A stretch of 43,318 nt of DNA, taken from positions 1 through 43,318 of IMG/VR virus record IMGVR_UViG_3300046694_000210; one strand, written 5' to 3'. Of this stretch, positions 1-43,318 are shown piece by piece (the first letter of the stretch is position 1; each line of letters opens with the position of its first letter). The position numbers were made by a program, and so were the translations under genes. Under the pieces are notes generated by a model. That model was not told the origin of the DNA. It saw nothing but the letters and a program-made list of their open reading frames with translations, and made no database searches. This DNA comes from a virus.

Positions 1-127
1 ACGACTGGATCTTCCAGGCCGTCGTCCCGACTTCGCGCGTTGGCAACTACTGCCAGATTTCCGACAAGCGCATCTCGATCTCCGGCACTCAGGACGTCGT
101 GTCCAAGGCTGGCCGCAAGTCGGAAAT
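1..127. repeat. Terminal direct repeat, left copy (circular contig overlap)
   Basis: Bases 1-127 are identical to 43192-43318. The repeat lies inside the capsid gene and keeps its frame. It therefore marks a circular or circularly permuted molecule and is not a biological terminal repeat. An exact length of 127 is a common assembler k-mer size. The unique genome is 43,191 bases. Confidence 0.9.
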
Positions 128-809
128 GGCCCGCGAAATCGCCAAGAAGGGCCAGGAACTGAAGACCGACATGGAAGTCACGTTGATTTCCAACCAGGCT
201 TCGTCTGCTGGCGCCGGCAATGCGGCTGCAAACCGCAAGCTTGGCGGCATGCGTGCATGGCTCTCCACCAACGACCTTCTCGGCGCGGGCGGCGCATCTG
301 GCGGCTTCAACACCACGACCGGTCTCGTCGATGCGGCAACCAACGGAACGCAGCGCGCGCTCACGAAGGCTCTGCTGGATTCGGCGATCTCGGCAGCATA
401 CGTCGCGGGCGGCAACCCCACGACCCTGATGCTGTCGCCCTACGCAAAGACGGTGTTCTCCACCTTCATGAGCGATGCCAACGTTGCGCCACAGCGGTTT
501 GAAACCCCGAAGAACAGCCAGACGACCATCGTCGCGGCTGCCGATGCGTATCTTTCGGATTTCGGCACTCTGACCGTTGTTCCGAACCGCCAGATGGCAC
601 GTGCCGGCGCCACAATCGCCCGCAATGCCTTCCTCATCGATCCGTCGATGGCAAAGCTCGGCACTCTCCGCGATATCCATCGCGAAGATCCTGCCAAGAC
701 CGGCGACCAGGAGAAGAAGGTTCTGCTCGTCGAGTACACGCTGATCGTCAACAACGAAGCTGCCCATGCGGTGATCGCCGATATCTTCGGCATGACTTCG
801 GCAAGCTAA
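1..809 (+). CDS. Major capsid protein, C-terminal part (gene continues from 42990)
   Basis: This is the larger part of the major head protein. The frame is open from base 3, and it continues the frame that starts at 42990 and runs off the right end. Joined across the 127-base overlap, the protein has 336 residues. It resembles the SU10-type capsid family (HK97-like fold). The features behind this are a T-PFLSMIG N-terminus, a GNYCQISDKRISISGTQ segment and the helix SKAGRKSEMAREIAKKGQEL that follows it. It self-assembles with the scaffold protein encoded just upstream of its start. The first part is missing here only because of where the circle was opened. Confidence 0.9.
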   Translation, partial: DWIFQAVVPTSRVGNYCQISDKRISISGTQDVVSKAGRKSEMAREIAKKGQELKTDMEVTLISNQASSAGAGNAAANRKLGGMRAWLSTNDLLGAGGASGGFNTTTGLVDAATNGTQRALTKALLDSAISAAYVAGGNPTTLMLSPYAKTVFSTFMSDANVAPQRFETPKNSQTTIVAAADAYLSDFGTLTVVPNRQMARAGATIARNAFLIDPSMAKLGTLRDIHREDPAKTGDQEKKVLLVEYTLIVNNEAAHAVIADIFGMTSAS

Positions 810-821
810 GGAGTCATCACC

Positions 822-1256
822 ATGGATCGCATGCAGCCCATCAACATCACCACTACTCCGCTCACTCTTACGGCGGAAGCGCACAGCGGCACGGTCATCA
901 CGGCCAACCGTGCGGCGGGCATCACCTTCACGTTGCCCGCCGCACTCGGCTACGGCTCGATCTTCGAGTTCGTCGTCGGCACGACCATCACCAGCAACAA
1001 CTTGGTCATCCAGGTAGCGAACTCGACAGACATCATGCAGGGCGTAGCCGTCGTGGCTACGGACAATGCATCTGACGTCGTGGTCGCCTTCGAAGCTGGC
1101 GCCGCAGATGACACGATCACCATGAACGGCTCCACCAAGGGCGGCATCAAGGGCGATCGCATCATCCTCAAGGATGTTTCTGCCGGTCTTTGGTCGGTGA
1201 ACATCTTCGCTGCTGGCACGGGTACAGAGGTCACGATGTTCTCTAGCGCCGTTTAA
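822..1256 (+). CDS. Probable head decoration or stabilisation protein
   Basis: A 144-residue protein starting 12 bases after the capsid stop, behind a strong AAGGAG site. It is rich in Thr, Val, Ile and Gly, almost without Cys or charged clusters, and predicted to be nearly all beta. It ends just before a hairpin terminator-like sequence, so capsid and this gene may form the high-expression end of the head transcript. Position directly after the capsid and composition suggest a capsid decoration or fibre-like protein. No family was recognised with certainty, so the role is inferred from context. Confidence 0.65.
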   Translation: MDRMQPINITTTPLTLTAEAHSGTVITANRAAGITFTLPAALGYGSIFEFVVGTTITSNNLVIQVANSTDIMQGVAVVATDNASDVVVAFEAGAADDTITMNGSTKGGIKGDRIILKDVSAGLWSVNIFAAGTGTEVTMFSSAV

Positions 1257-1264
1257 TCAAACAG

Positions 1265-1290
1265 AGGGCGGCTTTCGGGTCGCCCTTTCC
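1265..1290 (+). terminator. Hairpin terminator after capsid genes
   Basis: AGGGCG at 1265-1270 pairs with CGCCCT at 1281-1286, and the run TTTCCCTTTC follows. It lies between the decoration-like gene (stop 1256) and the next Shine-Dalgarno at about 1297. Probably a partial terminator that lowers tail-gene expression relative to capsid. An antiterminated late polymerase would read through. Confidence 0.6.
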
Positions 1291-1308
1291 CTTTCAAGGA
1301 GTTAACGC

Positions 1309-1632
1309 ATGACCGACCTCGAAAAGCAGGCCGAAGAACTCGGCATTAAAGTTGACAAGCGCTGGAGCGAAGACCGTCTGCAGCAAGAAATTGACAAAGC
1401 CCTTTCGGCGCCGAAGGTTTCCGCTGAGAAGATGTTCCCCGTCAAGCTGGTCAAGAACTACCGACCGATCAGCCCTGACTTTCAGATCCGCGACGAGGAG
1501 GGGGATTATCGCGAGCCAACGCCGGAAGAGGCGCTCAAGGTTCCAGCCGGCTCCTTCATCACTCTCCCTGTCAAGGAAGCGCAGGCCGTCGTTACCAAGA
1601 AGATCGCCGAACGCAATGACCCGATCGGTTGA
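1309..1632 (+). CDS. Head-completion region protein, SAP/HeH-like N-terminus
   Basis: A 107-residue protein behind CAAGGAG with good spacing. The first 35 residues (LEKQAEELGIKVDKRWSEDR, then LQQEIDKAL) look like the short helix-extended-helix motif of SAP/HeH/LEM domains, which often occurs in small phage structural proteins. The rest is a small charged domain without a recognised family. It overlaps the next gene by 17 bases and sits between the capsid and adaptor genes, so a head or connector role is likely but not shown. Confidence 0.75.
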   Translation: MTDLEKQAEELGIKVDKRWSEDRLQQEIDKALSAPKVSAEKMFPVKLVKNYRPISPDFQIRDEEGDYREPTPEEALKVPAGSFITLPVKEAQAVVTKKIAERNDPIG

Positions 1633-1966
1633 TCTGCGCGGAGCCGACAATCTTGACTGGACGCTTCTTCGGGAGACGTCCAGTCATCGCTATTGGATCG
1701 GCATGCTTCCCGATGGCAAGCAGGTCATCAGGACAGAATTTCTCGCTGACGAACAGCTTATCGAAGATAACCGGCGCTCTTACAACGAGAGCGAAGGCAA
1801 GAAATGGGGCGACGGCCAGGTTGTCGGTCGCATCCCGTTGAACGTCCTCTACAGCTCGCAGCACCAGATCATGGAAAAGCTGAAAGAGGGCGACCGCGAC
1901 CACATCCGCTGGTGGCTAAATAGCGAAGCTGCCCGCCCTTACCGGACGTTCAAAGGTAGGATCTGA
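1616..1966 (+). CDS. Conserved phage head/connector protein of unknown function
   Basis: A 116-residue protein. The ATG at 1616 lies inside the end of the previous gene. The frame is open further upstream, but that part overlaps the neighbour completely and shows no coding character, so 1616 is chosen. The sequence has a compact aromatic core (HRYWIGMLPDGK, WGDGQVVGRIPLN, DHIRWWLNSE). Its stop TGA shares a base with the next start (TGATG), so translation is probably coupled. It lies in the head-to-tail joining cluster. Function not recognised. Confidence 0.75.
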   Translation: MTRSVDLRGADNLDWTLLRETSSHRYWIGMLPDGKQVIRTEFLADEQLIEDNRRSYNESEGKKWGDGQVVGRIPLNVLYSSQHQIMEKLKEGDRDHIRWWLNSEAARPYRTFKGRI

Positions 1967-2595
1967 TGGATTATTCCGCCCTTCAAACGTCCGTCCTTAA
2001 CTGGGCGGCGCGCTCCGATGCTGCGACCACGACGGAAGTGGTCAATTGCATTGCGTTCGCAACGGACGGGTTCAATCATGGCGTTCCTGCCCGAGGCGTT
2101 GCTCCGCTTCGCACGCGGGAAATGGAAACACTTGGTTCCATCACCATGACCAATGGCGTCGGCACGCTTCCGACCGACTACCTGCAGTACAAGACGGCGA
2201 AGTCCATGTCGTCGCTTCCCAACCCGCTCTCCTACGCGACCGGCAGCTATACTAACGGCGCCTATGCCGATGGAGCGGCCGGCCTGTCGACCACGTTCTC
2301 CATCACCGGCTCGACCATCTACGTCTTCCCAACCTCCGGCGTGAATGTGGATATGGTCTACTACGCCAAGATCCCCGAACTTTCCGTTTCAAACACCAGC
2401 AATTGGCTGCTTGCCAAGATGCCGAGCCTCTATCTGCATGCTGCGCTGATGCACCTCGCAATGTTCAACGAAGATGATGCGCTCCTTGCTCGTTCTCAGG
2501 CCATTGTGACCGCAACAATTGACGGCCTGAACCTGACAAACGAACTGAGCGAATACGCCAAGGTTGGCACACGCCTAGGATTCCTGACGCCGTGA
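1966..2595 (+). CDS. Head-tail adaptor protein (SU10/gp4-type)
   Basis: A 209-residue protein between the head genes and the tail hub. The order N-terminal helices, a beta middle (SITMTNGVGTLPTDYLQYKT) and a C-terminal helix after YYAKIPELS (LLAKMPSLYLHAALMHLAMF) is that of podovirus adaptor proteins. These form a ring under the portal, like P22 gp4 or the SU10 adaptor. Its stop overlaps the GTG start of the hub gene (GTGA). The family assignment rests on the sequence pattern plus gene order. Confidence 0.7.
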   Translation: MDYSALQTSVLNWAARSDAATTTEVVNCIAFATDGFNHGVPARGVAPLRTREMETLGSITMTNGVGTLPTDYLQYKTAKSMSSLPNPLSYATGSYTNGAYADGAAGLSTTFSITGSTIYVFPTSGVNVDMVYYAKIPELSVSNTSNWLLAKMPSLYLHAALMHLAMFNEDDALLARSQAIVTATIDGLNLTNELSEYAKVGTRLGFLTP

Positions 2596-4052
2596 TCGTT
2601 CCATTCCCTCCCTTCGAGCCCGATAGAAGCGATTTCGCCGGCTCGGCAAGCAACAACGTCGTCAATGCCCAGCCTGTGGCCGATGGATGGGGTCCGATGC
2701 CCGATCTCGTCGAGATTTCGCAGGCATTGGCCGCTGAATGCCGCGGCGCGGTCTATGTCAGGGATTCCACAGGCAATTACGTCATTATCGCCGGCACGGA
2801 AACGCAGCTTTACCGCCTCGATACCACCGATTATTCCTGGGACAGCATTTCCGGCCCGAGCGCGCCCTATTCGGTGCCTCTGGGCGATGCATGGGTATTC
2901 ACCCGCTTCGGAACACAGCTTCTCATCCACAATCTGAACAACCCCATCCAGGTCTATGACATCGAAAGCGGCGGCGTCTGTGCCGATCTGGCAGGCAGCC
3001 CGCCGAAAGCCCGCTATTCGTGGGTGTCCGGCGACTTTGTGGTGCTCGGCTACCTTGAAGGTGCAAACGGCGAGCGGATCGTTCGCTGGAGCGGCTTGAA
3101 CGACTGCGAATTCTGGACGATCGGCAAGAAGGGCTCTGACTTTCAGGAGTTGCCAGAGGGCGACGAGATCATGGGTGGCTTTGCGGAGCAGGGCGGCTTT
3201 TCCGTCATCCAGCGCGCCGCCATGCAGTTCTTCCCGTTTGCCCCGAGTTCGGGCTTTACCTTCACCCGCAGCGTTCTCAATCCGAAGCAGGGAACGATCG
3301 CGCCACGGTCGATTGTCTCGATCGGGCCGGGGAAATTCTTCTACTATTCCGAGGATGGGTTTTTCGGTGGTGTGCAGCGTCAGCCGATCGGCGCCGAACG
3401 GGTCGACCGGTGGTTTCTTGATCAGATCGACGAGAGCTATCTTGGTGACGTTCAGGGTGTCGCGGACCCGTACGAAAAGATCGTCTGGTGGAAATACCGT
3501 CAGGCAAACGGCCAATATCGCCGTCTCGGCTATGACTGGCAGCTTGACCGCTGGTGCCAGTCCGATCAGCAGGTAGGCGAGGTGGTGGCGCTGACCACGC
3601 CAGGTGTTACCTGGGACGGGCTTGCTGCCCTCTATCCAGACATAGACGCCGTGGACGTTCCATTCGACAGCCGTATCTTTCTCGGTGGTCGCCCGACCAT
3701 GGCGACATTCACCACCGGCAACAAGCTGGCATTCTTCTCCGGCTCTCCGCTGGCGGCAACGATCGACACGGCGGATGTCGAGCTAAACCAGACCTACCGC
3801 ACCTTCCTGTCGGGCGTTCGCGTCGTCACCGATGCGCCGACCTATACCGTCAAGGACGGAACATCCGACTATCACGGTGGGACTGTGACCTTCTCCACTG
3901 CCAGTTCGCCCAATCGCGCCGGCCTCTGCCCGCTGCGATCGGATGGACGGCTGCACAAGATCCGGACGGAGATCCCCGCCGCAACGGTCTGGAGCATCGC
4001 CTCAGCCGTGAATGTGCCCGACGACAACATTAAGATAAGCGGCAAACGATGA
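2592..4052 (+). CDS. Tail hub / nozzle, P22 gp10-like packaged-DNA stabilisation protein
   Basis: A 486-residue, Trp- and Tyr-rich beta protein. Repeated blade-like segments (WVFTRFGTQLLIHN, YSWVSGDFVVLGY, KFFYYSEDGFF) suggest the beta-propeller of tail nozzle proteins, which plug the short tail and hold the packaged DNA. The start is GTG in a GTGA overlap with the adaptor stop, and the end overlaps the next gene by ATGA. The size agrees with P22 gp10 (472 residues). The virion block has a portal, adaptor and hub but no tape measure, as expected for a podovirus. Confidence 0.7.
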   Translation: MIVPFPPFEPDRSDFAGSASNNVVNAQPVADGWGPMPDLVEISQALAAECRGAVYVRDSTGNYVIIAGTETQLYRLDTTDYSWDSISGPSAPYSVPLGDAWVFTRFGTQLLIHNLNNPIQVYDIESGGVCADLAGSPPKARYSWVSGDFVVLGYLEGANGERIVRWSGLNDCEFWTIGKKGSDFQELPEGDEIMGGFAEQGGFSVIQRAAMQFFPFAPSSGFTFTRSVLNPKQGTIAPRSIVSIGPGKFFYYSEDGFFGGVQRQPIGAERVDRWFLDQIDESYLGDVQGVADPYEKIVWWKYRQANGQYRRLGYDWQLDRWCQSDQQVGEVVALTTPGVTWDGLAALYPDIDAVDVPFDSRIFLGGRPTMATFTTGNKLAFFSGSPLAATIDTADVELNQTYRTFLSGVRVVTDAPTYTVKDGTSDYHGGTVTFSTASSPNRAGLCPLRSDGRLHKIRTEIPAATVWSIASAVNVPDDNIKISGKR

Positions 4053-4399
4053 GCGTCAACGCAAACTACGGCGGCAATATCGTCGAGCCGGTTCACCTCG
4101 TCCTAGCCGGAGCGACGACCACGCTTGTCGGCACGGCGATGACGGACAACTCCATGACGCTATCGTCTTGGGCATTCTGCAACCCGACCGGCGGCGCAGT
4201 CACATGCAGCCTCTACTGGTGGGATGCTTCGGCGTCGGCAGAACGCCTCATCTGGCAAAAGTCAGTTGCCACGATAGACACGGTCGTTGAATCGAACCTG
4301 CCGCTTCGCCTGTGGCCAGGAGATGAGATCCGAGCCAAGGGCGCGGCCAATGTCACGGTAACGCTCACCATGACCATGAACTTGGTGAATTCTCAGTGA
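4049..4399 (+). CDS. Small beta-rich tail-associated protein
   Basis: A 116-residue protein overlapping the hub gene by ATGA and the next gene by GTGA. It alternates hydrophobic and Thr/Ser residues (HLVLAGATTTLVGTAM, NVTVTLTMTMNLVNS), predicting a beta sandwich. It is co-translated with the tail hub, so it may be a minor tail part or fibre adaptor. No family recognised. Confidence 0.65.
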   Translation: MSVNANYGGNIVEPVHLVLAGATTTLVGTAMTDNSMTLSSWAFCNPTGGAVTCSLYWWDASASAERLIWQKSVATIDTVVESNLPLRLWPGDEIRAKGAANVTVTLTMTMNLVNSQ

Positions 4400-4800
4400 G
4401 GATTGCCATTGCGAATTCGGCTGAAGTTGACCACTTCTGGGGCGTCTTCGCCCAACGGTTTCAAGCCATGCTGGATGATGCCGGTGGAGACTTAAGCAGC
4501 GGCGATCTGTGGCAGATGTGCCGATCCGGGAATGCTTTCCTTGTACTCATAGAGAATGACGGGAAGCTGGTGGCCGCTTCGATTTATCAGTTCCAGAGAT
4601 GGACGCAAAGGACGGTTCTACGATGCCTTGGGCTGGTCGGAGACGATTTCAAGGCATGGGCTCAACCGCTCGTCCAATTTGCTGAAGAGATGGCGAAGCA
4701 GGGTGGGGCAACAGCGCTTGTGACGAGTGGCCGCGAAGGTCTTCAAAGAATCTACCCGAAGGCCAAGCGCCTGACATCGACCTACATTATGGAGATCTAG
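4396..4800 (+). CDS. Small GNAT-like or tail assembly protein
   Basis: A 134-residue protein starting with GTG in a GTGA overlap with the previous stop. The layout of an N-terminal helix, a strand pair (NAFLVLIENDGKLVAASIYQ), a middle strand and a late helix (LVQFAEEMAKQGGATALVTS) is like that of small acyltransferase-fold (GNAT) proteins found in podovirus tail clusters. The acetyl-CoA loop is not clearly visible, so catalysis is uncertain. It may be a structural relic of that fold. Confidence 0.55.
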   Translation: MRIAIANSAEVDHFWGVFAQRFQAMLDDAGGDLSSGDLWQMCRSGNAFLVLIENDGKLVAASIYQFQRWTQRTVLRCLGLVGDDFKAWAQPLVQFAEEMAKQGGATALVTSGREGLQRIYPKAKRLTSTYIMEI

Positions 4801-4801
4801 G

Positions 4802-5644
4802 ATGGCCAAGGGCGGAACCAAGACCAGCACCAGCAATTCAGCCCCTTGGAAGGACGCTCAGCCTGTCCTCAAGCAGGGACTTTCCGAAGCGCAGAAGCTT
4901 TACAACAACGGCACTGGCGCTCAGGTCTATGGCGATTCTACGGTTGTCCCATGGGACGCCAAGACGACGCAGGGCATGAACGCCATCACCAGCCAAGCAA
5001 ACGCCAATATCGGCGGGAAAGGGCTCTCCGGACAGCTTCAGGGCGTCATCAACAACGGCGGCTACAACGCAGGCCAGCTTGGGGCGCTGAATAACACGCA
5101 GAATCTCGCAAATTCTTCTTGGTCCGTCTCGCCTGAGCTTCAGAAAATCATCGGGCAGTCCAACGAAGACGCAAACACCAATGTGAGCCTCGCGAACTCC
5201 GCAGGCGGCCGCTACGGTTCTGGCCTTGGCAATGGTGCGATTGCCGATGCTGTCAGCAAAAACACCAACAATCTACTCTATAGCGACCTGAACAACTTCA
5301 ACACCCGCAAGGACGCAGCGAATTCGAACGCTTTCAACATGGCGAGCACCGGCTTCGGGCAACTCGGGCAGGCATACAGCGGCATGCAGGCTCCGGTTCA
5401 GGATCTCATGAAAGTGGGAGGCATGAATGAAGATCTGGCCACCCGTCAGATGAATGACAAACTTCGGATTTTCAATGAGCAGCAGAACAAGGGCTGGGAG
5501 AATTTGGCTAGGTTGAATGCCATTGGATCTGGCGCCGGCCAGCTTGGCGGTTCACAGACGCAATCGCAGCCCGGTCAGAACCCATGGCTAACCGGCCTTG
5601 GATATGGCGCCACAGGACTAGGGCTTCTTGGAGGGTTTATGTAA
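4802..5644 (+). CDS. Internal virion / DNA ejection protein 1
   Basis: A 280-residue protein very rich in Asn, Gly, Gln and Ala with low-complexity stretches, and a Gly-rich hydrophobic C-terminus (GLGYGATGLGLLGGFM). This composition and position, just before two larger proteins of similar character, match the ejection-protein set of P22-like phages (gp7, gp20, gp16). These leave the head before the DNA and build a channel through the envelope. No direct family signature was seen, so the role rests on composition and gene order. Confidence 0.65.
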   Translation: MAKGGTKTSTSNSAPWKDAQPVLKQGLSEAQKLYNNGTGAQVYGDSTVVPWDAKTTQGMNAITSQANANIGGKGLSGQLQGVINNGGYNAGQLGALNNTQNLANSSWSVSPELQKIIGQSNEDANTNVSLANSAGGRYGSGLGNGAIADAVSKNTNNLLYSDLNNFNTRKDAANSNAFNMASTGFGQLGQAYSGMQAPVQDLMKVGGMNEDLATRQMNDKLRIFNEQQNKGWENLARLNAIGSGAGQLGGSQTQSQPGQNPWLTGLGYGATGLGLLGGFM

Positions 5645-6757
5645 ATGGCTCTTCCCCCCTTCGCAAACGGCTTCCAGCCCTTCCTCCGCAACAACAGCGA
5701 CATGCTCTTGCAGGCAGGCGCTGGCCTCCTTGGTGGCGCTACGGCCCCGCAGCAGGTCGCCGGCCTCGCTCAAGGCGTTGCAGGCGCACGCCAGAAGAAC
5801 AAGACGCTGGAATTCCTTCGCCAGCAGAACCCGGATCTTGCTGCCGCCGTCGAAAGCGGCGCGCTCTCGGGTGGCGATGCCTATAAGATGTTCTATCAGC
5901 AGAAGCTCGAATCCCAGAAGCCGAAGAACAATTATCTTACTGCGGGCAAGAACATCTACGATCTAGACACCAAGCAGTGGATTTCGCCGCCGGGTGGCGC
6001 GGATGGTGGAGAGCAGGAATATGGCCTGAACCCGCAATATGGCGTCGACGCTCAGGGAAACCCCGTCATTCTGCAGCTGAGCAAGGGCGGCACATCGCAT
6101 CAGACCGCACTGCCTCCAGGGGTGTCTCTATCCAAGGAACCGATTAAGCTTGATGCTGGCACGGAATGGGTGATCCTCGACCCTATCACCCGTCAGCCAG
6201 TCGGTCGCATCCCGAAAAACGTTGCTGAAGCCGCGAACCAAAAAACAGTCGGTGAGGGCCAGGGCGCTGCAACAGTCGCCCTTCCGGGAGTGGCGCAGCT
6301 TGCAACCCAGATCGACCAACAGGTCAAGGATCTAAAGACGGACCCGTATCTACCTAGCATGGTTGGTTCTGTTCCCTATACGGGAGGGATGCTTCAAAGA
6401 GATGATCTTCCTGACAGGTCGCCTGAATCGCAGCGAGTCCGGTCAAAGATCGACCAGCTTAAAGGCGGCTCCTTCCTGCAAGCTAGACAGGCTCTCAAGG
6501 GTGGCGGCGCGATTACCGATTTCGAAGGTCAGAAAGCTGACAACGCATATAACCGCATGAACACGGCTCAGAGCCTCGAAGACTTCAACAAGGCGCTTGA
6601 CGACTTCAACGACGCAGTGAAAACCGGCCTCGTGAAGCTCCAGCAGCAGTCGAAGGGCAACTTCGGCGGCGGCCTGGCCCCAGCCGCAGCGCCAGCCGTT
6701 GGCACTGGCGGCGGCGTCACGTCGTCTGGCATTCAGTTCTCTGTAGAGGGCCAATAA
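5645..6757 (+). CDS. Internal virion / DNA ejection protein 2
   Basis: A 370-residue protein beginning 0 bases after the previous stop, with GGAGG upstream. The N-terminus has a Gly/Ala-rich hydrophobic helix (LLQAGAGLLGGATAPQQVAG), followed by charged helical sequence and a long polar middle. The C-terminal third is helical (NRMNTAQSLEDFNKALDDFN) and ends in a Gly/Pro/Ala linker. This is typical of podovirus ejection proteins, which are packaged in the head and insert in the host envelope. It is the middle member of a three-gene set. Confidence 0.65.
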   Translation: MALPPFANGFQPFLRNNSDMLLQAGAGLLGGATAPQQVAGLAQGVAGARQKNKTLEFLRQQNPDLAAAVESGALSGGDAYKMFYQQKLESQKPKNNYLTAGKNIYDLDTKQWISPPGGADGGEQEYGLNPQYGVDAQGNPVILQLSKGGTSHQTALPPGVSLSKEPIKLDAGTEWVILDPITRQPVGRIPKNVAEAANQKTVGEGQGAATVALPGVAQLATQIDQQVKDLKTDPYLPSMVGSVPYTGGMLQRDDLPDRSPESQRVRSKIDQLKGGSFLQARQALKGGGAITDFEGQKADNAYNRMNTAQSLEDFNKALDDFNDAVKTGLVKLQQQSKGNFGGGLAPAAAPAVGTGGGVTSSGIQFSVEGQ

Positions 6758-8836
6758 ATGGCAACTCTGAACATTCAGGGCAAGCGCGTCAAGGTCGACG
6801 ACTCCTTCCTCCAGCTTTCGCCCGAAGACCAGGCGAAGACGGTGGACGAGATTGCCGCACACATCGGCGTGACGCCGCAGCAGGCCGCTCCAGAGCCAGA
6901 TATGGCCCCGGAAGGCAAGGTTGCTCAATCGCTCGCCTCTGACCTCTCCGGCATGACACAGAACCCGGCACGCGCGCTCTTCGATCAGCGCCCAGCTTGG
7001 CAGAAGCCGATCGTCGCAGCGCAAGACGTCGGCAATATCATCGGCGATGACCTGACCTTCGGTTTTGGCGATAAGGCCGCCGCCGCCGTTCGTGCGCCGT
7101 TCACCGGCAAGACCTATGACGAAGAACTCGCCGCCAACCGTCAGGGCACGCAGAATTCGCGTGATCGCGCTGGTAGTGCTGCATACGGCGCCGACGTGAC
7201 GGCAGCGCTGATGATGCCTCGATTGGCGCCGCGCGCTGCTGCTGCCGGAACCACGGTAGCGAAGGGCGCTCTCCCGACCGCCGGCCGGTTTGTCGCAGGC
7301 GTTGCCAAGGGTGGAGCGCAGGGCGCTGGCTATGGTGCTCTCAATGCGGTCGGACACGATCAGGACGTAGGCGAGGGCGCTGCATACGGCGCCGCTTTCG
7401 GGGCAGCTGTTCCAGTTGTCGGCGGAGTTCTGTCTGCCGGTGGTGCAGCCCTTCGGCCATTTGTCGACGCCGTGCGGGCCCGCACCAACCCGAGTGGCTT
7501 CGGAAGCCAGAAGATTGCCGAGAGGTTTGCCAATTCCGGCAAGACTGTCGACCAGGCCGAAGCCCGCGCCGCTCGCGATGGCTTGTCCCTGGCTGACGTC
7601 GGCGGCCAATCGACGCGCGACCTGCTGCGCACGACAACAAATATTCCCGGTAAGGCTCGCGACCGCGTTGCAACGCAGCTTGCGCTTCGCCAGATGGGGC
7701 AGGGCGATCGGCTGAAAAACGTTGTGTCCAAGACCCTTGCCGATCCTGACGGGTATCTGGCGGCGAAGGACGAAATTGCGGAGACAGCAAAGCGCATTGC
7801 CTCGCCACTCTTCAAGGAAGCCGAGAAGATCCCGATCCATTTTTCCGAGGAACTTGAGGGGATTATCAAGACGCCGGCCGGCCGGCGGGCTTTGGCAAAG
7901 GCTGAAGAGTTGGCTGCGAATGAGCAGGTCCCATTCAAGCAGATGTTCGTCAATGTCGCCGACGACGGCAGCATGACGATCAAGCGCGTTCCAGACCAGC
8001 GGGCATGGCAGTATATCAAGACGGCCATGGACGACATGGTGACTGCGGAGACGGACAGCATAACGAAGAAGGTCTCAAACGAAGGCCGCATAATCAACAA
8101 TCTGAAAAACCGCATGCTGGAAGAACTGGACGCGCAAAACCCTGTGTACGCGCAGGCCCGCAAGGTGTGGGGAGGCCAGCAATCCCTCGATAAGGCTCTC
8201 GAATTCGGCAAAGACGCTATGACGATGGCCCCTGAAGCAGTGCGCCGTCAGCTCGGGAAGTTTGGCCCTCCTGAGAAAGAGGCAGCCCGCGCCGGAGTTG
8301 CCGAGTGGATTCGCGGCAGGATCGACACGGCAGGTTTCACGCATAACGCCATCCTGAAGTTCTTCAGCAACCGCCAGCAGGTCAAGAACATTCGCGCGCT
8401 CTTCGACAATGACGAGCAGTTCAAGACCTTCCGCAAGTCCATCTTTGCAGAGGCCAAAAGGCGTTCTACCTATGATGCCGTCCGCGGCAACTCGACGACC
8501 GCTCGCCAGATGGCCGATATGTTCGAAGCAGGCGGCATGCAGGAAGGGGTTGACGCCCTGAAGACGGTTGCGACTGGTCGCCCGGTCGCTGCTGCTCTGC
8601 AGTTTATCGGCTCGCGTCTGCGCATGCTGGGAGGTCTGACGCCGCAGGTTGCGGATGACATCTCAAGGAAGCTCATGAGTACTTCCCCAGAAGTACAGGC
8701 TCAGGTCGCAAGTGACATCCGAAGGATTGAGCAGGCCCAATTGTCGAGTGCGCAAAAGCAGCAGGCAATCCAGAGCCTGATCGGCAAGGTTTCGGCATTC
8801 GCCGGCCCTGCCGCGGTCATGCAGTCCGGGAACTAA
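6758..8836 (+). CDS. Large internal virion / DNA ejection protein 3
   Basis: A 692-residue protein with three visible parts. An N-terminal polar region (1-90) is followed by a long Gly/Ala-rich hydrophobic zone (about 130-240) with several membrane-type stretches. A long alpha-helical C-terminal half (about 260-690) follows. Amphipathic helices after a Gly/Ala membrane zone are expected for the largest ejection protein, such as P22 gp16. It is the last gene before the small minus-strand gene at 8833 and overlaps that gene's stop by 4 bases. Confidence 0.7.
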   Translation: MATLNIQGKRVKVDDSFLQLSPEDQAKTVDEIAAHIGVTPQQAAPEPDMAPEGKVAQSLASDLSGMTQNPARALFDQRPAWQKPIVAAQDVGNIIGDDLTFGFGDKAAAAVRAPFTGKTYDEELAANRQGTQNSRDRAGSAAYGADVTAALMMPRLAPRAAAAGTTVAKGALPTAGRFVAGVAKGGAQGAGYGALNAVGHDQDVGEGAAYGAAFGAAVPVVGGVLSAGGAALRPFVDAVRARTNPSGFGSQKIAERFANSGKTVDQAEARAARDGLSLADVGGQSTRDLLRTTTNIPGKARDRVATQLALRQMGQGDRLKNVVSKTLADPDGYLAAKDEIAETAKRIASPLFKEAEKIPIHFSEELEGIIKTPAGRRALAKAEELAANEQVPFKQMFVNVADDGSMTIKRVPDQRAWQYIKTAMDDMVTAETDSITKKVSNEGRIINNLKNRMLEELDAQNPVYAQARKVWGGQQSLDKALEFGKDAMTMAPEAVRRQLGKFGPPEKEAARAGVAEWIRGRIDTAGFTHNAILKFFSNRQQVKNIRALFDNDEQFKTFRKSIFAEAKRRSTYDAVRGNSTTARQMADMFEAGGMQEGVDALKTVATGRPVAAALQFIGSRLRMLGGLTPQVADDISRKLMSTSPEVQAQVASDIRRIEQAQLSSAQKQQAIQSLIGKVSAFAGPAAVMQSGN

Positions 8837-9033
8837 CCGTCCTTCTTAGACGGCTTCAAAAGCCAGTAGAGCAGCAGCCCGAACACAGCAAAAGCTGAAT
8901 AGTCCTGCCAGTTGAAAGTCTGCCCTGGCGGGGCTCTCATAAATCCTACCGCCAACATACCGCCGATTGCTCCTGCTGCGACGATCAGCGGATGTTCTTC
9001 CTTCAACGCAATATCCTTTGATGTGAGGGCCAC
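8833..9033 (-). CDS. Small two-helix membrane protein, counter-oriented
   Basis: A 66-residue reading frame on the minus strand that exactly fills the gap between two plus-strand virion genes. It starts with GTG one base from the next gene and ends in a 4-base overlap with the previous one. It holds two membrane segments (PLIVAAGAIGGMLAVGFM and YSAFAVFGLLLYWLL) with a charged loop and a KPSKKDG tail. Codon use is like that of real genes here. The Shine-Dalgarno is weak (CCGAG). A holin-like or exclusion role is possible. No family recognised. Confidence 0.6.
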   Translation of the reverse strand: MALTSKDIALKEEHPLIVAAGAIGGMLAVGFMRAPPGQTFNWQDYSAFAVFGLLLYWLLKPSKKDG

Positions 9034-10389
9034 ATGGCATCTCGGCAGCGCGAATTCTACGGCCGCGTCTACAATGATGCAAGGTCTGCTGGCCTATCCG
9101 ATGCACAAGCTCGTCTTGCGGCTTCCCAGGCATCGCTTGAGACTGGTTATGGCAAGAGCGCGGTGGGTAACAACTACTTCGGCGTCAAGGCCGGGAAGTC
9201 ATGGAAAGGCCCCGTAAGCAATGCCGGAACGTGGGAAAACGTCAACGGCCAGAACGTCAATACGAGGGCCAATTTTCGAGCCTATGAAAATCCGTTTTCC
9301 TCTCTTCTCGACTGGTCGAAGACGCTAAACCGCAATTTTCCGTCGAGCTACATAGCTGATGATTTCGATACCGCCGTCTCCGGGCTTAAGGACGGGCGCT
9401 TCGGATCTTATGCGACTGACCCGAATTACAGTTCCAAACTTCGTTCCATCGACCGCAACAACTACGGCCCGCAACTCGGCATCATGTCGGTGATCGACCC
9501 GCCGACCCCGTCGCCACGCCCGAGCGAAGACCCTTTCAGTGCGCTCCTGTCGCCAGCCTCCTACCAGGCGCCATCCTTTCCAGCAACTCGCGCACCCGTC
9601 CAAAGGGAGGCATTGCCCGACGTGACCCCTGTCAGCATGAGATCATCCCGCCTTGGATCATCAGCACCCACATTGGCCGATATGGGCCGTCTTGGCCCTG
9701 CACCTGTCGCATCTCCGGCATCATCCTATTTCGACTATTCCGGCCTTCTCTCCGAACCTCAGCAGCCGGATACCTTCGACGCCGCCAGGATGCCACAGGC
9801 CGCTACCGTCGCCACGACGCCGCAACAGCTCCAGCGCGGCCTTCTCGATCAGCAGCTTAACGCCGGCATTCTCCCTGATCTCATGGCTCCAGCCACGAAT
9901 TGGCCCGGTCAGATGGCTCCAGCCGCCGCTCCTGCAATCGAGCAACCGGCCATGGGCGACTATGAGCCGTCCTCGATCAACACAGCCAGTGTTCAGGCAC
10001 CGCAGCAGCCCCACAGCGGCCTTCTCTCGCAGCCCGAGTATCAGCAGCTTCAACAGCAGCAGGGCTTGCTTGGCGGGCCGCTTCAGCACTCCACACCCGC
10101 GCAGACGCAGGCATTGGCGGCGCAGACGGCCAAGGGGATGCAGAACCGATCACTCGGTGGCGGCCTGCTGGGCGGTCTCTTGGGCGGTCTCACGCTCGGC
10201 CCGATCGGCGCCATTGCCGGCGGCTTGCTCGGCAGGAACGTGGCGAAGAATTCTTACTTCCCGGAAGCGCCTCAACCTTCGGCGAACAGCAAGAACGACA
10301 AGAACCTAAACGACTACGGACGCAGCGTTTCGAACCAATCCGGCCAGTTCCGAGACGCGATGTCTCGTGGTGGCATCGGCCTATACTGA
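9034..10389 (+). CDS. Virion-associated glucosaminidase (FlgJ-type) with glycine-zipper tail
   Basis: A 451-residue protein. Residues 1-150 match the mannosyl-glycoprotein endo-beta-N-acetylglucosaminidase / FlgJ fold. The key stretch is SLETGYGKSAVGNNYFGVK, with the likely catalytic Glu at residue 36. A long Pro/Gln/Ser-rich linker (160-355) leads to a Gly-zipper region (GGGLLGGLLGGLTLGPIGAI) near 370-400 that could insert in a membrane. It cuts peptidoglycan locally during DNA entry. ATG behind GAGGGCCAC. It is placed after the ejection proteins and before the fibre, as expected for a virion hydrolase rather than the endolysin. Confidence 0.8.
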   Translation: MASRQREFYGRVYNDARSAGLSDAQARLAASQASLETGYGKSAVGNNYFGVKAGKSWKGPVSNAGTWENVNGQNVNTRANFRAYENPFSSLLDWSKTLNRNFPSSYIADDFDTAVSGLKDGRFGSYATDPNYSSKLRSIDRNNYGPQLGIMSVIDPPTPSPRPSEDPFSALLSPASYQAPSFPATRAPVQREALPDVTPVSMRSSRLGSSAPTLADMGRLGPAPVASPASSYFDYSGLLSEPQQPDTFDAARMPQAATVATTPQQLQRGLLDQQLNAGILPDLMAPATNWPGQMAPAAAPAIEQPAMGDYEPSSINTASVQAPQQPHSGLLSQPEYQQLQQQQGLLGGPLQHSTPAQTQALAAQTAKGMQNRSLGGGLLGGLLGGLTLGPIGAIAGGLLGRNVAKNSYFPEAPQPSANSKNDKNLNDYGRSVSNQSGQFRDAMSRGGIGLY

Positions 10390-10398
10390 GGAATCCAG

Positions 10399-11796
10399 AT
10401 GGCAAAGACCGACTTTCTCTCCTGGGATACGACGGCCGGGAATAACCAGGATATCGATGGCATCGGCATCCTCGGCTCAAACGCGGTCAATAATTTCGAC
10501 AATGCTTTTCGGACCCTCATGGCCCAACTCCGCATAGGTGTTGACGGTAGGATCGTCTATGCGAACAAGTCCGCGAACTACACGGCTCTCGTCAACGACA
10601 ACAATGCTGTGCACCGCTATACCGCAGCAGTTACGGTGGCGCTCACCGCAGCGGCGACCCTCGGCAACAACTGGCACTATACCGTCTTTGCCGATGGCGG
10701 GGCCGTTATCATCGATCCCAACGCCTCGGAACTGATCAACGGAGCAACGACATATACCGTTCAGGATGGCAGCATCGCCACGATCATCTGTGACGGCTCG
10801 GCATTCAGGATCTTCGTCACTGGATTGACCGGCGAAAGCCTGAACGGCGGCCCGCTCGGTGGGATGCAGAACGCGATCATCAACGGTGGCTTTGACGTCG
10901 CCAAGCGCGGAACATCCGTGGTGGCTGGCACTGGCTTCAAATATATGACAGATCGCTGGGCGCGCGTTTCTGCGGGCTCGACGATGGCTTATTCCCGTCA
11001 AGAGTTCGCCACAGGCACTACTCTCCCTCCTGGCAATACCCGCTATTATGGCCGGTTCACCGTTGTCAGTGTTGCCGGCGCGACGAACTACGCGGCTGTC
11101 TATCAGGCAATGGAAGACGTCAGGACATATGCCGGGAAGACTGTAACCGCCACCTTCTATGCCAAGGCCGACGCGTCGAAGAATATCGGGTTCGAGCTCT
11201 ATCAATGGTTCGGCCTTGGTGGCTCTCCATCTTCGGCAATCACCGGGATCGGCGCCCAGCAATGCGCGCTTACGACTTCCTGGCAGCGGTTCGATATCCT
11301 TGTGAACGTGCCGTCTATCTCGGGAAAGACGCGCGGCACAGATGGCAATGACCATCTAGAGCTTGTCTTCTGGCTTGATGCCGGCTCAACCTTCGCGTCT
11401 CGAGCCTCCAGCATCGGGCAGCAGTCTATAACGTTCGACATGACCCGCGTTTCGATCCGAGAGGGCGATTGCCGCAATGAGATAGATCCTTTCTGCCCAA
11501 GACACATTGAGCAGGAAGAGGATCTTTGTGGCCGGTATTTCCAGACATATCCGAATATCATGGTCAGCGGATATAACACCGCCGGAAATACAATATTCGG
11601 AGAAACAAAGCTCTCACCTCAAATGAGAGATAATTTTTCTACGCCTGTGTTTTCACTGAATTCAACCTCATCGTCAAATGCCGGAAGTCTTTCTCTCAAT
11701 GGAGGGAACGCATATCGCGTCCGTGTTGCCGCTGTCATCACAGCCACGGGGGCCGGCTATGTCCTCTATGACATGACGGCGGATTTCGAGATCTAA
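10399..11796 (+). CDS. Tail fibre / receptor-binding protein
   Basis: A 465-residue protein behind GAGGAATCCAG. The N-terminal 60 residues (FLSWDTTAGNNQDIDGIGIL) look like a virion-anchoring region. Residues 60-150 form a repetitive beta segment. The rest resembles a carbohydrate-binding beta sandwich (GFDVAKRGTSVV, WARVSAGSTMAYSRQ, FYAKADASKNIGFELYQW). It is the last gene of the virion block on this strand and probably recognises the host surface. It converges with and overlaps the next, minus-strand gene by 4 bases. Confidence 0.75.
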   Translation: MAKTDFLSWDTTAGNNQDIDGIGILGSNAVNNFDNAFRTLMAQLRIGVDGRIVYANKSANYTALVNDNNAVHRYTAAVTVALTAAATLGNNWHYTVFADGGAVIIDPNASELINGATTYTVQDGSIATIICDGSAFRIFVTGLTGESLNGGPLGGMQNAIINGGFDVAKRGTSVVAGTGFKYMTDRWARVSAGSTMAYSRQEFATGTTLPPGNTRYYGRFTVVSVAGATNYAAVYQAMEDVRTYAGKTVTATFYAKADASKNIGFELYQWFGLGGSPSSAITGIGAQQCALTTSWQRFDILVNVPSISGKTRGTDGNDHLELVFWLDAGSTFASRASSIGQQSITFDMTRVSIREGDCRNEIDPFCPRHIEQEEDLCGRYFQTYPNIMVSGYNTAGNTIFGETKLSPQMRDNFSTPVFSLNSTSSSNAGSLSLNGGNAYRVRVAAVITATGAGYVLYDMTADFEI

Positions 11797-12152
11797 TTGG
11801 GGTGGTTGCCAGGCCAGCCATTGCAGTGGCCGAGTTCGTGCCGCAGGACGGCGGCCGGCGTGGCGCCCATATAGGTCTTGTCGATCGTGATGACGATGCA
11901 ACTGTCTGGGAAAGCCTTGGCGCAACCGTGCTGCTGAAAGCTGGTCGTATCTTCCAAGCCGTATCTAGCGAATAACCACTGACAAGCCTTCTGCACTTTG
12001 GCCTGCGGGAGCTTCTGCAGCAGTAGCTTGCCGCTGTAGGGGTGGTCAAATCGTGCTGGAGGATTCCACTCTGGATCGTGAAGGGCGGCAGTCGCCAAGG
12101 ACGGTGCGGCTAACATTGAGGCAGCAACAAAAAGAAAACCGATGGTTTTCAT
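11793..12152 (-). CDS. Secreted HELGH metallopeptidase-like protein (probable lysogenic-conversion gene)
   Basis: A 119-residue protein. The frame is open upstream, but the ATG at 12152 gives a clean signal peptide (MKTIGFLFVAASMLAAPSLA, cleavage near residue 22), so this start is chosen. Near the C-terminus HELGHCNGWPGNH (105-117) has the HExxH zinc site followed by Gly at the metzincin position. The third His is two residues later than in the classic HExxHxxGxxH. Three other Cys may pair in the periplasm. It is reverse-oriented among late genes and has its own promoter-like sequence, as is typical of genes expressed in the lysogen. Substrate unknown. Confidence 0.75.
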   Translation of the reverse strand: MKTIGFLFVAASMLAAPSLATAALHDPEWNPPARFDHPYSGKLLLQKLPQAKVQKACQWLFARYGLEDTTSFQQHGCAKAFPDSCIVITIDKTYMGATPAAVLRHELGHCNGWPGNHPN

Positions 12153-12188
12153 GGCGAACTGACGACTCCGGTGAGGTTTCAATCCGCA

Positions 12189-12219
12189 AGTATATGGCGA
12201 ATATCCACGCCACACGCAA
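12189..12219 (-). promoter_or_regulatory. Possible promoter of the metallopeptidase gene
   Basis: On the minus strand, TTGCGT (12214-12219) and TATACT (12189-12194) are separated by 19 bases. That is long for sigma-70, but the -10 element is good. It lies about 37 bases upstream of the ATG at 12152, and no other gene reads in this direction upstream. Confidence 0.35.
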
Positions 12220-12312
12220 CAGAATTTGCAACCATAGTAGAGTCTGAACCATCACATTCTATTGCCAGAGTTAACGCAACTCAGCAGAGAAATACTTCCT
12301 CGCGTCCTAAGT

Positions 12313-12327
12313 GATTCATTCTGAATC
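12313..12327. repeat. Short perfect inverted repeat in the intergenic gap
   Basis: GATTCA and TGAATC are separated by three bases, followed by GTTTT. It lies in the 199-base gap between the metallopeptidase gene and the plus-strand gene at 12352. It may be a weak terminator or a protein-binding site. Nothing else coding is seen in this gap. Confidence 0.35.
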
Positions 12328-12351
12328 GTTTTCCCAATCTGGAGCCCAACA

Positions 12352-12792
12352 ATGGAACTTATCGACGCGATCACGGCGTCTCTTCGTTGGGCGTACACTA
12401 CCTACGGCTTCCGGGATCGCCCCGCGACGCAGCCGGCAAAGATCACGGTGGCAGAGATCCACCCTAACAACGAGCTTCATACGATGGCGCTCGATATCGC
12501 CCCCGGCAACAACTGCACCCCGCATCCCGCCAACGGTTACGCGTGGGTTGATGTCATGGACCGAAGCACCATCGACCATGAAGGACTTCCGACCAGATCA
12601 GCCCGCGTCGGGATCAAGCCGGATTGCATCGAGGTCGGATCGCTCGCATGGGACGGCGCCACTCCTCTGCCAATTCACCTGATCATCGGCGGCGTCACCG
12701 CTGTCGAAATCAGGCTAGACCCGACGAACAACGACCCTGTTCTGACCATCAAGGGGCGTATCAAAGCCCGCGGCTACGATATCATTTCCTGA
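12352..12792 (+). CDS. Hypothetical protein upstream of the lysis genes
   Basis: A 146-residue protein behind GGAGCCCAACA, first gene of the lysis cluster. It is mixed alpha/beta with no signal peptide or membrane segment, and ends in a beta pattern (PVLTIKGRIKARGYDIIS). It may be a tail or fibre accessory, because it is followed by a terminator and then the endolysin. No family recognised. Confidence 0.65.
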   Translation: MELIDAITASLRWAYTTYGFRDRPATQPAKITVAEIHPNNELHTMALDIAPGNNCTPHPANGYAWVDVMDRSTIDHEGLPTRSARVGIKPDCIEVGSLAWDGATPLPIHLIIGGVTAVEIRLDPTNNDPVLTIKGRIKARGYDIIS

Positions 12793-12820
12793 TCCGATTC
12801 CTCACATCTGGACGATGCAT

Positions 12821-12847
12821 GGCGCTCTTCGGGGCGCCTTTTTCTTT
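12821..12847 (+). terminator. Rho-independent terminator before the endolysin
   Basis: GGCGC (12821-12825) pairs with GCGCC (12834-12838) around a CTTCGG-type loop, followed by TTTTTCTTT. The open frame extending the endolysin upstream runs through this hairpin. This is a further reason to start the endolysin at 12875. It ends the transcript of 12352-12792 unless the late polymerase is antiterminated. Confidence 0.75.
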
Positions 12848-12874
12848 GCCATATCCACAATCTGGAGCCTATCC

Positions 12875-13714
12875 ATGACAGAATTCGAGCGAGCGCTCGC
12901 CAAGGTGTTGGTGAGCGAAGGCGGATACGTGAACAATCCGCGCGATCCTGGCGGCGAAACGAACCGCGGCATTACCAAGCGCGTCTATGACGCTTACAGG
13001 GAGCACCATGGCCTGCCGCTTGTTTCAGTGCGGGGCATCTCCTCCACCGAAGTATCGGCGATCTACAAGGCAAACTATTGGGATCTCGCCAAATGCGACC
13101 AGTTGCCTGCCGGTATCTCCTATGTCGTCTTCGACGGCGCTGTGAATTCCGGTGTTGCTCAGTCCGTCAAATGGCTCCAGCGCGCGCTCAACGTGGTTCC
13201 TGACGGCGTGGTGGGGAATGCCACCCTTGCTGCGGTCCAGAACTACGGGAACATGGATCGCCTGGTTGATGCCATCTGCGATCGACGGCTTGCCTTCCTC
13301 AAGGCGCTCAAGACGTGGAAGACCTTCGGCAAGGGCTGGGCATCCCGCGTTGCCGCCGTGCGCGCTACGGGCAAAGCATGGGCCGCTGGCAGCGTCGAGG
13401 TTCAACCGCTCGGGCTCGTATCTGGCGCTTCGGCCAAAGCCTCTATCTCTGACGCCAAGAAGCCTCCCATGCTCGCTGTGGCCGATGCCACGACCGGCGG
13501 CGGCGTTGGCTCCGGTGGCCTCGCTGCGACACTTCAGCAGGTGCAGGACCAGCTTTCACCCCTCAGCTACAGCAGCGAGCTTATCGGCAAGGTGGTGGCC
13601 GGCCTGATCGTCGTGAGCACCGTGCTGACGATCGGCGGCCTTGTCTATCGCTGGTATGCCAAGCGCCGCAAGGATGAGCTGAAAGACGCCCTGGATATCC
13701 CGGTGGCAAGCTGA
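12875..13714 (+). CDS. Endolysin, GH108-type muramidase with C-terminal membrane anchor
   Basis: A 279-residue protein starting at 12875 behind GGAG, just after the terminator. Residues 1-90 show the glycoside hydrolase 108 signature (SEGGYVNNPRDPGGETNRGI), with the catalytic Glu at about 15. Residues 90-175 match the peptidoglycan-binding type 3 domain usually fused to it (VFDGAVNSGVAQSVKWLQRA). A linker leads to a membrane helix at about 237-258 and a basic tail. It degrades murein at lysis. A C-terminal anchor is unusual, because most GH108 endolysins are soluble. The stop overlaps the spanin gene start (TGATG). Confidence 0.85.
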   Translation: MTEFERALAKVLVSEGGYVNNPRDPGGETNRGITKRVYDAYREHHGLPLVSVRGISSTEVSAIYKANYWDLAKCDQLPAGISYVVFDGAVNSGVAQSVKWLQRALNVVPDGVVGNATLAAVQNYGNMDRLVDAICDRRLAFLKALKTWKTFGKGWASRVAAVRATGKAWAAGSVEVQPLGLVSGASAKASISDAKKPPMLAVADATTGGGVGSGGLAATLQQVQDQLSPLSYSSELIGKVVAGLIVVSTVLTIGGLVYRWYAKRRKDELKDALDIPVAS

Positions 13715-13992
13715 TGTTCTCTATCATCCCCGATGCCCTAAAGCTGCCAGCAGCAGCGCTTGCCGGCGCATTGGCTGCTGCATCCATCCTTATCGTCATC
13801 AACGCCGTCTGGTGGCTTCCTGCGGCCCGTAGCGAGGGTAGGGATGCGGAACGCACCGCAGCGCTTCAGAAGTCCATGGAACTCATCAAGGAACGAGGCA
13901 AAACCAATGCTGAGATCGGCAAGCTCACTCCTGCTGATATTTGCCGCCGGCTTGGCGGTGTCTGGGTGCCAGGCAACAATCTCTGCGAATGA
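13714..13992 (+). CDS. i-spanin (Rz-like)
   Basis: A 92-residue protein coupled to the endolysin by TGATG. An N-terminal membrane helix (about 12-35, PAAALAGALAAASILIVINA) is followed by a periplasmic helix (AERTAALQKSMELIKERGKT). It ends in a short Cys-containing tail. With the overlapping o-spanin it would bridge the two membranes and fuse them in the last step of lysis. Assignment rests on topology, place and the embedded lipoprotein gene. Confidence 0.75.
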   Translation: MFSIIPDALKLPAAALAGALAAASILIVINAVWWLPAARSEGRDAERTAALQKSMELIKERGKTNAEIGKLTPADICRRLGGVWVPGNNLCE

Positions 13993-14125
13993 CGGTGCAG
14001 GTTTTGAGCGCCTTAGCCCATCGGCCGGAACCCGGCAATTCATCATCGCCAACGATATCCCCTTCGCCAAGCAAGTCGTCGCGCATAACCAGACGTGCGA
14101 CAAACTGCCGGCCTGCCGAAAGTAG
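13907..14125 (+). CDS. o-spanin lipoprotein (Rz1-like), overlapping the i-spanin gene
   Basis: A 72-residue protein in a different frame, starting inside the i-spanin gene behind GAGG (GAACGAGGCAAAACC) and extending 133 bases past its end. It opens with a lipoprotein signal (MLRSASSLLLIFAAGLAVSG), with the lipobox LAVSGC placing the lipidated Cys at about residue 21. The rest is short and periplasmic (ANDIPFAKQVVAHNQTC). The overlapping Rz/Rz1 layout is classic. It is easy to miss because a longer frame upstream hides the start. Confidence 0.8.
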   Translation: MLRSASSLLLIFAAGLAVSGCQATISANDGAGFERLSPSAGTRQFIIANDIPFAKQVVAHNQTCDKLPACRK

Positions 14126-14130
14126 CGCCC

Positions 14131-15459
14131 ATGAGCATGTCTCTCTCCCTCTCGCTCGGCATCACGAACCAGTTGAGCATCGGCGGTGGTGCGGCTCTCC
14201 CGATCCCATTGCCGGCCACAGTCGCCAGTGTCGTCGGATTTGGTGATAGCATCACGGTCGGGCAGCAAGCGAGCGATGCGGCTCACCAATGGCTGAACAT
14301 CGTCTCAACAGCCATGAGCGCTGGAACTCCGCTTAACGCCGGCATTGCCGGAACGGTACTTCAAAACTCCAATGATAGCGGCGGTTCACCACGGGCGAAT
14401 AACGGGCGCGACCGGTATATTTCGGCACTGACGGGTTCCAATACGCGGGAAATGGTCTTCGTCGCCTATGGTTTCAATGATGCCAGGTACACAGCGGCAC
14501 CGGCTACTCTGAACGTCGCGAACTACACCATCGACCTTCGGGAAGTCGTTCTCGGCCTGCTGGGCGCAGGCTACCCGCAGGATCGAATTTGCATCGTCTC
14601 CCCGTATTGGATTTCCGACACAGGCCTGAATACGGGATCGGCTGGCTTTACAGGCCAAACGAGGGTCGGCTTCGAAGCATACGTTACCGCAGCGGCATCA
14701 ATCGCGACCCAATACGGGCTCTATTATGCCAACGTCTACGCCGCCATGCGTGACAATGGTGGCGCCAGCCTGATCTACACGGACGACATCCACCCTATCG
14801 ATGCCGGCCATGCGGTCATCGCCGCGGCGGTTCTGGCTGCAACTCGGGTGGCCGTGACGCTTCCGACCTATTCGGAATTCATGGTCGACACGTTCACGGA
14901 CAGTGACGGGACGCTGATTACTCAGCACTCTGGCGACAAGCTGGCGCTCTGGTCGCTTCAGACAGGATCCGCTCCGGCAACCCAGGCCACTATCAACGGC
15001 AACCGCGCATGGGCTACCGCTAGCACGGATGTATACCGAAACCGCTTTGCGGCGCCGAGCGCTGATTATTATGTGGAGGGCGTCTTCGACTATCTCACCA
15101 CGGTTGCGAGCGATAACCTTGCCGTCACCGGTCGCGCAGATGGAGCAGCCGCGACATACTATTGGTTCGGCTACAGCAGGGCCTCTCTCGGCTGGCGGCT
15201 ATTCAAAACGGTGGCCACGGTGAATACGCAGCTTGGCTCAACCGTCGCCTTCGACTTCACCAGCGGCTCAAAGACTGTTCGGCTTGAGATGCAAGGAACA
15301 ACCATTCGTGGCGTTGTGGACGGCGCGACCGTCATCAGTGTTACAGACAGCGGCATCCCACCCGCTGCTGGCCCTGGCGCTCCCGGTGTCAGGCTTGCTG
15401 TTGTACAGACAGCCACTACAGGCATTCAGCTTAATTCGGTCAAAGCCGGTATCCTCTAA
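14131..15459 (+). CDS. SGNH/GDSL-family esterase, virion or secreted polysaccharide-modifying enzyme
   Basis: A 442-residue protein. The SGNH blocks are clear: GFGDSITVG (Ser at about 40), VAYGFNDARY (block III Asn) and DDIHPIDAGH (Asp/His pair at about 218-222). The C-terminal 190 residues form a jelly-roll-like domain (FDYLTTVASDNLAVTGRADG, FDFTSGSKTVRLEMQGTTI). No signal peptide is seen. It may deacetylate surface or exopolysaccharide, a common job of such enzymes on phage tails. GTG 14095 is an alternative start but would overlap the o-spanin. ATG 14131 is preferred, with a weak ribosome site. Confidence 0.75.
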   Translation: MSMSLSLSLGITNQLSIGGGAALPIPLPATVASVVGFGDSITVGQQASDAAHQWLNIVSTAMSAGTPLNAGIAGTVLQNSNDSGGSPRANNGRDRYISALTGSNTREMVFVAYGFNDARYTAAPATLNVANYTIDLREVVLGLLGAGYPQDRICIVSPYWISDTGLNTGSAGFTGQTRVGFEAYVTAAASIATQYGLYYANVYAAMRDNGGASLIYTDDIHPIDAGHAVIAAAVLAATRVAVTLPTYSEFMVDTFTDSDGTLITQHSGDKLALWSLQTGSAPATQATINGNRAWATASTDVYRNRFAAPSADYYVEGVFDYLTTVASDNLAVTGRADGAAATYYWFGYSRASLGWRLFKTVATVNTQLGSTVAFDFTSGSKTVRLEMQGTTIRGVVDGATVISVTDSGIPPAAGPGAPGVRLAVVQTATTGIQLNSVKAGIL

Positions 15460-15599
15460 ACAAAGCGGGCGCCCGATCTGTTCGAAGCAGACCGAGCGTC
15501 CTGACCGATGACGACCTCACGGATCGCCAACGGCTGGCATACGTTACCAGTCCGAGGTTCTCAAATTCCTAATCGCATGGCATGGGCGGCACGGACTGA

Positions 15600-16007
15600 A
15601 TGACAAGCAACGACGATATCCTCCTGATGCTCGGGCGCGTCGAGGAAGGCGTAAAGCGAATCCGGGAAGACTTTCAGGAGGAGAAGCAGAGCGCTCACGA
15701 AAGCCGCGCGGTGATCCATCGACGTCTCGATGAGCAAAGGCAGCAGATCCACCTACTGGATAAGGTGGTCGAGATCAGCAGCGGCGTAGACGCCACTCTG
15801 CGCGAGGAGATCAAAAGCATCAAGGAGACCGTCGAGAAGAACCATGAGGCGGTAGCCCCCACTCTCGAGGAGTGGAAGAAAATGAAAACCCTCGGCTACG
15901 GCATATCAGGGCTCATCGCCTTCGCCGGGTTGACGATCGGCGCCGTGGTCACTTGGATGAGCGATGGGGCGGTATCTGCACTCAGGCATTGGCTCAAGAT
16001 AAATTAA
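15600..16007 (+). CDS. DUF1515-like coiled-coil protein with C-terminal membrane helix
   Basis: A 135-residue protein. Residues 1-95 are charged and heptad-like (GRVEEGVKRIREDFQEEKQS, SRAVIHRRLDEQRQQIHLLD). Residues about 100-122 form one membrane helix (GISGLIAFAGLTIGAVVTW). This matches the rhizobial DUF1515 family. Being at the end of the lysis cluster, it could be a holin or a lysis regulator, but the family has no proven function. It converges with the minus-strand gene at 16004 (4-base overlap). The 140 bases upstream hold a GGGCGCCC palindrome and no gene. Confidence 0.7.
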   Translation: MTSNDDILLMLGRVEEGVKRIREDFQEEKQSAHESRAVIHRRLDEQRQQIHLLDKVVEISSGVDATLREEIKSIKETVEKNHEAVAPTLEEWKKMKTLGYGISGLIAFAGLTIGAVVTWMSDGAVSALRHWLKIN

Positions 16008-16249
16008 GACACTGCCGCCAGAATCTTCCGCGCCAGAGCGGTCAGCTCATCAAGCTTTGAACTGTCGCTGCATCTGATCGACACGACAGGCTTTCCGCCA
16101 ATCAGTTCGACAAAAACGCCTGACTGAGCCGCGTCAACGACCACTGGTTCTGGGAGCAGCCCAAGCCGGCGCTTGGCATCCTCTTGCCGCTTCTGTATCT
16201 CTGGCGTCCATTGCTGCAACTGCCCAGCATATTGATTATTGGTTGTCAT
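16004..16249 (-). CDS. Small hypothetical protein
   Basis: An 81-residue protein. ATG 16249 is chosen over an upstream start because GGAGAGAA lies at the right distance. N-terminal half polar and helical (QQWTPEIQKRQEDAKRRLGL), C-terminal half strand-helix (VFVELIGGKPVVSIRC, KLDELTALARKILAAV). Last gene of a four-gene minus-strand run that starts at 17020. No family recognised. Confidence 0.75.
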   Translation of the reverse strand: MTTNNQYAGQLQQWTPEIQKRQEDAKRRLGLLPEPVVVDAAQSGVFVELIGGKPVVSIRCSDSSKLDELTALARKILAAVS

Positions 16250-16262
16250 CACGAGTTCTCTC

Positions 16263-16394
16263 CTAGAATACAATGCCTATGATTTCCCTCACCGCCCGAA
16301 CGGCAGGAGCGAAGCCGGCCAATATCGCCGACAGTATCGCGCCGGGTATTCCGACGAAAGCAAAATACCAGCAGAAGTCATAGATAAAGCTCAT
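16263..16394 (-). CDS. Tiny single-helix membrane protein
   Basis: A 43-residue protein, start chosen by the strong AAGGAGAGAAGGG before ATG 16394. One or two membrane stretches (FCWYFAFVGIPGAILSAILA) and a short basic-amphipathic tail. It overlaps the upstream gene by 4 bases and lies 13 bases before the next. It might be a holin or antiholin for the convergent lysis block, or an exclusion protein. This is inferred from topology only. Confidence 0.65.
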   Translation of the reverse strand: MSFIYDFCWYFAFVGIPGAILSAILAGFAPAVRAVREIIGIVF

Positions 16395-16789
16395 CCCTTC
16401 TCTCCTTCTGCTCCTTTGAGTGCGGCGTCTACCATTGCATCCCACACGACAGGATAAACGCTCTCGGCATGTTCTACATCACATCCGAGTGGATCTCGAA
16501 TATGCCCAGCTTCTACCATTGACGGTGTAGGGCCGCGCATGGCCTCGATTGCCGCCCGCGCGCGCCATACCCGCCGCACTTCATCCAGACGCTTTGAGCA
16601 ATCTTGTTCTCTGCCTGCAAATCGAGCCACGATCACATTGTCCTCTACTACGCCGCTCGCGGACCTCTGGCATATTTCGATGGGCAATCCTTCTACTCGA
16701 TCGCTCGTCCAGTCGTTATAGCGGGAGAAGAGGTCAACGCCTTCAATCGCCTTCGCCACGCGCTCGACCATGGTCATTCCATTCTCCAT
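16391..16789 (-). CDS. Hypothetical small protein
   Basis: A 132-residue protein. Two ATGs, at 16795 and 16789, are possible. GGAAGG is spaced properly only for 16789. Sequence MVERVAKAIEGVDLFSRYND and the C-terminal VWDAMVDAALKGAEGEKG resemble small phage and bacterial proteins that start with the same VERVAKAI helix. Function unknown. It lies between two small genes and beyond attP, so in the prophage it would sit at the end opposite the integrase. Confidence 0.65.
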   Translation of the reverse strand: MENGMTMVERVAKAIEGVDLFSRYNDWTSDRVEGLPIEICQRSASGVVEDNVIVARFAGREQDCSKRLDEVRRVWRARAAIEAMRGPTPSMVEAGHIRDPLGCDVEHAESVYPVVWDAMVDAALKGAEGEKG

Positions 16790-16804
16790 ATCCATTACCT
16801 TCCA

Positions 16805-17020
16805 TTATCCTCCCTGAGGGGCGGGGGCGGGCATCTCCTGCCAACAAACAGGCGCCGTAATCTCATCTTTGAGAGGCTTGCCGTCCTGATATCGCCAGGT
16901 GACGCCGTCCCAATCTAGATATCCCTCAAAAACGTATGGTGCTGATGGTTGATGTTTCCACATGCACTGCAGAATTACGCTACGGTTCTTCGGGCATTTC
17001 TCGATTGGCTGCCAGTCCAT
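16805..17020 (-). CDS. DUF551-like small protein
   Basis: A 71-residue protein. The frame is open upstream, but the ATG at 17020, behind GGAGAGAGAA, gives the family-typical start MDWQPIEKCPKN. DUF551 proteins begin in the same way and end in a Trp-rich strand (APVCWQEMP). It is the first gene of the four-gene run next to attP. Related sequences occur at 19109-19753 and 30183-30599. No function is known for the family. Confidence 0.75.
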   Translation of the reverse strand: MDWQPIEKCPKNRSVILQCMWKHQPSAPYVFEGYLDWDGVTWRYQDGKPLKDEITAPVCWQEMPAPAPQGG

Positions 17021-17115
17021 TTCTCTCTCCATTATCAGTACCACAGGCCGTCGATAGGGGCGGAACAAAGCGTGTCTCGCTCTAGTGTTCGCAAATGAAC
17101 GCGGCAGAAACAAAG

Positions 17116-17249
17116 TGACACGCTGCATTGAAAAGTCTCACGGTTCTGGAAGCCTTCCAAGCTGAATACGCGGGTTCGATTCCCGCTACCCGCTCCAAGA
17201 CTTTCAACCACTTAGCAATACCGCGTGTCACTCGTGTCATGGCGTGTCA
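17116..17249. promoter_or_regulatory. Candidate integrase arm sites flanking attP
   Basis: CGTGTCA occurs three times in a row at 17224, 17233 and 17243, and once inverted (TGACACG) at 17116-17122 on the other side of the tRNA-derived core. The spacing of 9 and 10 bases keeps the three copies on one face of the helix. Arm-type sites of tyrosine integrases look like this. The third copy overlaps the integrase stop codon. Confidence 0.5.
17151..17197 (+). other. attP: attP core: 3' half of tRNA-Gly(UCC)
   Basis: The 47 bases run from the anticodon loop (CTTCCAA, anticodon TCC) through the variable loop and T arm (GGTTCGATTCCCGC) to the acceptor end CCGCTCCA. The D arm and 5' acceptor are absent, so this is not a working tRNA gene. 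It is the part that would restore the host tRNA-Gly gene after integration. It lies 50 bases beyond the integrase stop. The left edge of identity can only be fixed against a host sequence. Confidence 0.85.
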
Positions 17250-18389
17250 GCCTCGGTTTTTCACCCTGGCCTCTGCTACCTTCCTGCTCGCTTCCAATCC
17301 ATCGCCACGGCTATAGCGCCGAGTCGTCTTCGTCGTCGTATGGGTTGCCAGATCCCGGGCCGCCTCGAGCGATCCTGTCGCCTCCACGGTTTCCGAGACA
17401 GCACCAGCCCGCGAATCCATCGACCAGACGTTAGATGGAACACCGGCCGCATCGCGTACCTTCTTGAATTTTTCGGTGTAGCGATTCTCCCAATAGGGCT
17501 TTCCGTGGTCTTCATCGATCACGACAGGGCCGATATCAGGTATTTTATAGGCCTTCAGCGCTTCCGCAACGAGCGGATAGCTATTCAGATCGCGCGCTAC
17601 CGCGGCGCCGGTCTTGCTCGTCTTGAGCGACAGGATCATATCCTTCGATATGTCCTTGGCCATCAGGCCACTCCAGCGGAACTCCCCACCACCGGGCGGC
17701 GGCGCCCACTCACCGATAACATCGATCCGGCGAAGAGCCGTTTCGAACTTCAACGCCTCAACGAATCCGATCGACGGGCATTTCAGTTCCGCGCTTTTCT
17801 TCACAATCGCCAGGCACTGGTCATACGTCATCGCGATCTCGCGGTGTGCCGGCTGCTCGAATCTCATATCCGACAGGATCAAACGGGCCTGCTGGCAGCC
17901 AGGGAAGCGTTCTCCGGCTCCGTAGGAGATGATCACCCGCAGGAGCTTGATCGCGCCTGACGCCCTCCTGTGGCCTTTCTTGCGCCAATTGGTAAACCAT
18001 CCCCGGAAGTCTGAAGCTCGCAACGCGTCCACGCGCCGTTTCCCAACGTTCTTATCCAGGACGCGAAGGCTTGGCTCATAATCGCGGATGCGGGTTGAGT
18101 GCTTGACCGAGTGGAAGGTGCTGGTCTCGTCCTTCCGATAGCATTCGATCAGCGAGTGAAGCGTGCCGTCGAACTGCGGCGGAGTGCCGAGGTCAACCAA
18201 CTCGGCTTTCAGATCGTTCGTGCGCCGCTGGCACTCCGCTGTAATTTCATCGTCGGAAAGCCTGTCATCGAGGCGGATAGCAGAAAGGGCGGCCGGTGAA
18301 CCCTTGACCGCCCTTTTCGGATTCCAGTAGTGGGCTCGTGACCCATCCTTGTTGTCCCGGTACTGGTAACCGGGTCTGTCAGTTCTCAT
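17247..18389 (-). CDS. int: Tyrosine recombinase (integrase)
   Basis: A 380-residue protein starting at ATG 18389 behind AAGGAAG. Residues 1-75 look like an arm-binding region (GYQYRDNKDGSRAHYWNPKR), and 80-190 like the core-binding SAM-like domain. The catalytic part shows ALRRIDVIGEW with the first Arg, DSRAGAVSE with the second Arg, and ATHTTTKTTRRYSRGD with His and the nucleophile Tyr. The usual His of the HxxR box is not seen in WSMDSR, as in other rhizobial relatives. It recombines attP with host tRNA-Gly. It overlaps the upstream small gene by 11 bases. Confidence 0.9.
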   Translation of the reverse strand: MRTDRPGYQYRDNKDGSRAHYWNPKRAVKGSPAALSAIRLDDRLSDDEITAECQRRTNDLKAELVDLGTPPQFDGTLHSLIECYRKDETSTFHSVKHSTRIRDYEPSLRVLDKNVGKRRVDALRASDFRGWFTNWRKKGHRRASGAIKLLRVIISYGAGERFPGCQQARLILSDMRFEQPAHREIAMTYDQCLAIVKKSAELKCPSIGFVEALKFETALRRIDVIGEWAPPPGGGEFRWSGLMAKDISKDMILSLKTSKTGAAVARDLNSYPLVAEALKAYKIPDIGPVVIDEDHGKPYWENRYTEKFKKVRDAAGVPSNVWSMDSRAGAVSETVEATGSLEAARDLATHTTTKTTRRYSRGDGLEASRKVAEARVKNRG

Positions 18390-18597
18390 CCCAATCTTCC
18401 TTTCCATCGGGGGCGAGATTGCCCGATGGAACCTTGCCGCCTTTGCCGGCGGCCTGGTCAACGCCCTGTGGGTTGTGGATATCGGGGATAGCGGTGACAA
18501 CCAAAGTTTTAATGTCGATCGTTACCGCCATGCCTTGAGACTTGGCAGCCCGGAAGATCCGTTCCATGTCAGCCTGGCGGAACGCGGCTCTGGTCAT
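18379..18597 (-). CDS. Small protein preceding the integrase (possible excision or regulatory factor)
   Basis: A 72-residue protein behind GGGAGGGAACAGCC. The N-terminal helix MTRAAFRQADMERIFRAAKS, then GMAVTIDIKTLVVTAIP, is a pattern common in small proteins next to alphaproteobacterial phage integrases. The C-terminus is a charged, unordered tail. Place and size would suit an excisionase, but no clear winged-helix or MerR-like motif is visible. Start and stop overlap both neighbours. Confidence 0.7.
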   Translation of the reverse strand: MTRAAFRQADMERIFRAAKSQGMAVTIDIKTLVVTAIPDIHNPQGVDQAAGKGGKVPSGNLAPDGKEDWDEN

Positions 18598-19112
18598 GGC
18601 TGTTCCCTCCCTTTCCTGCTCTCCGCCCTGTGCCTTTCGTGCTCTACCTGACGAGCAGGATCGGCGAAGGTGAAGGGCTTGGGGGCGGCAGGGTCAAAGC
18701 CCGGGAGAGGTCCGCGACCGTGTCGGGTGGCGCGTTTGGCCCGAATCCGCTCGATCGTCTCGGGGCGAACCAGCTTCGCAAGATCGGCCTCGGCGCACTT
18801 CATGAGATCGTAGCCGGCGACAACGCACATAGAGGTGAGAGTGACCATCGCGGCGCCGATTTCCTTCTCGGGCTCTCCAGACGGCCGGGAATAGGTGTAA
18901 TCGACAAGCTGGTGAGCTTCCTCGCGTGTCATGCCGAATGCCTGACATGTCTCGTTTGCCTCTTCGAAGAAGCGGGCCATCCGCTCTGTGACATCGGTGG
19001 GATCGTCGTGGAAAAGCGCATGGTGAGCTGCGGATACACGTTCCTGGAATGATGCCGCGGCCTCTTCCAGCGCGGCATTCCGGATATCGGATTCGTCGGT
19101 GGGGTCGGTCAT
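18594..19112 (-). CDS. MazG-like nucleotide pyrophosphohydrolase family protein
   Basis: A 172-residue protein, ATGA overlaps on both sides. The helical core (ERMARFFEEANETCQAFGMT, EPEKEIGAAMVTLTSMCVVA) has an EExxE-like acidic pattern. The C-terminal ERIRAKRATRHGRGPLPGF is typical of phage MazG-like proteins. Members hydrolyse NTPs or alter (p)ppGpp levels. Whether metal-binding acids are complete here is uncertain. The tail after about 140 is Pro-rich and unordered. Confidence 0.65.
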   Translation of the reverse strand: MTDPTDESDIRNAALEEAAASFQERVSAAHHALFHDDPTDVTERMARFFEEANETCQAFGMTREEAHQLVDYTYSRPSGEPEKEIGAAMVTLTSMCVVAGYDLMKCAEADLAKLVRPETIERIRAKRATRHGRGPLPGFDPAAPKPFTFADPARQVEHERHRAESRKGREQP

Positions 19113-19753
19113 GGCTTGGCCCTTCTCGCCTCGGGGTAAGCTGCATTCCGGATTTCCTCGACTGTGGCCACGTCAATCCAAAACGATCCATTCGTGTAGC
19201 CGATGGTGTCATCTGGCGACATGTGATCCATCGCGTCTGACATTCGCTTCAGGAGCGTGGAGGCCCCGGCGGCAGGAGACGAAGAGCGTGGCATTGCAAG
19301 CCATTCTTTGGGACGGACGACATCGGTCCCGTATTCGAGCCAGTCGCCTTCCGTCTCTTCCTCGTCATCCCAGAACCAGTTGCAGGCAAAGACCTGCTCA
19401 TGCGTCGTTCGCCCGATGATCTGAGCGCCGTCTTTCGGCGCGGTCGCTATTGGCTGCCAGCCCGCCCCAGCCAGGCGCTCCTCGGCTGCATCCAAACGCG
19501 CTTGCAGAGCATTGGCGGCAACTACTGCCGTTTCCGCACGGTCGCGCAATTGCTCGATCTCGTCCGTTACCTTCACCGCCTCCGCCAAGACGCCGCTTTC
19601 TGGCTTCCCTGGTTCGGTGGTGGAGAGGGCAGCGTCAACGGCTTTCCGAAGGGCGAGCGCTGAATAGCGATAGTCGACAGGAACAGCCGCCTCATAAGCC
19701 GCCGCCGCTATATCGTGGATTCTCCGGTACTCGGCAGGGTCGGTTATGGTCAT
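19109..19753 (-). CDS. DUF551-domain protein with N-terminal helical region
   Basis: A 214-residue protein from ATG 19753, behind GAGGAATATCTG. Its ATG overlaps the HNH gene stop (TGATG). Residues 1-105 are helical, including a coiled-coil stretch (LAEAVKVTDEIEQLRDRAET). Then GWQPIATAPKDGAQIIGRTT to RPKEWLAMP is a clear DUF551-type domain, followed by a C-terminal region ending SFWIDVATVEEIRNAAYPEA. Longer upstream starts would cover the HNH gene in another frame and are rejected. Function unknown. Confidence 0.75.
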   Translation of the reverse strand: MTITDPAEYRRIHDIAAAAYEAAVPVDYRYSALALRKAVDAALSTTEPGKPESGVLAEAVKVTDEIEQLRDRAETAVVAANALQARLDAAEERLAGAGWQPIATAPKDGAQIIGRTTHEQVFACNWFWDDEEETEGDWLEYGTDVVRPKEWLAMPRSSSPAAGASTLLKRMSDAMDHMSPDDTIGYTNGSFWIDVATVEEIRNAAYPEARRAKP

Positions 19754-20076
19754 CAGATATTCCTCGTTTTGGCGAACCCGCGAGATTTCAGCTTTGCTTT
19801 GGATTCGGGCCATGCGCCGTGGTGCTTGAGCCAGATTCGCTTCGACTTCGATATGTCGCTCTGGTCGTCTGCCGTCTTGGCGCCTTCGCCGCGGTGGCAA
19901 GGCACGCACAAAACCTGGCAGTTCTCCAGCGACGAATCCTGCGTGAAATAATATGGAATGATGTGGTCGTATTCGGCCTCTCCGACCTTGAGGCGAGCGC
20001 TGCATTTCTGGCATTTGCCGTCGCAGCGTTTGAAAGCGAGGCCGCGCGTCTTCTTGTCGAACTCCTGGCGCTTCAT
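19753..20076 (-). CDS. HNH endonuclease
   Basis: A 107-residue protein with a full HNH/zinc set: CDGKCQKCSARL, then AEYDHIIPYYF with the first catalytic His, and LENCQVLCVPCHRGEGAK with the Asn, the Cys pair and the final His. Small stand-alone HNH nucleases are common in phages, where they can nick DNA in packaging or act as homing enzymes. Here it sits inside the leftward early operon, ATGA/TGATG-coupled on both sides. It is not next to terminase, so a packaging role is less likely. Confidence 0.85.
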   Translation of the reverse strand: MKRQEFDKKTRGLAFKRCDGKCQKCSARLKVGEAEYDHIIPYYFTQDSSLENCQVLCVPCHRGEGAKTADDQSDISKSKRIWLKHHGAWPESKAKLKSRGFAKTRNI

Positions 20077-20276
20077 GACGTAGCCCTCAAAGCAGCCGTC
20101 ATCGCCTCTCGCTGTTCAGCCAGCAAAGACGAGGCCCGCTTATGCCGGCGGCGCTTCTCGTCGATACGGCGTTTACGTGCCGCGATATCGGGGAGGGCTC
20201 GGGCTAAACGGCTGGGGAGGGTGCGGCGGCGCCACCAGGAGCATATCGAATCTACCAAAGCTTGGGTGATGATCAT
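20073..20276 (-). CDS. Small basic helical protein
   Basis: A 67-residue protein with many Arg residues (CSWWRRRTLPSRLARALPD, ARKRRIDEKRRRHKRASSLL). Overlaps the neighbours by 4 bases at each end, so it is translated with them. The basic helix suggests nucleic-acid binding. No family recognised. Confidence 0.7.
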   Translation of the reverse strand: MIITQALVDSICSWWRRRTLPSRLARALPDIAARKRRIDEKRRRHKRASSLLAEQREAMTAALRATS

Positions 20277-20692
20277 GCTGCCTGCTCCTTCTTCTCGCTG
20301 ACGAATCCGAAATCCTTCGCGAGCAGCTCCTCGACCGCAAGGAAGAACGCGATCATCTCCGGCTCATCGCACTCTCGGGTATTGATCGCGCGCGGCACGC
20401 CAACGAGAAAGCCGTTCGAAAGCCGTATGGTATCGACAAAGTTGACGGCGGGTCGGACATAGGCGTCGAGCGCTTCCTTGCTCGCAGCACAGCCTGTGGC
20501 GTCAATGCAGTCCTGCAGGGTGGCCCAATAGGCTCTGAGCCTGCTGGCATTCCGCCACTGCTTCACGTCGACACGGACGCGCTGGCCTTGGGCTACGCCG
20601 TCGAGCGCCTGCAGATCATACTGCATCTCGGGGACGAGAGAATTCCCATGACGGATGAAGGCGTATACCGGTTTTTCAGCTCTCTTTGCCAT
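20273..20692 (-). CDS. Hypothetical protein, NinB/DUF1367-like in layout
   Basis: A 139-residue protein. A short N-terminal strand set is followed by WRNASRLRAYWATLQDCIDA, a pattern reminiscent of recombination-associated proteins such as NinB or DUF1367 (basic residues, then a YW helix). The C-terminal helix DEPEMIAFFLAVEELLAKDF is well formed. It lies between the exonuclease and an HNH gene, consistent with a role in DNA processing. The family link is weak and stated only as a possibility. Confidence 0.7.
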   Translation of the reverse strand: MAKRAEKPVYAFIRHGNSLVPEMQYDLQALDGVAQGQRVRVDVKQWRNASRLRAYWATLQDCIDATGCAASKEALDAYVRPAVNFVDTIRLSNGFLVGVPRAINTRECDEPEMIAFFLAVEELLAKDFGFVSEKKEQAA

Positions 20693-20695
20693 TGG

Positions 20696-21325
20696 TCAGG
20701 CCACCGCCGCTTCCGTCTTGCCTTCGGGCGCCGTCTTGGCGAAGAAGACATTCGGCTCGGGAAGCTTGCCGAGTTCTCGCAGCTTGCGGAAGATCTGAAG
20801 TGCTGCGCGGGCATCGCCGTCCGCTGTATGCTCGCCTTCGTTGGTGATCTCGAAGAACGTGCATGCTTCAGAGAGCTTCGGGAACTTGTATCCCTTGCCG
20901 GCCTTCTTCGGGACGCAGACAACATCGGTGGAGGCGCGCATGATGCAGATGTTCGGCGTCACCTCGAAACGGTCGTCTATGCCAGCACGCCGCAATTCGC
21001 CGCGCATCATCTTCAGATCGAACTGGGCATTGAAAGCGATCATGATATAGCCGGCGTCGATCGCTTCGACATACCGGGCGAGAACGTCGGCGACCGGCAC
21101 GCCATGTTCGTTCAGGTGTTCCATCGTCAGGCCGTTGATCGCGGCGGCTTCCTCGCCTATCTCCCAGCCGTCCGGCTTGACGAGGAAGTCAACGAAGTGC
21201 TCGCTCTCATCTTCTTCGAGCAGGATCATGGAAAGATGCGCAAGGCGCGGCTGGCCTTCGGCGTCTGCCGGCTTCGAGAAGTCGAACAAGCCTGAAGTTT
21301 CGGTATCGATGACTGCATATTTCAT
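20696..21325 (-). CDS. DEDDh 3'-5' exonuclease (DnaQ/RNase T fold)
   Basis: A 209-residue protein. Exo I is AVIDTETSGLFD with the Asp/Glu pair at 7 and 9. Exo II is IAFNAQFDLKMM, and exo III is EHTADGDARAALQIF with the catalytic His and Asp. It degrades single strands from the 3' end. It stands next to a putative annealing protein (21358-22191), so together they could form a phage recombination pair. Start behind GGAG at 21325. The last 25 residues are unordered. Confidence 0.85.
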   Translation of the reverse strand: MKYAVIDTETSGLFDFSKPADAEGQPRLAHLSMILLEEDESEHFVDFLVKPDGWEIGEEAAAINGLTMEHLNEHGVPVADVLARYVEAIDAGYIMIAFNAQFDLKMMRGELRRAGIDDRFEVTPNICIMRASTDVVCVPKKAGKGYKFPKLSEACTFFEITNEGEHTADGDARAALQIFRKLRELGKLPEPNVFFAKTAPEGKTEAAVA

Positions 21326-21357
21326 TGCACTGCTCCTGCCCGTTGGGCGTTGGGGAT

Positions 21358-22191
21358 TTATGCGTTGAGGGGGTGTTGCTGGGCCTCGCGGTCGCTAATG
21401 CCTTCAGAGCCAGGGAAGCCCTCGGCTTTAGCCTTCTGCTCGCGAGCGCTGAGTTCGAAGCCGTAATCGGCAAAGGCGTCCTGAAGGTTCTGCATCCAGT
21501 CGATGGGGAGCTTCGCGCGCTCGGCTTTGCAGTCCGCATCGCGCCACCATGCCTTCAGATCGCTGGTGTTTTTGTTCTCGCGCATGGACTTTTCAAGCGC
21601 TGTATAGATCGGACGAGCATCCGCCTTACTGGTAGGTGACGGCGTGGATTTCGGCCTTTCTGCCACCTCTTCCTTGGCGGGAGGCTCCTTGGCGTGATCC
21701 TGCCTTTCCTCGGCAAACTCGCGCTGCAGGGTGTTGACGTATTTGTTGTCGTCGAACATGCCCATATGCACATCAGCGCCGACGCCGATGAACTTGAATG
21801 CGTTCGTCAGGCCATCCGTGAAAGCCTTCTTGAACGCCTCGTCGTCGTTCTCCCAGCGCTCAGGCCGCTTGTATTGCTCGTTGGCTTTGATGTAGGTGAC
21901 AACCTTGTCGCCGCCGACGCCCCAAACATGCTTCTTCTCGCCATCCGACAGATACCAGCCGGAAACGGTGCAATAGACGAGTACCTCGCCGTTGTTGCCG
22001 GGAACGACCGTGTATTCTGGCTTCTCAACCCCCCAGCCGATACCACAAGGGCCGAATTCTTCCGTGAGGCGGCGATAGGACCACATCGGCTTGATTGCCG
22101 TGCCTTCGAATCCGCCGGCACGCTTGAACTTCTTCGTATGGGCGGGATCGGTTCGGCCCAGCTTGTCCCAAAGTGCGGTATTCTCGCTCAT
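21358..22191 (-). CDS. Putative single-strand annealing protein (Rad52-like group)
   Basis: A 277-residue protein. The core 1-160 combines RAGGFEGTAIKPMWSYRRLT, an aromatic beta sheet (FGPCGIGWGVE, VLVYCTVSGWYL) and the helix-loop KKAFTDGLTNAFKFIGVGAD ending in a GMFDDNKYV turn. This resembles the Rad52-type annealing proteins of temperate phages (Sak and relatives). The C-terminal half is a Pro/Lys linker and a helical tail, which often recruits host SSB. It would pair homologous strands in recombination. The assignment is by pattern and by the adjacent exonuclease. Confidence 0.6.
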   Translation of the reverse strand: MSENTALWDKLGRTDPAHTKKFKRAGGFEGTAIKPMWSYRRLTEEFGPCGIGWGVEKPEYTVVPGNNGEVLVYCTVSGWYLSDGEKKHVWGVGGDKVVTYIKANEQYKRPERWENDDEAFKKAFTDGLTNAFKFIGVGADVHMGMFDDNKYVNTLQREFAEERQDHAKEPPAKEEVAERPKSTPSPTSKADARPIYTALEKSMRENKNTSDLKAWWRDADCKAERAKLPIDWMQNLQDAFADYGFELSAREQKAKAEGFPGSEGISDREAQQHPLNA

Positions 22192-22958
22192 AGAACTTTC
22201 TCCTCGATGACTTCGAAGCCGCTGATTTTGCGGGCTCCGGCACGTACCGCCTTGTCGGCGTAGTCCTGAATGAAGGTCATCAGGTCGTCATTGTGATCGA
22301 CCCACATCCACGCCGCCGCTTCTTTGCGGTTGAGCAGAACGGCGCGGTGAACTGTCCTGAGGCCGATAGCGCGCCCCTCGCCACGGGCATGAGCCTTCGC
22401 CTTCTCGGCCTGCCTTGCGGCTTCCTCGGCTTGCTTGGCTTCACGAACGAGACGCTCGGCTTCGTCGCGTTGCTGGAGGTTGGAAGCATCTCTGGCGCGC
22501 ATCGCGGCCAAGGCTTCTTCCTGCTTGCGAGCAGCCTCATCACGGGCGAGGCGCGCGGCCTCTTGCTGGCGCCGGTCCAGTTCGTCGAGGAATGGCTTCA
22601 GCGCCTTCTTGGCGGCATCGAGTGCCATCGTGGCTTTGCCGGAGGTCTTGTTCTTGGTGAAGAAGCCGGATATCAGGGGGTTGTAACGACCCTGAATTTC
22701 ATCAATCTGATCGTCCAGCGGCTTCTTTTCTTCGACGCGCTTGTCTTCAGCAGCCTTTGCCGCATCCTTGATGCGAGACATCAGCGTGTTGAGCGCATCG
22801 GCCTGGATCTGGGTGGTGACTGGCTCTCCGTCGAGCCAAAGCAGCGCTTCGTCATAAAGGTCATCAATGTTGATCTTGACGGCTTCGAAAGCGGTCATCT
22901 CTTCCGGCGGGTTGTTAGCGCCGATGACAGCGCGCGGGTTTTGTGCGATAGCTTGCAT
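22188..22958 (-). CDS. Coiled-coil protein of the recombination cluster
   Basis: A 256-residue protein. Residues 30-185 are almost entirely charged helix (RRQQEAARLARDEAARKQEE, EAERLVREAKQAEEAARQAE). A small C-terminal alpha/beta domain follows (AAWMWVDHNDDLMTFIQDYA to KISGFEVIEEKVL). Proteins of this build often accompany phage annealing proteins and exonucleases. It is ATGA-coupled to the annealing gene downstream. No enzyme motif is seen. A scaffold or partner of the recombinase is the best guess. Confidence 0.7.
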   Translation of the reverse strand: MQAIAQNPRAVIGANNPPEEMTAFEAVKINIDDLYDEALLWLDGEPVTTQIQADALNTLMSRIKDAAKAAEDKRVEEKKPLDDQIDEIQGRYNPLISGFFTKNKTSGKATMALDAAKKALKPFLDELDRRQQEAARLARDEAARKQEEALAAMRARDASNLQQRDEAERLVREAKQAEEAARQAEKAKAHARGEGRAIGLRTVHRAVLLNRKEAAAWMWVDHNDDLMTFIQDYADKAVRAGARKISGFEVIEEKVL

Positions 22959-23170
22959 TATGCGGCCTCCTGCTTTGTCGCGTGTCTGTGGTGGAATTCC
23001 TCGTCGATCTCAGCCCGGTCCAGATAGAACCACCCATCCGCTTCCCGCTGGTCGGCCCATCTCAGAAGCAGGGCGGCGCGTTCGGGGTTCGATGTCTTGG
23101 CCTCAAGCCGGTATTCCTCGGCCATCTCGAAAGCCGTAAGGGCATAGGCGCGGTATTCATCTGGCGTCAT
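22958..23170 (-). CDS. Small hypothetical protein
   Basis: A 70-residue, acidic and helical protein (YALTAFEMAEEYRLEAKTSN, ADGWFYLDRAEIDEEFHHRH). Its stop shares bases with the downstream start (TAATG). It overlaps the upstream gene by 14 bases. No family recognised. Confidence 0.65.
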   Translation of the reverse strand: MTPDEYRAYALTAFEMAEEYRLEAKTSNPERAALLLRWADQREADGWFYLDRAEIDEEFHHRHATKQEAA

Positions 23171-23396
23171 GAAGGGTTACCTCCTGATTTCGAAGATCCT
23201 GTTCGCCGAACTTCCGATCTGCTTCTGAAAGGGCGACAAACCCGAACCATATGAACACGACGCCAAGTGTGAGAGCCGTGAGCATGATCGTCTTCACCGA
23301 GGCTTGGTGGGTAGGCGTCGGGGTGGCCGGCTTCGCTGCCGAGCATGTTTCAGCGGGGCAGAGGCATTCACGAGCTTGGCGAAATCCGCAGGTCAT
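23157..23396 (-). CDS. Small Cys-rich membrane protein
   Basis: A 79-residue protein. The N-terminus MTCGFRQARECLCPAETCSA carries four Cys and may bind a metal on the cytoplasmic face. One membrane helix follows (IMLTALTLGVVFIWFGFVAL) and then a polar tail. Overlaps the upstream gene by ATGA. Function unknown. The Cys-rich opening next to a helix is typical of small alphaproteobacterial phage proteins of the early operon. Confidence 0.65.
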   Translation of the reverse strand: MTCGFRQARECLCPAETCSAAKPATPTPTHQASVKTIMLTALTLGVVFIWFGFVALSEADRKFGEQDLRNQEVTLHDAR

Positions 23397-23920
23397 GGCT
23401 TGCTCTCCTCAACTGGAGAGAGGGCGGCGCGGACTTGCTTTAGAAGCTCGCGTGGAAAGACGCTCTCGACAGCCTTGCAGGCTTCAAGGTTTTCGACCGA
23501 CGCGCCGCAGAGCGGGCAGGGGTTCGGCGTCTCTTCGTGGCACGGGCATTTCTGCTGAGCCCACCACTCGACATCTTTCAGAGCCTTCCGCAGACGAATA
23601 GCCGCCTCAGACATGTCGATTATAATTTCGCCGCGTCTATCGAACGCTTCCCGCAGCCGGTCACGTTCTGCGGTTAGGCCCTCGTGGGAGTTGACGGCCT
23701 CGACGATGAAGTCGGCGTTTGCACGGTGGTAATTGAAGCGCCATTCTGCTGCCGTATGGCTCATGCGGCAGATGTGGAACTCACCATTCATCATCGCCAG
23801 AGGCTTCATAGCCACTTCGTCGACTGTTACCGGTTGGATTGATGTGTAGACCAAGCCGCTATCGAAGTGAGGATCGCTAACGACTTTCCAAGGTGTCGGT
23901 GTGTGCTTGATCTCGCTCAT
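23393..23920 (-). CDS. Hypothetical protein with a C-terminal zinc-ribbon-like motif
   Basis: A 175-residue protein. The N-terminal HTPTPWKVVSDPHFDSG is found in many small phage proteins that open with HTPxPW. NYHRANADFIVEAVNSHEGL is a helix common in the same group. Near the C-terminus CPCHEETPNPCPLCG could bind zinc. ATGA overlaps on both sides. No known function. Confidence 0.7.
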   Translation of the reverse strand: MSEIKHTPTPWKVVSDPHFDSGLVYTSIQPVTVDEVAMKPLAMMNGEFHICRMSHTAAEWRFNYHRANADFIVEAVNSHEGLTAERDRLREAFDRRGEIIIDMSEAAIRLRKALKDVEWWAQQKCPCHEETPNPCPLCGASVENLEACKAVESVFPRELLKQVRAALSPVEESKP

Positions 23921-24117
23921 CTCGTCACCTCTTCGGCCTTAGAGACGGTGTACCCGAGCAGAGCAGCCATCTCGCAGAAGGCAGTCCGTGCCCGCTCAGC
24001 GTGATATCCCGCATCCGCAGGGCTTGCCCAATGAGCGACGATCGAGGCCCTCTCGATGCGGTTGGCGATCTCAGCTGCTTGGGCGTAGAGGTTGCCTTTG
24101 GTGGTGGTGTCGGTCAC
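23917..24117 (-). CDS. Small hypothetical protein
   Basis: A 66-residue helical protein (YAQAAEIANRIERASIVAHW, AGYHAERARTAFCEMAALLG) with no recognised motif. Four-base overlaps with both neighbours place it firmly in the operon. Confidence 0.65.
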   Translation of the reverse strand: MTDTTTKGNLYAQAAEIANRIERASIVAHWASPADAGYHAERARTAFCEMAALLGYTVSKAEEVTR

Positions 24118-24419
24118 AAGCGCGCTCCATCAACGAGCGTTAGGCCAAGCCCACGACGAGGCCGGAACACTGGCGTTACGACAGGCTCACGAGCGCTCTG
24201 GAACGAAAGGTCGATGTCGTTCGCGATGCCATCAATCCATGTTTCGGCATACTCGGGATCTCCACCGGCTTCGAACACGAGGCCGGCGATCGCTTTCATC
24301 GCTTCGACGGCGAATTCTCGGACTACGGCTTCGTTATCCTCCTGAGTTGAGTGGAGGACGGAGAACTGAGACCGGGCTTTTTGAACCGCGATGTCAATGG
24401 TTTCAAATGCTGTGCTCAT
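24114..24419 (-). CDS. Small hypothetical protein
   Basis: A 101-residue protein. ATG 24419 is chosen because GAGGAGGTCGCAGC lies directly upstream. The ten codons in front would overlap the HNH gene more deeply. All-helical N-terminal part (FETIDIAVQKARSQFSVLHS, EFAVEAMKAIAGLVFEAGGD). Function unknown. Confidence 0.65.
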   Translation of the reverse strand: MSTAFETIDIAVQKARSQFSVLHSTQEDNEAVVREFAVEAMKAIAGLVFEAGGDPEYAETWIDGIANDIDLSFQSAREPVVTPVFRPRRGLGLTLVDGARL

Positions 24420-24901
24420 GCTGCGACCTCCTCGCATAGCCAAGACCATCTTCTGCCGCTGTGAATTCTGTCGACAGTCTGTTTCGAGACGCTAAACCTC
24501 TCGGCCAGTTCTTTTTGCGTTTTGATGCCTTTCAGGGCGAGGATTACGCGTGCTTCAGCTTCGGTAATCTTGGCACGCCCGTTGCGGTCGCCTCTGTTGC
24601 GTGTGCCGTGGATCAGTTCGTCGGCCTTGTTCTCTGCCGGGGTTTTCCAGGAGAGATGCCCAGGCGCGATGCAGCCTTTATGCCCCTTGCCGCAGCGGTG
24701 CGCAGCATCATGCTCTGGTGTTGGGGGAGCGCCGTGAACCAGTTCGCAGACGTAGCGAGAAGCGATAGCCTTCTTGCCTCCGATCAATATCCGTCCGTAG
24801 CCTTTGCTGTTCTTGTTGAAAGGCCATGTTAGGCATTCGACGCCCTTGTGGGGCAGGGCAACTTCAAGGATGAACCGCAACGGCTCGCCAGGCTTTGTCA
24901 T
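24416..24901 (-). CDS. HNH endonuclease with C-terminal helix-turn-helix
   Basis: A 161-residue protein. Residues 20-92 are the HNH fold of homing-type nucleases: CLTWPFNKNSKGYGRILIGG, then HDAAHRCGKGHKGCIAPGHL with the conserved His/Cys set, ending LSWKTPAENKADELIHGT. Residues 110-155 form a helix-turn-helix (TQKELAERFSVSKQTVDRIH) that would set target preference. This looks like a selfish homing gene carried in the operon. It is bracketed upstream by a hairpin repeat found elsewhere in the operon. Confidence 0.8.
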   Translation of the reverse strand: MTKPGEPLRFILEVALPHKGVECLTWPFNKNSKGYGRILIGGKKAIASRYVCELVHGAPPTPEHDAAHRCGKGHKGCIAPGHLSWKTPAENKADELIHGTRNRGDRNGRAKITEAEARVILALKGIKTQKELAERFSVSKQTVDRIHSGRRWSWLCEEVAA

Positions 24902-24934
24902 TGATGCTTCCTTCCTCGGTTGCTGTGTCTCTGC

Positions 24935-24970
24935 TCCCGCATGGTTAGCGGGATGCCGAATGAGATCAGG
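24935..24970 (-). repeat. Intercistronic hairpin repeat, copy 1
   Basis: A 36-base unit whose core CCCGC-ATGGTTA-GCGGG forms a hairpin, starting at the stop codon of the 54-residue gene. The second copy at 25824-25858 is identical over the first 26 bases and also begins at a gene stop. Possible mRNA processing or expression-tuning element, or the footprint of a duplicated gene junction. Confidence 0.7.
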
Positions 24971-25130
24971 CGTCCATGATCGGCTTCGACGGGAGAGACT
25001 TTTCCATCTCCTCCAGCCATTCGTCGGCGGCGTCCGTTGCCTTTTCGAAGCAGCGATCGATGTCCCATCCGGCTTCGTTCGCCTGCGTCATGATCCCTTG
25101 GATGGCGACATAAAATTCATTCTCGTTCAT
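24966..25130 (-). CDS. Small acidic protein (54 residues)
   Basis: A short gene missed by long-ORF searches. It starts at ATG 25130 in an ATGA overlap with the upstream gene and ends TGA at 24966. It is acidic and helical (MNENEFYVAIQGIMTQANEA, KATDAADEWLEEMEKS). Coupling and codon use support it. No family recognised. Confidence 0.7.
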   Translation of the reverse strand: MNENEFYVAIQGIMTQANEAGWDIDRCFEKATDAADEWLEEMEKSLPSKPIMDA

Positions 25131-25438
25131 GGCGCCAGCCCTTCCTTCCGAGCGGAAATCATTTCGTCGGCGACCTCGTAAGAAGAGAAGCTTGCACTTG
25201 CGAAAATGTTCTCGTATGGCGTCCCCGTCCGACGTGAGTGCGTGTAGAGTTCAGCCAGAAGCACCGGGAGAGCCTTGGAGGCGAAGTAGTCCCGAAGGCT
25301 CATGCCGGGATACTCAACGTCAGCAAACGTCGGCCTATCCACGCCAGACAGACCAAAGCCCGAGAGCGATCCAACCTGCTGACTTCTTTTGCCCGGGAAG
25401 GCTAATCCGCCGTCGTCGATCTGCTTGCTGGTCGTCAT
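25127..25438 (-). CDS. Small conserved phage protein
   Basis: A 103-residue protein. Of two nearby ATGs, 25438 has GAGG at nine bases, and the upstream one has it too close. The centre (YPGMSLRDYFASKALPVLLA) is a motif seen in many small phage proteins of early operons. C-terminus is helical. No function is known. Confidence 0.7.
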   Translation of the reverse strand: MTTSKQIDDGGLAFPGKRSQQVGSLSGFGLSGVDRPTFADVEYPGMSLRDYFASKALPVLLAELYTHSRRTGTPYENIFASASFSSYEVADEMISARKEGLAP

Positions 25439-25495
25439 CGTTCTCATCCTCTGTTCCCAGCTCTCCCGGTGGGAGGTCTGCGGGTTGGTTGGTGG

Positions 25496-25771
25496 TTAGG
25501 CTTTGGAGGCGCAGAAAGAGCAGAACCCTTTCAGCATTTCCTCGCCAATGAGCGGTGCTGAACAGTCACCGCACACCTCGAATTTGGACGGCTGGTCTCG
25601 CTCAGCAATTGCGAGGCCCAGAAGTCCCATGGCCCCGCGATACGACCGGCGAGCCAAGCCCGCTCTGCAAAGTCGGTTGAAAGCCTGCATCTCGTCTTCA
25701 CGGAGCTGACCGACACAGAGGCCGAAGCCGCGATCCATCGTTTCGAGATCTTGTTCCTGCTCTTCGGTCAT
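25496..25771 (-). CDS. Small zinc-ribbon protein
   Basis: A 91-residue protein from ATG 25771, behind AGGAGACGGAAG. The N-terminal half is helical and acidic. The C-terminus carries CGDCSAPLIGEEMLKGFCSF followed by a further Cys, a C-x2-C ... C-x2-C ribbon likely to bind zinc. The 57 bases between this gene and the next downstream gene hold no hairpin or motif. Role unknown. Confidence 0.65.
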   Translation of the reverse strand: MTEEQEQDLETMDRGFGLCVGQLREDEMQAFNRLCRAGLARRSYRGAMGLLGLAIAERDQPSKFEVCGDCSAPLIGEEMLKGFCSFCASKA

Positions 25772-25823
25772 CTTCCGTCTCCTCTCCCCGTAGGGAACTG
25801 CTGTGGGTGATCTGCTTTCGATA

Positions 25824-25858
25824 TCCCGCATGGTTAGCGGGATGCCGAAGGGGATCAG
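25824..25858 (-). repeat. Intercistronic hairpin repeat, copy 2
   Basis: Second copy of the unit at 24935-24970, with the same perfect CCCGC/GCGGG stem and the same relation to an upstream gene stop (25855). Copies differ in two or three of the last nine bases only. Confidence 0.7.
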
Positions 25859-26115
25859 AGCGCTTCTCTTGCCGCGATCTGGACTTCGCTACGGCTGTGA
25901 ATGTCGTCGGCCCTCTGAAGCCTCATCTCGTCTTCGGAGATCGCGGGATGTTCCTTGGCGATGGTTTTTGTTGCCTCCCGCCAGATCGTGCGTCGATAAC
26001 CGGGGGACAGAGAGTTCCAACCAGCCTCGGTCCCGGCGAATGTTCCCGCCGGAAGATCCGAGAACTCTGGGGTGTCTGGAGCCTTGAAGCTCCAGTACGC
26101 TTCCTGCTTCTTCAT
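25855..26115 (-). CDS. Small hypothetical protein
   Basis: An 86-residue protein. ATG 26115 lies in a TGATG overlap with the previous stop. Sequence is aromatic at the start (MKKQEAYWSFKAPDTPEFSD) and helical at the end (REATKTIAKEHPAISEDEMR). No family recognised. Confidence 0.65.
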   Translation of the reverse strand: MKKQEAYWSFKAPDTPEFSDLPAGTFAGTEAGWNSLSPGYRRTIWREATKTIAKEHPAISEDEMRLQRADDIHSRSEVQIAAREAL

Positions 26116-26402
26116 CAGGCTGCCTCGCAAATCATCGAGGAGCCGCGACCGTGGTTCTTGCCGCCGCAAGCACATTCGCACTTCATGATGCGGCCCGTGG
26201 CGTTCATGCAGCGGCTATCGCATTCGTGACGGGAAGGGTTCGACTTGTATTCAACCTTGCGCTCGACGGCGGTGAAGCCTTTCCAGCCCTCACCAGCAAC
26301 GAAATACAAATCCTCGACGCTGACATAACCGAAGAGCTTGCCGCTGATCTCGCGGACGTTCTGCAGTTCGTTTTCGCCGTTGAAGTATTTGATCCGTGCC
26401 AT
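26115..26402 (-). CDS. Zinc-finger-like protein, first gene of the leftward operon
   Basis: A 95-residue protein. Starts at 26417, 26408 and 26402 are possible. GAGG is best spaced for 26402 (MARIKYFNGENELQNVREIS). The C-terminal half has HECDSRCMNATGRIMKCECA followed by CGGKNHG, a Cys/His cluster that probably binds zinc. It is the first product of pL and so would be made immediately on induction, where small inhibitors of host functions are often encoded. Confidence 0.7.
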   Translation of the reverse strand: MARIKYFNGENELQNVREISGKLFGYVSVEDLYFVAGEGWKGFTAVERKVEYKSNPSRHECDSRCMNATGRIMKCECACGGKNHGRGSSMICEAA

Positions 26403-26470
26403 CTTCATCGTCCTCATTTCCCTTGAGCATCGGCCGGGGAGGCGGAGTGCTCGTTTGCTTGTGTGAGATT

Positions 26471-26499
26471 AACGTACGCTTTGTACGATGAGAGGTCAA
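26471..26499 (-). promoter_or_regulatory. Leftward early promoter pL
   Basis: On the minus strand, TTGACC (26494-26499) and TACGTT (26471-26476) are 17 bases apart. The -10 and spacer overlap the operator at 26473-26487, and the -35 touches the operator at 26499-26513. Transcript start is expected near 26464, about 60 bases before the first gene. Confidence 0.65.
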
Positions 26500-26555
26500 G
26501 TACGTAATGTACGATTTCTGCGAATAGCGCGATTATTCGTCGTACAAAACGTTTG
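26473..26555. promoter_or_regulatory. Operator cluster OL (three sites)
   Basis: Two 15-bp palindromes of the form CGTAC-N5-GTACG lie at 26473-26487 (CGTACGCTTTGTACG) and 26499-26513 (AGTACGTAATGTACG), 26 bases apart. A degenerate third copy lies at 26541-26555 (CGTACAAAACGTTTG). They cover the pL promoter. The same palindrome occurs between the repressor and cro. Confidence 0.75.
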
Positions 26556-26576
26556 ACGTCATAAGAATCAGGGCGT

Positions 26577-26618
26577 AGAAAATGGAAAGCCCCGCACGCT
26601 TGAGTGAGCGCCGGGGCT
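26577..26618 (-). terminator. Terminator for the leftward repressor transcript
   Basis: Read on the minus strand, AGCCCCG pairs with CGGGGCT (26588-26594 with 26612-26618), followed by TTTCCATTTTC. It lies between the repressor gene and OL, where it would stop the repressor mRNA before it enters the leftward operon. Confidence 0.7.
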
Positions 26619-27082
26619 GTGACTGGTGAGAATGGCTTGCGGACCGAACCAGTGATATCAGTGATATCATATCGATCTCAAATTGCAACCTTTCAAAACC
26701 AGAGCGCGCGGAATGACGCGGACCGGTTCGGCTGCGCGCTGATGATTGGCAAGGAACGGGATCGATCAGGCCAAATGGGTTTCTGGCAACGAAAGTTGGT
26801 GGTGTGCCCAGATCGACGGGGAAGCCCCTGAAGAAGACACCAAATCATGCTGCGGCTTAAAGCAGGCATGTGCGGGATAAGCGGCGGTCGGCTCGGTCGG
26901 GCAAGACAACCCCTCTCGCAACAGAGAGCCTTGCTATCTTCGGATGGCGGGGTTCTTGGTTGCGGGCATCACAACGATCTCTCAATCAAGCAAACCACAT
27001 CGAAGAAGAGATTAAGAGACTGATTATAGGTAGAGAGGATACCTCTAATCAGCTCCAGCCGTCAGTGTTTCCGTGCGCGGGC
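26619..27082. other. Non-coding immunity spacer with repeated palindromes
   Basis: 464 bases without a convincing gene. It contains two TGATATCA palindromes in tandem (26653-26660 and 26662-26669). There is also an interrupted inverted repeat at 27021-27051 (TGATTA/TAATCA and AGGTA/TACCT). Two short plus-strand frames exist, but they lack ribosome sites and protein-like composition. It may hold a small RNA or a site for a second regulator. Confidence 0.5.
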
Positions 27083-27778
27083 TCATCCGTTACCTGCCAA
27101 AGTGATGTAATGAACTGAGACAACGGTCCCGCTTGCAAAGCGCAGCTCTTTGGCCGGGTTGAACTGTTCAAGAACCAGCTCGATGCTGTTTTGCCGGATG
27201 AACTTCTTAACGTAGGCGAGCAGGGGGCCGTGCTCCTCGTTGCGAATCTGGACAATGACATAATCGCCCTTTTTTACGCGGCGCCGAGGGTCAACATAAC
27301 AGATTTCGCCATCGTCATAGCGCGGCGACATCGAATCGCCGGCTACCTGAACAGCATATGCGTCTGGAATGCTAGCAATAGCCGGGGGTGCCTTGACCTC
27401 GTAAAGGACGCTGCCGTTCATGAGAAATTCCCCGTCGACACCACCGACCGCCTGGCCATATACCGGGATCGTGCGTCCGTGACCTTCTACCTTATCGCGG
27501 ATGATCGCGTTTGGTAGTTCAAGATCTTGTAATATGCGGGGGGATGTCTCGTTAACGTTAAGGGAATGTGCGCTTCCGTACAAAAGCCACCCTGCGTCAA
27601 CGTTGAACAGCTTGGCGTACTTCTCAGCAGCCTTTCTCGAAATGTCACGGTTGCCATTTTCGTGACTTATGAGTGTATTTTTATTGATATCCCTCGGGAA
27701 CGCGGAAGCGGCTGCAGTGGGGCTGTCAAACCCGGCTCCAGCTCTCGCTTCCTGCAAACGATCCCTCGGCTTCTTCAT
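27083..27778 (-). CDS. cI: CI-like repressor (HTH plus S24/LexA peptidase domain)
   Basis: A 231-residue protein from ATG 27778 behind AAGG. Residues 1-65 form the helix-turn-helix domain ([20 protein letters not shown]). The C-terminal S24 peptidase domain has [13 protein letters not shown] with the nucleophile Ser at 149 and the general-base Lys at 191/192 (LAYVKKF). QAVGG near 110-113 is a likely self-cleavage site. It binds the CGTAC-N5-GTACG operators to keep the prophage silent, and RecA-stimulated cleavage would induce it. An operator half-site overlaps its ribosome site, so self-control is likely. Confidence 0.9.
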
Positions 27779-27802
27779 TCGTACCTTATGGCTTAAAAAC
27801 AT

Positions 27803-27852
27803 CGTGCAGTGTGTACGATTTTAGCTTGCTTTTTCTTCGTACGTTTTGTACG
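27803..27852. promoter_or_regulatory. Operator cluster OR (two sites)
   Basis: CGTGCAGTGTGTACG at 27803-27817 and CGTACGTTTTGTACG at 27838-27852 lie between the divergent repressor and cro genes, 35 bases apart. The right site covers the -10 of pR. A half-site CGTAC at 27780-27784 touches the repressor ribosome site. Confidence 0.8.
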
Positions 27853-27854
27853 TT
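27826..27854 (+). promoter_or_regulatory. Rightward early promoter pR
   Basis: TTGCTT (27826-27831) and TACGTT (27849-27854) with a 17-base spacer. The -10 overlaps the operator at 27838-27852. A start about seven bases downstream falls on the cro ATG at 27860, so the message may be leaderless. Confidence 0.6.
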
Positions 27855-27859
27855 GAGGA

Positions 27860-28099
27860 ATGAGCAACGAACCGACCTCCATTTCTGCCCTCATCGACAA
27901 GTGGGCCACGATCGCCGAATTCGCAGCCGACGTGGGTTGCGGATACGAAGCTGCCAGGCAGATGCGTCTGCGCGAGAGCATTGCTCCCGGACACTGGAGC
28001 AAGGTGGTCTCGGCAGCCAAGGCTCGGGATATCCGAGGCGTCACGTTCGAGTGGCTGGCGGAGCGACATGCCTCAAATTCGAAGGTGGCTGCATCATGA
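27860..28099 (+). CDS. cro: Cro-like regulator
   Basis: A 79-residue protein divergent from the repressor. The helix-turn-helix is visible at residues 16-50 ([20 protein letters not shown], then [14 protein letters not shown]). Size, place and direction match Cro proteins, which shut off the repressor promoter after induction. ATG is preceded by TTGAGGA. The stop overlaps the next ATG (ATGA). Confidence 0.8.
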
Positions 28100-29115
28100 G
28101 CAGCGTAACAGAAATTGCCTATGTCCGCCGGCGCGTCATCAAGCATGGCATGATCAACGGGAAGCCGCGATCGATGCTGCCGGAATACAAGATTTTCTCC
28201 GGCATGTTGGGGAGATGCAACAACCCAAACAATCGCAATTACAGCCGATACGGTGGGCGCGGGATCAAGGTCTGCGACCGCTGGAAGGAAGATTTCAAAA
28301 ACTTCTACGACGACATGGGCCCGCGTCCATCCGGCAAGCACTCCATCGACCGCATCGACAATGACGGCGACTACAGCCCAGAAAACTGCCGCTGGGCGAC
28401 AGGATATGAGCAAGCGGCAAACAAGTCTCAATCGTCTCGTTCCAACGAATATTTCTGGAGCGAGGAAGACACCGGGACGCTCAAAACCATGTGGGGTAAA
28501 TACTATCCTGTCGAGCAGATCAGTGAGGTACTTGGCCGGCCGAAAACGGCGGTCAGGATGCGCGTTCATCTCCTCGGTTTGCGCCGGAAGTCTGGGCTCG
28601 TTCGCATGGTTAAGAAGCATCCGTCCCTCGCTCATATCATGAGAGAAAAAGGGATCGAGGCGTTTTTGCAGGCCATCAAGAGCCAGAAGGAGCTGGGCCA
28701 AAGAACGATAGAGGTGGCTTCAGAGAAGCTCGATGCGGTTCGTGTCGCGTCTTTGGAGCGGATCAAGCTGGCGAACACAGACCGCAGCACGAAAATGAGA
28801 GAGATGCGCGAGCTTGGAATGACCCTGGCTGAGATTGGCGGCTTCTTCGGCATTTCGAGAGAGCGTGTCCGGCAGATCGAGGAAAAGGGTTGGCCGGAAC
28901 ACATGTCGTCGGAACACCCGAGCGGAGTTGATCGGAAGATCAGCTCGACGAAGCCAGAGGTGAGGGCGAAGAAGATCGACCGCCTCTGCCGCGCGTGGAA
29001 TAGCGCCAGCCGAGAGGCAAAGCTGATGTTCCTAAATGCCGCCCCTGATTTCATCGTCTCTCAAATCTCCATCGAAAATGTTGAACCGGCCCCGCTCGAT
29101 GAGGTCGCAGCATGA
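28096..29115 (+). CDS. Three-domain DNA-binding protein: HNH/AP2-like, HTH and sigma-region-4-like
   Basis: A 339-residue protein coupled to cro by ATGA. The longer upstream frame covers cro and is rejected. Residues 28-110 match the HNH-associated domain of homing-type phage proteins: [20 protein letters not shown], then [20 protein letters not shown]. Residues 118-162 look like a Myb/GcrA-type HTH ([20 protein letters not shown]). Residues about 234-262 ([20 protein letters not shown]) are very like sigma-70 region 4. It may have begun as a homing nuclease and become an early transcription activator. Whether nuclease residues remain is unclear. Confidence 0.75.
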
Positions 29116-29444
29116 CCACCCATCCAATTAAAACACCACCGGCAGCAGGGGAGGGAAGCATGAAGACCGTCAAGCCACTTCTCGCAACGCGCTTCAAGCT
29201 TGGCTTTAACAAGGCTGGTAACTGTACGACCTTCCGCAAGGATCAGGCCGCTTATCTTGAAGGCACTTGGGTTTGGCTCATTGAAGCCACGGACGGCATG
29301 AACGCTCCGCTCGTTTCGGTGGCCGATCTTGAGCAGGTCGGGATTGTGAACGAGGCGGGCGATCATATCGACGTTGCCATAGACGAAGACCTCCTCTGGT
29401 CCGTTGGCGAGAAGCTATATCGCTTCAAGGATGGTGCAGCATGA
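29112..29444 (+). CDS. Small hypothetical protein
   Basis: A 110-residue protein. ATG 29112 overlaps the previous stop and has GAGG upstream. ATG 29160 also has a strong site (GGGAGGGAAGC), so a 94-residue product is possible. Mixed strands ([40 protein letters not shown]). No family recognised. Confidence 0.65.
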
Positions 29445-29695
29445 CCACCCTCGACATGAAGTGGGCACGAGAACTCCGCAACGCCGGCTCCGCCCTTGGC
29501 AGGGCAGGGCTTTCCGTTGCTGTCGTGGAAGCTGTCAACCAGTTCGACGGGACATACAAGGGTGCGATGATCCTTGCCGGTCGCCTGCAGGCTGTCGCCC
29601 AAGCTGCAAAAGCTGACTCGTATTGGACGGAGAAGGTCCAGGATGGCTTTCAAAAGCAAAAGGACATCCTCCAGAGAAAATCGGGTGCAGCATGA
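29441..29695 (+). CDS. Small helical protein
   Basis: An 84-residue, all-helical protein (MKWARELRNAGSALGRAGLS, AMILAGRLQAVAQAAKADSY), ATGA-coupled to the previous gene. No motif recognised. Confidence 0.65.
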   Translation: MTTLDMKWARELRNAGSALGRAGLSVAVVEAVNQFDGTYKGAMILAGRLQAVAQAAKADSYWTEKVQDGFQKQKDILQRKSGAA

Positions 29696-29736
29696 CCCCC
29701 TCCACCAATCCCACGACCAAGGGGGCGAGAGCATGA
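29692..29736 (+). CDS. 14-residue coupling ORF
   Basis: ATG 29692 overlaps the previous stop and TGA 29734-29736 overlaps the next ATG (29733). The 14-residue peptide (MTPSTNPTTKGARA) probably matters less than the act of translation, which would carry ribosomes from one gene to the next. Confidence 0.4.
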   Translation: MTPSTNPTTKGARA

Positions 29737-29906
29737 CCTCCACAATCACCGCGGCCCGCCAAACCCAGCGCCAGGCCCTACGCCAGACCTTCCACATCTG
29801 CGGAACCTGTGACCGGACATTGTCAATCGCTGAATTCATCGAGCGGCACTGCGAGAGCTGCAGATCATCGACCAAACCCATCGCAACGAAGGAGAAGGCA
29901 GCATGA
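29733..29906 (+). CDS. Small zinc-ribbon protein
   Basis: A 57-residue protein behind GGGGGCGAGAG. It has CGTC and CESC pairs 22 residues apart (HICGTCDRTLSIAEFIERHC), a probable zinc ribbon. ATGA overlap with the following gene. No family recognised. Confidence 0.65.
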   Translation: MTSTITAARQTQRQALRQTFHICGTCDRTLSIAEFIERHCESCRSSTKPIATKEKAA

Positions 29907-30076
29907 CGTACATTTTGGCGGCCATCATTCTAAGCCCGATCACCGTTGTCGTTTTCGCCAAGTGGATGAAGCGCCGGCTCGATCGCAATCACCCTGACTT
30001 CGACAGCGAAGGTGAGATCGAGGAATTCCTCGCTGATGGCCTCGCCGTCTGCCTTTCGCAGGAGATCGCACGATGA
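29903..30076 (+). CDS. Small single-helix membrane protein
   Basis: A 57-residue protein behind GGAGAAGGCAGC. Membrane helix at 3-20 (YILAAIILSPITVVVFA), then a basic stop-transfer KWMKRRLDR and an acidic tail. ATGA overlaps at both ends. Function unknown. Confidence 0.65.
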   Translation: MTYILAAIILSPITVVVFAKWMKRRLDRNHPDFDSEGEIEEFLADGLAVCLSQEIAR

Positions 30077-30186
30077 ATGGCGAAGACCTCGCAAGAGCAG
30101 CTGTGACGCAAATCATTCATCTCCTCCTGATCGCCGCTCTGGCCGGCGCTGTTGTCGGCGGCTTAGCTGCATGGGTGCTTTCATGA
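30073..30186 (+). CDS. Tiny membrane protein
   Basis: A 37-residue protein behind AGGAGATCGCACG. One membrane helix (LLLIAALAGAVVGGLAAWVL). ATGA overlaps at both ends. Function unknown. Confidence 0.6.
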   Translation: MNGEDLARAAVTQIIHLLLIAALAGAVVGGLAAWVLS

Positions 30187-30599
30187 GTGAGTTTAAGCCG
30201 ATCGACACGGCGGACAAGGACGCTCACCGGCTTTTGCTCGGCATAGTCAGGAAGGGCGTCCTGGAAGAGACCCACATCGGCGGCTTCCGGTACGCGATCA
30301 ACGAAGACGAGGAATCATGCTGGTGGAGCGACCAAAGCGACGACGAAATAGTTCCGACGCATTGGGCTGAAATCCCCGAACTTCCCATCACCAACCCCGA
30401 CAGCGCTCCCCACCCCTCCCGAGTGAGCCTGTCAGGCGCTGCCGTCTCCACTCCCTCCCGGAGACGGCAGCAACATCTTCGGGCGCCTGAAACTGGCGAC
30501 CAATCGAACGGCGATGGAGCCCAAGGACTCGAAACCCTCATCGGGCTCCATCGCATCAGCCAAGGCGCAACGGGCGGCGGGGCGCTGGCTGAATACTAG
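30183..30599 (+). CDS. DUF551-like protein with a tail coded by hairpin DNA
   Basis: A 138-residue frame. Residues 1-69 (FKPIDTADKDAHRLLLGIVR to HWAEIPELP) form a DUF551-like domain, which usually ends at this point. The remaining 69 residues are Ser/Arg/Gly-rich and lie on two long perfect inverted repeats (30438-30471, 30511-30554). They are probably an accidental extension. Start in ATGA overlap with the previous gene. Confidence 0.65.
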   Translation: MSEFKPIDTADKDAHRLLLGIVRKGVLEETHIGGFRYAINEDEESCWWSDQSDDEIVPTHWAEIPELPITNPDSAPHPSRVSLSGAAVSTPSRRRQQHLRAPETGDQSNGDGAQGLETLIGLHRISQGATGGGALAEY

Positions 30600-30680
30600 A
30601 ATTGTTGGTTCCTGGGTAACCCCGGCGGGCCGCAACGGAGAGGCCTCATAAGGCCCTGCAAGGCCCTGGGTCTCTCCGTT
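30433..30680 (+). ncRNA. Three-hairpin RNA element
   Basis: Three perfect stems follow one another. Stem 1 is 12 bp (30438-30449 with 30460-30471, loop 10) with a CAGGC/GCCTG outer clamp at 30433/30489. Stem 2 is 12 bp (30511-30522 with 30543-30554). Stem 3 is 9 bp (30634-30642 with 30672-30680), its loop holding a repeated AAGGCCCTG. None is followed by a T run, so they are not simple terminators. Possible put-like antitermination RNA, RNase III site or other structured RNA. Confidence 0.55.
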
Positions 30681-30821
30681 AGCAATGTGAATGTGCTTCG
30701 ACATCTCTGTGTGGGCTCCGTGAACAAGGGCAATTTTGCACAGGAGATCGTCAAGGTGCTGGCAAACGAAAACACTGGCTTGTCGAACAACGACAAGGCC
30801 AAACCAAACAGGAAGAAGGGC

Positions 30822-31151
30822 ATGAGTGACGTATGTATGGCCCAGGGCCTCTTGAAGGACGCTTTTCCGTCACGGCGGTACGGCAAAGTCGAAAGTGCTT
30901 TCTACGAGGCCCACAAGTTCATCAGCCGTCGCGTCCGTAAGCAATTCACGCTTCGGCGTGTCAGGTCGATCTGGGAGGGAACAGCTCGCCGGATCGATAG
31001 TGAAGAGATGGAAGCCCTTAAGGCCGCGCTTATCGAGGAGCACCTACGTGAACAAAGAGAACTCCGTACCCGTCTGGCTTCGCTGGACGAAAAGATTGCC
31101 GCGTTCGACGCGCGCATGGCTGGCGAAACACTGGCGGAAGGTCGCCGGTAA
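30822..31151 (+). CDS. Hypothetical helical protein
   Basis: A 109-residue protein. ATG 30822 is chosen for GGAAGAAGGGC. The upstream part of the frame covers hairpin DNA. A basic N-terminal half (AFYEAHKFISRRVRKQFTLR, RVRSIWEGTARR) and an acidic coiled-coil C-terminus (HLREQRELRTRLASLDEKIA). It resembles alphaproteobacterial phage proteins with a basic IWEG/IWHG motif, possibly DNA-binding. Confidence 0.65.
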   Translation: MSDVCMAQGLLKDAFPSRRYGKVESAFYEAHKFISRRVRKQFTLRRVRSIWEGTARRIDSEEMEALKAALIEEHLREQRELRTRLASLDEKIAAFDARMAGETLAEGRR

Positions 31152-31206
31152 GCGGATCACCTGGGCCGACTGGATTCTAGGAGAGGAAAAGGACGGCGAG
31201 GAATGA
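31048..31206 (+). CDS. Small protein overlapping its upstream neighbour
   Basis: A 52-residue frame from GTG 31048 behind a very good GAGGAG. It overlaps the previous gene by 104 bases in another frame and reaches the methyltransferase start (ATGA). Basic and Trp-rich (RAWLAKHWRKVAGKRITWAD), ending acidic. It explains the otherwise empty bases 31152-31202. Moderate confidence only. Confidence 0.5.
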   Translation: MNKENSVPVWLRWTKRLPRSTRAWLAKHWRKVAGKRITWADWILGEEKDGEE

Positions 31207-32459
31207 CGAAACTAAAGGTGCTCGATCTTTTCGCAGGGATAGCCGGAATGTCACTCGGTCTTCACCGGACCGGCGGCTTTGAGACTGTGCGCTTCTGCGA
31301 GATCAAGCCGCATGCCCGCGCCGTCATTGAGAAGAACTTCGGCCAGGTGCCGATCGACGAAGACGTAACCACCATGGAATTCACGGAAGGTGAAGCGGAT
31401 GTTATCACGGCCGGCTTCCCATGCCAGGATCTTAGTTTCGCCGGTAGTGGTGCCGGACTTGCCGGAGCCCGTTCGGGACTCTACCGGGAAGTCATTCGAG
31501 CCGTTCGCGTGGTACGACCCCTCAGGGCCGTGCTGGAGAACGTGGCAGCGCTGCTTAGTCGAGGGCTGGGAACCGTTCTCGGAGACTTGGCCGAGATCGG
31601 GTATGACGCGGAATGGCATTGCATACCGGCGAGCGCCGTTGGTGCCCCTCACAGACGAGACCGCGTATGGATTGTTGCCCACCCCAGAGGCAAGCAACAC
31701 AAAGGCCGTAGCGCTCCGCTCAGCGGGTCGCTCGCCGCGCAACTTCTTGCAGCGGATACCAACCCCCAGGGCGAACGATGCGATGAAGCGTGGAGCCTTC
31801 GACGAGACGAACAAGCGGAACGGCTTGCCAGCGTTTGCGAAGAAATGGCCTACGCCGACGACAAGGGACTGGAAATCCTCATCGATGGGGACGCAGGGCA
31901 ACAGCCGGCCGCTCTCGGAAGTCGCCGGCAATGGGCCGCTGAACCCGACGTGGGTCGAATGGCTCATGGGATTTCCCAAAAATTGGACGGAGCTTTAGAT
32001 GCAGAAGAATACCATGCGCAAGCTGGCACAGCGGTTGAACCCCATCATGACAGCATGCCAAGAGTGTGGCGCGACGGGGAAACTGCAGAGGCATCACCCG
32101 GACTACTCGAAGCCGGATCAAGTCGAAATCCTTTGCATCCCATGCCATGTGAAGGCGGACCAGCGGGACGGGCATCGGCACGTGAAGCAGATGAGAGCGT
32201 GCAAGGTGTGCGGCACGATGTTTCTTCCCAGTCACAGCAAGAAGAGCAGCACATGCAGCTCGGCATGTCTTTCGACCGTTGGCCGCATGAACGCGATGAA
32301 GCGCTGGGGATCTGGGACAGAGAACCAGACGTCCCGAGAGTAGCGCACGGCGTCAAGCAACGTGTCGACAGACTTGCCGAATTGGGCAACGCGGTCATCC
32401 CGCAAATCCCGCAAATGATCGGCCACGCCATCCTCGAAGCAGAGAGGACAGCAGCATGA
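31203..32459 (+). CDS. DNA cytosine-5 methyltransferase
   Basis: A 418-residue protein. Motif I DLFAGIAG (8-15), motif IV GFPCQDLSFAG with catalytic Cys 74, ENV (112-114), and motif VIII RRDRVWIV (151-158) form a complete catalytic half. After a long unusual target-recognition region, motif X follows as RLAELGNAVIPQIPQMIGHA (390-409). A motif-X-like approach sequence appears twice, EPDVGRMAHG near 245 and EPDVPRVAHG near 375. Two further genes lie in the +1 frame inside it. It methylates cytosine, probably shielding phage DNA from host restriction. Coupled by ATGA. Confidence 0.85.
   Translation: MTKLKVLDLFAGIAGMSLGLHRTGGFETVRFCEIKPHARAVIEKNFGQVPIDEDVTTMEFTEGEADVITAGFPCQDLSFAGSGAGLAGARSGLYREVIRAVRVVRPLRAVLENVAALLSRGLGTVLGDLAEIGYDAEWHCIPASAVGAPHRRDRVWIVAHPRGKQHKGRSAPLSGSLAAQLLAADTNPQGERCDEAWSLRRDEQAERLASVCEEMAYADDKGLEILIDGDAGQQPAALGSRRQWAAEPDVGRMAHGISQKLDGALDAEEYHAQAGTAVEPHHDSMPRVWRDGETAEASPGLLEAGSSRNPLHPMPCEGGPAGRASAREADESVQGVRHDVSSQSQQEEQHMQLGMSFDRWPHERDEALGIWDREPDVPRVAHGVKQRVDRLAELGNAVIPQIPQMIGHAILEAERTAA
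31399..31998 (+). CDS. Methyltransferase-associated protein nested in the +1 frame
   Basis: A 199-residue frame inside the methyltransferase gene, from ATG 31399 with GGAAGG eight bases ahead (GTG 31390 is an alternative). The sequence is recognisable as the Trp/Pro-rich phage family usually found as separate genes beside C5 methyltransferases: EPFSETWPRSGMTRNGIAYR, YGLLPTPEASNTKAVALR, LNPTWVEWLMGFPKNWTEL. No function is known for it. The same DNA codes real methyltransferase motifs IV-VIII in the other frame, so both products appear to be selected. The stop is followed at once by the next nested ATG. Confidence 0.6.
   Translation: MLSRPASHARILVSPVVVPDLPEPVRDSTGKSFEPFAWYDPSGPCWRTWQRCLVEGWEPFSETWPRSGMTRNGIAYRRAPLVPLTDETAYGLLPTPEASNTKAVALRSAGRSPRNFLQRIPTPRANDAMKRGAFDETNKRNGLPAFAKKWPTPTTRDWKSSSMGTQGNSRPLSEVAGNGPLNPTWVEWLMGFPKNWTEL
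31999..32343 (+). CDS. HNH/zinc-finger protein nested in the +1 frame
   Basis: A 114-residue frame directly after the previous stop, with GGAG six bases ahead of the ATG. It carries CQECGATGKLQRHHPDYSKP and LCIPCHVKADQRDG, an HNH-type zinc site with the His pair and the final Cys-x2-Cys-His. A second finger follows (CKVCGTMFLPSHSKKSSTC). It lies wholly within the methyltransferase frame, in the target-recognition region. A homing-type nuclease that entered the methyltransferase without breaking its frame is one explanation. Confidence 0.65.
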   Translation: MQKNTMRKLAQRLNPIMTACQECGATGKLQRHHPDYSKPDQVEILCIPCHVKADQRDGHRHVKQMRACKVCGTMFLPSHSKKSSTCSSACLSTVGRMNAMKRWGSGTENQTSRE

Positions 32460-32722
32460 CAAACAAGAACGCACTGGAATTGTTTCGGGATGATGGCCTG
32501 GATTACATCCAGATATCCGAGATCCTCAAGATCCCCGTTCCACACGTCGAGCGCCAGATCCATGCTTTACGCAGCGCCGAGAAGGGCGACACGTCTCAGC
32601 AGGAGTACCGGGACCACCTACGCCTGAAGGACGAGCACCGTTTCGATCTCAAGCGCCGCTATATCGCCCGTATGTCCTGCCGGCGTGAGCCTATCGCCTA
32701 TGTCGGCAGGGAGGCGCGCTGA
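32456..32722 (+). CDS. Small helix-turn-helix protein
   Basis: An 88-residue protein in ATGA overlap with the methyltransferase stop. Residues 8-40 (LFRDDGLDYIQISEILKIPV, PHVERQIHALR) form an HTH of the sigma/resolvase kind. The C-terminal half is basic. It could bind DNA near the replication genes. Family not certain. Confidence 0.7.
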   Translation: MTNKNALELFRDDGLDYIQISEILKIPVPHVERQIHALRSAEKGDTSQQEYRDHLRLKDEHRFDLKRRYIARMSCRREPIAYVGREAR

Positions 32723-33090
32723 TGGTCGCCATCTCACGCCAGGAAGCCCAAGCCCTGCTCACCAAGCCCAAGCGGTCGAAATACAACGCCACGAAGACGA
32801 TGGTCGACGGCGTGCTGTTCGATAGCAAGCGCGAGGCTGCCTATTACTCGGAACTCAAGATCCGCGAGAAGGCCGGCGAAGTGACTGGCGTCGAGATGCA
32901 GAGGCCGTTTGCACTGCTCGGGCTCAACGGCGCGCTGATGGCAACTTTCAGGGCTGACTTCTGCTTCTGGGATAACACCGCCGGCCGCTTCCGCTGCATC
33001 GACGTCAAAGGCTTCGACACCCCGGTTGGAAAGCTCAAGCGCAAGATGATGAAGGGCCTGCTCGGCATTGATGTGGAGATCGTGAAATGA
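32722..33090 (+). CDS. DUF1064 nuclease-like protein
   Basis: A 122-residue protein with the DUF1064 pattern: KYNATKTMVDGVLFDSKREA, then GEVTGVEMQRPFALLG, the ADFCFWD strand and CIDVKGFDT. These supply the Glu, Asp and Lys of a PD-(D/E)xK core. Such phage proteins are thought to be Holliday-junction or branch nucleases. Overlaps the neighbours by 1 and 4 bases. Confidence 0.8.
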   Translation: MVAISRQEAQALLTKPKRSKYNATKTMVDGVLFDSKREAAYYSELKIREKAGEVTGVEMQRPFALLGLNGALMATFRADFCFWDNTAGRFRCIDVKGFDTPVGKLKRKMMKGLLGIDVEIVK

Positions 33091-33479
33091 CTTGCTACAT
33101 ATATGTGATTTCGGTTGAAAATCCCAAAGGCGAATTGTCATCCCCAAGCAAAGTGGGGATCTCGGATAATCCTGAAAAGCGATTGAAGGCTCTCCAAACG
33201 GGCCATTTTGCAAAGCTTGGGATAGCTTGCTACTTCGCTGTCCCAGAGAAACGCATTGCCCGCGATCTGGAAGACGCTTTCCACAAGGTGAATTCCGACA
33301 GGCGCCTGGCGGGTGAATGGTTCGATATGCCCGCGATAGAGGCGGTCTCGTTGATGTGCGCAAATCTTCGGGCGTCTCTCGAATCCCATACCGGTGATGA
33401 TGAAAGCTTTGATGACGCCGCCCAAGCGAGCGGGCTTCTGGCTGTTGAGAAAATGCTTTTGAGAGGGGCCGTTCAATGA
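33087..33479 (+). CDS. GIY-YIG family protein (T5orf172 type)
   Basis: A 130-residue protein. CYIYVISVENPKG opens the fold, KVGISDNPEKRLKALQTGHF is the second conserved block, and ERIARDLEDAFH-like helix residues follow (AVPEKRIARDLEDAFHKVNS). GEWFDM closes the domain. This is the meiotically-upregulated/T5orf172 branch of GIY-YIG nucleases. ATGA-coupled on both sides. Target unknown. Confidence 0.8.
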   Translation: MTCYIYVISVENPKGELSSPSKVGISDNPEKRLKALQTGHFAKLGIACYFAVPEKRIARDLEDAFHKVNSDRRLAGEWFDMPAIEAVSLMCANLRASLESHTGDDESFDDAAQASGLLAVEKMLLRGAVQ

Positions 33480-33844
33480 ACTCATTCGATGATTTCTGGC
33501 GCGACTATCCGCGCAAGGTTTCCAAGAAGGACGCCCGCAAGGCGTGGGATCGGGCCGTCAAGGTTGAACTGCCGGCCGTCATCATCATGGGGCTGAAGCG
33601 ACAGATACCCTATCTCGAAAGCCGCCCACTCGAATTCCGGCCGCACGCCGCGACGTGGCTGAATGGCGAAAGATGGGAGGACGAGGTTCAGCAGACCGTG
33701 GCTCCTCCAAAGCCAAAAAGCGAGTTCATGCAGCATCAGGACGACGTGCAGCGAGAATTGGACAAGGCACTAGGACGGAAACGAGATGACGAATTTACCG
33801 GCAACACTCTCGACCTTGAAACAGGAAATTGGCGCGCTCACTGA
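33476..33844 (+). CDS. Replication-associated small protein
   Basis: A 122-residue protein. FDDFWRDYPRKVSKKDARKA and FRPHAATWLNGERWEDEV are the two motifs shared by many phage primosome-type proteins (the C-terminal part of replication initiators such as DnaT/gpO-like proteins). It may recruit the host helicase. It overlaps the next gene by 59 bases in another frame. Confidence 0.7.
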   Translation: MNSFDDFWRDYPRKVSKKDARKAWDRAVKVELPAVIIMGLKRQIPYLESRPLEFRPHAATWLNGERWEDEVQQTVAPPKPKSEFMQHQDDVQRELDKALGRKRDDEFTGNTLDLETGNWRAH

Positions 33845-34427
33845 CAAGCTGGCGCCTGCCCGTCCTGACTTCATCGCAGAATGCATCGACAAGCTCAAGG
33901 CCGGCGGCATGATGGTGCCGAAGACCATAGCGGCTACTGACTTCCTTCGGGAATACACGATCGCGCTCGGCGGCGTCCCTGGCTATGGCCTGGCGGTTGC
34001 CGTCGCAAAACTGAAGCGCGGCGAATATCCAGACGTGAAGCCTGACTTTATGCCGCTGCCGGCCATGCTTGCGGCAATCGCCCGCCTCGAAACCAAACTG
34101 ATCCGCGACGATCTGGTCAGGCTGCGCGAGAAGGAGGCCACGCTTCAGGAAGCTGCGGCGCCTCGCGAGAAGACCAGCGAGGAGCAGAAGGAGCGCATTC
34201 GCAAGCTCCATGCCCAGTTCAAGGCGGCCCACGCCGAATCCAAGGCAGGCGAGCGCTTCAATCCCATCCCGGCCGACATGACGCTGGAGCAGCTCGAATA
34301 CTGGGAGAAGATCCAGGCCATCAAGGACGCTTCGACAATCACCGAAGAGCAACACGCCATGCGGAGGAAGATTGCCGCATCAATGGCGATCGCAACGAAA
34401 GACGGCAACAAGGAGGCAGCAGAATAG
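33786..34427 (+). CDS. Hypothetical protein of the replication cluster
   Basis: A 213-residue protein. N-terminal alpha/beta region (AATDFLREYTIALGGVPGYG, LPAMLAAIARLETKL), then a long charged helix (REKTSEEQKERIRKLHAQFK) and a helical tail. ATG at 33786 lies within the previous gene. No domain is recognised. It lies between two replication-type genes. Confidence 0.7.
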   Translation: MTNLPATLSTLKQEIGALTDKLAPARPDFIAECIDKLKAGGMMVPKTIAATDFLREYTIALGGVPGYGLAVAVAKLKRGEYPDVKPDFMPLPAMLAAIARLETKLIRDDLVRLREKEATLQEAAAPREKTSEEQKERIRKLHAQFKAAHAESKAGERFNPIPADMTLEQLEYWEKIQAIKDASTITEEQHAMRRKIAASMAIATKDGNKEAAE

Positions 34428-34429
34428 GC

Positions 34430-34891
34430 ATGAACGTACATGTAACAGTGTTGCAGGAGCAGCATAATCGTCACAAAGCCATCCGGGCCAAGCTCTGGTT
34501 CACCGAACCACCAAAGGCCGCCCCTGTCGAAGTCATCACCCCGATCGTGAAGATCATCTACGCCAGACGGCCAGCGTGGAAACTGCAGGAGGTCCACTTC
34601 GATCTCCATGTACAGCAATACCGCAAGCGCCTCATGAGCATCGCATCAGGCCCGAGCATCGTCTACATCCAGGATCGGTGTAGGGAACTCGATGTGTCGT
34701 ATGCCGATATCATCGTTCCTTGCCGGCGGCGTGAGTTCGTCCGACCGCGACAGATCATCATGTGGGAACTGCGCCACAAGTTCAATCTCAGCTATCCGAA
34801 GATCGGCAAGCTCTTCGGCAATCTCGACCATACGACCGTAATTGCCTCGATGCGCCGGGTGGAGATCCTGAAGGCCAGGGGCGAGCTATGA
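34430..34891 (+). CDS. DnaA domain IV-like replication protein
   Basis: A 153-residue protein. Residues 78-140 match the DNA-binding domain IV of DnaA: VYIQDRCRELDVSYADIIVP, YPKIGKLFGNLDHTTVIAS, with the signature DHTTVI at 123-128. The AAA+ ATPase of DnaA is absent. The first 70 residues are not recognised. It could bind DnaA boxes in the phage origin, or compete with host DnaA. The stop overlaps the next ATG. Confidence 0.8.
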   Translation: MNVHVTVLQEQHNRHKAIRAKLWFTEPPKAAPVEVITPIVKIIYARRPAWKLQEVHFDLHVQQYRKRLMSIASGPSIVYIQDRCRELDVSYADIIVPCRRREFVRPRQIIMWELRHKFNLSYPKIGKLFGNLDHTTVIASMRRVEILKARGEL

Positions 34892-35100
34892 GTGTTGCTC
34901 CAGATGTCCACCTAACTCCGCGCGAACTGGAGGTGATCACCTGGATGGCTGAAGGAAAGACTGCTTCCGAGATCGGAACCATCCTCAGCCTTTCCGAGCA
35001 CACGGTCACCAGACACGCTTGGACCGTGCGTCTCAAGCTCGACGCAGTCAACAGCATACAGCTCATCGCCAAGGCTATCCGCGGCGGCATTATCACATAG
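34888..35100 (+). CDS. LuxR-type helix-turn-helix protein
   Basis: A 70-residue protein that is only the GerE/LuxR DNA-binding domain (TPRELEVITWMAEGKTASEI, LSLSEHTVTRHAWTVRLKLD). Start ATG 34888 in ATGA overlap. A longer upstream frame covers the DnaA-like gene and is rejected. There is no sensing domain. It sits just before the NusG-like gene, so a role in switching to late transcription is likely. Confidence 0.8.
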   Translation: MSVAPDVHLTPRELEVITWMAEGKTASEIGTILSLSEHTVTRHAWTVRLKLDAVNSIQLIAKAIRGGIIT

Positions 35101-35114
35101 CGAGGAAAACCACC

Positions 35115-35720
35115 ATGGCGGCAAAATGGTATGCATTGAGACTGAAGCCGGGGGCAGGGCGCCCATATCGTAATGATGAGCGCCTTACCAACATCGAATG
35201 GGCACTGAAGCGCGAAGGCATAGACCACTACATGCCGATGGAACTGGCGATGAAGATCCATCATCGCACAAAGCAGACGATCGACAAGCGCTTTCCGCTC
35301 ATCCCCGGCTATGCCTTCATCCAGGCCGTCCATGACGAACAGAACTGGAAGAAGGTCAGGGAATGCGATTTCGTCGCCTCCATCATCGGTATCGGCGGCA
35401 CACCGCTTCCGCTGCCCACGGCTCAGGTAGAGCTCATCCAGATGGCCGAGACAAGCCTGCGTGAGCTGTACGAATACCACAAGGCGCTCAGGGCCTACGA
35501 GGAAGACATGAGACGCCGCAAGGTGACGCGTCGTGTCGCCGCCGAACAGTTCCCTGCAGGTGGCGTCGTGACGATCAGCCAGCAGCATCGGCTGTTCGCC
35601 GGTCGTCGTGCTACCATTATCGCCGCCACCGGTCGGAATACGATCAAGGCCGTGATCGAAACGCTTAACGGCATGGCCAATGCGGAGATCCCGCTGGAAT
35701 ATGTGGAGGAAGTGGCGTGA
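35115..35720 (+). CDS. NusG/RfaH-like transcription antitermination factor
   Basis: A 201-residue protein from ATG 35115 behind GAGGAAAACCACC. The NGN domain spans 4-95 (KWYALRLKPG, KRFPLIPGYAFIQAV), and a KOW-type beta barrel spans about 148-200 (GGVVTISQQHRLFAGRRATI). NusG paralogues bind RNA polymerase and make it pass terminators. Being the last large early gene, directly before the long late block, it occupies the position of lambda Q. Host NusG is about 175 residues. The extra helix near 110-140 is distinctive. Confidence 0.8.
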   Translation: MAAKWYALRLKPGAGRPYRNDERLTNIEWALKREGIDHYMPMELAMKIHHRTKQTIDKRFPLIPGYAFIQAVHDEQNWKKVRECDFVASIIGIGGTPLPLPTAQVELIQMAETSLRELYEYHKALRAYEEDMRRRKVTRRVAAEQFPAGGVVTISQQHRLFAGRRATIIAATGRNTIKAVIETLNGMANAEIPLEYVEEVA

Positions 35721-35830
35721 TTGACGTTCTTAATTGGTTCGCGGCGTCCGGTGACAGATTCTTCGCGCTCCTGATTGTCATCGCTGTCACCGGATGGGCC
35801 TTTAGGTCATCAAGGGACAAGGAGGAATAG
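35717..35830 (+). CDS. Tiny membrane protein
   Basis: A 37-residue protein from GTG in GTGA overlap with the NusG-like stop, with GGAGGAAGTG upstream. One membrane helix (FFALLIVIAVTGWAF) and an RSSRDKEE tail. Function unknown. Confidence 0.6.
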   Translation: MIDVLNWFAASGDRFFALLIVIAVTGWAFRSSRDKEE

Positions 35831-36184
35831 TCTTGTTGATAGAGCATTGTAACCATTGATCATTAACAGCAAATCAGTTAATAATCCGCGCAGTGATTTG
35901 CGAGACGGTTCTGTAGCGGGATTCGCCGCGTCTCTGCTGGTGCTCACAGCCAGCGCATGGGAGAACTATCTCTAGAGTTTGGAAGTAGGCAACGTCACTT
36001 AAACGGGTTCGCGGTTAAGCATTTCGCCCCAGCCCACGGTTAGCACCTCTTCAAAAGCCTACATCCCCTCACGGGGCGCCATAAGCCAACGATATCGACA
36101 GGCTCGCAAGCCGGCGCGGGCGTTCCGTATCGTGACGGCGCAGCACCCACGATTACCGACCACGCCCTTCTCAACGAGTTCAAG
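35831..36184 (+). promoter_or_regulatory. Early/late junction, non-coding, with inverted repeat
   Basis: 354 bases without a gene of normal form. GCAAATCA (35869-35876) and TGATTTGC (35894-35901) form an inverted repeat centred 25 bases apart. This is where a late promoter would be expected, but no clear -35/-10 pair stands out. An open frame at 35957-36043 ends at TAG and continues in frame (see the next entry). Confidence 0.4.
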
Positions 36185-36289
36185 ATGGCGGCACAGTCGC
36201 TCATCAAGGTCTGGAGTGAGGGGGAGAAGGTGGATTACCCAGAGGAATTGCAGCGTCACATCGATTGGTTCAAGGAACTTCTCGATTGA
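36185..36289 (+). CDS. Small ORF, possibly the end of a broken gene
   Basis: A 34-residue product from the only ATG in this frame (MAAQSLIKVWSEGEKVDYPE). The coding character (PTISTGSQAGAGVPYRDGAA, ITDHALLNEFK) extends upstream to the TAG at 36041, but no ATG, GTG or TTG exists in that stretch. Before the TAG, the frame is open from ATG 35957. Either the gene has an in-frame amber, or an unusual start is used. The ribosome site before 36185 is weak. Confidence 0.45.
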   Translation: MAAQSLIKVWSEGEKVDYPEELQRHIDWFKELLD

Positions 36290-36423
36290 CCTTCTGGAAA
36301 CGCTACCGTCGCGGCATAATCTGGCTTGCCATAGTCGCTGGTGCTTTCGCGCTGGCGTTTTGGCTGTCTTCATGTGCCTCGCGCCCTCAGCCGATGGGTG
36401 AGAATGTTTGGAGCGCGCTATGA
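36286..36423 (+). CDS. Small lipoprotein
   Basis: A 45-residue protein from TTG 36286 in TTGA overlap, with AAGGA nine bases ahead. Basic N-terminus, hydrophobic helix and lipobox (LAIVAGAFALAFWLSSC), with the Cys at about 29, then a 16-residue tail. It may be a second spanin-type or exclusion lipoprotein. Confidence 0.6.
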   Translation: MTFWKRYRRGIIWLAIVAGAFALAFWLSSCASRPQPMGENVWSAL

Positions 36424-36509
36424 CGGGTATTCTGTTTTTCGTTGGGCTTTTTATCGTGGTTGGGGGCCTGTGTGCGTGGGGCATCATCACCGAGCGGCGC
36501 AAGAAGTAG
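36420..36509 (+). CDS. Tiny membrane protein (29 residues)
   Basis: ATG 36420 in ATGA overlap, GGAG six bases ahead. Almost entirely one membrane helix (ILFFVGLFIVVGGLCAWGII) with a TERRKK tail. It converges with the minus-strand operon at 36510 with no spacer. Confidence 0.55.
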   Translation: MTGILFFVGLFIVVGGLCAWGIITERRKK

Positions 36510-36701
36510 TCAAGCATACGGCTCCATACGGTGGAGTAGCGCACGACAGGCAAGGGCGGTTCGCAGATCGGCGCCGTTCTTCTTCATCGTCACCACAGAG
36601 TTAGCGGAGATCCCAAGAAGGCGGGCGCATTCAGCGTCGGAACGAGCAAGGCCGGCCGATTTCATATCAGCCAGCCAGTTGTTGAAAGTTTCATTCGTCA
36701 T
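36510..36701 (-). CDS. Small helix-turn-helix protein
   Basis: A 63-residue protein. ATG 36701 is chosen for GGAGCCAAAG. The HTH (SDAECARLLGISANSVVTMK) resembles the small Cro/YdaS-like regulators. It is the last gene of a three-gene minus-strand operon and ends at the stop of a convergent gene. It could be a second regulator made in the lysogen. Confidence 0.7.
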   Translation of the reverse strand: MTNETFNNWLADMKSAGLARSDAECARLLGISANSVVTMKKNGADLRTALACRALLHRMEPYA

Positions 36702-36955
36702 CTTTGGCTCCATTGGAAGTCACTCAATTCGATCGGCTTTGCCTTGTAGTGGTTTGGCCGGTCCAACATATCCCGGTAAAGGCGGTCTTGATTGTCGGCG
36801 TATCCCAAGCATTCGCTGGGGTTAGCGCTCTCTTCGGCGTGAAGGCGCCACCAACGGGCTATCGCGCGGTATTTATCAGGGGCCGGCCCGTGTGTGCGGG
36901 AGTAGAGCGCCACCATCTTACGGCGGCGCGCTCCTTCTGCCAGTAGCGGCCTCAT
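36698..36955 (-). CDS. Hypothetical protein
   Basis: An 85-residue protein whose ATG overlaps the previous stop (TAATG) and whose stop overlaps the next start (ATGA). Basic, Trp/Tyr-rich (DKYRAIARWWRLHAEESANP, YADNQDRLYRDMLDRP). No family recognised. Confidence 0.65.
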   Translation of the reverse strand: MRPLLAEGARRRKMVALYSRTHGPAPDKYRAIARWWRLHAEESANPSECLGYADNQDRLYRDMLDRPNHYKAKPIELSDFQWSQR

Positions 36956-37236
36956 TAAGCGCCCGCCAGTTCGAACTGGAAATGATGTGGGCCATACCCC
37001 ATCTGGGCGCGGCGCTCTGCACTGCGGAACTCGATCATCTTGGCATAGTCGCGGACCATCGAGGCGCTGGGCTTGCCATTTCCGCTGTAACGCTTGCGGT
37101 CAGCCTTGATCAGCTTCACGAAGCAGTCGGCGCCGATCGTGCCGTGTGTGTTGGTGCGAACGCCGTGGATCAGGTGCTTGCCGCAATGTTCGCAATTGTC
37201 TGGCTGGTCGTAACCGTTGATGCAGATGATGGTCAT
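36955..37236 (-). CDS. Small zinc-finger protein
   Basis: A 93-residue protein from ATG 37236 behind AAGGAGATCGAC. NCEHCGKHLIHGVRTNTHGT is a C-x2-C plus His zinc-finger-like motif, followed by IGADCFVKLIKADRKRY. First gene of the counter-oriented operon, directly behind a strong sigma-70-type promoter. Confidence 0.7.
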   Translation of the reverse strand: MTIICINGYDQPDNCEHCGKHLIHGVRTNTHGTIGADCFVKLIKADRKRYSGNGKPSASMVRDYAKMIEFRSAERRAQMGYGPHHFQFELAGA

Positions 37237-37261
37237 GTCGATCTCCTTGGTTGATGTCCCG

Positions 37262-37289
37262 AGTATACAAGGTACTTGGATGAAGTCAA
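37262..37289 (-). promoter_or_regulatory. Strong sigma-70-like promoter of the three-gene operon
   Basis: On the minus strand, TTGACT (37284-37289) and TATACT (37262-37267) are 16 bases apart. This is the best match to the housekeeping consensus in the window. No copy of the repressor operator overlaps it, so it should be active in the lysogen. Confidence 0.75.
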
Positions 37290-37357
37290 CGGGAAATCGC
37301 ACGAAACATACAAATTAATTTGACGTTTTGGCCGGCTTGTATCGAAGGAGCTTTGAT

Positions 37358-37498
37358 TTGATCGGAACCTTGCTTCTCATAATCCTCATCCTGCTCCTCG
37401 CCGGCTCTTTCCACATCTCAGCAGGCCCATGGCCATCAGGAGGCATTGGGCTCGTGCTCGTTGTCGTGCTGATCCTGGTGTTGCTCGGGCGCATCTGA
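37358..37498 (+). CDS. DUF3309 family small membrane protein
   Basis: A 46-residue protein from TTG 37358 with AAGGAG at good distance. Sequence LIGTLLLIILILLLAGSFHI, then GPWPSGGIGLVLVVVLILV and LLGRI, is the DUF3309 pattern: two membrane helices with a WPSGG turn. Common in Proteobacteria, function unknown. First plus-strand gene of the late block. Confidence 0.75.
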   Translation: MIGTLLLIILILLLAGSFHISAGPWPSGGIGLVLVVVLILVLLGRI

Positions 37499-37521
37499 AT
37501 TCGAACTAAGGAGAAATCCAC

Positions 37522-37788
37522 ATGGCAGCCGCAGATCTCGCGAACAAATCAAACAACGTCGTCGACCCGGCCTCAAATGCCGCTGCGGTCACGCCGAACG
37601 ATAGCAACGATCTGGCCGCCACCTCCAGAGCCATCTATGTCGGCGGTGCCGGCAACCTTGCTGTCATCACAGCGGGCGGACAGACGGTAACATTCACGGG
37701 CGTCCTAGCTGGCGCCATTCTGCCGATCCGTGCTTCTCGCGTCATGCTGACCAATACGACGGCGACAAGCATCATGGCTCTTTGGTAG
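37522..37788 (+). CDS. Small late protein upstream of terminase
   Basis: An 88-residue protein behind AAGGAGAAATCCAC. The sequence NAAAVTPNDSNDLAATSRAI, YVGGAGNLAVITAGGQTVTF and a final MLTNTTATSIMALW is a beta-type pattern common in small phage structural proteins. Probably a minor head or spike-base component. It precedes the small terminase, with little spacing. Confidence 0.7.
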   Translation: MAAADLANKSNNVVDPASNAAAVTPNDSNDLAATSRAIYVGGAGNLAVITAGGQTVTFTGVLAGAILPIRASRVMLTNTTATSIMALW

Positions 37789-37793
37789 TGGCA

Positions 37794-38186
37794 ATGAGCG
37801 AAGATCCGTCCCGGAAAAACGGGGAGAAAACGGGCAAGCCCCAGCCCCCCGTTGAGCATCAATTCAAACCGGGCAATCCAGGCAGGCCCAAGGGCGCGCG
37901 CAACAAGCTCGGTGAACAGTTCCTCGAAGACCTCTATGCGGATTGGCAGGAGCACGGCGTCGTAACGCTTGCCCGCGTCCGTGACGAGAAGCCAGACCAA
38001 TACCTCAAGGTCGTCGCCTCGATCCTGCCGAAGGATCTGAATGTCAACATCAACCAGACGGACGATTTGACGGATGAGCAACTTGTCCAGCGCATCCGAT
38101 CTCTCGATGCAGCAATCCGGCCTTTCCTCGATGCTCAAGGAGCAAGCGATGCTGATGGCCGAACTGGATCGGAGACGGCGCACTAA
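37794..38186 (+). CDS. terS: Terminase small subunit-like protein (DUF5681)
   Basis: A 130-residue protein. FKPGNPGRPKGARNKL at about 24-40 is the DUF5681 motif of proteins found just before large terminases. The middle is helical (EQFLEDLYADWQEHGVVTLA), followed by a short acidic region. ATG 37794 (MSEDPS) is preferred to GTG 37782, which overlaps the previous gene. The small subunit recognises phage DNA for packaging. Confidence 0.75.
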   Translation: MSEDPSRKNGEKTGKPQPPVEHQFKPGNPGRPKGARNKLGEQFLEDLYADWQEHGVVTLARVRDEKPDQYLKVVASILPKDLNVNINQTDDLTDEQLVQRIRSLDAAIRPFLDAQGASDADGRTGSETAH

Positions 38187-39510
38187 TCGCCTCTCATCCT
38201 ACCATCCCTATTCGAAGCAGAGGGAGTTTCACGAAGCTGGGGCATTCTTCCGTGAGCGTCTATTCATGGCTGGCAACCAGCTCGGCAAAACCTTGGCCGG
38301 TGCTGCTGAAGCGGCAATGCATCTTACCGGCCGATACCCTGATTGGTGGGAAGGCAAGCGCTTCGTCAAGCCGATCGTCATGCTGGCCGGTTCGGAATCG
38401 TATGAACTGACGCGCGACGGCGTTCAGCGGCTCTTGATCGGGCCGCCAATGAACGAAGAGGAATGGGGCACCGGCTACATTCCGAAGGCTGACATCATCG
38501 CAACCACGCGACGGTCTGGCGTCTCGGCTGCATTGGATAGTGTCACGGTCCGTCATGTCTCGGGTGGAGCGTCAACGCTTCTGTTCAAGGCATACGAGCA
38601 GGGCCGCGGCAAATGGCAGGCCAACACGGTCGATTTCGTCTGGTTCGACGAAGAGCCGCCGGAAGACGTTTATTTCGAGGGCATCACCAGAACCAATGCG
38701 ACGAGGGGCCTGATCGCCGTCACGTTCACGCCTCTCAAGGGCATGAGCACGGTGGTCGCTCGTTATATCCTGGAGAAGTCGCCAGACCGCGAAGTCATTA
38801 CGATGACGATCGACGACGCGGAACACTACACGCCGGAAGATCGGCAGAAGATCATCGACAGTTACCCGCCACATGAGCGGGAAGCCAGAACGAAAGGCAT
38901 TCCGTCTCTCGGCTCGGGCCGCATCTTCCCAGTTCCAGAGGAAGACATCACGATCACACCTTTCGCCATTCCGAAGCATTGGGTGCAGATAGGCGGCATC
39001 GACTTCGGCTGGGATCATCCGACCGCAGCGGCCTGCCTGGCATGGGATCGAGACAGTGACGTCATCTATGTCACGAAGAACTACCGCAAGCGAGAGGCGC
39101 CGGTTCACACACACGCTGCAGCGCTAAAGCCTTGGGGCGCATGGCTGCCATGGTCCTGGCCGCACGACGGTAACAACGACACGGCGGCCGGTGAGAACCT
39201 GGCATCGCAATACAAGGCTCAGGGGATGGGGTTCCTGCCCGAGCGAGCAACGTTCGAAGACGAAAGCAACAGCGTCGAAGCCGGCCTCATGGACATGCTG
39301 GACCGCATGGTGACGGGCCGCTGGAAGGTCTTCGCGACCTGCACCGAATGGTTTGAGGAATTTCGCCTCTACCACCGCAAGGACGGCAAGGTCGTCAAAG
39401 AGCGCGACGATACGATTTCTGCATCCCGATACGCGCTGATGATGAAGCGGTTCGCTGACCATGAAATGGAATTCAAGATGCCAATCAGCCGCAATAAGGG
39501 AATAGTCTGA
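38149..39510 (+). CDS. terL: Terminase large subunit
   Basis: A 453-residue protein. ATG 38149 has AAGGAGCAAGCG directly ahead, and earlier starts overlap the small subunit deeply. Walker A is AGNQLGKT (41-48), Walker B VWFDEEPPED (about 163-172), and the nuclease strand GGIDFGWDHPTA begins near 283. The size is near P22 gp2 (499). It cuts and pumps DNA into the procapsid through the portal encoded next. A headful mechanism would fit the circularly permuted genome. Confidence 0.9.
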   Translation: MLMAELDRRRRTNRLSSYHPYSKQREFHEAGAFFRERLFMAGNQLGKTLAGAAEAAMHLTGRYPDWWEGKRFVKPIVMLAGSESYELTRDGVQRLLIGPPMNEEEWGTGYIPKADIIATTRRSGVSAALDSVTVRHVSGGASTLLFKAYEQGRGKWQANTVDFVWFDEEPPEDVYFEGITRTNATRGLIAVTFTPLKGMSTVVARYILEKSPDREVITMTIDDAEHYTPEDRQKIIDSYPPHEREARTKGIPSLGSGRIFPVPEEDITITPFAIPKHWVQIGGIDFGWDHPTAAACLAWDRDSDVIYVTKNYRKREAPVHTHAAALKPWGAWLPWSWPHDGNNDTAAGENLASQYKAQGMGFLPERATFEDESNSVEAGLMDMLDRMVTGRWKVFATCTEWFEEFRLYHRKDGKVVKERDDTISASRYALMMKRFADHEMEFKMPISRNKGIV

Positions 39511-41718
39511 ATGGCAGCACGGCGCGCAAAGAAGATCGATGAGGTTGATCTCAAGGCCCTCATTGCTTCCGAGATCAGCGATGCTGAGACGTTCGTCTCC
39601 ACCGAAGTCGTGGAAGAGCGCGTTCGTGCGATCAACTACTACAATGGCGAAATGCCGGATACCCCGCATCAGGTTGGGTGGAGCCAGTTCAAGAGCCGTG
39701 ACGTTGCCGACGTGATCGGCTGGGTTCTCCCTGGCATCATCCGCGTGTTCACGGCTTCCGATCGTATCGTCGACTATGAGCCGACAAAGCCCGGTGATGA
39801 GGAATTCACCGATCAGGCATCGGACTATGCCAATTACGTATTCTGGAAGGACAATGACGGCTACCGCATCATGTGGGACGCCACGCACGACAGTCTCCTC
39901 CAGGCTGACGGCGTCGTAAAGACCTATTGGGACGACAGCGAAGAATGCGAATACTCCGTTCATAGCGGGCTCGACGATCAGAGCATGGCCATGCTGCTCG
40001 AAGATCCTGACGTCGAGATCGTCTCGCAGAAGGAAGGCGAGCCCTATACGGACATTGATCCGAATACCGGGCAGCCGGTTTCGATCCCGCTCTATGACGT
40101 CAAGGTCAAGCATGTCACCTCCAAGGGCCGTCTGGTCATGGAGACGGTCGAGCCAGAGAACTTCCTCAAGGATCGCGAGTCGATCACCATCGAGGGCGCC
40201 CGCTTCGTCTGCCACCGTGATCCGCATGTCACCCGCTCCAAGCTTATCGAGATGGGCTTTGACAAGGAGATCGTGGAAGGTCTGCCGCGGTATAACTTCT
40301 CGTCCTCCAGACTTTCGCCCGAGGCCAACGCTCGCGATCCCTACCAGTTCGGCAATGCCAACGGTGATCCGTCCATGGATCGCATCGAGCTTTACGAGTG
40401 CTACATCAAGGCTGACGTGAATGGCGACGGCATCGCAGAAACGGTACTGGCTTATTATGCTGGCGCTTCTGGTGCTGGTGAACTTCTTGATTGGGAAGTG
40501 TGGGACGACGATCTCCCCTTTACGCAGATTCCTTGCGAGCCTGTCCCGCATCGCTTTACGTCGCGTTCTCTGGCTGGCGACGTCATGGACATCCAGCAGA
40601 TCAAGACGTCGGTAGGGCGCCAGCTGCTCAACAACGCCTATCAGGTCAACAACCCGCAGAAGGACATCGAGGCCGGCAGCGTCATCAACATGGACGAGCT
40701 GGTCAACCCGAGCGTCGGCGGGGTAATCCTTCGAAAACCCAATTCAGCGCCGATCAACTATGCTGAAACGCCGTCGATCCTTCAGGACGCGCTCGCCACC
40801 CTCGGCTTCATGGATCAGGTCATCGAGATGCGCACGGGTGTTTCCCGCGCAACGATGGCACTCGATCCCGAGACGTTGCAGAACCAGACGGCGACGGCCA
40901 ACCAGAACCAGCATGACAGCGCCTATTCGCAGGTCGAGCTTATCGCCCGCAACCAGGCTGAACTTGGCTGGAAGAAGGTGTTTGCCAAGGTTCTACGCTT
41001 GATCGTCAAGCACCAGGACCGCCCGCGCATGATCCGCCTGCGCGACGAATGGGTTGAGATGGACCCGCGCCAGTGGAACGCCACGATGGACGCGCAGATC
41101 AACGTCGGCCTTGGTACAGGCTCACGCGACCGCGACATGGCGATGCTGAACAACATCCTGGCGAGCCAGATCGCGATTACCGATCGCTTCCAGATGGCCG
41201 GCCTGACGGACAAGGCAATCGAGATGATGCCGAAGATCAGGAAGACGCTGGTCAAGATCGTCGAGGCCGCCGGCATCAAGAACGCGGATTCGTTCTATCC
41301 CGATATCACGATCGAGGATCTGGAGAAGATCAAGCAGATGGCCGCTGAGATGGCCAAGCAGCCCCCGCCAGAGGTTCAGGTGCAGCAGGCCAAGCTTCAG
41401 GCTGACATGCAGAAGTCGCAGGCCGAGTTGCAGTTGAAGCAGCAGGACCAGCAATCCACGCTTCAGATGACCGCGATGCAGAACGAGGCAAACATCCAGC
41501 TCGAGCGCGAGAAGATGCAGCAGGACGCCCAGATGCAGATGCAGAAGATGCAGATGGAATTCCAGTTGAAGCAGGAGCAGTTCGTCGCCGAGATCAACCT
41601 TAAGCGTGAGCAGCTTATCGCGGAATTGCAGTTAAAGCGAGAATTGGCTGAGATGGGACAGAAGAGCGGGAACGCTCAGGTATCCTCTGATGTCAGAACC
41701 GGTGGAGAGCCTGGCTGA
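39511..41718 (+). CDS. Portal protein (P22-type)
   Basis: A 735-residue protein, close to the 725 residues of the P22 portal. The N-terminal half has the head-to-tail connector pattern (FKSRDVADVIGWVLPGIIRV, DYANYVFWKDNDGYRIMWDA), and the central part includes VPHRFTSRSLAGDVMDIQQI. The last 120 residues are a long Gln/Lys/Met-rich coiled coil, as in the barrel of P22. It forms the DNA gate of the head. Starts one base after terL. Confidence 0.9.
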   Translation: MAARRAKKIDEVDLKALIASEISDAETFVSTEVVEERVRAINYYNGEMPDTPHQVGWSQFKSRDVADVIGWVLPGIIRVFTASDRIVDYEPTKPGDEEFTDQASDYANYVFWKDNDGYRIMWDATHDSLLQADGVVKTYWDDSEECEYSVHSGLDDQSMAMLLEDPDVEIVSQKEGEPYTDIDPNTGQPVSIPLYDVKVKHVTSKGRLVMETVEPENFLKDRESITIEGARFVCHRDPHVTRSKLIEMGFDKEIVEGLPRYNFSSSRLSPEANARDPYQFGNANGDPSMDRIELYECYIKADVNGDGIAETVLAYYAGASGAGELLDWEVWDDDLPFTQIPCEPVPHRFTSRSLAGDVMDIQQIKTSVGRQLLNNAYQVNNPQKDIEAGSVINMDELVNPSVGGVILRKPNSAPINYAETPSILQDALATLGFMDQVIEMRTGVSRATMALDPETLQNQTATANQNQHDSAYSQVELIARNQAELGWKKVFAKVLRLIVKHQDRPRMIRLRDEWVEMDPRQWNATMDAQINVGLGTGSRDRDMAMLNNILASQIAITDRFQMAGLTDKAIEMMPKIRKTLVKIVEAAGIKNADSFYPDITIEDLEKIKQMAAEMAKQPPPEVQVQQAKLQADMQKSQAELQLKQQDQQSTLQMTAMQNEANIQLEREKMQQDAQMQMQKMQMEFQLKQEQFVAEINLKREQLIAELQLKRELAEMGQKSGNAQVSSDVRTGGEPG

Positions 41719-41954
41719 TGGACAAGGAATTCCTCGCCAAGGAGGCAGATCGCCTCGCCAAGGATCCGGTATTCCTCGAAGTGCTCGCACGCATCCGCAA
41801 ATCAGCGGTCGAGCAGCTCATCACCACGAGCGCCGATGACAAGACACTCATTCTCACCCTGCAGGCGTTCGCCAAGGTTTGCGACGTCTTCCCGGCCGAG
41901 ATGCAGGCGATGATCCAATCGTCTCAAGAGCGACGCGCCTTCAAGGCCGTTTAA
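41718..41954 (+). CDS. Small protein between portal and scaffold
   Basis: A 78-residue helical protein (MDKEFLAKEADRLAKDPVFL, IRKSAVEQLITTSADDKTLI) whose ATG overlaps the portal stop. Similar small genes at this place are common in podoviruses. Role unknown, possibly head assembly. Confidence 0.75.
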   Translation: MDKEFLAKEADRLAKDPVFLEVLARIRKSAVEQLITTSADDKTLILTLQAFAKVCDVFPAEMQAMIQSSQERRAFKAV

Positions 41955-41975
41955 GCCAACCCAAGGAACATACCC

Positions 41976-42977
41976 ATGCCTGATACGACAGCCCCTAGCG
42001 GGTCCGTAGACGCATCCCCTGTGTCGATGTCTTTCGACGAGGGTGTAAGTGCCATTGAGAATCTTCTTGGAGACATCCCGGAAACGGACAGTGTCGAAGA
42101 TGCAAAGGCAAAACCGGCAGCCGAAGTTGTTGAATCGCCCGAGGGCGACGAAGACGACGCACTGTTGTCGGCACTTGACGATGGAAATGAGGGTGAGCCT
42201 GAGACTGCGGAGCCCGTTGCCCCGGCGGCCATTCCAGACACCGCGACGGTGACACTGGAAGACGGCACGACGATAAGCATCGCCGAACTCAAGACTGGCC
42301 ACATGTTCCAGCGTGTTTTCACCAAGAAAACCGAAGAATTCGCGCGTTACAAAGAACAGCAGGACGCCGAATTCAAGGCCAAGGTGAGCGAAGCGGAAAA
42401 CGAAATCCGCCAGAAGCGCGAACAAATCCTGGAAAACTGGCATCTGATCGTTCCGAAAGAGCCGGTCTATGACCCCAATGACCCGGTCGGGTACATCGAG
42501 GACATGGCCCACTATCAGGACCGCATGAAGATGCTGAACTCCCTGTGGCAGCAAAAGCAGCAGGAAGAGCAGAAGACCACTGAGCAGCGAGAAGCCGAGC
42601 AGGCCGAATTCCTGGCCACGCAGAGACAATTGCTCGTTCAGAAGCTCCCGCATCTCAAGGATGACGGGAAGCGGGAAGCCTTCAAGAAGGACATTTCAGA
42701 AATCGGCGGCAAGGTCTACGGCGTCACCCCGGAAGAGGTGAGCCAGATCGGCGACGCTCGATATATGCAGATCCTTCATGACGCTATTGCCTATCAGAAG
42801 CTGAAAGCCAAAGCCGCAACTGTTCAAAAGCAGGTGGTGGCAAAGCCGAAGCTGGTGCAGCAGCAGCGCATGGCCCCCCAGACTATCCAGGAAAGAGACC
42901 GCCAAGGCCGTTTCGAAAGCCTTCGCAAGTCCGGCAGCATCGACGCTGCCGCCCGAGCAATCGAAGCACTCCTCTAA
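41976..42977 (+). CDS. Scaffolding protein
   Basis: A 333-residue, very acidic N-terminus (1-100) and helical, Gln/Lys-rich centre (about 125-220, KEQQDAEFKAKVSEAENEIR). The C-terminus is basic (RQGRFESLRKSGSIDAAARA). This charge layout with a basic coat-binding end, directly ahead of the capsid gene, is characteristic of scaffolds such as P22 gp8 (303 residues). Starts behind AAGGAACATACCC. Confidence 0.8.
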   Translation: MPDTTAPSGSVDASPVSMSFDEGVSAIENLLGDIPETDSVEDAKAKPAAEVVESPEGDEDDALLSALDDGNEGEPETAEPVAPAAIPDTATVTLEDGTTISIAELKTGHMFQRVFTKKTEEFARYKEQQDAEFKAKVSEAENEIRQKREQILENWHLIVPKEPVYDPNDPVGYIEDMAHYQDRMKMLNSLWQQKQQEEQKTTEQREAEQAEFLATQRQLLVQKLPHLKDDGKREAFKKDISEIGGKVYGVTPEEVSQIGDARYMQILHDAIAYQKLKAKAATVQKQVVAKPKLVQQQRMAPQTIQERDRQGRFESLRKSGSIDAAARAIEALL

Positions 42978-42989
42978 AGGACACAGCCA

Positions 42990-43318
42990 ATGGCACAGCC
43001 ATCAAACACCTTCGAAACCTACGATGCGGTAGGCAACCGCGAGACCCTCGCGGACCAGATCTATCTCATCACCCCCGACGAGACACCGTTCCTCTCGATG
43101 ATCGGCAAGAAGTCGGTAGACGGCGTTCACCCGGAATGGCAGACGGACACTCTCGCCACGCCTGACGTCAACAACAACCAGCCTGAAGGAAACGACTGGA
43201 TCTTCCAGGCCGTCGTCCCGACTTCGCGCGTTGGCAACTACTGCCAGATTTCCGACAAGCGCATCTCGATCTCCGGCACTCAGGACGTCGTGTCCAAGGC
43301 TGGCCGCAAGTCGGAAAT
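42990..43318 (+). CDS. Major capsid protein, N-terminal part (continues at base 1)
   Basis: Start of the SU10-type capsid gene behind AAAGGACACAGCC. Residues 1-68 (FETYDAVGNRETLADQIYLI, TPDETPFLSMIGKKSVDGVH) are the characteristic opening. The frame continues from 43192 identically to base 1. The complete protein is 336 residues. Confidence 0.9.
   Translation, partial: MAQPSNTFETYDAVGNRETLADQIYLITPDETPFLSMIGKKSVDGVHPEWQTDTLATPDVNNNQPEGNDWIFQAVVPTSRVGNYCQISDKRISISGTQDVVSKAGRKSE
43192..43318. repeat. Terminal direct repeat, right copy
   Basis: Identical to bases 1-127. See the left copy for what it implies. Confidence 0.9.

Follow-up and report, generated by a model that had tools for sequence, protein, structure and literature searches.

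The beta subunit of the methyltransferase M.EcoHK31I is encoded within the alpha gene in another reading frame, and the enzyme forms part of a restriction–modification system. As set out in a review (PMC3404938), M.EcoHK31I (YGGCCR; Lee et al. 1995) works as two polypeptides: the large subunit carries motifs I–VIII and X and the small one motif IX only, the recognition domain being placed in the large subunit. The same review describes M.AquI as a split C5 enzyme of two chains, the small chain bearing motifs IX and X (PMC3404938). A different kind of nesting was reported by Arsenault et al. in 2025 (PMC11855218): an HNH gene is hidden in another frame of the phage methylase ShiLan gp65 without stops in the host frame, its spread is patchy and homing-like, and the insert begins with a stretch similar to the sequence 3' of the insertion site. 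The gp65 sequence identifies the host domain as an amino-methylase (DPPYGLEFMGKDWD) and places an HNH of a different type from those described below in the +2 (third) frame. In the mitochondrial atp6/ORF360 locus of Allomyces, a homing gene is inserted near the end of its host gene and brings a foreign copy of the C-terminus that makes the host gene whole again; the nuclease gene there does not overlap the host frame.

The locus described here stacks both nestings in one gene. It lies in a virus record of 43,318 bp, the whole stretch of DNA that was analysed (the window), where the gene for the catalytic chain of a C5-cytosine methyltransferase (alpha, 31203–32459) accommodates two ORFs in its +1 frame. 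Related loci are numbered with the prefix L. The features are the following:

31203..32459, + strand: alpha, catalytic subunit of a C5-cytosine methyltransferase, 418 codons, with motifs I–VIII and X and without motif IX
31384..31392, + strand: candidate ribosome-binding sequence of beta, GGAAGGTGA, before 31399
31399..31998, + strand: beta, in the +1 frame of alpha, a Trp/Pro-rich subunit with motif IX at its end (LNPTWVEWLMGFPKNWTEL)
31941..31976, + strand: copy 1 of the dual-coded segment, beginning GAACCCGACGTGGG; beta reads the motif IX core NPTWVEWLMGF and alpha reads EPDVGRMAHGIS
31989..31992, + strand: candidate ribosome-binding sequence of the HNH ORF, GGAG, six bases 5' of 31999, within the beta codons W-T-E
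31999..32343, + strand: HNH-like ORF in the +1 frame, treble-clef and zinc ribbon, with a TAG-ATG junction with beta
32322..32357, + strand: copy 2 of the dual-coded segment, beginning GAACCAGACGTCCC; alpha reads EPDVPRVAHGVK and the +1 frame reads NQTSRE-stop
32385..32408, + strand: alpha motif X, LGNAVIPQ in translation, in a model with a confident helix at residues 401–417

The split is the same as in M.EcoHK31I, to which the locus is likened by motif layout: motif X resides in alpha and motif IX in a nested small subunit. The window harbours an HNH gene inside, which M.EcoHK31I lacks. The M.AquI-like form, with motifs IX and X on beta, is seen in the relatives L002, L003 and L153, whereas the beta of the window has motif IX only. 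With ShiLan the locus shares an HNH that lies out of frame within a phage methylase whose own frame stays open; the window has a C5 host and an HNH in the +1 (second) frame after a nested beta, and its relatives bring in two HNH families, whereas ShiLan has an amino-methylase and the +2 frame. Unlike the Allomyces nuclease gene, the HNH ORF overlaps its host frame.

That two ORFs are nested in the methyltransferase +1 frame is beyond reasonable doubt: translation confirms the frame of 418 codons, its motifs and the ORFs at 31399–31998 and 31999–32343 as an earlier note on this DNA had given them. Beta may start at ATG 31399 or alternatively at GTG 31390, and the ATG of the HNH ORF directly abuts the TAG of beta (31998/31999). 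One gene thus specifies three products through an alpha–beta overlap followed by an alpha–HNH overlap; the triple coding over about 950 bases that had been claimed is incorrect, as two frames at most are used at any base, and the doubly coded part amounts to about 945 bp. Each ORF had also been credited with a well-placed Shine-Dalgarno sequence: candidates are present, but the signals are modest. The same GGAG precedes the HNH ORF in L057, and AGGGGAG/AGGAG stand upstream of a GTG in L183/L187; in the window GGAG overlaps the conserved W-T-E codons of beta, so that on its own it is weak evidence. Two neighbours flank the locus: an upstream ORF (30687–31151) matches phrog_26665 (4e-38), a family of unknown function, and just downstream (33087–33479) a MUG113/T5orf172 (GIY-YIG-like) ORF adds another gene of endonuclease type to the neighbourhood of the methyltransferase.

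Alpha displays all the C5-cytosine methyltransferase motifs expected of its catalytic part: I (DLFAGIAG), IV (GFPCQDLS, with PCQ), VI (ENV), VIII (GAPHRRDRVWIV) and X (LGNAVIPQ). It matches phrog_363 (1.7e-70) and, over residues 4–166 only, Pfam PF00145 (3.5e-37). An alignment of 60 alpha sequences runs from motifs I–VIII through a variable stretch to W..EPDVGRVAxGVPxRVDRLKxLGNAVVPQ with motif X; motif IX is absent from this alignment, and the alpha chain of the window has neither motif IX nor a target-recognition region. An AlphaFold2 model has an HhaI-like fold, confident at residues 1–160 and 390–418 (pLDDT exceeds 90 across much of the catalytic domain and is 94 at the end that bears motif X), and predicts disorder for residues 165–388 (mostly pLDDT below 50). 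The lack of motif IX, which the earlier note did not mention, is the key to the identity of beta.

Beta carries the conserved motif IX that alpha lacks (LNPTWVEWLMGFP), and in an alignment of relatives its C-terminal 19 residues are nearly invariant (LNPTWVEWLMGFPxxWT). The coincidence across frames of NPTWVEWLMGF and EPDVGRMAHG, noticed earlier, is real and conserved. The assignment of this ORF to the Trp/Pro-rich family found beside methyltransferases is borne out by a match to phrog_1008 'DNA methyltransferase' (1.2e-26), but the family is not simply 'associated', as it bears motif IX. A solved-structure search with beta and the HNH ORF found no credible match, and beta modelled alone gives a poor prediction (pLDDT 61, pTM 0.26). 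Taken together with alpha, beta is very probably one half of a two-subunit enzyme. From its sequence beta would also supply target recognition; the placing of the M.EcoHK31I recognition domain in the large subunit by the review counts against this assignment, the alpha of the window being predicted to be disordered there.

The arrangement is widespread. In all 166 phage loci encoding both chains, 80 of which came from an alpha query that spans part of the overlap, beta lies in the +1 frame of alpha, and it is fully nested in 160; plasmid searches yielded four beta relatives only. Annotation has captured the gene unevenly. The record of Paenibacillus phage Shelly annotates beta as 'g55 internal gene', but a large number of other records list alpha alone; beta is missed in this way in an Acinetobacter phage, Leptospira and Paenibacillus plasmids and E. 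coli prophages. A search of E. coli genomes found prophage relatives; the M.EcoHK31I system was not among them. In the record of Komagataeibacter phage phiKX1 (L208) the beta-frame ORF is labelled hypothetical, and alpha and a complete HNH are unannotated.

Selection on the second frame is visible in the first. In near pairs among 136 non-redundant alphas, the share of synonymous codons that differ is 0.563 ahead of the overlap (codons 0–62), 0.511 over the variable N-terminus of beta (codons 62–98) and 0.316 over its conserved part (codons 98–165), where third-position variability drops from 0.576 to 0.302. When synonymous codons were shuffled with alpha residues fixed, the +1 frame stayed open across beta in 1 of 2000 shuffles. 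At loci of 44–50% GC the open +1 runs far exceed the shuffled mean, the longest shuffles coming near the observed length in three of four. The absence of +1 stops over beta in 133 loci follows by construction, the region having been cut from the beta ORF, and has no evidential use; the alpha-frame stop counts over the HNH given below are not of this kind. Neither frequent stops nor a lack of constraint, either of which the earlier note had named as refuting its proposal, was found in the +1 frame of homologues. A GC content of about 60%, together with Pfam and NCBIfam searches in which beta found no match, would suit the notion that the +1 ORFs are non-expressed shadows kept open by the codon bias of a GC-rich gene. 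This notion is hardly credible in view of the synonymous constraint in alpha, of loci at 36–50% GC, of recognizable motif IX and HNH motifs and of the pattern of changes in the two copies described below. On these sequence patterns both nested ORFs are almost certainly real coding sequence, the true proof lying in their conservation at other loci.

Relatives in which the frames are joined suggest how the overlap arose. Motifs IX and X share a frame in the alpha of a Candidatus Megaera plasmid (L205; LNPDWVEWLMGYPISW...LQSLGNAVVPLI / LNPDWVEWLMGYPISW...RLQSLGNAVVPLIPEFLG), in ShiLan gp70 (RLAPAFSEWMMGWPAGWV...LRIIGNGVVPQQ) and in the second chain of Mycobacterium phage Ulysses (L003), which identifies the C-terminal end of beta as motif IX. 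The C-terminal half of beta would thus be the DNA-recognition and motif IX part of the methyltransferase itself, still in its original frame, and the reading of alpha there would be newer. The N-terminal half, which is read over motifs IV–VIII (with SETWPRSGMTRNG opposite motifs VI–VIII), fits overprinting of methyltransferase DNA. The earlier proposal that the whole family arose by such overprinting may therefore hold for one half of beta but not for the other, and overprinting would have run both ways. Small indels exchange the frames in some relatives, so one-chain and two-chain forms interconvert. In L194 and L195 one ORF combines the motif X frame with a Trp/Pro-rich frame resembling beta, motifs I–VIII occupy another frame, and a type-2 HNH is nested. 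Such frame swaps would be compatible with alpha and beta being joined as one chain by programmed ribosomal frameshifting instead of forming two subunits; this is highly unlikely, as beta has its own start and extends far upstream over motifs IV–VIII, and M.EcoHK31I works as two polypeptides.

The second nested ORF was described earlier as an HNH-type zinc protein, and this description is upheld: it matches the phrog_2340 endonuclease (3.8e-8), has relatives nested at the same place, retains the His-His and Cys pairs and is under selection in its own frame. Six copies of this type, here called type 1, are known, with an HNH-like fold followed by a zinc ribbon. They are separate ORFs in the window, L057, L183 and L187, and in L012 and L025 they continue the beta chain as an in-frame fusion (..NWTEVDMPKKNTLRK..). 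C20xxC23, H32H33 and C46xxC49H50 are invariant in four relatives, the C-terminal His included. At the position of the central Asn of the HNH motif the six copies have Q, A, I, L or D, and this lack of conservation makes catalytic and homing activity doubtful for type 1. A scan of genome contigs with the HNH profile gave one match, which is unrelated, and of the last 60-locus matches to the pattern CGNCAYCAY 2 of 15 were new, real HNH loci, the pattern matching mostly by chance.

At all six loci the alpha frame is open through the HNH and motif X follows. The HNH therefore sits between motif IX (in beta) and motif X (in alpha): the claim that it had entered without breaking the host frame stands, but the site lies after the target-recognition region and not in it. 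Given alpha, identity in the HNH frame is above the alpha-only null in every type-1 pair (P<0.002). Given the HNH, identity in the alpha frame is as expected for the group to which the window belongs (P 0.11–0.49), and in that group alpha-frame stops over the HNH number none against 2.6–4.2 expected (P 0.004–0.07); synonymous shuffles with HNH residues fixed leave the alpha frame open in 2.5%. As alpha residues there are only as conserved as the HNH predicts, this part of alpha may be a mere spacer or may be slowly failing; in the window it looks like a tether that needs only to stay open. For L183/L187 and the type-2 group, conservation extends to the alpha residues opposite the HNH (P≤0.007). 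At L183 (6160–8238) the alpha-frame ORF continues uninterrupted into the ATPase-like gene downstream of it (GPGKAGKTTAAL).

A second family, type 2, has the reverse order: a zinc ribbon precedes a canonical HNH with the motif KRFNGRLED, full HNH motifs and the central Asn. It shows weak local similarity to the ShiLan HNH (E 2e-4), which has no similarity to type 1 among the matches listed. In 17 of 20 viral contigs with KRFNGRLED the HNH is nested and the host frame is open. No methyltransferase was found at L215, one of the three un-nested exceptions (L215, L226, L228); L226 is the L198 contig, where the HNH is fused to an additional motif X copy. On that contig (IMGVR 3300036760_000297) HNH and second motif X (ALRMLGNAVVPQQ) come just after the intact motif IX–X end of a methyltransferase. 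Host-frame stops number 0 against 93 expected in 25 nested type-2 loci, and 9, 2 and 4 in the three un-nested copies. Type-2 HNH genes lie behind beta in L208 (phiKX1) and in a monomeric methyltransferase without beta in Staphylococcus phage CUB-EPI_14 (L207, 36% GC); plasmid searches found no type-2 relatives. Motif X is in the frame of beta in L216–L221 and L229–L230, so the insertion phase varies. L219 and L220 use three frames, for motifs I–VIII, for the recognition part with motif X and for the HNH, whose C-terminus passes into a further copy resembling motif IX (EWLMGWPLGWTDLN, EWLMGWPIGHTDLS).

The joint between motifs IX and X holds the clearest trace of what happened. HNH-free loci have a single dual-coded segment, GAACCCGACGTGGGTCGAGTGGCTCATGGGGTTCCC (consensus of 91 loci), read by alpha as EPDVGRVAHGVP and by beta as NPTWVEWLMGF. 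In the window, L012, L025 and L057 two copies of it flank the HNH. Copy 1 differs from the consensus by 3, 1, 2 and 7 changes, respectively, all at alpha first positions; these 13 changes alter no beta residue and 13 alpha residues. Copy 2 differs by 14, 9, 11 and 16 changes (50 in total), of which 9, 8, 8 and 10 (35 in total) fall on third positions of alpha codons; over the four loci 8 alpha residues are altered and the beta reading is destroyed. Each copy is conserved for one protein alone, which testifies directly to selection on both readings wherever a single stretch is shared. On the Paenibacillus polymyxa plasmid pAP1 (L203, 1504–2994) the motif is duplicated without an HNH between the copies: the +1 frame reads LNPTWVECLMGFPLDWTSIDE and, about 70 codons further on, LNPAWVECLMGFPLGWTNISGLQD.

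The spread of the HNH does not follow that of its host. On a quick alpha tree with many weak branches, the 11 carriers are dispersed and call for 8 changes. L183 and L187 are 59% identical in alpha and 76% in HNH, L025 and L057 81% and 55%, and close alpha pairs differ in HNH presence (L057 and L110, 86%; L025 and L184, 85%). Scattered carriers, discordant identities and such pairs fit horizontal gain, and on these comparisons the HNH is quite probably an inserted cassette; that it is of the homing type in function has about an even chance. The in-frame fusion with beta seen in L012 and L025, the loss of the central Asn with zinc ligands retained and the constant position next to motif IX would also be expected of an accessory DNA-binding module, recruited to the C-terminus of beta to extend or steer recognition, that is a separate protein in some phages and part of beta in others. 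Set against the patchy spread incongruent with alpha, the flanking duplication and the similar behaviour of the canonical-HNH family in the monomeric methyltransferase of CUB-EPI_14, this appears unlikely, if not implausible. Adjacency to a C5 methyltransferase and the complete HNH motifs of type-2 copies recall a compact restriction–modification pair, the nuclease being matched to the specificity of the enclosing enzyme; this is very improbable, since type 1 is without the central Asn, HNH presence does not track the methyltransferase lineage, most relatives are without an HNH and 114 amino acids is small for a restriction enzyme.

The preferred reading, an inserted HNH cassette, can be put as follows. 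The locus would be a phage two-subunit C5-cytosine methyltransferase of the M.EcoHK31I type, into which a small zinc gene of the HNH kind has intruded. Alpha would provide the AdoMet-binding and catalytic domain (motifs I–VIII) and, on a long tether, a motif X helix packing back onto that domain. Beta, made from an internal +1 start on the same mRNA, would bring the DNA-recognition part and motif IX, the heterodimer presumably being the active enzyme. Translation of the HNH ORF is probably coupled to that of beta at TAG-ATG. The cassette, most likely a homing-type endonuclease or a derivative, would have entered between motifs IX and X along with the second copy of the joint, a nearly invariant stretch that would have served it as landing site; as the insertion phase leaves alpha open, the host enzyme keeps motif X. 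Two-frame coding under selection, the split of the motifs, the duplication and the patchy spread are direct results of the computation, and we assign the whole model, a two-subunit enzyme of the M.EcoHK31I type plus HNH invasion, a probability of about 0.78. A wider generalization is tentative and slightly less likely to be right than wrong: there may be a class of 'frame-transparent' mobile HNH cassettes that enter C5-methyltransferase genes without splicing, keep the host frame open and, in type 2, its reading conserved as protein, bring a copy of the IX/X joint and land where dual coding makes the site nearly invariant; in the window, one would have arrived behind a nested subunit gene to give three products in two frames.

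The principle of the hidden HNH is already known from ShiLan and the nested-subunit architecture separately from M.EcoHK31I. The present loci add hosts of the C5 class, an HNH in the +1 frame that is paired with beta and at times fused to it, and the separated duplicate. In a search of openly accessible papers no description of nested beta combined with HNH was found; as far as could be found, both the stacking of the two nestings in one gene and the duplicated joint with each copy now serving one protein are new.

Beta subunits inside C5-methyltransferase genes seem to be very common in phages and often overlooked, so a codon-altered alpha clone would probably look inactive. The HNH insertions widen the 'hidden HNH' idea of 2025 from one actinophage methylase family to the C5-methyltransferases of several host groups, which include Staphylococcus and Komagataeibacter phages and many uncultured phages. 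A frame-overlapping HNH is a third way, beside introns and inteins, to occupy a working gene, and the duplicated segment constitutes a natural experiment: two proteins bound to one stretch of DNA and freed by its duplication.
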